Positions 1 through 42,042 of a stretch of DNA of 42,042 nucleotides are shown here, piece by piece. Source of the DNA: Bacteroidota bacterium (GTDB lineage Bacteria > Bacteroidota > Bacteroidia > NS11-12g > UBA9320); NCBI GenBank assembly GCA_013359235.1, contig JABWCE010000020.1:1-42042 (forward strand). Reading direction: 5' to 3'. A program made the translations under genes and the position numbers. The notes beneath the pieces were generated by a model. It saw nothing but the letters and a program-made list of their open reading frames with translations, was not told the DNA's origin and ran no database searches. The stretch's first letter is position 1; every line of letters begins with the position of its first letter.

Positions 1-246
1 AAATTTTGCAATAAAAATATCATTATTACATGCTGTTGATTTTCTGAGTAGAGTTTTGTTTTCAATAATCAACGAATCCTTAAAAATACCTGTAGCGTAA
101 CTGTTGCCAAGGCTATCAACACAAATATCTTTAAGAAGTGCAGTTGAGTCAGAGTAAACTTCCTTTACCCAAAAATGAGTTTGAGAAATTGCATAAAAAT
201 TTAGTGTATTGAGAATTAGAAAAATTATTACTTTTTTAATAATCAT
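1..246 (-). CDS. N-terminus of a large secreted (SBBP/beta-propeller-like) protein, partial
   Basis: An open frame runs leftward from an ATG at 244-246 to the window edge, giving 82 codons with no stop. Residues 1-21 form a signal peptide: a lysine-rich start, a hydrophobic core and a cleavage region ending FYAISQ. The mature part reads D-x-x-G-N-x-Y-A-T-G-x-F, the pattern of SBBP-type beta-propeller blades found in Bacteroidota secreted proteins. It lies 37 nt after the stop of the small secreted protein at 284-721 on the same strand. The arrangement is the same as at the right edge of the window (40024-42042), and the two large proteins share the pattern FY..(I)SQ..F.W.K after the signal peptide. 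Function is unknown; export to the surface is inferred. The C-terminus, which would show a type IX sorting domain, is outside the window. Confidence 0.72.
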   Translation of the reverse strand, partial: MIIKKVIIFLILNTLNFYAISQTHFWVKEVYSDSTALLKDICVDSLGNSYATGIFKDSLIIENKTLLRKSTACNNDIFIAKF

Positions 247-283
247 ATTTAATTTAGAATCAAAAATAAATGAAAAAATGATT

Positions 284-721
284 CTAAGGAACAATTATAA
301 TATCATAAGCTTGTTGAGGAGGAGATGGTTGGCAGGCAGTTATTGAATAAATAGTTATTGTTTGAATTGGTGATGAACTTGAACAGCCAAGCCCTCCATT
401 ACATATTGAAACAATATTAGTTTGTTGGCAACCAGTCGAACAATTCCCAAAGTTTATAGTTTGACAATTTAACCCAGTTTCAATTAATCTGATAAATGAA
501 ACTGCTGCAGTTATAGAAATTGCACAAGAAGATGAACCTGATGTTCCAGCAGAAATAGTATAATTATAAAGTAAATTTGAAGCATTATCGTAAAATCTAA
601 TTTCCCACGAACAATTTGAAGTGTTACTGTAATTAAAAAACAATGTCTGACTTTGTGCCACCACATTTTTCGATAAGGTTAAAAATGCTAAAACCATTAG
701 GATAGTTATTGTTTTTTTCAT
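284..721 (-). CDS. Small cysteine-rich secreted protein (left cassette copy)
   Basis: This gene encodes 145 residues. Residues 1-23 are a typical signal peptide ending VVAQS. The mature chain is rich in Ser, Thr, Asn and Gly and holds eight cysteines, which suggests a disulfide-bonded beta fold outside the cytoplasm. I do not recognise a family. It is a diverged paralogue of 40024-40440: both start MKK-x-ITI, both carry a segment S-N/A-x-C-x-(W/Y)-x-I-x-(F/E)-x-D soon after the signal peptide, and both precede a large secreted protein. Their upstream regions are far more alike than the proteins. The ATG is supported by the conserved leader and by the match to the paralogue. It is probably co-transcribed with the partial gene at 1-246. 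A role as a surface or secreted partner of the large protein is inference only. Confidence 0.75.
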   Translation of the reverse strand: MKKTITILMVLAFLTLSKNVVAQSQTLFFNYSNTSNCSWEIRFYDNASNLLYNYTISAGTSGSSSCAISITAAVSFIRLIETGLNCQTINFGNCSTGCQQTNIVSICNGGLGCSSSSPIQTITIYSITACQPSPPQQAYDIIIVP

Positions 722-741
722 ATCAGATAAATTTTATTATT

Positions 742-766
742 CAAATTTTCTTTTTTTTTTCAAAAA
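742..766 (-). promoter_or_regulatory. Putative promoter with A10 tract for the left cassette
   Basis: Read on the minus strand, a TTTTTG element (761-766) is followed by ten A, one G, and AAAATTTG (749-742), 20 nt before the ATG. This fits the Bacteroidota -33 TTTG / -7 TTTG layout loosely. The same block precedes the right cassette at 39968-40003, where the A-tract is 16 long. The tract lies in the spacer between the two elements, so a change in its length would alter promoter geometry. Confidence 0.45.
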
Positions 767-820
767 CAAGAAGTTACGAAAAAAATAACAGAAAAATGAA
801 GGATAAATTAAAGTTTACCA

Positions 821-853
821 CCCCATTCCAAAGTTTAAAACTTTGGAATGGGG
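821..853. repeat. Perfect 16-bp-arm palindrome upstream of the left cassette
   Basis: Arms 821-836 and 838-853 are exact reverse complements around a single base, with core CCAAAGTTT/AAACTTTGG. A matching palindrome with the same core lies at 39877-39905, again about 100-120 nt before the start codon of a small Cys-rich secreted protein. No T-run follows on either strand, so it is not a standard terminator. It is likely a dispersed repeat or a structured element at the edge of the duplicated module. Confidence 0.8.
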
Positions 854-871
854 GAATTTTTAAAAAAGAAA

Positions 872-895
872 AATAAGATACACAATTATCTTATT
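872..895 (-). terminator. Rho-independent terminator of dps
   Basis: Arms 872-880 and 887-895 (9 bp, 6-nt loop) lie just downstream of the dps stop on the minus strand and are followed in that direction by a T-rich stretch (TTTCTTTTTT). The stem is entirely A/T/G-poor in GC, so it is weak, but its placement fits. Confidence 0.55.
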
Positions 896-916
896 ATACT
901 TTTACTTATTAAATGT

Positions 917-1384
917 TTACTTATTCAAATATGCTGAATACATCCAAACGAGTTTTTCTTGGGCTCTGATGTAGTCACTCATTAGGGCATTGGTACCTTC
1001 ATCATTTGCATCTGAACTCATTGAAAGAATTTCACGCTGAAGTGAAATTATAATTTTAAATGAACTTAAAATATCAGATACGGCAACAATTCCATCATTC
1101 ACATTTTTACTTTCATTAATTTTTGATAATTTTTTATAGTCAGAAAAATTATGGTTTGGGGCATGACTTAGGGTTAAAATTCTTTCAGCAATTTCATCAA
1201 TTTTCAATTGTACATCATTGTACAATTCTTCAAATTTAAGATGCAATTCAAAAAATTTTTCACCTTTTACATTCCAATGATAACCTCTTAAATTTTGATA
1301 AAAAATAGAATAGTTTGCAAGCAAGTAATTTAATTTTTCAGCAATTTTTGATGATTTTTTGTTGTCTAAACCTATTGAATTCAT
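917..1384 (-). CDS. dps: Dps-family ferritin-like DNA-protection protein
   Basis: The product is a 155-residue Dps/miniferritin. Members form hollow dodecamers that oxidise Fe(II) with hydrogen peroxide and store the iron, protecting DNA under oxidative stress or starvation. The inter-subunit ferroxidase ligands are visible with the family spacing: H36 (in GYHWNVKG), H48 (FFELH), D63 and E67 (KIDEIAER). The length is normal for the family. The N-terminus is short and has only a few lysines, so DNA binding is uncertain. It is a single gene, leftward, with a hairpin terminator downstream, and divergent from the complex I operon. No OxyR site can be recognised. Confidence 0.93.
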   Translation of the reverse strand: MNSIGLDNKKSSKIAEKLNYLLANYSIFYQNLRGYHWNVKGEKFFELHLKFEELYNDVQLKIDEIAERILTLSHAPNHNFSDYKKLSKINESKNVNDGIVAVSDILSSFKIIISLQREILSMSSDANDEGTNALMSDYIRAQEKLVWMYSAYLNK

Positions 1385-1411
1385 TGTAATAAATTTTATA
1401 AATTATAGTTA

Positions 1412-1419
1412 CAAAATTA
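1412..1419 (-). promoter_or_regulatory. Putative -7 box of dps (TAATTTTG)
   Basis: A TAATTTTG match to the Bacteroidota -7 consensus TAnnTTTG lies on the minus strand 27 nt upstream of the dps ATG. No convincing -33 TTG was found at the right distance, so support is weak in such AT-rich sequence. Confidence 0.3.
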
Positions 1420-1495
1420 CAAATGAATGATGTAAAAAATAGTAATTTTTGCCAAAATTTAACTTTTAAACAGATTGATACAAATCATTATATTT

Positions 1496-1520
1496 TTTGA
1501 ATAAACATTATTTAATTTTG
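1496..1520 (+). promoter_or_regulatory. Putative promoter of the nuo operon
   Basis: TTTG at 1496-1499 and TAATTTTG at 1513-1520 lie 13 nt apart, 26 nt before the nuoA start. The -7 box matches TAnnTTTG exactly; the spacer is shorter than usual. It is the best candidate in the 162-nt region between dps and nuoA. Confidence 0.4.
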
Positions 1521-1546
1521 AAGCCTACATCATTTATAAAAAAATA

Positions 1547-1897
1547 ATGGGTTCATCTGCTTTAATTATGTTACTTGTATGCGGAATAGGTTTTGCCGGT
1601 GCCGGTATTGTGATATCATTTATACTTGCAAAAACGTCAAAAAACGCTTTAAAAGGAGAACCTTACGAATGTGGAATAGAAACAACCGGTACATCGTGGA
1701 TACAATTTAATGTAGGATATTATTTATTTGCATTGATATTTTTGATTTTTGATGTTGAACTCGTATTTATGTATCCTTGGGCAGTAGCGGCAAAGCAAAT
1801 AGGTATAGTGGCACTTATCGAAATTATTTTTTTTATGTTTGTTTTATTTTTAGGCTTGCTTTACGCATGGAAAAAAGGAGCACTTGAATGGAAATAA
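1547..1897 (+). CDS. nuoA: Complex I subunit NuoA
   Basis: This is subunit A of the proton-pumping NADH-quinone-oxidoreductase-type complex, a small inner-membrane protein near the quinone-channel end of the membrane arm. Of its 116 residues, three stretches are membrane segments (about 6-28, 62-82 and 87-108). The family hallmark Y-E-C-G-I-E lies in the first loop. It begins the operon and overlaps nuoB by 10 bp, which implies coupled translation. Length is normal for the family. Confidence 0.95.
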
Positions 1898-2418
1898 TTG
1901 AAAAAAAAAATAAAGATTTAATATTTCCCGGGCAATTTCATCAAACTGAAAATGGGGGATTTCTCACTTCAAAATTAGATGATATAATAAACTGGGCACG
2001 CTCAAACTCGCTTTGGCCCTTGGTTTTTGGTACGAGTTGTTGTGCTATAGAAATGATGTCTGCCGCAGATGCCAAATACGATTGGTCACGTTTTGGCTTT
2101 GAAGTGGCAAGAGCCACGCCACGCCAAGCAGATTTGATAATTGTGGCGGGTACTATTGTTATGAAAATGGCTCCTGTTTTAAAAAGACTTTACGACCAAA
2201 TGCCCGACCCCAAATATGTTATTGCTATGGGTGCTTGTACTATTTCGGGGGGACCGTTTTTTTATAATACCTATTCAGTTGTAAAAGGAGTTGACCAAAT
2301 AATTCCGGTAGATGTATATGTTCCGGGATGCCCGCCACGTCCCGAAGCTTTGCTGCATTCTATGATTGCTCTTCAAAACAAAATAAAACACGAAACCTAT
2401 TTTAATAAAAAGAAATAG
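1888..2418 (+). CDS. nuoB: Complex I subunit NuoB (N2 iron-sulfur subunit)
   Basis: NuoB carries the terminal [4Fe-4S] cluster N2, which passes electrons to quinone at the junction of the peripheral and membrane arms. All four ligands are present: the tandem C51-C52 in [10 protein letters not shown]117 in GACTISGG, and C148 in VPGCPPRP. The 176-residue length is normal. The start overlaps nuoA, and the stop abuts the nuoC ATG directly. Confidence 0.96.
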
Positions 2419-2874
2419 ATGACAAACGAAGAACTTAAAACCCATCTTTTATCATTAATTCCTCAAGCAACTTTTGTAGAAACAGGTGAGTTTCTTGAAA
2501 TTTTCATTCATTCTGAAAATATTTTACCCTTAATGAAAAACCTAAAGGATGACGAAAAAACACAATTCGATTATTTGTTTTGCCTTACTTGTATTGATAG
2601 AATATCGAGTTTTGAGGTAGTATATCATCTGTTATCAAAAAACTATAAGCACATACTTGTTGTAAAATCAACAATTAGCAATATAGAAAACCCACAAACC
2701 GAAACTGTAAGCCATATATGGAAAACAGCCGAATTTCATGAACGAGAAGTTTATGATTTGTTTGGAGTAAAATTTATCAATCACCCCGATTTGAGAAGAA
2801 TTTTTCTTGAAGATGATTGGAAAGGTTTTCCGCTTCGCAAAAATTACAGCGACCCTAATATGATAGAATTATGA
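2419..2874 (+). CDS. nuoC: Complex I subunit NuoC
   Basis: NuoC is the 30-kDa-type subunit of the connecting module. The C-terminal signature is clear: ERE-x-YDLFG, then HPDLRRIF and DDW-x-G-x-PLRK. At 151 residues it is a compact form. It is a separate gene ending in an ATGA overlap with nuoD. Bacteroides and relatives are known for a fused nuoCD, so the split arrangement helps place the organism elsewhere in the phylum. Confidence 0.94.
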   Translation: MTNEELKTHLLSLIPQATFVETGEFLEIFIHSENILPLMKNLKDDEKTQFDYLFCLTCIDRISSFEVVYHLLSKNYKHILVVKSTISNIENPQTETVSHIWKTAEFHEREVYDLFGVKFINHPDLRRIFLEDDWKGFPLRKNYSDPNMIEL

Positions 2875-3995
2875 GAGGACTCATTGAAGAAGATTATACA
2901 ACACAAGAAGGCGAATTTGTTATAAATATTGGTCCGCAACACCCTTCAACACATGGTGTTTTGCATCTTAAAGTTTGGCTCAACGGAGAGACAATTATTA
3001 AAGTTCAACCACATCTTGGTTATATACATCGCTCAATTGAAAAAATGAGTGAAAGCCTTTCGTACCGCAATTTTATATTTGCAACAAGCCGTATGGATTA
3101 TCTTGCGGCTCATATAAACAACGAAGCCTGTGCACTTGCCGTTGAAAAAGGACTACAAATAGAAGCACCTCCAAGAGCAAGAGTTGTAAGAACTATACTT
3201 GCAGAACTTACACGGCTTTCGTCGCATCAGCTATGGTGGGCAAGTACAGGTCTTGACCTTGGGGCTGTAACCCCGTTTTTTTATGCTTTCAGAGAGCGTG
3301 AGGCAATTCTTGATATTATGGACGAAACCTGTGGGGCAAGATTAACTCAAAACTTTTTGGTTCCTGGAGGTTTAATGGCTGATATTCATCCAAATTTTCA
3401 AAAGAGAACAAAAGAAGTTTTAAAACAAATAAAAGAAAATTTCAAAGAATACGATGAATTGCTTACAGAAAATGTAATTTTTCAAAACCGCACAAAAAAT
3501 GTGGGTATTTTAAACAAGCAAGATGCACTTAGCTTTGGAGTAACCGGACCAACTGCACGAGCTTCAGGATTAAGTTGTGATATTAGAAAATGGGCTCCTT
3601 ACAGTGCATACTCAATGGTAGAATTTGACGAGATTTTAGACGAAGGATGCGATAGCTATTCGAGATATATGGTGAGAATGAAAGAAATGAGACAATCGGT
3701 AAATATTATTGAACAATTGATAGACAATATACCCGAAGGTGATTTTCAGGAGAAAACAAAAAATGTTATAAAACTGCCCAAAGGTGATTTTTATCAAAGA
3801 GTAGAAACCCCACGTGGCGAACTTGGAGTTTATATAGTAAGCGACGGGGCGAGCAGCCCATACAGAATTAAATACCGTTCACCAAATTTTTCAAATCTTT
3901 CGGTATTGCCCGAACTGGCAAAAGGATGCAAAATAGGAGATTTGGTAGCTATAATGTCAACCATTGATTTGGTTATACCCGATATAGACAGGTAA
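2871..3995 (+). CDS. nuoD: Complex I subunit NuoD (quinone-site subunit)
   Basis: NuoD is the 49-kDa-type subunit, related to the large subunit of NiFe hydrogenases, and forms the quinone-binding pocket with NuoB. The motif GPQHPSTHG near residue 22 supplies the quinone-site histidine. The stretch SRMDYL supplies the partner tyrosine. The 374-residue length is close to the family norm. The start is set by a 4-bp ATGA overlap with nuoC, and the nuoH ATG follows the stop after one base. Confidence 0.96.
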   Translation: MRGLIEEDYTTQEGEFVINIGPQHPSTHGVLHLKVWLNGETIIKVQPHLGYIHRSIEKMSESLSYRNFIFATSRMDYLAAHINNEACALAVEKGLQIEAPPRARVVRTILAELTRLSSHQLWWASTGLDLGAVTPFFYAFREREAILDIMDETCGARLTQNFLVPGGLMADIHPNFQKRTKEVLKQIKENFKEYDELLTENVIFQNRTKNVGILNKQDALSFGVTGPTARASGLSCDIRKWAPYSAYSMVEFDEILDEGCDSYSRYMVRMKEMRQSVNIIEQLIDNIPEGDFQEKTKNVIKLPKGDFYQRVETPRGELGVYIVSDGASSPYRIKYRSPNFSNLSVLPELAKGCKIGDLVAIMSTIDLVIPDIDR

Positions 3996-3996
3996 A

Positions 3997-5091
3997 ATGA
4001 ACAGAATATTTTTATATAGTTTTACAGAAATGGCATTGTATATTCACAAACTGCTCGAAAATGCAATTACAAATACAGTTCTGCTTCAAATAACCGAACT
4101 TGCAATAATTGGTGTAACTCTGTTGATTTCATTAGTAATTTTATGCTTTTTTCTGGGATGGATGGAACGCAGAGTTGCTGCATTTATGGAAATAAGATTG
4201 GGTCCTAACAGAGTAGGTCCACAAGGCACATTGCAAATAGTAGCCGATACCGTAAAACTACTTTTCAAAGAGGGTTTAACTCCCAACAAATCTGATAAAT
4301 TTCTTTTTAATTTAGCACCATTTATTGTTGTTACTGCTTCAATGCTTGCAATTGCACCATTGGCATTTGCAAAAAATTTCAGCATTTACGATATAAATAT
4401 TGGTGTTTTATATGTTTCATCGGTTTCATCATTAAGTGTTTTAGGAATTTTAATGGCAGGGTGGTCAAGCTACAACAAATATTCATTGCTCGGAGCAATG
4501 CGAAGCGGGGCACAAATTGTAAGCTACGAACTTTCTGTTGGTTTGTCGCTAATAGCAATTGTAGTACTTAGCGGAAATGTTAGCTTAGGTGAAATAATAA
4601 ACAGCCAGCAAAATGGATGGTGGATTTTTAAAGGACACATACCGGCAATAATAGCTTTTGTAATTTTTATTATTGCTTCAACTGCCGAGATAAATCGTGC
4701 TCCATTTGACCTTGCCGAAGCCGATCAAGAACTTACAGGTGGCTATAATACTGAATATTCAGGGATGAAATTTGCAATGTTTCTACTTGCAGAATACATT
4801 AACTTATTTATAGTATCGGCAATGGCAGCTACATTATTTTTAGGAGGATGGATGCCTTTTCATATTGGCGATTGGGAATCATTTAATAAAATAATGGATT
4901 ACATTCCATCATCAATATGGTTTATGGGTAAAACTTTTATCATAATATTTATAATAATGTGGTTCAGATGGACATTTCCACGACTAAGAATTGACCAATT
5001 GCTTAACTTAGAATGGAAATACCTTTTGCCAATAAGCATGGTAAATATAATAATTGTAACACTTATAGCTATTATGGGATGGCATTTTTAA
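3997..5091 (+). CDS. nuoH: Complex I subunit NuoH
   Basis: NuoH is the membrane subunit that carries part of the quinone tunnel and links it to the proton channels. It has about eight membrane segments in 364 residues. The family signatures ERR-x-AA-x-M-x-x-R-x-GPN-x-VGP and EINRAPFDL-x-E-x-E/D-x-ELTGG are present, the latter as EINRAPFDLAEADQELTGG. The chosen ATG lies one base after the nuoD stop. An internal ATG 11 codons later would also give a full membrane core, so the exact N-terminus is uncertain. Confidence 0.95.
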   Translation: MNRIFLYSFTEMALYIHKLLENAITNTVLLQITELAIIGVTLLISLVILCFFLGWMERRVAAFMEIRLGPNRVGPQGTLQIVADTVKLLFKEGLTPNKSDKFLFNLAPFIVVTASMLAIAPLAFAKNFSIYDINIGVLYVSSVSSLSVLGILMAGWSSYNKYSLLGAMRSGAQIVSYELSVGLSLIAIVVLSGNVSLGEIINSQQNGWWIFKGHIPAIIAFVIFIIASTAEINRAPFDLAEADQELTGGYNTEYSGMKFAMFLLAEYINLFIVSAMAATLFLGGWMPFHIGDWESFNKIMDYIPSSIWFMGKTFIIIFIIMWFRWTFPRLRIDQLLNLEWKYLLPISMVNIIIVTLIAIMGWHF

Positions 5092-5107
5092 AAACTGTAA
5101 AAAAATA

Positions 5108-5584
5108 ATGTTTCTGAAAAACTATATATTAACTGTTTACCGTTCGGTAAAATCTCTTCTAACGGGGATGAAAATAACAGGATATTATTTTTTTCATCCA
5201 AAAAAAATAGTAACTCAGGAATATCCCGATAACAGGGCAACTCTTCAAATGTTTGATAGATTTAAAGGCGAAGTAACTATGCCTCACAATCAAAATAACG
5301 AACATCGTTGCACAGGTTGCCAGGCTTGTGAAATTGCATGCCCAAACGGAACCATAAAAATTATTACAAAACAAGAGATTTTGCCTGATGGCAAAAAGAA
5401 AAAAAGGCTTGACACATTTGTTTATCATCATGATATGTGTACCTTGTGCAATATGTGTATAATTGCATGTCCTTCGGATGCAATAGTAATGGCTCAAACT
5501 TTTGAACACAGCGTTTACGACAAAAAACTGTTAAAAAAAGTACTCAATGCCGAAGGCTCAAAATTAATGGAGGGAGTAGAATAG
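5108..5584 (+). CDS. nuoI: Complex I subunit NuoI (2x[4Fe-4S])
   Basis: NuoI is the 8-iron ferredoxin-like subunit carrying clusters N6a and N6b, which conduct electrons to N2. Two complete CxxCxxCxxxCP motifs are visible: C68, C71, C74, C78 and C111, C114, C117, C121. The N-terminus has an amphipathic stretch that would lie on the membrane. The 158-residue length is normal. Because nuoE, nuoF and nuoG are missing from the operon, these are the outermost iron-sulfur clusters encoded here, so an unknown donor probably docks near this subunit. Confidence 0.95.
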   Translation: MFLKNYILTVYRSVKSLLTGMKITGYYFFHPKKIVTQEYPDNRATLQMFDRFKGEVTMPHNQNNEHRCTGCQACEIACPNGTIKIITKQEILPDGKKKKRLDTFVYHHDMCTLCNMCIIACPSDAIVMAQTFEHSVYDKKLLKKVLNAEGSKLMEGVE

Positions 5585-5597
5585 ATAATAAGTAAAA

Positions 5598-6104
5598 ATG
5601 GATATATCGGTAATTATATTTTACATAATCTCTGTAGTAATTACAGGCGGGGCTTTGCTTGCTGTTACTTCAAAGCAAATTTTCAGAGCAGCAGTTTATC
5701 TTATTTTTTCATTGCTGGGTGTAGCATCAATGTATTTTTATCTCGAAAACAATTTTATAGCTGCTGTTCAAATAGTGGTATATGTAGGCGGTATAGTGGT
5801 TTTAATTATATTTTCAATTTTTCTAACACAAAATTCGGGACATAGACTGAAAAAACCCGATGGCAAACGTGTATTTTTTTCGGCTCTATCAGTATTATCA
5901 GCACTTTTGCTCACATTGAATGTAATTGGAAATTACAATTTCAAATCAAATTCAAATAATACCATTGAACCTGAAATAAAAAATATTGGAATGCAAATGC
6001 TAAGCACTACACAGTACGGGTATTTGCTTCCATTTGAAGTTGTGAGTTTTTTGCTTTTGGCTGCTATGATTGGGTGTATTGTAATTGCATTAAAAAGAAA
6101 TTAA
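5598..6104 (+). CDS. nuoJ: Complex I subunit NuoJ
   Basis: NuoJ is a five-helix membrane subunit (168 residues) between NuoH and NuoK. The third helix holds the conserved Y-x-G-G-I-V-V-L region, where the family has a pi-bulge involved in coupling. It starts 13 nt after nuoI, and its stop abuts the nuoK ATG. Confidence 0.93.
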   Translation: MDISVIIFYIISVVITGGALLAVTSKQIFRAAVYLIFSLLGVASMYFYLENNFIAAVQIVVYVGGIVVLIIFSIFLTQNSGHRLKKPDGKRVFFSALSVLSALLLTLNVIGNYNFKSNSNNTIEPEIKNIGMQMLSTTQYGYLLPFEVVSFLLLAAMIGCIVIALKRN

Positions 6105-6419
6105 ATGAAAGTAATAGGGATAGAACATATTGTTTTTGTAAGTACAGTATTGTTTTTTATAGGTATTTATGGGTTTCTCACTCGTAGAAATATGATTACA
6201 ATGCTTATGTCAATAGAATTGATTTTGAATAGCGTGTGTTTAAATTTTGTTTCGTTTAACAAGTTTTTATATCACGATAAACTCGAAGGTGTTTTTTTTA
6301 CATTGTTCATAATTACAATAGCAGCCGCCGAAGCAGCCGTTGCCATTGCAATTATTATTAATCTTTATAGAAGTTATAAAACTATTGATATAGAAGAAGC
6401 CGATGAACTTAAATTTTAA
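6105..6419 (+). CDS. nuoK: Complex I subunit NuoK
   Basis: NuoK is a small three-helix subunit related to MrpC. Both membrane glutamates needed for proton transfer are present: E38 in MSIELILN (E. coli E36) and E76 in AAAEAAVA (E. coli E72). The length is 104 residues. It begins directly after the nuoJ stop. Confidence 0.95.
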   Translation: MKVIGIEHIVFVSTVLFFIGIYGFLTRRNMITMLMSIELILNSVCLNFVSFNKFLYHDKLEGVFFTLFIITIAAAEAAVAIAIIINLYRSYKTIDIEEADELKF

Positions 6420-6431
6420 TTGAAAACAATA

Positions 6432-8381
6432 ATGAATCAAGGCATAATTTTAAATATAATAAATTCAACATTCGGTTTATCAGCAATAATTTTTTTTCCT
6501 TTTCTCAGCTTTTTGATTCTGGGACTTAGCGGAATAAAAAGTTTTAAAAAATATGCAAGTTTTATCGGAATAATTTCAATACTTGCAACATTTATTCTTT
6601 CATCAATAGTTGCCCTTGAATACTTTTTTATTTCAGGCAAAACAGCCGATGGATTTGTAAAAATAACAGCTTTAAATTTTGAATGGCTTAAATTTTCTGA
6701 AAGTATATCATTAAATGTAGGGATATTGTTAGACCCAATTTCAGTAATGATGATATTGATTGTAAGTTTTATTTCGCTTATGGTTCATATTTTCAGCGCT
6801 GGTTATATGAAAGATGATAAGAGAATTAAAATTTATTATTCATTTTTATCACTATTTACATTTTCTATGCTCGGGCTTGTGGTTTCTACAAACATTTTTC
6901 AGATGTACATTTTTTGGGAACTTGTAGGTGTTTCATCATTTCTGCTAATAGGATACTACTATCAAAAGCCCGAAGCAGTTGCTGCTGCGAAAAAAGCTTT
7001 TATTGTTACTCGTTTTGCCGATTTGGGATTTTTAATAGGTATTTTGATAATTTCATATTACAGTCAAAGTCTTGATTTTGTAACTATAATTGAAAGATTA
7101 ACCGGTGAAAGCCAATATTTAAATAGCTCAGTTGCGGTTTCGTTTTTAGGCGTTTCAGCATTAACTTGGGCTTTAGTTTTGATTTTTATTGGTGGAGCAG
7201 GCAAATCGGCTATGTTTCCATTACACATTTGGTTACCCGATGCAATGGAAGGACCAACTCCGGTATCAGCTCTTATTCATGCAGCCACAATGGTGGTTGC
7301 CGGTGTTTTTCTTGTAGCCAGATTGTTTCCGGTATATTCATTGTCATGCCCAGCGGCATTAGATGTTGTAGCTTTTACGGGAGTATTTACTGCACTGTTT
7401 GCAGCGTTGATAGCTTGTACACAAACCGATATTAAAAGAGTATTAGCATACTCAACAATATCTCAAATTGGGTTTATGATTTTTTCTCTCGGCATTTCGG
7501 GCTATGGAGGTGAATCGGGCTTAGGGTATATGGCATCTATGTTTCATTTGTTTACCCATGCTATGTTCAAAGCCTTGTTGTTTTTGGGTGCCGGGGTAGT
7601 TATTCATTATATACACAGCAACGAGGTGAAAGATATGGGCGGCTTGAGAAAACAACTTCCTATTACAAATTTGTGTTTTCTTTTTGCTTGCCTGGCTATT
7701 TCAGGCATCCCTCCATTTTCTGGCTTTTTTAGCAAAGAAGAAATTCTTTTGGCGGCATGGAATTCTAATAAAACTGTATTTTTTATAGCTTTATTTACAG
7801 CATTTTTAACAGCCTTTTATATGTTCAGGTTGTATTTTTTAATTTTTTGGCATAATAAGCCAAGCAATTCAAAATCAAAAGCCGAAAGCCATTTTTCAAT
7901 GATTATTCCCTTGCTTGTTCTCGCTGTGTTAACAATAATAACAGGATTTGTACCTTTCGGAAATCTAATTACATCTGATGGAAAAATATTACATTCCCAT
8001 TTTCATTTTTCGTTTTCAATCATTCCAATTATAGTAGCCATAGCAGGTATAATGCTTTCGGCAATATTGTTTAAAACTAAAAGTAATAAAACTGAGAATT
8101 TGAATTTAGAAAACCTATTAAAACCTGTAAAAAACAAATTTTACATAGATGAAATTTATATTTTCATTACACGAAAACTCGTATTTTCACTTGTTGCAAA
8201 ACCCGCTGCGTGGTTTGACAAAAACATTATAGATGGCACTGTAAACTACAGTGGCGAACTGACGGGCAAAGTTTCAGAAAAAATAAAAACTTTGCATTCG
8301 GGCAAAACTCAAGGTTATGCACTTTGGTTTGTACTTGGGTTAATAATTTTAGTTTTAGTTTTTGCATATATTTTTTACTGA
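6432..8381 (+). CDS. nuoL: Complex I subunit NuoL (antiporter-like)
   Basis: NuoL is the distal antiporter-like pump subunit, with the long lateral helix that spans the membrane arm. The core motif GGAGKSAMFPLH is followed by WLPDAMEGPTPVSALIHAAT. The pumping lysine (E. coli K229) is K258 counted from the ATG at 6432. The protein is 649 residues with about 16 membrane segments and a final hydrophobic anchor after a loop rich in charged residues. A TTG at 6420, directly after the nuoK stop, would add four residues; ATG is preferred. It ends one base before the next small gene. Confidence 0.95.
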   Translation: MNQGIILNIINSTFGLSAIIFFPFLSFLILGLSGIKSFKKYASFIGIISILATFILSSIVALEYFFISGKTADGFVKITALNFEWLKFSESISLNVGILLDPISVMMILIVSFISLMVHIFSAGYMKDDKRIKIYYSFLSLFTFSMLGLVVSTNIFQMYIFWELVGVSSFLLIGYYYQKPEAVAAAKKAFIVTRFADLGFLIGILIISYYSQSLDFVTIIERLTGESQYLNSSVAVSFLGVSALTWALVLIFIGGAGKSAMFPLHIWLPDAMEGPTPVSALIHAATMVVAGVFLVARLFPVYSLSCPAALDVVAFTGVFTALFAALIACTQTDIKRVLAYSTISQIGFMIFSLGISGYGGESGLGYMASMFHLFTHAMFKALLFLGAGVVIHYIHSNEVKDMGGLRKQLPITNLCFLFACLAISGIPPFSGFFSKEEILLAAWNSNKTVFFIALFTAFLTAFYMFRLYFLIFWHNKPSNSKSKAESHFSMIIPLLVLAVLTIITGFVPFGNLITSDGKILHSHFHFSFSIIPIIVAIAGIMLSAILFKTKSNKTENLNLENLLKPVKNKFYIDEIYIFITRKLVFSLVAKPAAWFDKNIIDGTVNYSGELTGKVSEKIKTLHSGKTQGYALWFVLGLIILVLVFAYIFY

Positions 8382-8382
8382 T

Positions 8383-8763
8383 ATGAAAAAGAAAGAAATA
8401 GTTTTAAAATTGAATCAACTTATTACAGAAGTAGAAACAGCCGAAGATGAGCTTTGCCGTCCTTTTGAAGATGTGGTATCATTATCAGTTTGTCATAGGG
8501 TTAGAAATTCAATTTCAGAAATACTTAAATTATTTCTTGATTTTAAATCAATAAAATACAATGACAATGAAAATGTTGAACAACTGTACAACTTATGTGC
8601 CGAAAGAGATAAAGAGTTTAAAAACGTTGATATTTCTTCGGTTTACTGCAAATACGAAAATCATAATTCGCAAGTCAATCAATGTTCTGTTGGAGTTGGC
8701 GAAGTTGAAAACTGTACAAAAATTGCAAAGCAATTAATGGAATTAATTTTAAATAAAATATAA
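8383..8763 (+). CDS. Unknown Cys-containing soluble protein embedded in the nuo operon
   Basis: This gene encodes 126 residues from the ATG at 8383, one base after the nuoL stop; nuoM starts 11 nt after its end. An upstream start inside nuoL is less likely. There is no signal peptide or membrane segment. The predicted fold is mostly helical, with a distinctive stretch RPFEDVVSLSVCHRVRNSI and a later F-x-x-(V/I)-D-(I/L)-S-x-V-x-C. Six cysteines (25, 37, 72, 89, 101, 111) are present. The helical pattern with R-N-S-I resembles HEPN-type four-helix proteins, but I cannot assign a family with confidence. Its place between two antiporter subunits suggests a role in assembly, regulation or electron input to the EFG-less complex; that is inference. 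Confidence 0.8.
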   Translation: MKKKEIVLKLNQLITEVETAEDELCRPFEDVVSLSVCHRVRNSISEILKLFLDFKSIKYNDNENVEQLYNLCAERDKEFKNVDISSVYCKYENHNSQVNQCSVGVGEVENCTKIAKQLMELILNKI

Positions 8764-8774
8764 CAACAAAATAA

Positions 8775-10265
8775 ATGATTGATAAACTGTCATTATTAAT
8801 ATTGATACCGCTTTTCACGGCATTGTTAATGCTTTTTGCAAAAGACAAATTGCTGATTAAAAGAATTGCTTTGGCAGGTGCTGTATTGCAAATGTTTTAC
8901 AGCATATTATTAATTGTTTCTTTTATTAATTCTGAAAGAAGTTCGCAGTTTCTTTTTGTTAAATCAATATCGTGGTACAAAACTTTGAATATTGATTTTA
9001 TTTCAGGAATTGATGGAATTTCTGTTTCAATGATTTTACTCACTTCAATAGTTGTACTTGCCGGAGTTTTGGTTTCGTGGGATATAAATGAAAGAGTTAA
9101 AGATTACTTTTTGTTGCTCAGCTTGTTGAGCATAGGGGCTTATGGATTTTTTATATCACTTGATTTATTTGTAATGTTTTTCTTTCTCGAACTTGCTGTA
9201 ATACCCAAATATCTGCTAATAGCAATATGGGGAAGTGGGAAAAAAGAATACAGCGCTATGAAACTTGCACTTTTACTCATGACAGGTTCGGCATTAATTC
9301 TGATAGGAATATTACTTATTTATTTCAGATGCGAAACACAAACTTTCAATATTGTAAAATTGGCTGAGGTTGGCATTCCTGTTGAATTGCAAAGAATATC
9401 ATTTCCATTAATTTTTACAGGTTTTGGCATTTTTACTGCTCTGTTTCCATTTCATACTTGGGTGCCCGACGGGCACTCGTCAGCACCTACAGCAGCATCA
9501 ATGTTTCTTGCAGGTATTTCGATGAAACTCGGTGGGTACGGCTGCTTGCGGGCTGCTGCTTATCTTATGCCTCAAGCTACTGTTGAATATTCAAAAATTA
9601 TAGTTTTATTATCAGTAATTGCTATATTTTATGGGGCATTTGCTACATTAATGCAAAAAGATTTAAAATACATGAATGCTTATTCGTCAGTTAGTCATTG
9701 CGGCTTTATACTGCTCGGAATAGGTATGCTAAACCATACATCAATAAACGGAGCGGTAATTCAAATGATTTCTCACGGCTTGATGACTGCACTTTTCTTT
9801 GCTTCAATCGGCATGATATACAAACGAACTCATACGAGAAAAATTGATGAACTTGGCGGTATAATAAAATCTATGCCTTTCATTGGTTCTACCTTTATTA
9901 TTGCAGGCTTGTGTTCTCTTGGATTACCTGGTTTTAGCGGATTTGTAGCCGAAATGACAATTTTCATAGGTGCCTGGCAAAACGAAGGGATGTTTTACAA
10001 GGTTTCAACAATTATTGCATGTGCCTCAATTGTAATTACTGCTGTTTACATACTAAGAGCATCAGCAAAAGCAATAACAGGTAAAGTTGCCAAAGAAGAA
10101 TTTGAAAACTTAAAAGATGCTGATTTTAATGAAAAATCGGCTTCGGTTTTACTTATTATTGCAATATTGTTAATTGGGTTTACTCCTTTTTTACTAATAA
10201 ATTTAATAAATCAAGATACATTTATAATTTCAGAAAATTTTTTTAAAATAATCACTTCAAAATAA
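8775..10265 (+). CDS. nuoM: Complex I subunit NuoM (antiporter-like), pumping lysine replaced
   Basis: NuoM is the middle antiporter-like subunit, 496 residues with about 14 membrane segments. The helix-5 glutamate is E139 in FFLELAVIPKYLL (E. coli E144). The helix-8 lysine is K251 in LAGISMKLGGYG (E. coli K265). At the position of the helix-7 lysine (E. coli K234) the sequence reads GFGIFTALFPFHTW, so F220 replaces it, with the 31-residue spacing to K251 intact. NuoL and NuoN in the same operon keep their lysines. Subunit identity is secure; whether this channel still pumps by the usual route is an open point. nuoN follows after 4 nt. Confidence 0.94.
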   Translation: MIDKLSLLILIPLFTALLMLFAKDKLLIKRIALAGAVLQMFYSILLIVSFINSERSSQFLFVKSISWYKTLNIDFISGIDGISVSMILLTSIVVLAGVLVSWDINERVKDYFLLLSLLSIGAYGFFISLDLFVMFFFLELAVIPKYLLIAIWGSGKKEYSAMKLALLLMTGSALILIGILLIYFRCETQTFNIVKLAEVGIPVELQRISFPLIFTGFGIFTALFPFHTWVPDGHSSAPTAASMFLAGISMKLGGYGCLRAAAYLMPQATVEYSKIIVLLSVIAIFYGAFATLMQKDLKYMNAYSSVSHCGFILLGIGMLNHTSINGAVIQMISHGLMTALFFASIGMIYKRTHTRKIDELGGIIKSMPFIGSTFIIAGLCSLGLPGFSGFVAEMTIFIGAWQNEGMFYKVSTIIACASIVITAVYILRASAKAITGKVAKEEFENLKDADFNEKSASVLLIIAILLIGFTPFLLINLINQDTFIISENFFKIITSK

Positions 10266-10269
10266 TAGT

Positions 10270-11685
10270 ATGACTTTAGATTTTTTCAGATTAATGTATC
10301 CCGAATTAAGTTTAATACTGATAATTTTCACATTGCTAATAATTAAAATTTTTGATTTGTTTAAGCAAAACCAAAGCCTTATTTCATTTTTTAATGCAAT
10401 TTTTAATTTTTATTTTGCTTCACTTTTGTTTAGCATTAATATTAATTCGGGTGAACTCTTTAACGGGATGTATATTTCAAGTTCAAAATTCGCATTCGAA
10501 AAATTAATTTTAACATCTGGAACATTACTTATTTTGCTCAACTCGGCAGTTTGGCTCAAAAATCATAAACATTTGCCAGAGTTTTATCTTCTGTTGGTTT
10601 CTTCGCTGTTAGGAATGCAATACATGATATCATCAGGTAATTTTCTAATGTTTTATCTGGGTCTTGAACTTGCATCAATACCACTTGCAGCTCTTGTAAA
10701 TTTTGATTTAGAAAAGAAAAAATCTTCTGAAGCTGCCATGAAAATGATTCTACTTTCAGCTTTTGCTTCGGGTATTATGCTTTTTGGAATTTCACTTATT
10801 TATGGTACAAGCGGAAGTTTGGATTTTGATATATTACAAACTTCAATAAATGCTAATAAACTGAACATTATTGCATTGATATTTATTTTCTCGGGTTTTG
10901 CATTTAAAATTTCGGCTGTGCCATTTCATTTCTGGACAGCCGATGTATATGAAGGTGCTCCTTTTGCTATTACCGCATTTCTATCAACAATTTCAAAAGC
11001 AGTAATAGTATTTGTTTTTATTTCTGTTTTAAGCCCAATCTTTAATAATTTGCAATTTTTGTGGTCTAATTTGCTTTTAATAATAATACCCCTTACAATT
11101 TTTATCGCAAATATTTTTGCATTAAGACAAAGGAATATAAAGAGGTTTATTGCTTTTTCTTCTATTGCACAAGCAGGGTATATTTTGCTCGGTTTGTCAT
11201 CAAACAATGGTTTGGGTTTTGCTTCATCAATATTTTTTGTAATTATTTATTTGCTTTCTAATATTGGATTTTTTGCAGTAGTATCGGCAGTTTCTGATAG
11301 CATGGGTAAAGAAGAAATTGATGATTACAAAGGCTTTTATAAAAACAATAAAAAACTTAGCTGGGCATTGGCAATATCGCTGTTTTCGCTTGCAGGCATA
11401 CCTCCTACTGCCGGTTTTTTTGGAAAAATTTTTTTAATAACAGCAGGAGCAGCTACAAACCACATTTTGCTTATTGCGTTTGTTGCATTAAATATGGTTA
11501 TTTCGCTGTTTTATTATTTGAATATAGTAAAAAAAGTATTTGTTGATAGTAGCCAAGCACCTCTTGCCGATGTTAAAACAGGTTTATCAGCCAAAGTATC
11601 ATTAATTATTTGTTTAGCAGGGATAATAATTATTGGTTTAAATGGTGCATTGTTAGAATATATAACAAAACTCATTAATTTATAA
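10270..11685 (+). CDS. nuoN: Complex I subunit NuoN (antiporter-like)
   Basis: NuoN is the proximal antiporter-like subunit, 471 residues with about 14 membrane segments. The glutamate of helix 5 is in YLGLELASIPL. The pumping lysine is K213 in GFAFKISAVPFHFW (E. coli K217), followed by T-x-D-V-Y-E-G-A-P. It lies between nuoM and a second small unknown gene 9 nt downstream. Confidence 0.94.
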   Translation: MTLDFFRLMYPELSLILIIFTLLIIKIFDLFKQNQSLISFFNAIFNFYFASLLFSININSGELFNGMYISSSKFAFEKLILTSGTLLILLNSAVWLKNHKHLPEFYLLLVSSLLGMQYMISSGNFLMFYLGLELASIPLAALVNFDLEKKKSSEAAMKMILLSAFASGIMLFGISLIYGTSGSLDFDILQTSINANKLNIIALIFIFSGFAFKISAVPFHFWTADVYEGAPFAITAFLSTISKAVIVFVFISVLSPIFNNLQFLWSNLLLIIIPLTIFIANIFALRQRNIKRFIAFSSIAQAGYILLGLSSNNGLGFASSIFFVIIYLLSNIGFFAVVSAVSDSMGKEEIDDYKGFYKNNKKLSWALAISLFSLAGIPPTAGFFGKIFLITAGAATNHILLIAFVALNMVISLFYYLNIVKKVFVDSSQAPLADVKTGLSAKVSLIICLAGIIIIGLNGALLEYITKLINL

Positions 11686-11694
11686 ATTGATAAA

Positions 11695-12033
11695 ATGGCT
11701 TTAAATCAAAATCACATTTTCGAAGATATTGATGAAATTAAATGTTCGATAGTTGAAAAGAATTGTACGAAACAAAGATGCGACTTTTTAAAAGCATTAT
11801 TAGAGCATAACAATTACAAAGTAGTAATAAAAAATACTACAAATGCTGCAAATGAAAGCATTACTGAAACAATAGCAGAAACATATACAATTGGAGTAAC
11901 AGATGTAACTTTCAATTATATCAAGGCAATATTTAACCGCGAACTCAAAGCACAAAATGGCAACACGGTTACACCTGATTATTGGAAGCAGATAAATGCT
12001 GAATCTGACGATAAAAAATGGTATTGGAAGTAA
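11695..12033 (+). CDS. Unknown small protein at the end of the nuo operon
   Basis: This gene encodes 112 residues and starts 9 nt after nuoN, so it is very likely co-transcribed. There is no signal peptide or membrane segment. The N-terminal half looks like a beta-alpha-beta unit, IKCSIVEKN followed by a charged helix RCDFLKALLEHNNYKVVIKN. A low-complexity Asn/Thr/Glu linker separates it from GVTDVTFNYIKAIFNRELK and an aromatic tail, YWKQ and WYW. I recognise no named family. By position it may be an accessory factor of the complex or simply travel with it. Confidence 0.72.
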   Translation: MALNQNHIFEDIDEIKCSIVEKNCTKQRCDFLKALLEHNNYKVVIKNTTNAANESITETIAETYTIGVTDVTFNYIKAIFNRELKAQNGNTVTPDYWKQINAESDDKKWYWK

Positions 12034-12103
12034 AATACAAAAAAATCAGCATTAATTAAGATTATTTTTGTCGCACTTTTTTAAAATTTGAAAAATAAAT
12101 AAA

Positions 12104-13192
12104 ATGGAAATATATAATGTAATAGGAATTATGTCGGGGACATCTATGGATGGAATAGACCTTGTACATTGCACTTTTGAAAACAATGATGGCAAATGGA
12201 AATACAATGTAAATGCTGCATCAACGGTTGAATATGACGAAAAATGGCGACTTAGATTATCAAAACTCAGAACCCAATCAGCTTTTAACTTTGTGAGAAC
12301 AGACAGATATTTTGGTGAATATATTGGAATTTTAGTTAATGATTTTTTGAAAAAAAACAATCTTCAAGCAGATTTGATTTCATCACACGGACACACAATT
12401 TTTCATCAGCCCGAAAACAATCTTACAACACAAATTGGTGATGGAAACGCTATTTATGGCACTACCGGAATACCAACAGTAACCAATTTCAGAGCATTAG
12501 ATGTGATTTTGGGTGGACAAGGAGCCCCACTTGTAGGAATAGGTGATGAGATTTTGTTTAGCGAATACGATATGTGCCTAAATTTAGGAGGTTTTGCAAA
12601 TATCTCAGCAACTTTAGATGGTAAGAGAGTGGCTTATGATATTTGTCCTGCTAATATATTGCTAAACCGCATTGCACGTGAATTTGACATTGAATATGAC
12701 GAAGACGGAAAAATTGCCGAACAGGGAAAAATAGATTACGACTTGCTCGGTGAGCTAAATGCAATTGAATATTATAAACTACCATTCCCAAAATCGTTAG
12801 GAAGAGAATGGATAAATCAATCATTTTGGGGAATTGTGAGAGAATCGAAAATTGATAAAAAAGATAAGATGAAAACCTTGATAGATCATATCTCAGGGCA
12901 AATTTGCAGCAATATTGAAAATCTATCAGGTGAAAATATTGAAAACACAAAGGTACTTGTTACAGGAGGCGGTGCTCATAATCCTGTGTTGGTAGATTTT
13001 TTAAAAAACGGTACAGATGCACAAATAATAATTCCCGACAATACAACTATAGATTACAAAGAAGCCATAATATTTGCACTAATGGGAATTTTAAGAGTTA
13101 AAAACTCTATTAATGTAAAATCAAGCTTTACAGGTGCAAGCAGCGATTCTGTAAGCGGTGTATTACATGGCAATTTCAGTAAATTAATTTAA
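12104..13192 (+). CDS. anmK: Anhydro-N-acetylmuramic acid kinase
   Basis: AnmK phosphorylates and ring-opens 1,6-anhydro-MurNAc to MurNAc-6-phosphate in cytoplasmic cell-wall recycling. The N-terminal ATP-binding signature GIMSGTSMDGID occupies residues 8-19. Further ASKHA-fold motifs are GGFANIS, the catalytic aspartate D179 in YDICPANILLN, and VTGGGAHNPVL near the C-terminus. The 362-residue length is normal. It lies 70 nt after the nuo operon, with a TATTTTTG box at 12063-12070 that could be its own promoter. Confidence 0.95.
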   Translation: MEIYNVIGIMSGTSMDGIDLVHCTFENNDGKWKYNVNAASTVEYDEKWRLRLSKLRTQSAFNFVRTDRYFGEYIGILVNDFLKKNNLQADLISSHGHTIFHQPENNLTTQIGDGNAIYGTTGIPTVTNFRALDVILGGQGAPLVGIGDEILFSEYDMCLNLGGFANISATLDGKRVAYDICPANILLNRIAREFDIEYDEDGKIAEQGKIDYDLLGELNAIEYYKLPFPKSLGREWINQSFWGIVRESKIDKKDKMKTLIDHISGQICSNIENLSGENIENTKVLVTGGGAHNPVLVDFLKNGTDAQIIIPDNTTIDYKEAIIFALMGILRVKNSINVKSSFTGASSDSVSGVLHGNFSKLI

Positions 13193-13233
13193 AATTTAAT
13201 TATTAAATATCATAGCTAAATTTATATAACATA

Positions 13234-14466
13234 ATGTCATTATTATATAAAAAATTTGAAGAGAAAAAACCCGAAATTGTTTTTGAATGGAACGATGCAG
13301 AAACAGGTGCCGAAGGTTGGGTAGTAATAAACTCACTCAGAAATGGAGCTGCCGGAGGAGGTACAAGAATGAGAAAAGGATTGAACCGCAACGAGGTTGA
13401 ATCACTTGCCAAAACAATGGAGATAAAATTTACAATAGCTGGTCCACAAATTGGCGGTGCAAAATCAGGAATTAATTTCGACCCTTCCGACCCCAGAAAA
13501 GAAGAAGTATTGAAAAGATGGTACAAAGCAGTTTTGCCATTACTAAAAAATTATTATGGTACAGGCGGCGATTTGAATATTGATGAAGTAAATGAAGTAA
13601 TACCAATTACAAACTCTCTCGGGTTATTACATCCACAAGAAGGTGTGGTAAATGGACATTTGTCATCTTACACATCAGAAGAAAAACTCGCTTCAATTTC
13701 AAGATTGCAACAAGGCGTGAGCCTTAAAATTGAAGACACAAGATTTACCCCCGATGTAAGTAAAAATTATAATATTTCTGATATGGTTACCGGATGGGGT
13801 GTAGCAGAAGCAGTACGCCATTATTACGATATTTGGGGAGGTACAATGCGAAATAAACTTGCAGTAATTCAGGGGTGGGGTAATGTGGCAGCGTCTGCTG
13901 CTTGGTACCTAAGCAAAAACGGGGCTTTGATAGGTGGAATTATTGACAAAAATGGAGGTTTGATTAACAAAAACGGATTTACTTTTGATGAAATTAATCA
14001 ATTGTTTTTAAGTAAAAAAAATAATTGCCTGAATACTGAAAAGTTGTTGACTTTTGATGAAGTGAACAGCCAGATATGGGAACTTGGTGCAGAAATATTT
14101 GTACCTGCAGCCGCATCAAGACTGGTAAATGCAGCACAAATAAACAAATTAATAGAAGGAGGAATGGAAGTGATTAGTTGTGGGGCAAATGTTCCATTTG
14201 CCGACTCTGAAATTTTTATGGGCAACATTAGCAAGCTTGCAGATGACAATATCTCTGTTATTCCCGATTTTATTGCTAATTGCGGGATGGCAAGAGTTTT
14301 TGCTTATCTTATGAAAAAAGGCAGTGAAGTAAATGATACATTGATTTTGAAAGATGTATCAAATACAATATATAACGCATTGTTAAAGGTTCATCAATTT
14401 AATCCAAAACAAACCGGGTTGTATTCCAAAGCACTCGAAATAAGTCTTACAGATTTGGTAAATTAG
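13234..14466 (+). CDS. Glu/Leu/Phe/Val-type amino acid dehydrogenase
   Basis: This is an NAD(P)-dependent oxidative deaminase of the Glu/Leu/Phe/Val dehydrogenase family. The dimerisation/substrate domain has GGGTR (41-45), substrate lysine K65 and catalytic lysine K77 in GGAKSGI. The Rossmann domain has GWGNVAASAAWYL. Substrate cannot be fixed from sequence. The length of 410 residues is longer than typical leucine dehydrogenases and shorter than most hexameric glutamate dehydrogenases. The ATG was chosen because no earlier in-frame start precedes the conserved core. It stands alone on the plus strand with 41 nt after anmK. Confidence 0.88.
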   Translation: MSLLYKKFEEKKPEIVFEWNDAETGAEGWVVINSLRNGAAGGGTRMRKGLNRNEVESLAKTMEIKFTIAGPQIGGAKSGINFDPSDPRKEEVLKRWYKAVLPLLKNYYGTGGDLNIDEVNEVIPITNSLGLLHPQEGVVNGHLSSYTSEEKLASISRLQQGVSLKIEDTRFTPDVSKNYNISDMVTGWGVAEAVRHYYDIWGGTMRNKLAVIQGWGNVAASAAWYLSKNGALIGGIIDKNGGLINKNGFTFDEINQLFLSKKNNCLNTEKLLTFDEVNSQIWELGAEIFVPAAASRLVNAAQINKLIEGGMEVISCGANVPFADSEIFMGNISKLADDNISVIPDFIANCGMARVFAYLMKKGSEVNDTLILKDVSNTIYNALLKVHQFNPKQTGLYSKALEISLTDLVN

Positions 14467-14518
14467 TCTTTATATTTTTTATTTCGAATAAAATTTTTAA
14501 AAGAAGTTTTTAAAATAC

Positions 14519-14530
14519 TTTTTTTTTTTT
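14519..14530 (+). repeat. T12 homopolymer after the dehydrogenase gene
   Basis: Twelve consecutive T follow a run of A/T-only sequence about 50 nt after the dehydrogenase stop. It could be the tail of a terminator, but I see no convincing stem directly before it. Confidence 0.4.
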
Positions 14531-14581
14531 GCACTTAAAATAGCTCTGTTTTCATTTTGTAAACAAATAACAGTAAGTAAT

Positions 14582-14638
14582 ATCGGCTTGTGAGGTCACA
14601 AGCTGATGAAAAATTAATTATCGGCAGATGGCTGTACC
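14582..14638 (+). other. Two consecutive hairpins in the dehydrogenase-purQ intergenic region
   Basis: Arms 14582-14593 and 14596-14607 form a 12-bp stem (one G-U pair) around GG. A second, smaller stem, GGCAG-AUGG-CUG..CC, follows near 14622-14637. The 220-nt gap between stops and starts otherwise holds a T12 run and the purQ -7 box. No T-run follows the stems. The -7 box lies downstream of both, so they would be in a purQ leader only if another promoter exists upstream. They could be an operator, a small RNA or part of read-through control. It matches no riboswitch class that I recognise. Confidence 0.5.
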
Positions 14639-14673
14639 TGACGAAACAAATACAAAATATCTTAAAATCTGTT

Positions 14674-14681
14674 TAATTTTG
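14674..14681 (+). promoter_or_regulatory. purQ -7 box, 5 nt before the ATG
   Basis: TAATTTTG matches TAnnTTTG exactly and is followed by only CAAAT before the purQ ATG at 14687. Transcription normally starts about 5-8 nt after this box, so the mRNA would begin at or next to the start codon, giving a leaderless message. Confidence 0.45.
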
Positions 14682-14686
14682 CAAAT

Positions 14687-15382
14687 ATGAAATTAGGAGT
14701 TGTAATTTTTCCTGGTTCAAATTGTGACCAAGATTTAATAAATGTATTGCAAACTATCGAAAATGCTGAAGTTGTAAAACTTTGGCACAAAGATACAGAT
14801 TTGAAAAATTGCGATTTTATTTTTCTTCCCGGAGGGTTTTCTTATGGCGACTATTTGCGAAGTGGAGCTATTGCTCGATATAGCCCTATTATGCAGTCTG
14901 TAACTTGTTTTGCAAACGAAGGAGGTTATGTAATGGGAATTTGCAATGGATTTCAAATTTTATGCGAAGCCGGTTTGCTTCCAGGTGCTTTGCTTAGAAA
15001 TGTTAATCGTAAATTTATTTGCGAAAATGTATATTTAATCCCTGCAAACACTGAACTTGCAATTACTAACAAACTCACAAAAAATTCAATATTAAAAATT
15101 CCGATTGCACATGGCGAAGGTTGTTTTTATGCCGATCAAAACACTATGAAAGAAATTTTGGACAATGAGCAGGTAATATTTTACTATTGTAATTCCAAAG
15201 GTGAAATAAACTATGAATCAAATCCTAATGGTTCTTTAAACAATATTGCAGGTATATGCAACAAAACAAAAAATGTATTTGGAATGATGCCTCACCCCGA
15301 AAGATGTGCAGATATTTCTCTATTTAATACTGATGGAAAAGCTATTTTTGACAGTATCAAGGAAAATTTTTCCTTAGTATGA
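14687..15382 (+). CDS. purQ: FGAM synthase glutaminase subunit PurQ (stand-alone)
   Basis: PurQ is the glutamine amidotransferase subunit of phosphoribosylformylglycinamidine synthase, step 4 of purine synthesis, supplying ammonia to PurL. The class I triad is visible: nucleophile C86 in GICNGFQIL, with H203 and E205 in MMPHPER. The motifs PGSNCD and GGFSYGDYLRSGAIAR are typical. The 231-residue length is that of the free subunit used with small PurL and PurS, not the large fused enzyme. purL and purS are not in the window. Confidence 0.95.
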   Translation: MKLGVVIFPGSNCDQDLINVLQTIENAEVVKLWHKDTDLKNCDFIFLPGGFSYGDYLRSGAIARYSPIMQSVTCFANEGGYVMGICNGFQILCEAGLLPGALLRNVNRKFICENVYLIPANTELAITNKLTKNSILKIPIAHGEGCFYADQNTMKEILDNEQVIFYYCNSKGEINYESNPNGSLNNIAGICNKTKNVFGMMPHPERCADISLFNTDGKAIFDSIKENFSLV

Positions 15383-15387
15383 AATAA

Positions 15388-16218
15388 TTGAGGGTATTTA
15401 AAAACATTTTAATTTTCTTGAACATTTTTAGTGTTCTCACACTTTACGCACAAAAAAGTAAAATTGTGCTTAATAAAGAAATCGTATTTCATATTGGTCC
15501 GTCAGTGTTTCAGGGTGATATAACTTCGGGGCTTTATTTTAGCGATAAAAAAGTAAATCAAATAAAATTTGAAAATAGCAATTTGAATATTGGCAGTGGT
15601 ATAATTTACCATGTTTCACCAGGTTTTAGTTTTAAAACTAATGTAAATATTTTACAACTTTATGGAGATGATGCCTGGGGTAAAAACGCAGCACGAATGT
15701 TAAAATTCAAAACATATCTAATTGATTTTTCAGCAATGTTAGAATACAGTTACAGCTATCAATTTATAAAAAAAAATTATTTAACAATTTCAACCGGGTT
15801 TTCAGTAATAAACTTTTATCCAATGGGCGAATACAACGGGAAATGGTATAATTTGCGAAAAGCCTCTACCGAAGGACAGGGTTTAAAAAACGGAACAGAT
15901 CGTTACAGAGCTTTTTCTGTTTCATTACCTGTAAATTTTGGATATTTCTTTGAAATTAACAATAGAGATAAATTGGGAATTGAATTATGTTTCAGAAAAG
16001 CATTTACAGATTATATTGATGATGTAAGTGGAAGATATTATAATAATACCGAAATAAAAAACCAAAAAGGCGAATGGGCTGCAAACCTCGCAGATCCTAA
16101 ACCTCAAAAAACACCTGCCGGAGTTTTAAGAGGCAACCCGAGCAAAGATGATAATTATACTATTATCAATTTTTCGTACAGGAGATTGCTTGGAGTAAAA
16201 TATGTAACAAGGTATTAA
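15388..16218 (+). CDS. DUF6089-like outer-membrane beta-barrel protein
   Basis: This gene encodes 276 residues from a TTG start 5 nt after the purQ stop. The ATG that overlaps the purQ stop is followed at once by a stop codon, so TTG is the only start that keeps the signal peptide (residues 1-21, ending LYAQK). The mature part begins with G-P-S-V-F-x-G-D-I, then alternating strands with G-x-G-x-x-Y-H-x-S-P-G-F-S and YGDDAWGKNAARMLKFKT. This pattern is typical of Bacteroidota DUF6089 barrels. The long insertion from about residue 220 has RYYN and a KT-rich loop. The function is unknown; the outer membrane is the likely site. Confidence 0.75.
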   Translation: MRVFKNILIFLNIFSVLTLYAQKSKIVLNKEIVFHIGPSVFQGDITSGLYFSDKKVNQIKFENSNLNIGSGIIYHVSPGFSFKTNVNILQLYGDDAWGKNAARMLKFKTYLIDFSAMLEYSYSYQFIKKNYLTISTGFSVINFYPMGEYNGKWYNLRKASTEGQGLKNGTDRYRAFSVSLPVNFGYFFEINNRDKLGIELCFRKAFTDYIDDVSGRYYNNTEIKNQKGEWAANLADPKPQKTPAGVLRGNPSKDDNYTIINFSYRRLLGVKYVTRY

Positions 16219-16303
16219 AATTTTAAACCAAAATGATTTTTTTCAATATAATTATTTACCAAAATTTAAGATTGAATATTATATTAGCATAAAAATATTT
16301 AAA

Positions 16304-17308
16304 ATGAAAAAATTTATTACACTGTTGTTATTGTTTTCAAGTATTATAGCCAATTCTCAAAGATTAAAATACACAATTTTAAAAGATGAACCTGATAAAA
16401 TAAAAAATGCAACATTTCACATAGATCCATTTTATGCTGATGCATGGTCAACAAATACAACATTAGGTTGGGGATTAAGAGCTGATTTGATGTTGAAAAA
16501 AAGAATTTCGGCAAATGTATTTTTCAAAAAAGCTTATCTTGATATGAATGCCCGTAGCCATTTTGATAAGGATTTGGTTACTCCAAAAAGGGGGTTCAAA
16601 AAATTAACTTATTTTGAACCGGTTGTAAGCTATCATTTGATAGACAAACTTAAAAAGAAATCAGTAAAAGTTGTAATTTCTTCGAGTACATCCTATTCAG
16701 GAAGTTATAAAACTACAACTACAAAATATATTATGGTACCGGGCACAGTACGCAAAATAAGGGGCGTTAGAGGTGGATTTTATTTTCTAAACTCAGCAAT
16801 TGATATGAATGAAGGTGATGCAATAAGTAGTTGGGTGGCTAAAAAAGACAGTTCAATTATAAAATTTGGAGGTTATGATAACAAAGTGCATGGAAGCCCT
16901 ATTTACAATGGTTATACCCAAATGAATCAAATTGCATTTTTTGGTGGAATTACTTTCAAATCAATTACAAATTTGCAAACCAAAATTGAAGGATATAGAA
17001 AAACAAGAGGAAATTACTCGTTTTACGATTTTTATTTTGATTTAATGTTTGCTCCTGTTTTGAGCTATCAAGATATAAAATTTAAAGATGGTTCGGTTTA
17101 CAATCTTAAAAACAATTCTAACAAAAGAACAGGCTGGAGAACAGGATTATTGTTTAAATTTGTCAACAAACCTTATATGTCTTACGGTTTTGAATTAGGT
17201 CAAAGACCCGGATTTGTTGGCAACAAAAAGGGAATTTTAAACCCAAGAACTTTTTTAAATATAACTATGGGTATTTCAATACCATATAATCTAAAATTTA
17301 TCAAATAG
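16304..17308 (+). CDS. Secreted/outer-membrane protein of unknown function
   Basis: This gene encodes 334 residues with a signal peptide at residues 1-18 (ending IIANSQ). The mature chain is rich in alternating aromatic strands such as W-G-L-R-A-D-L-M-L and S-A-N-V-F-F-K-K-A-Y, which suggests an outer-membrane beta-barrel. No cysteines, lipobox or catalytic motifs are apparent. The family is not recognised. It overlaps the convergent membrane glycosyltransferase gene by 8 bp at the stop codons. Confidence 0.72.
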   Translation: MKKFITLLLLFSSIIANSQRLKYTILKDEPDKIKNATFHIDPFYADAWSTNTTLGWGLRADLMLKKRISANVFFKKAYLDMNARSHFDKDLVTPKRGFKKLTYFEPVVSYHLIDKLKKKSVKVVISSSTSYSGSYKTTTTKYIMVPGTVRKIRGVRGGFYFLNSAIDMNEGDAISSWVAKKDSSIIKFGGYDNKVHGSPIYNGYTQMNQIAFFGGITFKSITNLQTKIEGYRKTRGNYSFYDFYFDLMFAPVLSYQDIKFKDGSVYNLKNNSNKRTGWRTGLLFKFVNKPYMSYGFELGQRPGFVGNKKGILNPRTFLNITMGISIPYNLKFIK

Positions 17309-18482
17309 CGTTTTGCAAATTTGTATTTTTAATACTTTTAATAAATATATAAAAAAACAAAACAGCTATTAAAACAGGCAAGTGAAAATGCAGCCAATAC
17401 ACATTTTTAAAAACCCCGTTTATAGGTAAAAACAAAGGCAGTGCAACGGCAAAAGCTATGTTTATTTTTTTAAAAAATGGTAAAATAAACAGAAAAATTA
17501 AACAGTCATAAATCAAATGATAGCTGAACATAAAGCTGCAAAGAATTAAAAGCGACACAAACTGGTATTGATTAAAAAAAGCTTTTTTATACAAAACTGA
17601 AAGCACTAAAAAAATCAAAAACAGTGCAGCAATGTTTATTTTTTCAATTACTTCATAACTTGTAAGTAAAAAATAATTGAAAATAATTCCAACTTCACTC
17701 AGATTTGTATTTACTGCCGTAATACTATGTCCTGCGTAGTTTAAGTTCATTTGTTTGTTAATGTTAGTAAGCATTTCGTGAATGTAGAGATTTCCTGAAA
17801 CTCGGTAAAATACAAATGCACACAAAAGTGGAAAAATAGCCGAAACAAACAATAGTTTCCATTTTTTATTAATTAAAAAGAACACAACAAAAGGCAAACA
17901 AAGCGAAATTTTTGAATATGCTACACTAAGCAATACACCCGAAAGAACATTTCTATCTTGTTGGTAAAAATACCACATTGCCATTAATGCTGCTATGCTT
18001 AGCAACATAGGTTGCCCAAGAGATACAGCAGTAATTGTAGATTTGAAACACAATAAAATGAGTAATATTTGCCACCATTTTAAGCCGTAATCTTTAAAAA
18101 CAAGTGATGAAAAAAATAATATAACTCCAAGCAAAACAAAACTCAAAATCCAAATAAAAATTTTTTCTTTACTCCATTCAAACATAAAATAAACAAATAG
18201 CTGCGGGATAGACCAAAAGGGATATATCATGCCGCAATCAGGAAATCCGGGAGGTCTTGAAGTATTTAAGTTTTGTTGTTTTGAAATTTTGTTCCATTCA
18301 ATTTTTAACAGGTTATCATTATAAGGATTTTCACCATTTAGCCATATTTTGCCAGCTAAAAAAATATTTCGGGCATCGTAAGGAAAATCGGGATTTGAAA
18401 AATTTTTTAAAGATTTGTAAATATTAAAAATTGCAAAAACTATTGCAACAAAAATGATTACAGGTTTAATTCCTGCTCTCAT
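17301..18482 (-). CDS. GT87-like (DUF2029) polytopic membrane glycosyltransferase
   Basis: This is a 393-residue inner-membrane protein with roughly nine or ten hydrophobic segments. The first periplasmic loop after the N-terminal helix reads D-F-P-Y-D-A-R-N-I-F, then W-L-x-G-x-N-P-Y and P-P-x-F/G-x-P. This is the layout of GT-C glycosyltransferases of the GT87/DUF2029 type, which use polyprenyl-phosphate sugars. The loop holds the candidate catalytic aspartate. It starts 6 nt after the stop of the CCG-domain protein on the same strand. The acceptor and sugar are unknown. Confidence 0.75.
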   Translation of the reverse strand: MRAGIKPVIIFVAIVFAIFNIYKSLKNFSNPDFPYDARNIFLAGKIWLNGENPYNDNLLKIEWNKISKQQNLNTSRPPGFPDCGMIYPFWSIPQLFVYFMFEWSKEKIFIWILSFVLLGVILFFSSLVFKDYGLKWWQILLILLCFKSTITAVSLGQPMLLSIAALMAMWYFYQQDRNVLSGVLLSVAYSKISLCLPFVVFFLINKKWKLLFVSAIFPLLCAFVFYRVSGNLYIHEMLTNINKQMNLNYAGHSITAVNTNLSEVGIIFNYFLLTSYEVIEKINIAALFLIFLVLSVLYKKAFFNQYQFVSLLILCSFMFSYHLIYDCLIFLFILPFFKKINIAFAVALPLFLPINGVFKNVYWLHFHLPVLIAVLFFYIFIKSIKNTNLQNAI

Positions 18483-18488
18483 AATCCT

Positions 18489-19271
18489 TTAGATATTTAA
18501 TGTTTTTGCAACCATTTCGGCAATGTCTAAAACCTGAACTTTGTCTTCATTGTTAGTGTTTTTCACACCATCGCTTATCATTGTAATGCAAAACGGGCAA
18601 TTCAGTGCTATTATTTCGGCTCCGGTTTCTATTGCTTCGTTTGTACGTTCAATATTCACTTCTACATTACCTTTTTCTGATTCTTTAAACATTTGTGCCC
18701 CGCCTGCACCACAGCAAAATCCATTGCTTTTGCATCGTTTCATTTCTGTAAGTTCTGCATCGAGGGCTTTTAAAACATTGCGAGGAGCAATGTATTCGCC
18801 ATTTGCCCTGCCGAGATAACAAGAATCGTGATAAGTTATATTTTTACCTTTAAAATCACCTCCTTCAAAACGCAATTTGCCGCTTTCGATAAGTTCGTTC
18901 AAAAACTGCGAATGATGTATAACTTCGTAATTGCCTCCAAGCTGTGGATATTCGTTTTTAAAAGTATTGTAACAATGCGGACAAGTAGTTACAATTTTTT
19001 TTATATTGTAATTATTTAGCGTAGCTATATTGTTGGCAGCCTGCATCTGAAACAAAAATTCGTTTCCGGCACGTTTGGCGGGGTCGCCGGTACAACTTTC
19101 TTCTGTACCGAGTACTGCAAAACTCACATTGCAATGCTGTAAAATTTTTGCAAACGCTTTTGTAATTTTCTGTGCTCTTTGGTCAAAACTTCCTGCACAG
19201 CCAACCCAAAAAAGTACATCGGGCATTATACCCTGTGAAACAAGTTCTGCTACTGTTTTTACCCCTTTCAT
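18489..19271 (-). CDS. CCG-domain (HdrB/LutA-like) Fe-S protein
   Basis: This is a 260-residue soluble protein with two cysteine-rich CCG domains, as in heterodisulfide reductase HdrB, GlpC and LutA. First domain: C25 (VGCAGSFD), C60 (CTGDPAKR), C97 and C100 (CPHC). Second domain: C151 (DSCYLGR), C186-C187 (CCGAGG), C225 and C228 (CPFC). Such proteins form an unusual [4Fe-4S] centre and usually work with a partner that carries classical ferredoxin clusters. No such partner is adjacent; the next gene is a glycosyltransferase. The redox role is therefore inferred from the family only. Confidence 0.9.
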   Translation of the reverse strand: MKGVKTVAELVSQGIMPDVLFWVGCAGSFDQRAQKITKAFAKILQHCNVSFAVLGTEESCTGDPAKRAGNEFLFQMQAANNIATLNNYNIKKIVTTCPHCYNTFKNEYPQLGGNYEVIHHSQFLNELIESGKLRFEGGDFKGKNITYHDSCYLGRANGEYIAPRNVLKALDAELTEMKRCKSNGFCCGAGGAQMFKESEKGNVEVNIERTNEAIETGAEIIALNCPFCITMISDGVKNTNNEDKVQVLDIAEMVAKTLNI

Positions 19272-19349
19272 AAATTTTGTAAAACTGGATACAATATTAG
19301 CTAAAAATCAAAAAGAAATGATTAATCGTTAAATTTTTCATTTATTGCA

Positions 19350-19357
19350 TAGTTTTG
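19350..19357 (+). promoter_or_regulatory. Putative -7 box of the fused glycosyltransferase
   Basis: TAGTTTTG matches TAnnTTTG and lies 21 nt before the TTG start at 19379. It lies in the 107-nt divergent gap with the CCG-domain gene. No -33 element is clear. Confidence 0.35.
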
Positions 19358-19378
19358 CATCAATTATAAGCTGTAGAA

Positions 19379-21334
19379 TTGAAATTATCGGTAATTATTG
19401 TAAACTACAACGTTAAGTACTTTCTCGAACAGTGCCTCAAATCTGTACAAAAAGCATTAAGAGGTATTGAAAGCGAAATTTGGGTAGTTGACAACAATTC
19501 TGTTGATGGCAGTATTGCCATGCTAAAAGAAAAATTTACTGATGTAAAACTCATAGAAAACAAAACAAATGTGGGTTTTTCTAAAGCAAACAATCTTGCA
19601 GCAAAAAAAGCTAAGGGTGAATTTATACTATTTTTAAACCCTGATACAGTTGTAGAAGAAGATTGTTTTGAAAAATGTATAACTTTTATGCAAAACACCC
19701 CAAATGCTGGTGCTTTGGGGGTACGGATGTTAGATGGAAGTGGCAATTTTTTGCCCGAATCAAAAAGAGGTTTGCCCACTCCACAAGTTGCATTATTTAA
19801 AATGTTTGGGTTAAACAAGCTTTTTCCAAAATCAAAAAAATTCGGAAAATATCATTTAGGATTTTTACCTCAAAACAAAATTAATAAAGTTGAAGTGCTT
19901 GCGGGAGCATTTATGTTTGTACGCAAAAGTGTTTTAGATAAAGTGGGGTTATTTGACGAAAGTTTTTTTATGTATGGCGAAGATATTGATTTGTCGTACA
20001 GAATTGTAAAAGCCGGCTTTAACAATTATTATTTTCCCGAAACTTCAATTATACATTACAAGGGCGAAAGTACCAAAAAAGGCAGTGCCAATTACGTGAA
20101 AATTTTTTATCAGGCAATGATAATTTTTGCCCGAAAACATTACAGAGGCTCAAAATCTGAAATGTTAATTTTTTTAATTAATTCATTTATTTATTTAAGA
20201 GCCTTTGCCGCATTACTTTATCGTTTTTTTACAAATTGGTGGCTACCAATTTTAGATTTTGTATTGCTTTACGGTGGTATGTATATTTTAAAAACATATT
20301 GGGAAGAACACATAAAATTCATTAAAAAATACCCTTCAGAACTTATGCTTATTCATGTTCCCTATTACGTTTTTTTCTGGGTTTTGTTTACATATCTTGG
20401 GCTTGGATACAGCAAACCTTACACTATAAAACGAATTGTAAGAGGTATTGCAATAGGAACAGTTGCAATATTGGCAGTTTATGCTCTGTTTCCCGAAAAT
20501 TTAAGATTTTCTCGTGGTTTGATTATTCTCGGGGCTATGTGTGCTGTAGCCGAAATGGTTTTTACCAGATTTATTGCAAATTATTTAGAAACAGGAAAAT
20601 TTATTTTAGGCTCTCAACATTTAATAAACGTGGCAATTGTAGGCGAAGACGATGAGGCAAAAAGAGTTTTTGATATGGTAAATAGTTCTCAAGACAAGTT
20701 AAATTGTGTTGGTATTATTAATTTGAATGAAAATGAAAAAACCCGCCATAATATTGGAAATCTAAATGATATTGATGAAATAATTAAAATATATAAAATT
20801 GACGAAATAGTTTTTTGCGGAAAAAATATAACTTCAAAAAAAATACTTGAATGGATGGTAAAACTCGGTCAAAAGAAATTAAGATTTAAAATAGCACCCG
20901 AAGCAAGTAATTTTATAATTGGCAGCCATTCAAAAAATGCGAAAGGTGAGTACTTTACCGAAGAAATAAAGCTCAATTTGGTAAATAAATCAGTTCTTAG
21001 AAAAAAGCGTTTGTTTGATATTCTTATTTCATTAATTTTAATTTTAATTAGCCCGTTTTGGTTTGTTTTTGCCCCATTGAGGTTATTGAGGTTAAAGCAA
21101 ATATTTAAAGTAATTTCTGGAAAATATTCGTGGGTAGGATATGTCGACAATGATGAAAACAAGTTGCTTCCTAAAATAAAACCCGGTATTTTTAATACTG
21201 TAAATCTTAAGAATAATCAAAAATACAATGCAGAATTAATAAACAATATAAATTATCAATATGCCCGCTATTACTCTGTTGAATACGATTTAGACATGAT
21301 CTTGAAAAATTTTTTTAACAAAAACCGAAATTAG
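19379..21334 (+). CDS. GT2 glycosyltransferase fused to a degenerate sugar-phosphate-transferase-like domain
   Basis: This gene encodes 651 residues from a TTG start that gives the full GT2 opening (SVIIVNYN). Residues 1-250 are a GT-A/GT2 domain with NPD at 87-89 and the acceptor-site motif E201-D-I-D in YGEDIDLSYR. Residues 255-400 hold four or five membrane helices. Residues 410-530 look like the Rossmann-type domain of WcaJ-like phosphoglycosyl transferases (VNVAIVGEDDEAKRVF). Then KRLFDI (543-548) and a reentrant-helix-like segment follow. The catalytic Asp-Glu and the KFRSM region of active enzymes are not apparent, so the C-terminal half is probably non-catalytic. A role in lipid-linked glycan or O-antigen assembly is likely. 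Confidence 0.85.
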   Translation: MKLSVIIVNYNVKYFLEQCLKSVQKALRGIESEIWVVDNNSVDGSIAMLKEKFTDVKLIENKTNVGFSKANNLAAKKAKGEFILFLNPDTVVEEDCFEKCITFMQNTPNAGALGVRMLDGSGNFLPESKRGLPTPQVALFKMFGLNKLFPKSKKFGKYHLGFLPQNKINKVEVLAGAFMFVRKSVLDKVGLFDESFFMYGEDIDLSYRIVKAGFNNYYFPETSIIHYKGESTKKGSANYVKIFYQAMIIFARKHYRGSKSEMLIFLINSFIYLRAFAALLYRFFTNWWLPILDFVLLYGGMYILKTYWEEHIKFIKKYPSELMLIHVPYYVFFWVLFTYLGLGYSKPYTIKRIVRGIAIGTVAILAVYALFPENLRFSRGLIILGAMCAVAEMVFTRFIANYLETGKFILGSQHLINVAIVGEDDEAKRVFDMVNSSQDKLNCVGIINLNENEKTRHNIGNLNDIDEIIKIYKIDEIVFCGKNITSKKILEWMVKLGQKKLRFKIAPEASNFIIGSHSKNAKGEYFTEEIKLNLVNKSVLRKKRLFDILISLILILISPFWFVFAPLRLLRLKQIFKVISGKYSWVGYVDNDENKLLPKIKPGIFNTVNLKNNQKYNAELINNINYQYARYYSVEYDLDMILKNFFNKNRN

Positions 21335-21358
21335 AATCTTCACACAATTTTTTTAAAA

Positions 21359-22807
21359 TTATTTAACACCTGCAATTTTTCTTATCATATTGTTAAATAT
21401 AAAATAGTGAAAAGGCACCATAGAGTACCAGTAGTTTCTGCCTTTTATACCTCTCGGACGAAAAGTAGCTGTTTGTTTTAAGATATATCGTCCATTTAGT
21501 TTTACTATTACAAACTCAAGCCATGCCTCGCCTGGCATTTTCATTTCGGCAAAAAGAAGTAAACGGTAATTTTTTCTATCAGCAAGTATCACACGCCAAA
21601 GGTCTAAAGCATCACCTGGTTTTAGTTCTTCTTTATTTCGCCTTCCTCTTAAAGAGCCTACGCCACCTAATATTTTATCTATCCCACCTCTTATTCTCCA
21701 CAAAATATCAGCATAATACCAACCATGCTCACCGCCAATACCAAAAAAACGGTCTGATACTTCTTCTATTTTTTCTTCAGGAATTTCAAGCCATTTTCGG
21801 TCTTTAAAACATCCATGAGTAGGTACTTCTATATAATCGTTTATGTTTAAATGATTCAAGGTGCTGGTTGAGGCATCTTTCCATGAAGAAACTACCATGT
21901 TTTGCATTATCATTTCAAATGCAAGTTTTATAGCCTCTTTGTACGAAATCATTTCTTGAGGGATAATTTCTCTTATCGAATTATCTTGGCAAACAACATC
22001 ATTTTTGAGGCTTTCGGCTAATTGGCGAGCTATAGTAAAATTGGTTGATGTTGCAAAATACAACCAATATGATGAAATTTTTGGGGTAATAAACGGAACA
22101 GCATAAATTCGGCGTTTGTATCCACGCACTTCGGCAAATTGCAACATCATTTCTTTGTATGATAAAATATCAGGTCCTCCAATTTCGAAAGTGCGGTTAA
22201 ATGTTTTTTCGTTCATGATAGAACGGCTTAGGTAATTTATTACATTGCGAATAGCTATGGGTTGGCATTTGGTTTTTATCCAAAGCGGTGTTATCATTAC
22301 AGGGAGTTTTTCAACCAAATCTCTTATAATTTCAAACGAAGCACTACCCGAACCTACTATTACCCCTGCTTCAAATATTGTGTAATTTATACCTGAATTT
22401 TCAATTGTATTTTTTACAATTTTCCTTGCACTCAAATGGTTTGATAATGCGTTTGAGTTGCTAATTCCACCAAGATAAATAACTTGTTTTACATTTGTAA
22501 ACTTTGCTACTTTTATAAAATTTTCTGCCGATGTTTTTTCTAATTGCTCAAGCGTTTTGAATGTATCTTTTAATGAATGAATGAGATAATAAGCAACATC
22601 AAATGTTTTGCCACCAAATACATTTTCGTAATTACTGCAATGTAGAAAATCGAAATCAATAACATTTATTTTCGATAATAAATTGGGCGAAAGCTGAAAA
22701 CGGCGACTTTCTCGTACAACACAAGTTACATCATGACCTGCTTCTACAAGTACCGGCAACAGCCTCATTCCTATATAGCCATTTGCTCCTGTAAGTAATA
22801 TTTTCAT
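21359..22807 (-). CDS. SDR-family NAD(P)-binding oxidoreductase with DUF2867 domain
   Basis: This is a 482-residue protein. The N-terminal extended-SDR domain has the nucleotide motif GANGYIG (7-13) and YLGGIS, and later the region E-A-G-V-I-V-G-S-G-S-A-S-F-E. The C-terminal 150 residues match the DUF2867 pattern (FFGIGGEHGWYYADILWRIRG, PGDALDLWRV, TATFRPRGIKGRNYWY). This pairing is that of E. coli YbjT. The substrate is unknown. It is convergent with the fused glycosyltransferase (24-nt gap) and has no same-strand partner. Confidence 0.9.
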   Translation of the reverse strand: MKILLTGANGYIGMRLLPVLVEAGHDVTCVVRESRRFQLSPNLLSKINVIDFDFLHCSNYENVFGGKTFDVAYYLIHSLKDTFKTLEQLEKTSAENFIKVAKFTNVKQVIYLGGISNSNALSNHLSARKIVKNTIENSGINYTIFEAGVIVGSGSASFEIIRDLVEKLPVMITPLWIKTKCQPIAIRNVINYLSRSIMNEKTFNRTFEIGGPDILSYKEMMLQFAEVRGYKRRIYAVPFITPKISSYWLYFATSTNFTIARQLAESLKNDVVCQDNSIREIIPQEMISYKEAIKLAFEMIMQNMVVSSWKDASTSTLNHLNINDYIEVPTHGCFKDRKWLEIPEEKIEEVSDRFFGIGGEHGWYYADILWRIRGGIDKILGGVGSLRGRRNKEELKPGDALDLWRVILADRKNYRLLLFAEMKMPGEAWLEFVIVKLNGRYILKQTATFRPRGIKGRNYWYSMVPFHYFIFNNMIRKIAGVK

Positions 22808-22948
22808 AACTACTCTGCTAATTTACTTATTTTTTATTAAAGTTATACAATTGAAGTTTTTACAATTCAATTAGGCATTTTGCATAGTTGATTTTTAGTT
22901 AAATAATTTTTAAAGTAATTAATCGTTTTTTTTTAAAACTATAAAAAT

Positions 22949-23824
22949 ATGATTTTTTTTAAAAGATTTGCAATAATTGTGTTTTTGTGGGCAATGTACC
23001 AAAATACAAGTGCATTAAATATTGAAACTTATTCAATAAAAGAAGCCATTTCAAAAAGATTAATTATTGTAAAGATTTCTTATAATCCGGAAAGCGTACA
23101 TTATATAAATCCGGTTATTATTGAAATTTCTAACAAAACAACCAAAAAAATAAATATTAAACTCAAAATTGGCGAATTGCTTGTACCTGACGATTCTAGT
23201 TTTCAAAATATTGTAATTACCGAAAACTTATTAGCAACAATTGAGGCAGGTAAAAGAAAAATTTTAAAGCCAAATGGTATGTGTACAGAGCCTTACGACA
23301 AGGCGGGCAAAGAAGGAATTTCATATTTTTTTATAGAAAACAATAACAATAGATTAAAAGAAATTGCAAACTTTATAGCCGAAAATAACTTTCAGGATGC
23401 TATAGGGCAGCAAGCTTTGTGGTGTGTAGTTGACAAGAATAAAAATATTCTTGAAATAAATGGTTATGATTCTGTTTTAAGACTGAAACTAATTAAAAAA
23501 GTATCGGAAATAACAGGAATTGCAATGCCTTCTATGAAAAAAATCAGAGAAACATTTAATAATTATACTATGCCAGCAAAAAAAGAAACCATTGGAGGAA
23601 TGTTTGAATTTTCTTTTTCTGTTTCAAAAAAAATTCATATAGCAATGTTCAATCCGCAAGGTATCTTAGTTAGAGAGCTGTATTACAATTTAAAAGAACC
23701 TCCGGGAACAAAAAAAATTAATTTTGAATTTGATTTTACAGTTTATACTGATGAATATTACTCAATAAAGTTAATAGCTGATGATGAAGTAATATTAACA
23801 TCAAAGGTTGATGGTGTGCAGTAA
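22949..23824 (+). CDS. Secreted protein with C-terminal FlgD-like Ig domain, unknown role
   Basis: This gene encodes 291 residues. Residues 1-22 form a signal peptide (ending TSALN). Residues 23-100 look like a beta-sandwich (IIEISNKTTKKINIKL). Residues 100-200 include CTEPYDKAGKEG and QQALWCVVD, with only two cysteines, perhaps a disulfide. Residues 205-285 resemble a FlgD/T9SS-type Ig domain: F-E-F-S-F-S-V-S-K-K-I-H-I-A-M-F-N-x-Q-G, then Y-Y-S-I-K-L. I do not recognise the whole protein. It is isolated between the SDR gene and the methyltransferase. Confidence 0.75.
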   Translation: MIFFKRFAIIVFLWAMYQNTSALNIETYSIKEAISKRLIIVKISYNPESVHYINPVIIEISNKTTKKINIKLKIGELLVPDDSSFQNIVITENLLATIEAGKRKILKPNGMCTEPYDKAGKEGISYFFIENNNNRLKEIANFIAENNFQDAIGQQALWCVVDKNKNILEINGYDSVLRLKLIKKVSEITGIAMPSMKKIRETFNNYTMPAKKETIGGMFEFSFSVSKKIHIAMFNPQGILVRELYYNLKEPPGTKKINFEFDFTVYTDEYYSIKLIADDEVILTSKVDGVQ

Positions 23825-23944
23825 ATTCTTAATTTCTCAAATTGTTTAATTTTAGGTTTAATCAATTTAAAATATTACTCTTTTTTATATAAGTTTTGTT
23901 CAAAACTAAATATATTATACAAAGATTTTTCATCAACAAAAGAC

Positions 23945-23952
23945 TAAATTTG
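23945..23952 (+). promoter_or_regulatory. Putative -7 box of the methyltransferase operon
   Basis: TAAATTTG is an exact TAnnTTTG match, 19 nt before the methyltransferase ATG. No -33 TTG is clear. The rest of the 147-nt gap is A/T-rich sequence without recognisable structure. Confidence 0.4.
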
Positions 23953-23971
23953 GCGGAATAAAATTGAAAAA

Positions 23972-25006
23972 ATGGAAATTATGCCATCAATAGTTCGAGA
24001 ACCAGAAATGCAACTAAAAATATTTTATGAAAGAAAAATTGAAAGCGAATTCCAGCTAAAAAAAGAAACCTTTTTAGAAACATTGCGAAGTCCGTCAGGC
24101 AAGCTGAGATATAAACGATATGCTAATGGAACTCCATTGCGGTATGCAGGTGGAAAAACTTTAGCAGTTGGGCTTATTGTTGAACTATTACCAAACAATT
24201 TGAAAAGAATCATTTCGCCATTTTTTGGTGGTGGCTCATTTGAAATTGCTTGTGCAAAAGAACTTGGACTTGAAGTAAAAGGTTTTGATATATTTGATAT
24301 GCTTGTAAACTATTGGCAACATCAGTTTTCTCATCCAGAAGAAATGTATCAGTATTTAAAAAAATACAAACCGACAAGAGAAGGATTTTTGGAGGTAAAA
24401 AAAATAATGAAGCAGAACTGGAACAAGGAAGTTGGAATGCTTAACGGCAAGGGTACAATAAAAAATAAACTTGAATTAGCTGCATTATTTTATTTTAATC
24501 ACAACACATCTTATGGACCTCACTTTTTAGGGTGGCCATCTTCGGTTTATTTACAAGAAGAACGCTACAAAACTATGATTGAAAAATCTCGGAAATTAAA
24601 TATAAAAAATATTTCTGTAGAAATGGAAGACTTTGAAAAAGTCTTTGAAAAATATCCTAATGATTTTTTCTATTGCGATCCACCATATTATTTAGAAGGA
24701 GATAGTAAAACATTTGTAGGACTTTATCCTCATAGAAATTTCCCTATACATCACAATGGTTTTAAACACGATAGATTACGAGATTTACTACTTAACCACA
24801 AAGGAGGTTTCATTTTATCGTACAATGATTGCTCTACAATAAGAGAATGGTACAAAGATTTACCTTTTCAAACACCATCATGGCAATATACTTTAAGTCA
24901 GGGCGACACGAGAATAGGAGAAAATCGTTTGCGTGACAATAACGGAAGTCATGTAAAAAAATCACATGAACTTTTAATATATAAATTACCTACCAATATT
25001 ATCTGA
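23972..25006 (+). CDS. D12-class N6-adenine DNA methyltransferase
   Basis: This is a 344-residue alpha-class (Dam/D12) adenine methyltransferase that transfers methyl from S-adenosylmethionine to N6 of adenine in DNA. Motif X is PLRYAGGKTL (55-64). Motif I is SPFFGGGSFE (82-91). Motif IV is D236-PPY. The region between motifs I and IV, about 140 residues, is the target-recognition domain and contains FYFNHNTSYGPHFLGWPSSVY; I cannot read the recognition sequence from it. The stop TGA abuts the ATG of a restriction-type gene, so this is a type II restriction-modification pair. Because that partner is interrupted, this enzyme may now act alone as an epigenetic or maintenance methylase. Confidence 0.92.
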   Translation: MEIMPSIVREPEMQLKIFYERKIESEFQLKKETFLETLRSPSGKLRYKRYANGTPLRYAGGKTLAVGLIVELLPNNLKRIISPFFGGGSFEIACAKELGLEVKGFDIFDMLVNYWQHQFSHPEEMYQYLKKYKPTREGFLEVKKIMKQNWNKEVGMLNGKGTIKNKLELAALFYFNHNTSYGPHFLGWPSSVYLQEERYKTMIEKSRKLNIKNISVEMEDFEKVFEKYPNDFFYCDPPYYLEGDSKTFVGLYPHRNFPIHHNGFKHDRLRDLLLNHKGGFILSYNDCSTIREWYKDLPFQTPSWQYTLSQGDTRIGENRLRDNNGSHVKKSHELLIYKLPTNII

Positions 25007-25783
25007 ATGGCAAAGAAGGGACTATCAAGTGAAGATGCAAGAAAAGTAAGACAAAAAGGGCACGATGATGCCTTTGAATTTGCAATGTTCATAGGACTTG
25101 AAAGTGATTATCAAAACGATATCGTTGCAAAAAAAGATGTAATTGATTTATCAGGCGATGCACATTCAGTAAAAAGCGGTAATAAAAAGTGGCAATTATT
25201 TTTGTATGGCATCAATCGTTTTCGAGATGATGATTTTTTTCAAACAATGAATGGCATTGGACAAATACTTGTTTAATGTATTGAAGCATTTCCAGAAAAC
25301 TTTAAAGATTACGAAAAAGACAAACTTAAAGCAAAAGAAAAGTGTAGAATTCCTATGAGAAAACTTGCAGAACTCTTACAGGAAAAAAGACGTGTAAAAA
25401 GTTTTATTAATAAAGCAATGTTTAACGGTGGCGAAGTAAATTACTTGACTGTCAGACACAACGAAATTTATCATGTTTTCCTCAATAAAGATGTTATCAA
25501 CGTATTTGCTGATGCTGTTGAAGTTTACAATTCACAAGCAAAATCAGCTTTTCAAGTTCCCGAACAAAAAGTAATTTTTAAATACAACGGTACTAACTTG
25601 GCAGAACTTGAAATGCGTAATGATAGTCCAATTCATTATAGACAAATTCGTTTCAACATGATAAAACCCAGAATGATGAGTTTGTTATTTGACAAGTTGC
25701 CTTTGACAAAAAAATATAGTAATGAAATACTTGTTTATGGCCAAGCAAGTAAAAAATTTGGTAATTGGAAGAAAAAAAAGTGA
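25007..25783 (+). pseudogene. Restriction-endonuclease-type gene interrupted by one in-frame TAA
   Basis: The reading frame from the ATG at 25007 runs 89 codons to a TAA at 25274-25276, then continues open in the same frame for 26 codons to an ATG at 25355 and on to the stop at 25783. Without the TAA it would be 258 residues. The N-terminal piece has D47-LSGDAH-SVK56-SGNKKWQLF, compatible with a PD-(D/E)xK-type nuclease active site, and the gene abuts a methyltransferase, so a type II restriction enzyme is the natural reading. CAA to TAA is a single transition. Alternatives are a sequencing error, or two independently translated pieces; the second piece begins with a plausible ATG but has no leader. 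The specificity is unknown. Confidence 0.75.
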
Positions 25784-25811
25784 TTTTTTAATAAAAAACT
25801 TTGCATAAAAA

Positions 25812-27776
25812 CTATAAATTTATATTCAATTCAAAAAAAACTGTACGTCCTGGCAACATAGCTATAATATAATTGGTTTTGTCTTCTTTGCCTGTATATT
25901 CAATAGGTTGCGAATAGGCATTAATGTTTTTTACATTAAAAATATTGCGAAAACCTGCTTTTAACGAAATTGTTTTTTTATTGAAAGATTTTTCAAAAAC
26001 AGCATCAGCAAGATAATACTTTCCAATAAAATGTGCTAAATCACCTTTTTGATTATCAATAGCCATATAACCGTATTTTGATATTGATTTTCCTGTATAG
26101 CAAAAATTCAGGTTATAAAGCGGAATTTTAAAAATTACATTAATATAAGTTTCCTGAAAGAAAAACATTCCATTATACAAATTGGCAAGATGATTGTTTC
26201 CGGTATATATTATTCTTAGATTTACATCGGCATATTTGCTTTGTAACATAAAATTGAGCCTCGAACCAATTATTTTTTTTTCAGATACATTGCGGTAAAC
26301 AAGCCTTCCGGGATTATACGGATCGGTCAAAAGTTCAATACCATTTTTAAAATTATAACTGAAAAAGCCCGGTTCGGCAGTAAAGTACTTTGTTTTTATA
26401 AAAAATGAATAATGATATGAGATAATATCTTCTTCCATTAAATTCAAATTTCGTTTAATACTAAATCCATTTGTAAGATATGTTGCAAAAATCTGGTCAA
26501 AATCCGGTGATTTTGAACTGCGTGCTATCATTGCCTTTAGTCTGAAATTTTCATTAAATTTAAGATTTAACTTCAAATCGAGTAATGGTTTTGATTTGAA
26601 CTTTGTGTTGTATGGAAGCCTTAACCCAAAATATAAAATTAACCGATTTATTGGTTTATAACTTGCAATTGCAAAAAGTGCAGTATTTGAATTTTTCTGA
26701 TATACTTTATTTACAATTGGATTGTAACTGTCTGCAACTGTTGTTACATCAAAACCTGCCAAATAATTAAAATCATTGTTTTTATTATTTTTCGATAAAA
26801 CTATACGACTAAAAAATCCCGAATATTTTATTGTATCGTTAAGCGAGGTATCATTTACTTCGGTTTGGGTTGAAGTTACAATATCTTTAAGGTAGAGTGT
26901 GTTAAATCTTCTGTATTTAAAAAATTGCATATCAGCCTGCAAGTTGTAATATCGCGTTAATCTACCTTTAAGCGATGCAAAAACGGTATTTACATTATAC
27001 TTTATTTCTCTATCGTAAGCTGTGAACGAAGCTGGCAAAGGATATCCAAGTTGTGTTTTTTGCTCAATCAAATTATTGAAACCAACTGTTGCATCCATGT
27101 ATTGAAGTACTTTATGAGAAAATACTAATTGATTATTTACCCTTGTGTAGGGAAGCCAATGCAGCACACGTCCTGAGTCTGTACCATTTATCCCCGAAAA
27201 TGCATCAATAGAACCTGAATATCTAAAAAAATTTTCTGTTGTTTTTCTTCCAATACTTACATTGCTGTAAAAACTGCCAGGATAATAACCCTGTAATTTT
27301 AAAGAAGGTTTGTAAACTTTGTGTTGTGCAGTTTTAAAAATCAAATTTATTACACATGTAATTGCATTGCTTCCATAAGCCACACCCTGCGGATTTTCAA
27401 TAATTTCAATTCTCAATACGTTATCTAATGGAATTTGCTGAGGGTCGTTTTCATCAAAAAAATAAGTTCTAAATGGCAAACCATCTATCAAAACCATAAT
27501 ATTGTTTTTTGCACTTCCATGCCATAAAAAATTCCATCCTTTAATTTTATCATATTTAAAAATGGCTCCGGTTTCCATAATCAATAGGTCTTTAAGATTA
27601 TTTGCACCTCTTAGTTTTATTTCGTTTTCGTTTATTACCCTTGTAACATCTGCAAGTTCGTAGTGTTTTACCTTTTTAAATTGACCGGTTTCTATTGACT
27701 CGCTGTTTGTTGTACTGATTTGCGATAGTACACAAAGTGGCATTAAAAAAAACAATATGTATAAACAACGAATCAA
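25812..27776 (-). CDS. TonB-dependent outer-membrane receptor
   Basis: This gene encodes 654 residues from a TTG start that retains the complete signal peptide (residues 1-18, ending CVLSQ); the next ATG would cut it. The plug domain includes LADVTRVINENEIKLRGANN, LIDGLPF, and IEIIENPQGVAYGSNAITCVINLIFK, all typical of TonB receptors. A 22-strand barrel follows and the chain ends in a hydrophobic strand, VFFELNINL. It lacks an N-terminal carboxypeptidase-like domain. It is divergent from a Cu(+)-ATPase gene across a 221-nt gap, so copper or another metal chelate is a reasonable substrate guess, but no ligand motif proves this. Confidence 0.88.
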   Translation of the reverse strand: MIRCLYILFFLMPLCVLSQISTTNSESIETGQFKKVKHYELADVTRVINENEIKLRGANNLKDLLIMETGAIFKYDKIKGWNFLWHGSAKNNIMVLIDGLPFRTYFFDENDPQQIPLDNVLRIEIIENPQGVAYGSNAITCVINLIFKTAQHKVYKPSLKLQGYYPGSFYSNVSIGRKTTENFFRYSGSIDAFSGINGTDSGRVLHWLPYTRVNNQLVFSHKVLQYMDATVGFNNLIEQKTQLGYPLPASFTAYDREIKYNVNTVFASLKGRLTRYYNLQADMQFFKYRRFNTLYLKDIVTSTQTEVNDTSLNDTIKYSGFFSRIVLSKNNKNNDFNYLAGFDVTTVADSYNPIVNKVYQKNSNTALFAIASYKPINRLILYFGLRLPYNTKFKSKPLLDLKLNLKFNENFRLKAMIARSSKSPDFDQIFATYLTNGFSIKRNLNLMEEDIISYHYSFFIKTKYFTAEPGFFSYNFKNGIELLTDPYNPGRLVYRNVSEKKIIGSRLNFMLQSKYADVNLRIIYTGNNHLANLYNGMFFFQETYINVIFKIPLYNLNFCYTGKSISKYGYMAIDNQKGDLAHFIGKYYLADAVFEKSFNKKTISLKAGFRNIFNVKNINAYSQPIEYTGKEDKTNYIIAMLPGRTVFFELNINL

Positions 27777-27891
27777 TGTTCTAATATTTTTTAATAATTT
27801 CCAATAATATCAATTTTATTTTCATTTAATGTAAAATAAATATTTTTTTTACAATGAAATTAAAATTTAAGAACCTTTTAAGCCGATAAAT

Positions 27892-27899
27892 CAAACCTA
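27892..27899 (-). promoter_or_regulatory. Putative -7 box of the TonB receptor gene
   Basis: TAGGTTTG on the minus strand matches TAnnTTTG and lies 115 nt before the receptor start. It is the only exact match on that strand in the 221-nt divergent gap; support is low. Confidence 0.25.
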
Positions 27900-27957
27900 A
27901 AAATGATATTTGAAAAATTCTGTATTATGAAATTATATCTACAAAAATCAAAACACA

Positions 27958-27982
27958 TTGAACATCATATATTGTAATTTTG
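27958..27982 (+). promoter_or_regulatory. Putative promoter of the Cu(+)-ATPase operon
   Basis: CACATTG (TTG at 27958-27960), 14 nt, then TAATTTTG (27975-27982). The same CACATTG-N14-TAATTTTG arrangement precedes the E1 gene at 33370-33394. The box overlaps the TTG that would be the longest start of the ATPase, which supports the ATG at 27998 as the true start. Confidence 0.45.
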
Positions 27983-27997
27983 TTTTATAATAAAAAG

Positions 27998-30223
27998 ATG
28001 ACCGAAACAGATAATCTTACGGTTGAAAAAAAGGTATTTCCGGTTCTCAAAATGTCGTGTGCAGCATGTGCTGCAAGTGTACAATCTATGTTAGAAAATA
28101 CCGAAGGGGTAATTTCAGCAACGGTAAATTATGCTGCTGCAATTGTAAAAGTAGTGTACAATTCAAAAACTACAAACCCTGCACAAATGAGAGAAGTAAT
28201 TAAAAAAATAGGGTACGATTTGTATATTGACGAAAGCGAAGATGAAGAAATTGAAATAGAAAAGATACACAAGTCAAATTTTAAAAAATTAAAAAGCAAA
28301 ACTATCGGAGCATTATTGTTTTCATTGCCTGTGTTTGTTTTAGGAATGTTTTTTATGGATATAAAATATGCTAATTACATAATGTGGTTTTTTTCTACAC
28401 CCGTTGTTTTATGGATGGGGAAAGATTTTTTTAAAAATGCTTTCAAACTTGCTTTAAACTATAAATCAAACATGGATACACTTGTAGCAGTAAGTACCGG
28501 AACTGCTTATATATTCAGTGTTTTTGTAACTGTTTTTGAAAATTACTGGCATAATTTAGGATTTCACAATCATGTTTATTTTGAAGCATCATCAGTAGTT
28601 ATTGCATTTATTCTCACCGGAAAAATGTTTGAAGAAAAAGCCAAGGGCAATACCGCTGAAGCATTAAAAAAACTGATGAATTTAAAACCCAAAACAGTGA
28701 ACATTGTATTAGCTGATGGCTATTTTGAAGAAATACCTGTAAAATTTGTAAAAAAAGGTGATATATTATTAGCCCGTCCGGGCGAAAACATAGCTGTTGA
28801 CGGTTTAGTTGTATCAGGCAATTCTTTTGTTGACGAAAGTATGCTTAGCGGCGAGCCTGTGCCTGTAGAAAAATTTGAAAACACAAAAGTATTGGCAGGA
28901 ACAATAAACCAAAAGGGAACATTCCATTACAAAGCCGAAAATGTTGGCAATACTACAGTTTTATCGCAAATTATTGAGTTGATAAAAGAAGCGCAGGGTA
29001 GCAAATCGCCATATCAAAAACTTGCCGATAAAATTTCGGGTGTATTTGTTCCAATAGTTATTTTAATTGCTGTTTTGAGTTTTACAATTTGGTACTTTTC
29101 TAATGCGGATAAACATATTGAATATGCAATTCTTTCGTTCATAAATGTATTGATTATTTCATGTCCATGTGCATTAGGTCTTGCTACTCCTACAGCTATA
29201 ATGGTTGGAATAGGTATTGGAGCAAAAAAAGGAATTTTGATAAAAGATGCTGAAAGTTTTGAGCTTATTTGCAAAATTGATACTATTGTTTTGGATAAAA
29301 CCGGTACCATTACAACCGGAAAACCCGAAGTAACCAATCAAACATGGTTTTTGGATGATATAATTTATAAAAAAACATTAGCAAGCATAACAAAACATTC
29401 AGATCATCCATTGTCTGCCACAATTTACAACCAATTAAATATTTCTGATTTATTTAATGTTTCTGAATTTAAAAATATTACAGGTATGGGCAATACCGCT
29501 GTAGTAAACGGAAAACTGTATTATACAGGAAACCTGAAATTGATGCAAACTAATGGTATAGAAATTGGTGAAAATGTGTTGTCAATAATATTAGATTATC
29601 AAAATCAAGGAAGTTCGATAGTGATTTTTGCTGACGAAAATAATATTATTTCGGTCTTTGCACTAAACGACTCAATAAAAGAAAACTCTGTTGAAGCATT
29701 AAAAATCCTCAAACAAAAAAGCATAGAACTGTATATGCTTACAGGCGATAATAATGCACAGGCAAAGGCTATTGCCGAAAAAGTAAAAATTGAAAATTAT
29801 AAAGCCGAAGTTTTACCCGAAGGCAAAACTGAATTTATTAAAAACCTTCAAAAACAAGGTAAAAAAGTAGCAATGACAGGCGATGGAATAAATGACAGTG
29901 CTGCACTTGCACAAGCAGATGTAAGTATAGCAATGGGTAAAGGCAGCGATATTGCTATCGGAGCTTCGCAAATTATTATTAATTCATCAGACTTGATGAA
30001 AATACCCGAAGCAATTTCCTTGTCAGAAAAAACTGTAGCTACAATAAAACAAAATCTTTTTTGGGCTTTTATCTACAACATAATAGCTATACCTGTAGCA
30101 GCAGGTTTACTTTATCCATTTACCCAAACATTGTTGAACCCAATGATTGCTGGTGCTGCAATGGCTTTAAGTTCTATTTTTGTAGTGTCAAACAGTTTAT
30201 TATTAAAAATTAAAAAAATATAA
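27998..30223 (+). CDS. copA: Cu(+)-exporting P1B-type ATPase
   Basis: This is a 741-residue P1B-1 ATPase that exports Cu(+) across the inner membrane. The N-terminal HMA domain has C21 and C24 in MSCAACAAS. Two leading helices follow, then the actuator motif [10 protein letters not shown], the membrane metal site C389-P-C391 in [11 protein letters not shown], the phosphorylated aspartate D433-[23 protein letters not shown], and [14 protein letters not shown]7 YN and TM8 M-A-L-S-S are the Cu(+)/Ag(+) signature. The ATG at 27998 is preferred over a TTG at 27980, which lies inside the -7 box. A small HMA chaperone gene follows after 3 nt. Confidence 0.95.
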
Positions 30224-30226
30224 AAA

Positions 30227-30433
30227 ATGAATATTTATAAATTTAAAACTAATATCAATTGTAACGGTTGTATAAGTACTGTTACTCCTTTTATGAACAA
30301 CGAAAATATTAATTTTTGGGAAGCAGATATCTCATCACCCGATAAAATTTTAACTGTAAAAACCGACAAATTAATGCCCGAAGATATTGTACAAATACTG
30401 AAAACAGCAGGTTACAATGCAGAATTAATTTAG
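30227..30433 (+). CDS. HMA-domain copper chaperone
   Basis: This is a 68-residue single HMA (ferredoxin-like) domain with metal cysteines C12 and C15 in INCNGCIST. It ends KTAGYNAELI, typical of the last strand. It starts 3 nt after the Cu(+)-ATPase, so it is the likely cytosolic donor of Cu(+) to that pump. The MxCxxC motif has Asn in place of the usual Met, as in many Bacteroidota chaperones. Confidence 0.88.
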   Translation: MNIYKFKTNINCNGCISTVTPFMNNENINFWEADISSPDKILTVKTDKLMPEDIVQILKTAGYNAELI

Positions 30434-30445
30434 CTAAGTACTTTT

Positions 30446-31204
30446 TCAAAAGCCAAACTTTGGTATATTTAAAAAATCAGATATTTTTTTTTGATAAAGC
30501 TCAAAACTGCTGAGATTATTGTGTTTGCCTCCCTCTAAGGTTACCAAAATTTTATTCGGATTGTTTATTTTATTAAATAATTTTTCGCCCGATTCATAAG
30601 GTACAACTTCATCTTTTGTGCCATGAAAAATTAATATTGGAAAGTTTGTATTCTTCAAGTAAATATTGGAGTTAAATTGGTATTTAATTTTGTTTTTGTA
30701 AAAAAATTCAGGCAAAAAATTACCGATTAAATTATTCAAATTGTAAAATGGAGTTTCGAGAATAAGTTTATCAGGATTTGTTTTTGATGCAAGCCACGAG
30801 GCGATACCTGTACCCAGCGATCTGCCAAAAATTACAATTTCGTTAGGATTATATGTCTGTTTAACGAAGTTATAAAAAAACAAAGCATCATCAAACAGTT
30901 TATTTTCGGTTCTCTCCCCTGTGCTTTTACCATAGCCTCGATAATCAATTACAAAAACATCAAAATTAAAACGGGTAAACTCAGAAGCTATTTTGCCCCA
31001 TCTTACAAGGTTATCTTTATTGCCATGAAAATACAATATTGCACCTCTGCTTTTTTCGGCTTTAAATTTTAAATAATTTAATGAAACACCTTTTTCGGGG
31101 TACAAAAAATCTTCTTCAAAAGGCTTTTCAAAACTGTATTTGTAGTTTTTATTTAGCAAAACTGGTCTGAAAATTATTTTCTCTAAAATCAAGCTAAGAC
31201 TCAT
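30446..31204 (-). CDS. Alpha/beta hydrolase (copy 1)
   Basis: This is a 252-residue alpha/beta hydrolase of the BEM46/ABHD13-like group. The oxyanion motif is LYFHGN (residues 57-62). The nucleophile is S129 in FGRSLGTG, the acid is D198 in HGTKDEVVP, and the base is H228 in GGKHNNL. The N-terminus carries only a short hydrophobic stretch. It is a tandem paralogue of the next gene (31216-32103), with an 11-nt gap. The substrate is unknown. It is convergent with the copper operon. Confidence 0.88.
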   Translation of the reverse strand: MSLSLILEKIIFRPVLLNKNYKYSFEKPFEEDFLYPEKGVSLNYLKFKAEKSRGAILYFHGNKDNLVRWGKIASEFTRFNFDVFVIDYRGYGKSTGERTENKLFDDALFFYNFVKQTYNPNEIVIFGRSLGTGIASWLASKTNPDKLILETPFYNLNNLIGNFLPEFFYKNKIKYQFNSNIYLKNTNFPILIFHGTKDEVVPYESGEKLFNKINNPNKILVTLEGGKHNNLSSFELYQKKISDFLNIPKFGF

Positions 31205-31215
31205 CTTTTTATAAT

Positions 31216-32103
31216 TTAAAAACGTTTGAAAAATTGTTTTTTCTTAGGCTTTTTAAAATTTATGCTGCTGCGTTCTCTGTCAAACCCTTCGGGGTTTTTC
31301 TCACCTAAAATTTTTCCCAAAGTTTCATGATATGATTCAAAAATGTGCAGATTGTTGTGTCCACCTCCCGTTATAGGATACAATCTGGTTTTTTCGGGAT
31401 TTATATTTGATAATTTAATACTCGATACCATTGGTATTAATCTATCTTTTGTACCGTGAATTATATGAATAGGGCATTTTACATATTTAATCCATTTATA
31501 TGTAGGGATTGGATATTTTAATAAAATGGAAAATGGTAAAAAGGGCAAATATTTTCCGGCGATTTTTGCTAAACTGTAGTATGGAGCATCCAAAATTAAC
31601 ATACGGGGATTGTTTACCGAAGCGAGTTTTGTGGCAAAACCCGAACCAAGCGACCTGCCATATACTACAATATATTTTTCATCAACTCTTTCTTTTATTT
31701 TTTCGTAAACAAGCTGCAAGTCGTTTTTTATTCCTTGTTGCGAAAACTTTCCGGTGCTTTTTCCAAAACCCCGATAATCTACCATTATTACATCATAATT
31801 GTATCTTACAAAATCTATAGCAAATTTTCCCCAACCTTTTATACTGCGGCTATTTCCTTTTAAATAAAGTACTACTCCAATTGGTTTTTCGGCTCTAAAC
31901 CTTAGAACTGAAAGTTTTACACCCGGTTTTATCTCAAGTGTATGTTCGTCAAAATTCAAGTTTTTGTACTCAAATTCAAATTCGGGCGAAAGTTTTTCGG
32001 GATGAAACAGAAAATAATCTTGCAGAAGATATATTATAAAGCTAATTGTTAAATAAACAACAATTAAGATTACAATAAAATTATTTGAAATCCAGTCAAA
32101 CAA
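31216..32103 (-). CDS. Alpha/beta hydrolase (copy 2), membrane-anchored, HG motif altered
   Basis: This gene encodes 295 residues. Residues 9-30 form a transmembrane anchor that copy 1 lacks. The triad is S151 (YGRSLGSG), D220 (HGTKDRLIP) and H249 (GGGHNNL). At the HG oxyanion motif copy 1 reads LYFHGN, while this protein reads LYLKGN with K82 in place of His, so catalysis may be altered. The C-terminal tail is rich in Lys and Arg. It lies downstream of exbD on the same strand with a 58-nt gap, and may be part of that transcript. Confidence 0.87.
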   Translation of the reverse strand: MFDWISNNFIVILIVVYLTISFIIYLLQDYFLFHPEKLSPEFEFEYKNLNFDEHTLEIKPGVKLSVLRFRAEKPIGVVLYLKGNSRSIKGWGKFAIDFVRYNYDVIMVDYRGFGKSTGKFSQQGIKNDLQLVYEKIKERVDEKYIVVYGRSLGSGFATKLASVNNPRMLILDAPYYSLAKIAGKYLPFLPFSILLKYPIPTYKWIKYVKCPIHIIHGTKDRLIPMVSSIKLSNINPEKTRLYPITGGGHNNLHIFESYHETLGKILGEKNPEGFDRERSSINFKKPKKKQFFKRF

Positions 32104-32161
32104 TGGATTAAATCATTACTTAATAATAAAAACAAAAATAGAAATTTAATTAATAGAAAAA

Positions 32162-32557
32162 TTATTGCTTTTGTGTAGCAATTACCATTTTTATATGATT
32201 TTTTACTCCAAGTGTCATTACATCTACCAAATCTTGCACTGTAAGAGCTGCATCGGCTCTAAGAATAATTGTAGGCTCGTCCATTTCTTTTGATTTGCTT
32301 ATTAATACCCCTTCAATTTCTTCAAAACTCACTTCTACATTATTAATAAAATAATGTTTATCAGCAGTAATAACTAATATGATTGGAGGTTTGCTCACAC
32401 GCTGGCTAACTGCGGTTTTGGGCAAAAATATTTTAATTACACTCGGATTTGCAAGAGTTGAAATGATTAAGAAAAACAACATCAAAAAGAACATAATGTC
32501 GTTCAAGGCACCAGTGCCTACTTCGGCATGAAATCTTCGCTTGGTTCTTAATCTCAT
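32162..32557 (-). CDS. exbD: ExbD/TolR-family energy transducer
   Basis: This 131-residue single-pass inner-membrane protein forms the proton channel with ExbB and energises TonB. The membrane aspartate D20 in LNDIMFFLMLFFL corresponds to the essential E. coli ExbD D25. The periplasmic domain includes ILRADAALTVQDLVDVM. It lies 5 nt downstream of exbB. Confidence 0.92.
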   Translation of the reverse strand: MRLRTKRRFHAEVGTGALNDIMFFLMLFFLIISTLANPSVIKIFLPKTAVSQRVSKPPIILVITADKHYFINNVEVSFEEIEGVLISKSKEMDEPTIILRADAALTVQDLVDVMTLGVKNHIKMVIATQKQ

Positions 32558-32562
32558 TTTAT

Positions 32563-33291
32563 TTATCGTGTTGGTTCTTGTAAAATATCAACAAATTCAA
32601 TAACTGCAGCTTCTACTTTAAAAGTGAGCCTGTCAACCATAATCATTAGCAAATGATAGCCTGAATATGAAAAAACCCCAACTACTAAACCGGCAAGACT
32701 TGTTATCATTTTTTGATATAAACCACCTGCTACAATTGCAATACTAAAATTGTCAGTAGCTGCAATAGAGTGAAAAATTGTAATTACACCTAAAATAGTT
32801 CCAATAAAACCGAGCATAGGAGCAATGCCGGCAATAATTCCAAGAACACCCAAATTTTTCTCTGCTTTCGAAATTTCGAGATTTCCAACATTTTCCATGC
32901 TGGTTTCTATGTCTTTGAGGGGTTTTCCTATCCTCATCAAACCCTTTTCAACCATTCGTGATACCGGTGTTGGATTTGCACGGCACAAACTCATTGCTGC
33001 TGCAATATTTCCATTTACAACATTATCTTTTATGCTCAACATAAAGTTTGAATTTACCTTGAATTTTTTCTTAATGCTAAAATATCTTTCAATCATTATA
33101 TAAACAGCAATTACACTACAAATAGCTATAGGTATCATCACAGGACCACCCTTAATAAGCATATCTAAAATATTTATTTCATTAATGGTTGTTTGTTCGG
33201 TAGCTGTACTTACAGAATCGGCTGCTGCGGCATTAGTTTGTAACAAAATTGACAAATACATAATTTTTTTCAGTCTTATTTTTAAAACCAC
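32563..33291 (-). CDS. exbB: ExbB/TolQ-family proton channel
   Basis: This is a 242-residue MotA/TolQ/ExbB protein. An extra N-terminal segment resembles a signal peptide, then one membrane helix at about 52-68 and two more at about 150-170 and 195-220, the latter with the GLVVGVFSYSGYH region. The GTG at 33291 keeps a basic n-region before the hydrophobic stretch; an ATG at 33261 (232 residues) is an alternative. It forms the inner-membrane motor for TonB-dependent receptors such as the one at 25812-27776. It is divergent from the E1 dehydrogenase gene. Confidence 0.92.
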   Translation of the reverse strand: MVLKIRLKKIMYLSILLQTNAAAADSVSTATEQTTINEINILDMLIKGGPVMIPIAICSVIAVYIMIERYFSIKKKFKVNSNFMLSIKDNVVNGNIAAAMSLCRANPTPVSRMVEKGLMRIGKPLKDIETSMENVGNLEISKAEKNLGVLGIIAGIAPMLGFIGTILGVITIFHSIAATDNFSIAIVAGGLYQKMITSLAGLVVGVFSYSGYHLLMIMVDRLTFKVEAAVIEFVDILQEPTR

Positions 33292-33369
33292 AAAGTTTAC
33301 AGATTAGTATTTCTGTTTAAAAAAATTTTATAAACAATTTTTATAATTCTTAACAATTTAAACAGCACA

Positions 33370-33394
33370 TTGTAGATATAGAGAACTAATTTTG
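33370..33394 (+). promoter_or_regulatory. E1 gene promoter with -7 box 4 nt before the ATG
   Basis: CACATTG, 14 nt and TAATTTTG (33387-33394) precede the ATG at 33399 by only four bases. The same element pair occurs before the Cu(+)-ATPase. The spacing implies a leaderless or nearly leaderless transcript. Confidence 0.45.
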
Positions 33395-33398
33395 TGCT

Positions 33399-35375
33399 AT
33401 GGATTTTGAGTCATATAATATTTCAGAATCTCAACTAAAAGAAATTTACAAGGCATTGCTTACACCAAGGCTGATTGAGGAAAAAATGCTCATTTTGTTA
33501 AGGCAAGGTAAAGTCGGTAAGTGGTTTAGCGGTATTGGGCAAGAAGCAATTGCAGTAGGGGCTACTCTTGCTCTTTACGATGATGAATACATTTTTCCAT
33601 TGCATAGAAATTTGGGAGTTTTTACAACACGAAAAATTCCTTTTGCAAAACTGCTTTCGCAATGGCAAGGTAAAAAATCAGGATTTACAAAAGGAAGGGA
33701 TCGTTCTTTTCATTTCGGAACACATCAGTATCATATTGTGGGTATGATATCGCATTTAGGAGCTATGAATGGAGTGGCGTGTGGAGTTGCACTTTCCGAA
33801 AAATTATCAAATTCGGGCAAATGCACATTGATTTTTAACGGAGATGGCGGAGCAAGTGAAGGAGATTTTCACGAAGCATTAAATCTCGCTGCTGTTTGGG
33901 AATTACCACTTATTTTTTTGATTGAAAACAATGGTTATGGGCTTTCAACCCCATCTCATGAGCAATTCAGGCATTTAAGTTTTGCCGACAAGGGACCAGC
34001 TTATGGAATTGAAGCTGTTTCTATTGATGGAAACAACATATTAGAGGTTTTTACCACAATCAACAATATTGCAAATCAAATAAGAACAAATCCACGACCT
34101 TATATTGTAGAGTGTAAAACCTTTAGAATGAGAGGACACGAAGAAGCCAGTGGAGTAAAATATGTGCCAAAGCATTTTTTTGAAGAGTGGAAAATAAAAG
34201 ACCCATTACACAATTTTGAAAAATATATTCTCGAAAAATCTATAATTGACAATAATGGTATTGATGAAATTAATAGTGAAATATTAAAAGAAATTGAAGA
34301 AGGAATTGAAAAGGTATTTTCAGAGCCCGATATAATAGCAGATATTGATGAAGAGTTAGCCGATGTGTATAAAAAATATGAGTTTAATGAAGTTTTATGC
34401 AATAAGGAAATTAAAACCGAAAAGCGTTTTATTGATGCTATTAGCGATGGATTGAAACAGAGTATGAAACATCACCCCTCGCTTGTGCTAATGGGGCAAG
34501 ATATTGCAGCGTATGGAGGAGTATTTAAAATAACTGATGGATTTGTTGAAAAATTTGGTAAACACAGAGTAAGAAATACTCCAATATGCGAATCTGCCGT
34601 TATTGGTGCAGCTTACGGATATTCTATAAGAGGTAAAAAAGCAATGGTAGAGATGCAATTTGCCGATTTTATAAGTTGTGGGTTCAATCAGGTAGTAAAT
34701 AATCTTGCAAAAAGCCATTACCGTTGGGCTCAAAATGCCGATGTAGTTATAAGAATGCCAACCGGAGCCGGAACTGGTGCAGGACCATTTCATTCACAAA
34801 GTAATGAGGCGTGGTTTTTTAAAACTCCAGGGCTAAAAATTGTTTATCCTTCTACACCATATTCAGCCAAGGGCTTACTTTGCGAAGCATTTAACGACCC
34901 CAATCCTGTGTTGTTTTTTGAACATAAATATCTATATCGCAATATAAAAGAAACAATTCCAGACGAATATTACAATTTGCCTATTGGCAAAGCAAATGTT
35001 GTAAAAACAGGTGAACTTATGACAATTATTGCCTATGGTTGGGCTGTACATTGGGCTGCACAGATAATTGAAAACGAAAATATTTATGCCGAATTGATAG
35101 ATTTGCAAACACTTTTGCCTTGGGATAAAGAAACCGTTGAAAAATCTGTTAAAAAAACAGGCAAAGTTTTGATAGTACACGAAGATACAATTACCGGTGG
35201 TATAGCTGCCGAAATTTCAGCCTGGATAGGTAGCAATTGTTTTGAATATTTGGATGCACCTGTTATAAGAGTTGGAAGCCTTGATACACCAATACCAATG
35301 GCACAAGATTTAGAAGACAATTTTCTTGCAAAAAAGTACCTGAAAACCAATATTTATAATTTACTGTCTTATTAA
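33399..35375 (+). CDS. Branched-chain 2-oxoacid / pyruvate dehydrogenase E1, fused alpha and beta
   Basis: This is a 658-residue thiamine-diphosphate enzyme that decarboxylates a 2-oxoacid and passes the acyl group to an E2 lipoyl domain. Residues 1-320 are the alpha chain, with the ThDP motif GDG (148-150) and NN (177-178), 27 residues apart. Residues 340-658 are the beta chain, with MGQDIAAYGGVF, the Pyr domain and the transketolase C-terminal domain (TITGGIAAEISAWIG). Fused alpha-beta E1 is common in Bacteroidota. The exact oxoacid cannot be read from sequence. No E2 or E3 gene is in the window. A glycosyltransferase gene follows after 3 nt. Confidence 0.9.
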   Translation: MDFESYNISESQLKEIYKALLTPRLIEEKMLILLRQGKVGKWFSGIGQEAIAVGATLALYDDEYIFPLHRNLGVFTTRKIPFAKLLSQWQGKKSGFTKGRDRSFHFGTHQYHIVGMISHLGAMNGVACGVALSEKLSNSGKCTLIFNGDGGASEGDFHEALNLAAVWELPLIFLIENNGYGLSTPSHEQFRHLSFADKGPAYGIEAVSIDGNNILEVFTTINNIANQIRTNPRPYIVECKTFRMRGHEEASGVKYVPKHFFEEWKIKDPLHNFEKYILEKSIIDNNGIDEINSEILKEIEEGIEKVFSEPDIIADIDEELADVYKKYEFNEVLCNKEIKTEKRFIDAISDGLKQSMKHHPSLVLMGQDIAAYGGVFKITDGFVEKFGKHRVRNTPICESAVIGAAYGYSIRGKKAMVEMQFADFISCGFNQVVNNLAKSHYRWAQNADVVIRMPTGAGTGAGPFHSQSNEAWFFKTPGLKIVYPSTPYSAKGLLCEAFNDPNPVLFFEHKYLYRNIKETIPDEYYNLPIGKANVVKTGELMTIIAYGWAVHWAAQIIENENIYAELIDLQTLLPWDKETVEKSVKKTGKVLIVHEDTITGGIAAEISAWIGSNCFEYLDAPVIRVGSLDTPIPMAQDLEDNFLAKKYLKTNIYNLLSY

Positions 35376-35378
35376 AAA

Positions 35379-36674
35379 ATGAACACAAAAAATATACTCA
35401 TACTCACATATTATTGGCCCCCAAGCGGAGGTGGAGGTGTGCAGAGATGGATGTATTTTTCGGTTTATTTATCAAAACTCGGTTTTAATCCTACAGTTGT
35501 AACAGTAAATCCGCAAAAAGCTTCGTATCCATTGATAGACCACTCGCAAACTTCGATGGTAAAAGACATAGAAACGATATATACCGATACTCTTGAACCA
35601 TTTAAAATATATTCATTGTTAAAATCAGGAAAAAAAAGCAGTGAAATTCCTTATGGAAATCTCGGAAGTAACAATGGAGGTGTATTCAGTAAAATAATGG
35701 CGTTTGTGAGAGCAAATTTTTTTATACCAGATGCCCGAAAAGGTTGGGTAAAATTTGCTGTTAAAGCCTCAACTCAAATTTTAAAAAACCGAAAATTCGA
35801 TTGGCTTATTACCACAGGACCTCCTCATTCTACACATTTAGCGGGCTTATACCTTTCAGAAAAATTTAAAATAAAATGGCTTGCAGATTTTAGGGACCCA
35901 TGGACTGAAATATACTTTTTGAATGAAACTTACAGGATGAAAATTGCTGTACAAAAAGACCTGAAACTTGAGAAACTTGTACTCAACAAAGCTGATTTAA
36001 TTACAACAGTTGGACCTTCAATGGGCGAATTGCTTTTGAAAAAGATTGAAGACAAATCCAAACTTAAAGTTTTATTTAATGGCTACGACAGCCAAATGTT
36101 TGATGAAATAGAAAGAAAAAAAGAAAAAAACGAGTTTTTTACAATTTCGCATATAGGTTTGTTAGGCAAAAGCCAAAGTTTTGGCTCCTATGTTAAAGCA
36201 TTAATTATGTCAGGCATTGATTTATCAAAAATTAAAATTCACCTTGCAGGAAATGTACATTCAGAGTTTATTGAATTATTAAAATCAAACAATATAAATT
36301 ATGTCTGTAACAGTTTTTTGCCGAGAAAAGACGCATTAACACTTATGAAAAACAGTGATATGCTATTACTTTGCCCTCCTATGGCAGGCGAAACCAAAAT
36401 TATAATTAGCACCAAAAGTATGGAATATCTTGCAGCCGGCGTACCGGTTTGGGGTATTGGCGATACGCAAAGCGATGCTGCTATGCTTGTAAAAAAGCAA
36501 AGTTACTCGGGGTTTTTTGCACCTGAAAATATAAGTGAATCAGCCGAATTTTTGGAACAAAGTTTTAAAAATTGGGAAAATAACGTTTTTTTGATTAATG
36601 ATTTTAACCCCGAACAATATAGCAGATATGCAGTTAGCAAACAATTGGCAGAACTTTTAAATACCCCGAATTGA
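35379..36674 (+). CDS. GT4-family glycosyltransferase 1
   Basis: This is a 431-residue GT-B glycosyltransferase. The N-terminal half opens LILTYYWPPSGGGGVQRW, the glycine-rich acceptor-side signature of GT4 enzymes in Bacteroidota, with WLADFRDPW before the linker. The C-terminal nucleotide-sugar domain has GLLGKSQSFG and a catalytic-glutamate region near ISTKSMEYLAAGVPVWG. No membrane helices are visible. It lies between E1 and a second GT4, with a 4-bp overlap to the latter, so the two glycosyltransferases probably act in one glycan pathway. Confidence 0.88.
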   Translation: MNTKNILILTYYWPPSGGGGVQRWMYFSVYLSKLGFNPTVVTVNPQKASYPLIDHSQTSMVKDIETIYTDTLEPFKIYSLLKSGKKSSEIPYGNLGSNNGGVFSKIMAFVRANFFIPDARKGWVKFAVKASTQILKNRKFDWLITTGPPHSTHLAGLYLSEKFKIKWLADFRDPWTEIYFLNETYRMKIAVQKDLKLEKLVLNKADLITTVGPSMGELLLKKIEDKSKLKVLFNGYDSQMFDEIERKKEKNEFFTISHIGLLGKSQSFGSYVKALIMSGIDLSKIKIHLAGNVHSEFIELLKSNNINYVCNSFLPRKDALTLMKNSDMLLLCPPMAGETKIIISTKSMEYLAAGVPVWGIGDTQSDAAMLVKKQSYSGFFAPENISESAEFLEQSFKNWENNVFLINDFNPEQYSRYAVSKQLAELLNTPN

Positions 36675-37708
36675 AACCATTGATTTTATATTTTTACCCC
36701 AATAAGGCTTCTTATGTAGAAAAAGATTTGTATATACTGGGCAAAAAGTATAGGATTATAAAGCATTGTGTAAACCCTTCATCAAAGTTAAAATTACCTT
36801 TTTCAATTATTTATCAAAAACTTTTGTGCTTGCGGTGTTTCAAAGCAAAATATATAGTTTGTCAGTTTGCCGGTTACCATTCACTTTTGCCTGTGGTAAT
36901 GGGGAAAATACTTAAAATAAAATCATTGATAATTTTGGGTGGGTCAGACTGTTCATCGTTTCCCGAAATAAACTATGGAAACTATCGTAAACCCCTGCTC
37001 GGTTGGTTTACAGCCAAAAGTATTGAAATGGCAGATATTATTTCGCCTGTACACGAAAAAATGATTTTTTACAGGTATGAATACGAAAATTTCTCAAACA
37101 AAAATCAGGGTTTCGAAGCTTTTACTAAAGTTAAAAATCAAAACATTAAAGTAATTTACAATGGTTTTAGTACCGGATTTTTTAAGAATTTGAATTTGCC
37201 AAGAGAAAAAAATTTTATAGCAATTGCAACCTATAATCGTCCTGCGGTGTATTATCTGAAAGGAATTGATTTAATTGAAAAAGCAGCCAATGAGTATAAA
37301 AATATAAATTTTACTGTTGTAGGCGTTTCTGATAAGTATTTAAAAAGCTCAACTACCGAAAACCTGATATTTTTACCATTTTTAAAACAGGAAGAATTAG
37401 TGAAATTATTAAACAGGCACTATTTCTACATGCAGTTGTCAATTAGCGAAGGGTTTCCAAATGCACTTTGCGAAGCTATGTTGTGTGCTTGCATACCTAT
37501 TGTGAGCAATGTTTGCTCAATGCCCGATATTATTGGCAATACAGGCTTTGTATTGCAAAAAAGAGATGAAAAATTATTATTTAATTTAATAGAAAAAGTT
37601 CTTTCTACACCAAATCTTGACAAATTGAGCAGCGAAGCGAGCAAAAGGGTTACCGAAAACTTTTCTATTGAAAAAAGAGAAACAGAATTATTAAAACTTT
37701 TAGATTAA
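36671..37708 (+). CDS. GT4-family glycosyltransferase 2
   Basis: This is a 345-residue GT-B glycosyltransferase from a TTG start that overlaps the previous stop as TTGA. The C-terminal domain has the GT4 E-x7-E-type motif, ISEGFPNALCEAMLCACIPI (E and E seven apart), then SNVCSMPDIIG. The N-terminal half has ILGGSDCSSFPEINYG. No signal peptide or membrane segment. With its neighbour it likely extends a polysaccharide or glycolipid; substrate unknown. Confidence 0.87.
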   Translation: MKPLILYFYPNKASYVEKDLYILGKKYRIIKHCVNPSSKLKLPFSIIYQKLLCLRCFKAKYIVCQFAGYHSLLPVVMGKILKIKSLIILGGSDCSSFPEINYGNYRKPLLGWFTAKSIEMADIISPVHEKMIFYRYEYENFSNKNQGFEAFTKVKNQNIKVIYNGFSTGFFKNLNLPREKNFIAIATYNRPAVYYLKGIDLIEKAANEYKNINFTVVGVSDKYLKSSTTENLIFLPFLKQEELVKLLNRHYFYMQLSISEGFPNALCEAMLCACIPIVSNVCSMPDIIGNTGFVLQKRDEKLLFNLIEKVLSTPNLDKLSSEASKRVTENFSIEKRETELLKLLD

Positions 37709-37733
37709 ATTTTTAATAAATCGCCTTTTAATC

Positions 37734-37741
37734 TAATTTTG
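37734..37741 (+). promoter_or_regulatory. Putative -7 box of the peptidyl-prolyl isomerase gene
   Basis: TAATTTTG is an exact TAnnTTTG match 49 nt before the ATG at 37791. No -33 TTG is at the expected distance. Confidence 0.35.
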
Positions 37742-37790
37742 GAACATTAATTGTAAAAATCAAAAATCAATAAAAAAATCAAATAACAAG

Positions 37791-38828
37791 ATGAGAATAT
37801 TAAAAACTATTTTCGCAACTTTAATTTTAATAACATTAACATTGGAACTAACAGCACAAAACGAAGAAGGCTTATATGGCCGAATTACAACAAACAGAGG
37901 AACAATACTCATTAAATTTTATTACAAAGAAGCACCACTTACCGTATGCAATTTTGTAGGGCTTGCCGAAGGAAAATTAAAAAACTCTTCAAAACCTGCA
38001 GGTCAACCATATTTTGATGGTTTAAAATTTCACCGTGTAATTAGCAAAGCAAATGGCGACCAGCAAGATTTTATGATACAGGGAGGCGACCCTCTTGGCA
38101 ATGGTACTGGAGGTCCTGGTTATTCATTTGCCGATGAGTTTGCACCCGGACTAAAACACGATGCACCAGGATACTTGTCTATGGCAAACTCGGGACCTGC
38201 AACAAACGGAAGCCAATTTTTTATTACAATTGTACCAACTCCTTGGCTTGACGGCAAACACGCAATTTTTGGAAAAGTTATTCAAGGTCAAAATATTGTT
38301 GATTCTACTTTGCAGGGCGATATAATTCAAAAAGTAGAAATAATAAGAAATGGCGAAAATGCCAAAAAATTTGTTGCAGATCAAGAACATTTCAATAGGC
38401 TGTTAGAAGCAATAAAGATAAAGGAAGAAGAAGAAAAAGCCAATTCCGGAAAAATTTTTGCCGAATGGGTTAAAAAAAATTACCCTAATGCAAAGAAAAC
38501 TTCAACAGGTTTGTATTACATAGTAGAAAAAGAAGGTAATGGAGCACAGGCTATGCCAGGCAAAACCGTAAAAGTACATTACAAAGGTATGTTTACAGAT
38601 GGTGCTATATTTGATGAGTCGTACAAAAGAGGTGAGCCTCTTCAATTTCAACTTGGCATAGGTCAGGTAATAAAAGGTTGGGACGAAGGAATAGCTCTTA
38701 TGAAAGTAGGTGCAAAATACAAGCTTTTAATACCATACCAACTTGCCTATGGCGAAGGAGGATACCCAGGAGCTATACCTCCAAGAGCCAATTTGATTTT
38801 TGAAACCGAATTGATTTCTGTTGAATAA
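37791..38828 (+). CDS. Secreted cyclophilin-FKBP fusion peptidyl-prolyl isomerase
   Basis: This is a 345-residue two-domain proline isomerase with a signal peptide (residues 1-22, ending LELTAQ), so it acts in the periplasm or on the surface. Residues 28-190 are a cyclophilin: [39 protein letters not shown] and LDGKHAIFG. Residues 235-345 are an FKBP domain: [29 protein letters not shown] and [10 protein letters not shown]. Cyclophilin-FKBP (dual-family immunophilin) fusions are known in flavobacteria. It helps secreted proteins fold. A strong terminator follows 19 nt downstream. Confidence 0.93.
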
Positions 38829-38847
38829 TTTTTAAAATTTATTAATA

Positions 38848-38887
38848 AATAGCCTGAAATATTTAAGTTTTCAGGCTATTTTTGTTT
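38848..38887 (+). terminator. Rho-independent terminator of the isomerase gene
   Basis: A perfect 12-bp stem (38848-38859 with 38869-38880, 9-nt loop) is followed by TTTGTTT. The stem contains the only GC-rich core in the region (GCCTGA). This is the clearest terminator in the window. Confidence 0.9.
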
Positions 38888-38905
38888 AAATAATTACTTA
38901 AAAAT

Positions 38906-39859
38906 ATGCCTGCATTTCCTAAACCGGATACTTTAATTAAAGTAGATGCTTTAAAAGAAATTAAAAACCTAAATGATTACAAAAACAAAAAAACCGGAAG
39001 ATTTATACCCAAAAGCATTTCAGATAATTTATTAATAGCAACATGGAATATTGCTAATTTGGGGGTTCAGAAAAGAGAAACAGGGCATTATAAAATAATT
39101 TCAGAAATCATTTCGTGGTTTGATGTTATTGCTTTGCAGGAAGTGAACGACAATACCGAAGGATTGATGAAATTACTGAAACAATTAGATAAAAAGTTTA
39201 AATATATTTTTACCGACCCATCAGGTAACAATGAAAGAATGGCTATAATTTATAATAGCCAAAAATTGAAATTATTAGAAAAAATTGGCGAAATAGCAAT
39301 AGCAGCCGAAGATTTGAAAAATATAACGTTGCCAAATTTCACTTATGAATTTAAAGGTTTTAGCAGAAGTCCATTTCTTACAACTTTTAAAACAAAAAAA
39401 TTTGTTTTTGCACTTATTAATGTTCATTTGTATTTTGGTGACGAAAATGAATCAATATCAATTCAGCGCCGCAGTTTAGAAACTTATGCAATTGCACGTT
39501 GGGCAGATTTGAGACGAAAAAGTAAATACGCTTTCACTCAAAATATATTAGCTTTAGGAGATTTTAACATGCCTAAAGTAGAAAAAGGCGACCCTGTTTA
39601 TGATGCTTTGATATCACGTGGATTTGAAATGCCTGAACATACAAGTAAGATTTTTTCTAATATTTCAAACGATAAAAATTATGATCAAATTGCATTCATG
39701 CCCGGTATGAAAAAAATGATTTTATCTGGCGGTGTATTTGATTTTGATGGAGCAATTTTCACTGAATTATGGGATGAAAACAAACCATTGATTTTAAGAA
39801 ATTATCTGCGATACTATATTTCTGACCACAGACCAAGATGGTATGAGTTGCATATTTAA
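38906..39859 (+). CDS. Endonuclease/exonuclease/phosphatase-family hydrolase
   Basis: This is a 317-residue EEP-fold (DNase I-like) phosphodiesterase. Catalytic residues are visible: E79 in ALQEVN, the GDFN motif (D219, N221) and SDH (D307-H308) in SDHRP, plus N50-ish in TWNIANLG. There is no signal peptide, so it is probably cytoplasmic. Substrate could be nucleic acid, a phospholipid or another phosphodiester; the sequence does not decide. It starts 77 nt after the isomerase gene, just beyond that gene's terminator. Confidence 0.87.
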   Translation: MPAFPKPDTLIKVDALKEIKNLNDYKNKKTGRFIPKSISDNLLIATWNIANLGVQKRETGHYKIISEIISWFDVIALQEVNDNTEGLMKLLKQLDKKFKYIFTDPSGNNERMAIIYNSQKLKLLEKIGEIAIAAEDLKNITLPNFTYEFKGFSRSPFLTTFKTKKFVFALINVHLYFGDENESISIQRRSLETYAIARWADLRRKSKYAFTQNILALGDFNMPKVEKGDPVYDALISRGFEMPEHTSKIFSNISNDKNYDQIAFMPGMKKMILSGGVFDFDGAIFTELWDENKPLILRNYLRYYISDHRPRWYELHI

Positions 39860-39876
39860 AAATTTAAATCAAATCC

Positions 39877-39905
39877 CCTTTCCAAAGTTTTAAACTTTGG
39901 AAAGG
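39877..39905. repeat. 14-bp-arm palindrome upstream of the right cassette
   Basis: Arms 39877-39890 and 39892-39905 are perfect reverse complements around one base and share the CCAAAGTTT/AAACTTTGG core with the palindrome at 821-853. It lies 118 nt before the next start codon and 17 nt after the EEP gene, with no T-run, so it is a repeat element more than a terminator. Confidence 0.8.
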
Positions 39906-39967
39906 ACGGAAAACTATAATTTATTCTTTATTTTATGGTCATTTTTCTGTCATATTTTGTATAAACT

Positions 39968-40003
39968 CTTGTTTTTGAAAAAAAAAAAAAAAACTAAAAT
40001 TTG
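39968..40003 (+). promoter_or_regulatory. Putative promoter with A16 tract for the right cassette
   Basis: CTTGTTTTTG (39968-39977), sixteen A (39978-39993), then TAAAATTTG (39995-40003), 20 nt before the ATG. The layout and flanking bases repeat those of the left cassette, but there the tract is 10 A. The TTTG-to-TTTG distance is 22 nt here and 15 nt there. Confidence 0.5.
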
Positions 40004-40023
40004 AATAATAAAATTTATTAAAT

Positions 40024-40440
40024 ATGAAAAAAGCAATAACTATCACCGTCGTTTTCTTTACCTTAACGAGCATTTCTTATAAATCTTTTGGGCAATTTGA
40101 TTTAGATGTTACAAATAATTCAGCAAGTTGTACGTATAATATAGTAATTGAATGGGATGATGGCAATGGTAATTGTTCCACAAGTAGTTCAATTTTAATA
40201 CCAAGTTCCTCATTTCAAACTATTACTAATCCCTTAACAAGTGGTACAGCTTTGTATATTACCATTACTGATAATACATGTGGAAATGTTTTTACAATTG
40301 GCGATTGCTCACCTTGGACATGTGCTTCATGCAGTTTGCCTTGTTGTTATGTTTACAATTGTTTAGGTTGTGGTACTCCTATAACATTTCAATTTACAAC
40401 AGGAATATTTCCAAATAATGCTCAATTATTGATACAATAA
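40024..40440 (+). CDS. Small cysteine-rich secreted protein (right cassette copy)
   Basis: This gene encodes 138 residues with a signal peptide at 1-23 (ending KSFGQ). The mature chain is rich in Thr, Ser and Asn and holds ten cysteines, several clustered near the C-terminal third (CASCSLPCCYVYNCLGCG). It is a diverged paralogue of 284-721: similar opening MKKxITI, a segment NNSASCTYNIVIEWDD, and the same upstream module. The fold is probably a disulfide-rich beta-sandwich. The family is not recognised. The next gene on the strand begins 72 nt later and encodes a large secreted protein. Confidence 0.75.
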   Translation: MKKAITITVVFFTLTSISYKSFGQFDLDVTNNSASCTYNIVIEWDDGNGNCSTSSSILIPSSSFQTITNPLTSGTALYITITDNTCGNVFTIGDCSPWTCASCSLPCCYVYNCLGCGTPITFQFTTGIFPNNAQLLIQ

Positions 40441-40512
40441 ATATTTTTAAAAAATCTTTATAATAAAATTTCAATTGCTAAAAAACATTTTAATTATTAT
40501 TGTAGATTAAAA

Positions 40513-42042
40513 TTGATAAAATTTAAGTTTTTAATATTATTTTTAATTTTTAATTTTTATTCAGAATACATTAAATCTCAAAATTTTAAATGGCTGAAAA
40601 CTTTCGGAACAATTAATGAATTAGAAATAATTAAAGGAGTTTCTTCTGTTTCAGATAGTGAAATAGTTTGTTTTTTTGAAGCCTCTCAAGGCCAGATTTT
40701 ACAATCAGATACTTTACAATTTGATTCAATAAAATTCCAATTAAACCCAAACAGTCAAAATTTTAATTATATTGTTAAACTTAATAAAAATGGTAAAGTT
40801 ACAAATGCAAAATCTATTGGCAATATTATGGTTAATAGTACTTGTAGTGATGAATATGGCAACTTTTATATAGGCGGAACTATCAAAAATAATGGTTCAA
40901 TTGTTGATACTTTTCAATTAAAAAAATCAAAAGGTAAAGCAATAGTAGTAAAATTTGATAAATATTTTAATGTAAAATGGATAACACAATTAGGAAACGA
41001 TTCATCAAGCTCAATTAGCAAATTAGTTTACTCTCAAAAGCATTTATATTTTGTAGGTTTTTCTAAAGATTCTACAATAATTGATACTTCAAAATATAAT
41101 TTTGGCAAGTTTGGTTCTTCATTTTTTGGTGAATTAAATGAGAGTAATGGAAATTTCTTATGGTCTAATTATTTGATTATAAATAAATCTTTAAATTGTT
41201 TAATTATATTAGATTTAGTTTCATTAAAAAATAAATTATTTTTTGTAGGTGAAAATTATAGGTATAGTAATGGCACCAAAATCAAATCTGATACTTTTTA
41301 TTCAGGATCAGGTTTTGTAATTAAAGCTGATTCATTTGGAAATTACGAAAAACGTATTTTGTTAAAAAGCAAAAGTACGGTGATAAATTGCATCTCAACT
41401 GATGGTAATCTACTTTATATAGGTGGAAAATTTATTGATACTTTATTGATTAATAGTAATAAAATTAGCCCCGAATATAATAAAGGGAGTGATGCTTACG
41501 AACTATTCACAGCATCTATTTCTTCTTCGTTAAATTCAAGGTGGTTTTTTAGACCTTTAATTATTGAAAAGAGTGTGAAAAATACTCATGTAAACAATAT
41601 TTTAAAAATATCTTGTAGTAATGGCTATACATATTTTGGTGGTCAATTTACTTCTAAAATTTTAATTGACAGTAATTTAATGATTGCAAAAAATGGAGAT
41701 TTATTATTACTTAAATTTGATTCTATAGGAAATATTTTGTGGGCAGCAAATGGTAATAGTTTAAATTTTAGTGGAATTAGAGGCTTGGATGCAATTGCAG
41801 TAAATTCTGTTTTTGTTACAGGTTATTTTAACGATACCATAACTTTCGGAAAATTCAAAAAATCTTCAAAAGGCGGTATGGATGGTTTTATCACCAAAAT
41901 CACCGATTACTCAATTACACGAGGCAAGGTTTCCCCCGGTCCATACTGTGCCGGCGATACTATTTTGATTCCTTATTCTAAGTTTGGCGATTTTGATTCT
42001 GCAAATACTTTTTATGCCCAGTTGAGCGATGAAAATGGAAAT
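40513..42042 (+). CDS. Large secreted SBBP/beta-propeller-like protein, partial
   Basis: An open frame runs from a TTG at 40513 through the window edge: 510 codons without a stop. The first 24 residues form a signal peptide (basic MIKFKF, hydrophobic core, then SQ). No ATG in the same frame lies upstream. The body has repeated blades with YIGG, YFVGF, YFGGQF and VTGYF endings, each preceded by a D-x-x-G-N-type turn, as in SBBP-repeat propellers. From about residue 470 the sequence turns to SPGPYCAGDTILIPYS and FDSANTFYAQLSDENGN, which is the start of an Ig-like module common in Bacteroidota type IX secretion substrates. It is paralogous to the partial gene at 1-246. The C-terminal sorting domain is out of view. 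Confidence 0.8.
   Translation, partial: MIKFKFLILFLIFNFYSEYIKSQNFKWLKTFGTINELEIIKGVSSVSDSEIVCFFEASQGQILQSDTLQFDSIKFQLNPNSQNFNYIVKLNKNGKVTNAKSIGNIMVNSTCSDEYGNFYIGGTIKNNGSIVDTFQLKKSKGKAIVVKFDKYFNVKWITQLGNDSSSSISKLVYSQKHLYFVGFSKDSTIIDTSKYNFGKFGSSFFGELNESNGNFLWSNYLIINKSLNCLIILDLVSLKNKLFFVGENYRYSNGTKIKSDTFYSGSGFVIKADSFGNYEKRILLKSKSTVINCISTDGNLLYIGGKFIDTLLINSNKISPEYNKGSDAYELFTASISSSLNSRWFFRPLIIEKSVKNTHVNNILKISCSNGYTYFGGQFTSKILIDSNLMIAKNGDLLLLKFDSIGNILWAANGNSLNFSGIRGLDAIAVNSVFVTGYFNDTITFGKFKKSSKGGMDGFITKITDYSITRGKVSPGPYCAGDTILIPYSKFGDFDSANTFYAQLSDENGN

Follow-up and report, generated by a model that had tools for sequence, protein, structure and literature searches.

A predicted catalytically dead HEPN-fold protein encoded between nuoL and nuoM keeps company with PFOR and ferredoxin-oxidising ion pumps in Bacteroidota

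The window analysed here, a 42,042-nt stretch of a Bacteroidota genome (contig JABWCE010000020.1, positions 1 to 42,042, forward strand), carries inside its complex I operon a gene for a 126-aa protein with six cysteines, encoded at 8383-8763 on the + strand, which we call P. Across the window's class, the constant partner of P is a pyruvate:ferredoxin oxidoreductase (PFOR) accompanied by a ferredoxin-oxidising pump, either the 11-subunit Nuo complex or Rnf, rather than the nuo operon alone. As judged by family profiles and a predicted structure, P is a HEPN-fold protein of the PF05168 clade, and the residues that characterise its presumably active relatives are missing from its family. A functional link of P to the PFOR-ferredoxin-pump route is very probable; given such a link, the chances that P acts as an adaptor or at the point of electron entry are about even.

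The host operon has the order nuoA-B-C-D-H-I-J-K-L-[P]-M-N-orf112 and lacks nuoE, nuoF and nuoG, thus encoding an 11-subunit complex I. Its features are the following.

1547..1897, + strand, nuoA (operon order conserved)
1888..2418, + strand, nuoB (operon order conserved)
2419..2874, + strand, nuoC (operon order conserved)
2871..3995, + strand, nuoD (operon order conserved)
3997..5091, + strand, nuoH, directly after nuoD, with nuoE, nuoF and nuoG absent (operon order conserved)
5108..5584, + strand, nuoI (operon order conserved)
5598..6104, + strand, nuoJ (operon order conserved)
6105..6419, + strand, nuoK (operon order conserved)
6420..8381, + strand, nuoL (NCBIfam NF005141 and TIGR01974 over cut-off)
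8383..8763, + strand, P, HEPN-fold protein, predicted to be catalytically dead (126 aa, six Cys)
8775..10265, + strand, nuoM (NCBIfam TIGR01972 over cut-off)
10270..11685, + strand, nuoN (operon order conserved)
11695..12033, + strand, orf112, conserved, family not assigned, found after nuoN in most class operons (operon comparison)

P opens with an ATG and has its cysteines at C25, C37, C72, C89, C101 and C111. The nuoL stop codon ends at 8381, leaving a 1-nt gap before P, and the nuoM ATG at 8775 leaves an 11-nt gap after it, which confirms the soluble six-cysteine gene and the tight spacing described in an earlier reading of the sequence alone (hereafter, the sequence-only reading). A run of 126 open codons has a chance of ~4e-6 at the local base composition, six cysteines are unusual when compared with the neighbouring proteins (p ~0.004), and dN/dS between P and its nearest relative is ~0.39/1.89 = 0.21. 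The open length, the cysteine content and this ratio together argue that P is a real, selected gene, the ratio itself indicating that purifying selection acts on it. The placement of P inside the pump-subunit block is unusual, as had been proposed from the sequence: among the 73 operons with this nuoL type, P lies between nuoL and nuoM in 14, and the rest mostly have ~0-20 nt between these two genes. The 14 arrangements are those of the window, of two other species of its genus (G001 and G006) and of eleven more class genomes. A single origin of this position is not supported, at least 4-6 changes being required on a quick nuoL tree. The idea of P as a standard component of all 11-subunit operons is rejected, since 46 of the 73 genomes have no detectable copy. 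P matches none of the known complex I subunit families in NCBIfam and Pfam, and the eleven core subunits are encoded by the other genes of the operon. The genome of the window also holds a second nuo operon (locus L096, on contig G000:C9) with nuoE/F/G-like genes and a nuoL ~42% identical to that of the window; P is absent from it. As for orf112 (~112 aa), it follows nuoN in 50 of the 64 operons checked and represents a second, more widespread companion of the 11-subunit complex I, with no match in Pfam or NCBIfam.

The sequence of P by itself returned nothing significant in Pfam, NCBIfam or PDB searches, and its HEPN ancestry surfaced only through a family profile, which was seeded from the homologues in the window's genus (L002 and L003) and a distant one from the window's taxonomic family (L004). 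A search of 395 class genomes with this profile matched 38 genomes. The weakest matches are mostly classical HEPN proteins adjoining MNT nucleotidyltransferases, all of them PF05168, and after leaving out these MNT-linked HEPNs we count the P family in 30 of the 395 genomes. When the 35-member P family was compared with the MNT-linked HEPNs (all PF05168) by hhalign, the comparison, which spans the full length, scored 98.9% with an E-value of 2e-17, and 15 of the 35 members match PF05168 individually, the best at 5.5e-7. An AlphaFold model of P, built from a 7-row input alignment, reached a pLDDT of 83.4 and a pTM of 0.78. HEPN domains rank first among the PDB structures matching this model, with Z up to 11.8, and account for most rows with Z>=8; for helical bundles, a Z below ~13 may be no more than middling, and HEPN chains nevertheless prevail among the best matches. 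Searching PDB sequences with the family profile gave no match. The HEPN-like helical fold, offered at first as a weak guess, therefore turned out to be right on the strength of the profile-profile comparison, the PF05168 matches, the AlphaFold model and the PDB structure matches, the profile and structure-prediction check that had been suggested for it leading to a HEPN helical bundle. However, Rx4-6H, the catalytic motif that HEPN RNase toxins have at the end of helix 3, is not conserved in the P family: a few members have stray chance matches at differing positions, and P itself has none. Likewise, the family does not have the K-x-H and R-Y-P residues seen in its MNT-linked relatives, and no MNT nucleotidyltransferase gene lies beside its members, whereas one is present beside the MNT-linked relatives. 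Since Rx4-6H, K-x-H and R-Y-P are all missing, RNase activity is not expected of P. PADLOC gave no consistent match, and no P family member was found in the viral contigs scanned.

A PFOR gene directly adjoins P in 14 other genomes of the class. The adjoining PFORs are NifJ proteins of 1,176-1,191 aa, a split form (L091) or a larger form of 1,547-1,637 aa, and P directly precedes the large form both in a member of the window's own family (G028) and in the public loci L049-L052, which include Cecembia rubra and Marinoscillum pacificum. One of these genomes (G166) has two copies of P, one beside NifJ and the other closing a PFOR-RnfCDGEA-like operon, and the remaining two class genomes (G202 and G233) carry P without a visible PFOR neighbour, one of them at a contig edge, with NifJ encoded elsewhere in both. 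A PFOR-RnfCDGEA-like operon with P as its last gene occurs at locus L078; its PFOR-like gene encodes 1,266 aa, and the POR_N match there is both weak and shortened.

The same partnership is seen when gene content is considered over the 395 class genomes, 73 of which have this nuoL type and 59 have NifJ (scored by its EKR domain). P is present in 26 of the 48 genomes with both complex I and NifJ, in 1/25 with the complex alone, in 0/11 with NifJ alone and in 3/311 with neither; the Fisher p values for the first group are 1e-5 against the complex alone and 1.3e-3 against NifJ alone, statistics that are weakened by kinship among the genomes. Four P carriers are without NifJ, and in all four a large PFOR adjoins P, so that all 30 carriers in the class encode a PFOR. 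This complex I is found in 27 of the 30, and the remaining three have Rnf, another ferredoxin-oxidising pump; all the carriers known to be without the complex (G028, G232, G444 and G462) have a true RnfC over the curated cut-off. Within the window's genus, the complex, NifJ and P occur together in three genomes (G000, G001 and G006), and none of the three is found in G002-G005. On the nuoL tree, the association between P and NifJ is one-directional, with few independent contrasts, ~3-4 in the same direction and 0 in the opposite one (p 0.125). P is not essential to the PFOR-ferredoxin-pump route, since it was not detected in 22 of the 48 genomes that combine NifJ with the complex.

Outside the window's class, two families of another class of the phylum (f90 and f109) have P right after nuoN. 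In five genomes (G647, G800, G666, G534 and G704) the genes form a one-strand cluster, nuo...nuoN-P-Rrf2-NifJ-DHOD-like-ferredoxin-like-KorA(-KorB), in which DHOD-like stands for dihydroorotate-dehydrogenase-like and KorB is seen where the stretch reaches that far; the NifJ of this cluster is TIGR02176, and the domains of the cluster were confirmed for G534. In G803, NifJ-DHOD-like-ferredoxin-KorAB precede nuoA. The nuo operons of these two families are ~30-59% identical to that of the window and are also without nuoE/F/G. Rrf2-family regulator genes were observed between P and NifJ in L180, L182, L183 and L187, two of them being Pfam-confirmed in L183. The neighbourhoods in the two classes show that P recurs with the same partners at differing positions, so that in two classes of the phylum gene order connects PFOR, ferredoxin and pump through the P family. 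The sequence-only reading had suggested a link to the complex from the retention of P in its tight spot and had asked whether synteny with nuoL and nuoM is conserved; it is, in 14 genomes whose operons are without nuoEFG, and with the second class and the complex I of most class carriers added, the link is upheld. We looked for homologues scattered without any nuo association, and this is not the pattern observed.

Two kinds of cysteines can be told apart in P by the alignments.

8491..8493, + strand, codon of C37, common with true MNT-linked HEPNs, in the ACFHCQQ motif region (alignment)
8596..8598, + strand, codon of C72, common with true MNT-linked HEPNs (alignment)
8647..8715, + strand, conserved three-Cys motif C-x(8-21)-C-x(6-9)-C, from the codon of C89 through C101 to that of C111 (family alignment)

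The three-Cys motif is kept in nuo-linked and NifJ-linked P members of both classes, and it is lost only in seven members, all of which adjoin a PFOR of ~1,635 aa. The six PFORs of this size that were read all end in the same single-cluster 4Fe-4S ferredoxin-like domain, and PF13370 was found at the C-terminal end of all three that were scanned by Pfam; of the PFORs beside Cys-bearing P members, 0/5 sampled have a C-terminal ferredoxin-like domain. This correlation, which is one of small numbers, hints that the job of the Cys site is ferredoxin-related, and the trio could instead be structural or zinc-binding. We dropped the idea that the motif marks a complex I-linked form, as L072 and L078, which are linked to Rnf genomes, also carry it. 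The ~1,635-aa PFOR-like protein with the ferredoxin-like tail occurs at L071, L049, L050, L052, L075 and L093; RnfC follows it where the stretch is long enough, and in L071 RnfD does so too.

The data show the fold, by prediction and profiles, the loss of catalytic residues, the gene order in two classes and the co-occurrence; that P would touch its partners, bind a metal or pass on electrons is inference. Because every class carrier has PFOR and, where checked, a ferredoxin-driven pump, P may help hand electrons to the pump. We favour, with confidence that is evenly balanced, a dead HEPN without MNT that has been domesticated as an accessory of the PFOR-ferredoxin-pump route, a docking or electron-entry adaptor being its most likely form. 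Without its RNase active site and no longer paired with an MNT antitoxin, an ancestral HEPN would have become a small soluble accessory protein; the route it serves would lead from pyruvate through PFOR and ferredoxin to a membrane ion pump, the 11-subunit complex I or, in other lineages, Rnf. P might then stand in for the absent NuoEFG module, as an adaptor through which PFOR, or the ferredoxin of PFOR, docks on the stripped complex I or feeds it electrons. The C89/C101/C111 trio would in that case either provide a metal or Fe-S site or act as a clamp that responds to redox state. The most specific version, in which the dead toxin is the electron-input adaptor of the NuoEFG-less complex I (of Rnf elsewhere) and has a Cys site that serves as relay or gate for electrons from PFOR or ferredoxin, a site dispensable and lost where PFOR has a ferredoxin tail, is speculative, and we hold it to be rather improbable in full.

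Several other roles would fit parts of these data. P may be an assembly or maturation factor for PFOR and for the Q-module of complex I, aiding their assembly or the insertion of Fe-S clusters while staying outside the electron path. A small soluble protein with a conserved Cys trio, encoded in operons of Fe-S-rich enzymes and adjoined by Rrf2-type regulators in another class, would suit such a function, and a dispensable helper could well be missing, as P is, from numerous genomes that have the two enzymes. However, the nuoEFG-keeping nuo operon of the same genome has no P, and loss of the trio is confined to members whose adjoining PFOR brings its own C-terminal ferredoxin domain, which general maturation would not predict; we regard this role as possible, though we lean against it. 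Alternatively, P could be a HEPN derivative sensing redox state or oxygen, which binds PFOR, or the mRNA of PFOR, and inactivates or protects it upon over-reduced ferredoxin or oxygen entry. The constancy of PFOR as partner in all carriers even when the pump differs, the compatibility of HEPN ancestry with RNA or protein binding, and the nearby Rrf2 regulators are in agreement with such a regulator or protector, but P lies within the pump-subunit block of 14 genomes and behind nuoN in others, which suggests co-production with the complex, and we consider this role unlikely.

The remaining two explanations take the toxin ancestry of P more literally. Its relatives are MNT-HEPN toxin-antitoxin proteins and its presence is patchy, as would be the case for a functionless relic, an inactivated toxin gene hitchhiking in these operons; yet purifying selection, the conservation of residues across two classes and the repeated occurrence of the same partners at several different positions make this very unlikely. 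An active HepT-like RNase toxin with its antitoxin encoded elsewhere shares the HEPN fold with P, but the missing Rx4-6H motif, the lost K-x-H and R-Y-P residues and the lack of an adjoining MNT gene render it scarcely credible. The domesticated adaptor would make P a case of a toxin fold taken into energy metabolism.

P can be compared with several known systems. NdhS, the ferredoxin-delivering subunit of complex I, is an SH3-like, all-beta protein. By description, the job proposed for P is the same as that of an NdhS-type subunit, namely supplying a NuoEFG-less complex I with electrons from ferredoxin, but the folds would differ, P being a predicted helical HEPN. The MNT-linked HEPN-T/PF05168 proteins (HepT-like toxins) share with P the full-length fold, its size and the cysteines C37 and C72; however, they have an MNT partner, K-x-H and R-Y-P, whereas P is without these and without Rx4-6H, and adjoins PFOR, Nuo11 or Rnf instead. 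The nearest described relative of P is probably the HEPN-T (Cpin_6617) family, a motif-less family with ferredoxin-domain-dyad fusions in Bacteroidetes and Nitrospirae (Anantharaman et al. 2013, PMC3710099, Table 1). Both are HEPN-T-like without Rx4-6H, a likeness drawn by description; some Cpin_6617 members are fused, while the P family members are stand-alone, with frames of <=210 aa and no ferredoxin fusion. A text search of PMC3710099 found no mention of pyruvate or nuo, and a literature search for HEPN and PFOR named together gave one paper, with a single mention of each. As for the complex itself, the electron donor of the 11-subunit complex I in Bacteroides fragilis is drawn as unknown in the part of PMC7002350 consulted, and for that of Desulfitobacterium hafniense, the part of PMC11238625 consulted proposes PFOR and ferredoxin as donors and reports that no shared donor protein came to light when one was sought. 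According to these portions of the two papers, both complexes resemble that of the window in being without NuoEFG and in having an unknown donor; an extra P-like gene is mentioned for neither in the same portions, and most operons of the window's class are also without P. P is thus a named candidate for the donor question of complex I without NuoEFG, and an electron-entry role, if true, would solve the problem of the missing donor of the 11-subunit complex I in a way specific to this clade.
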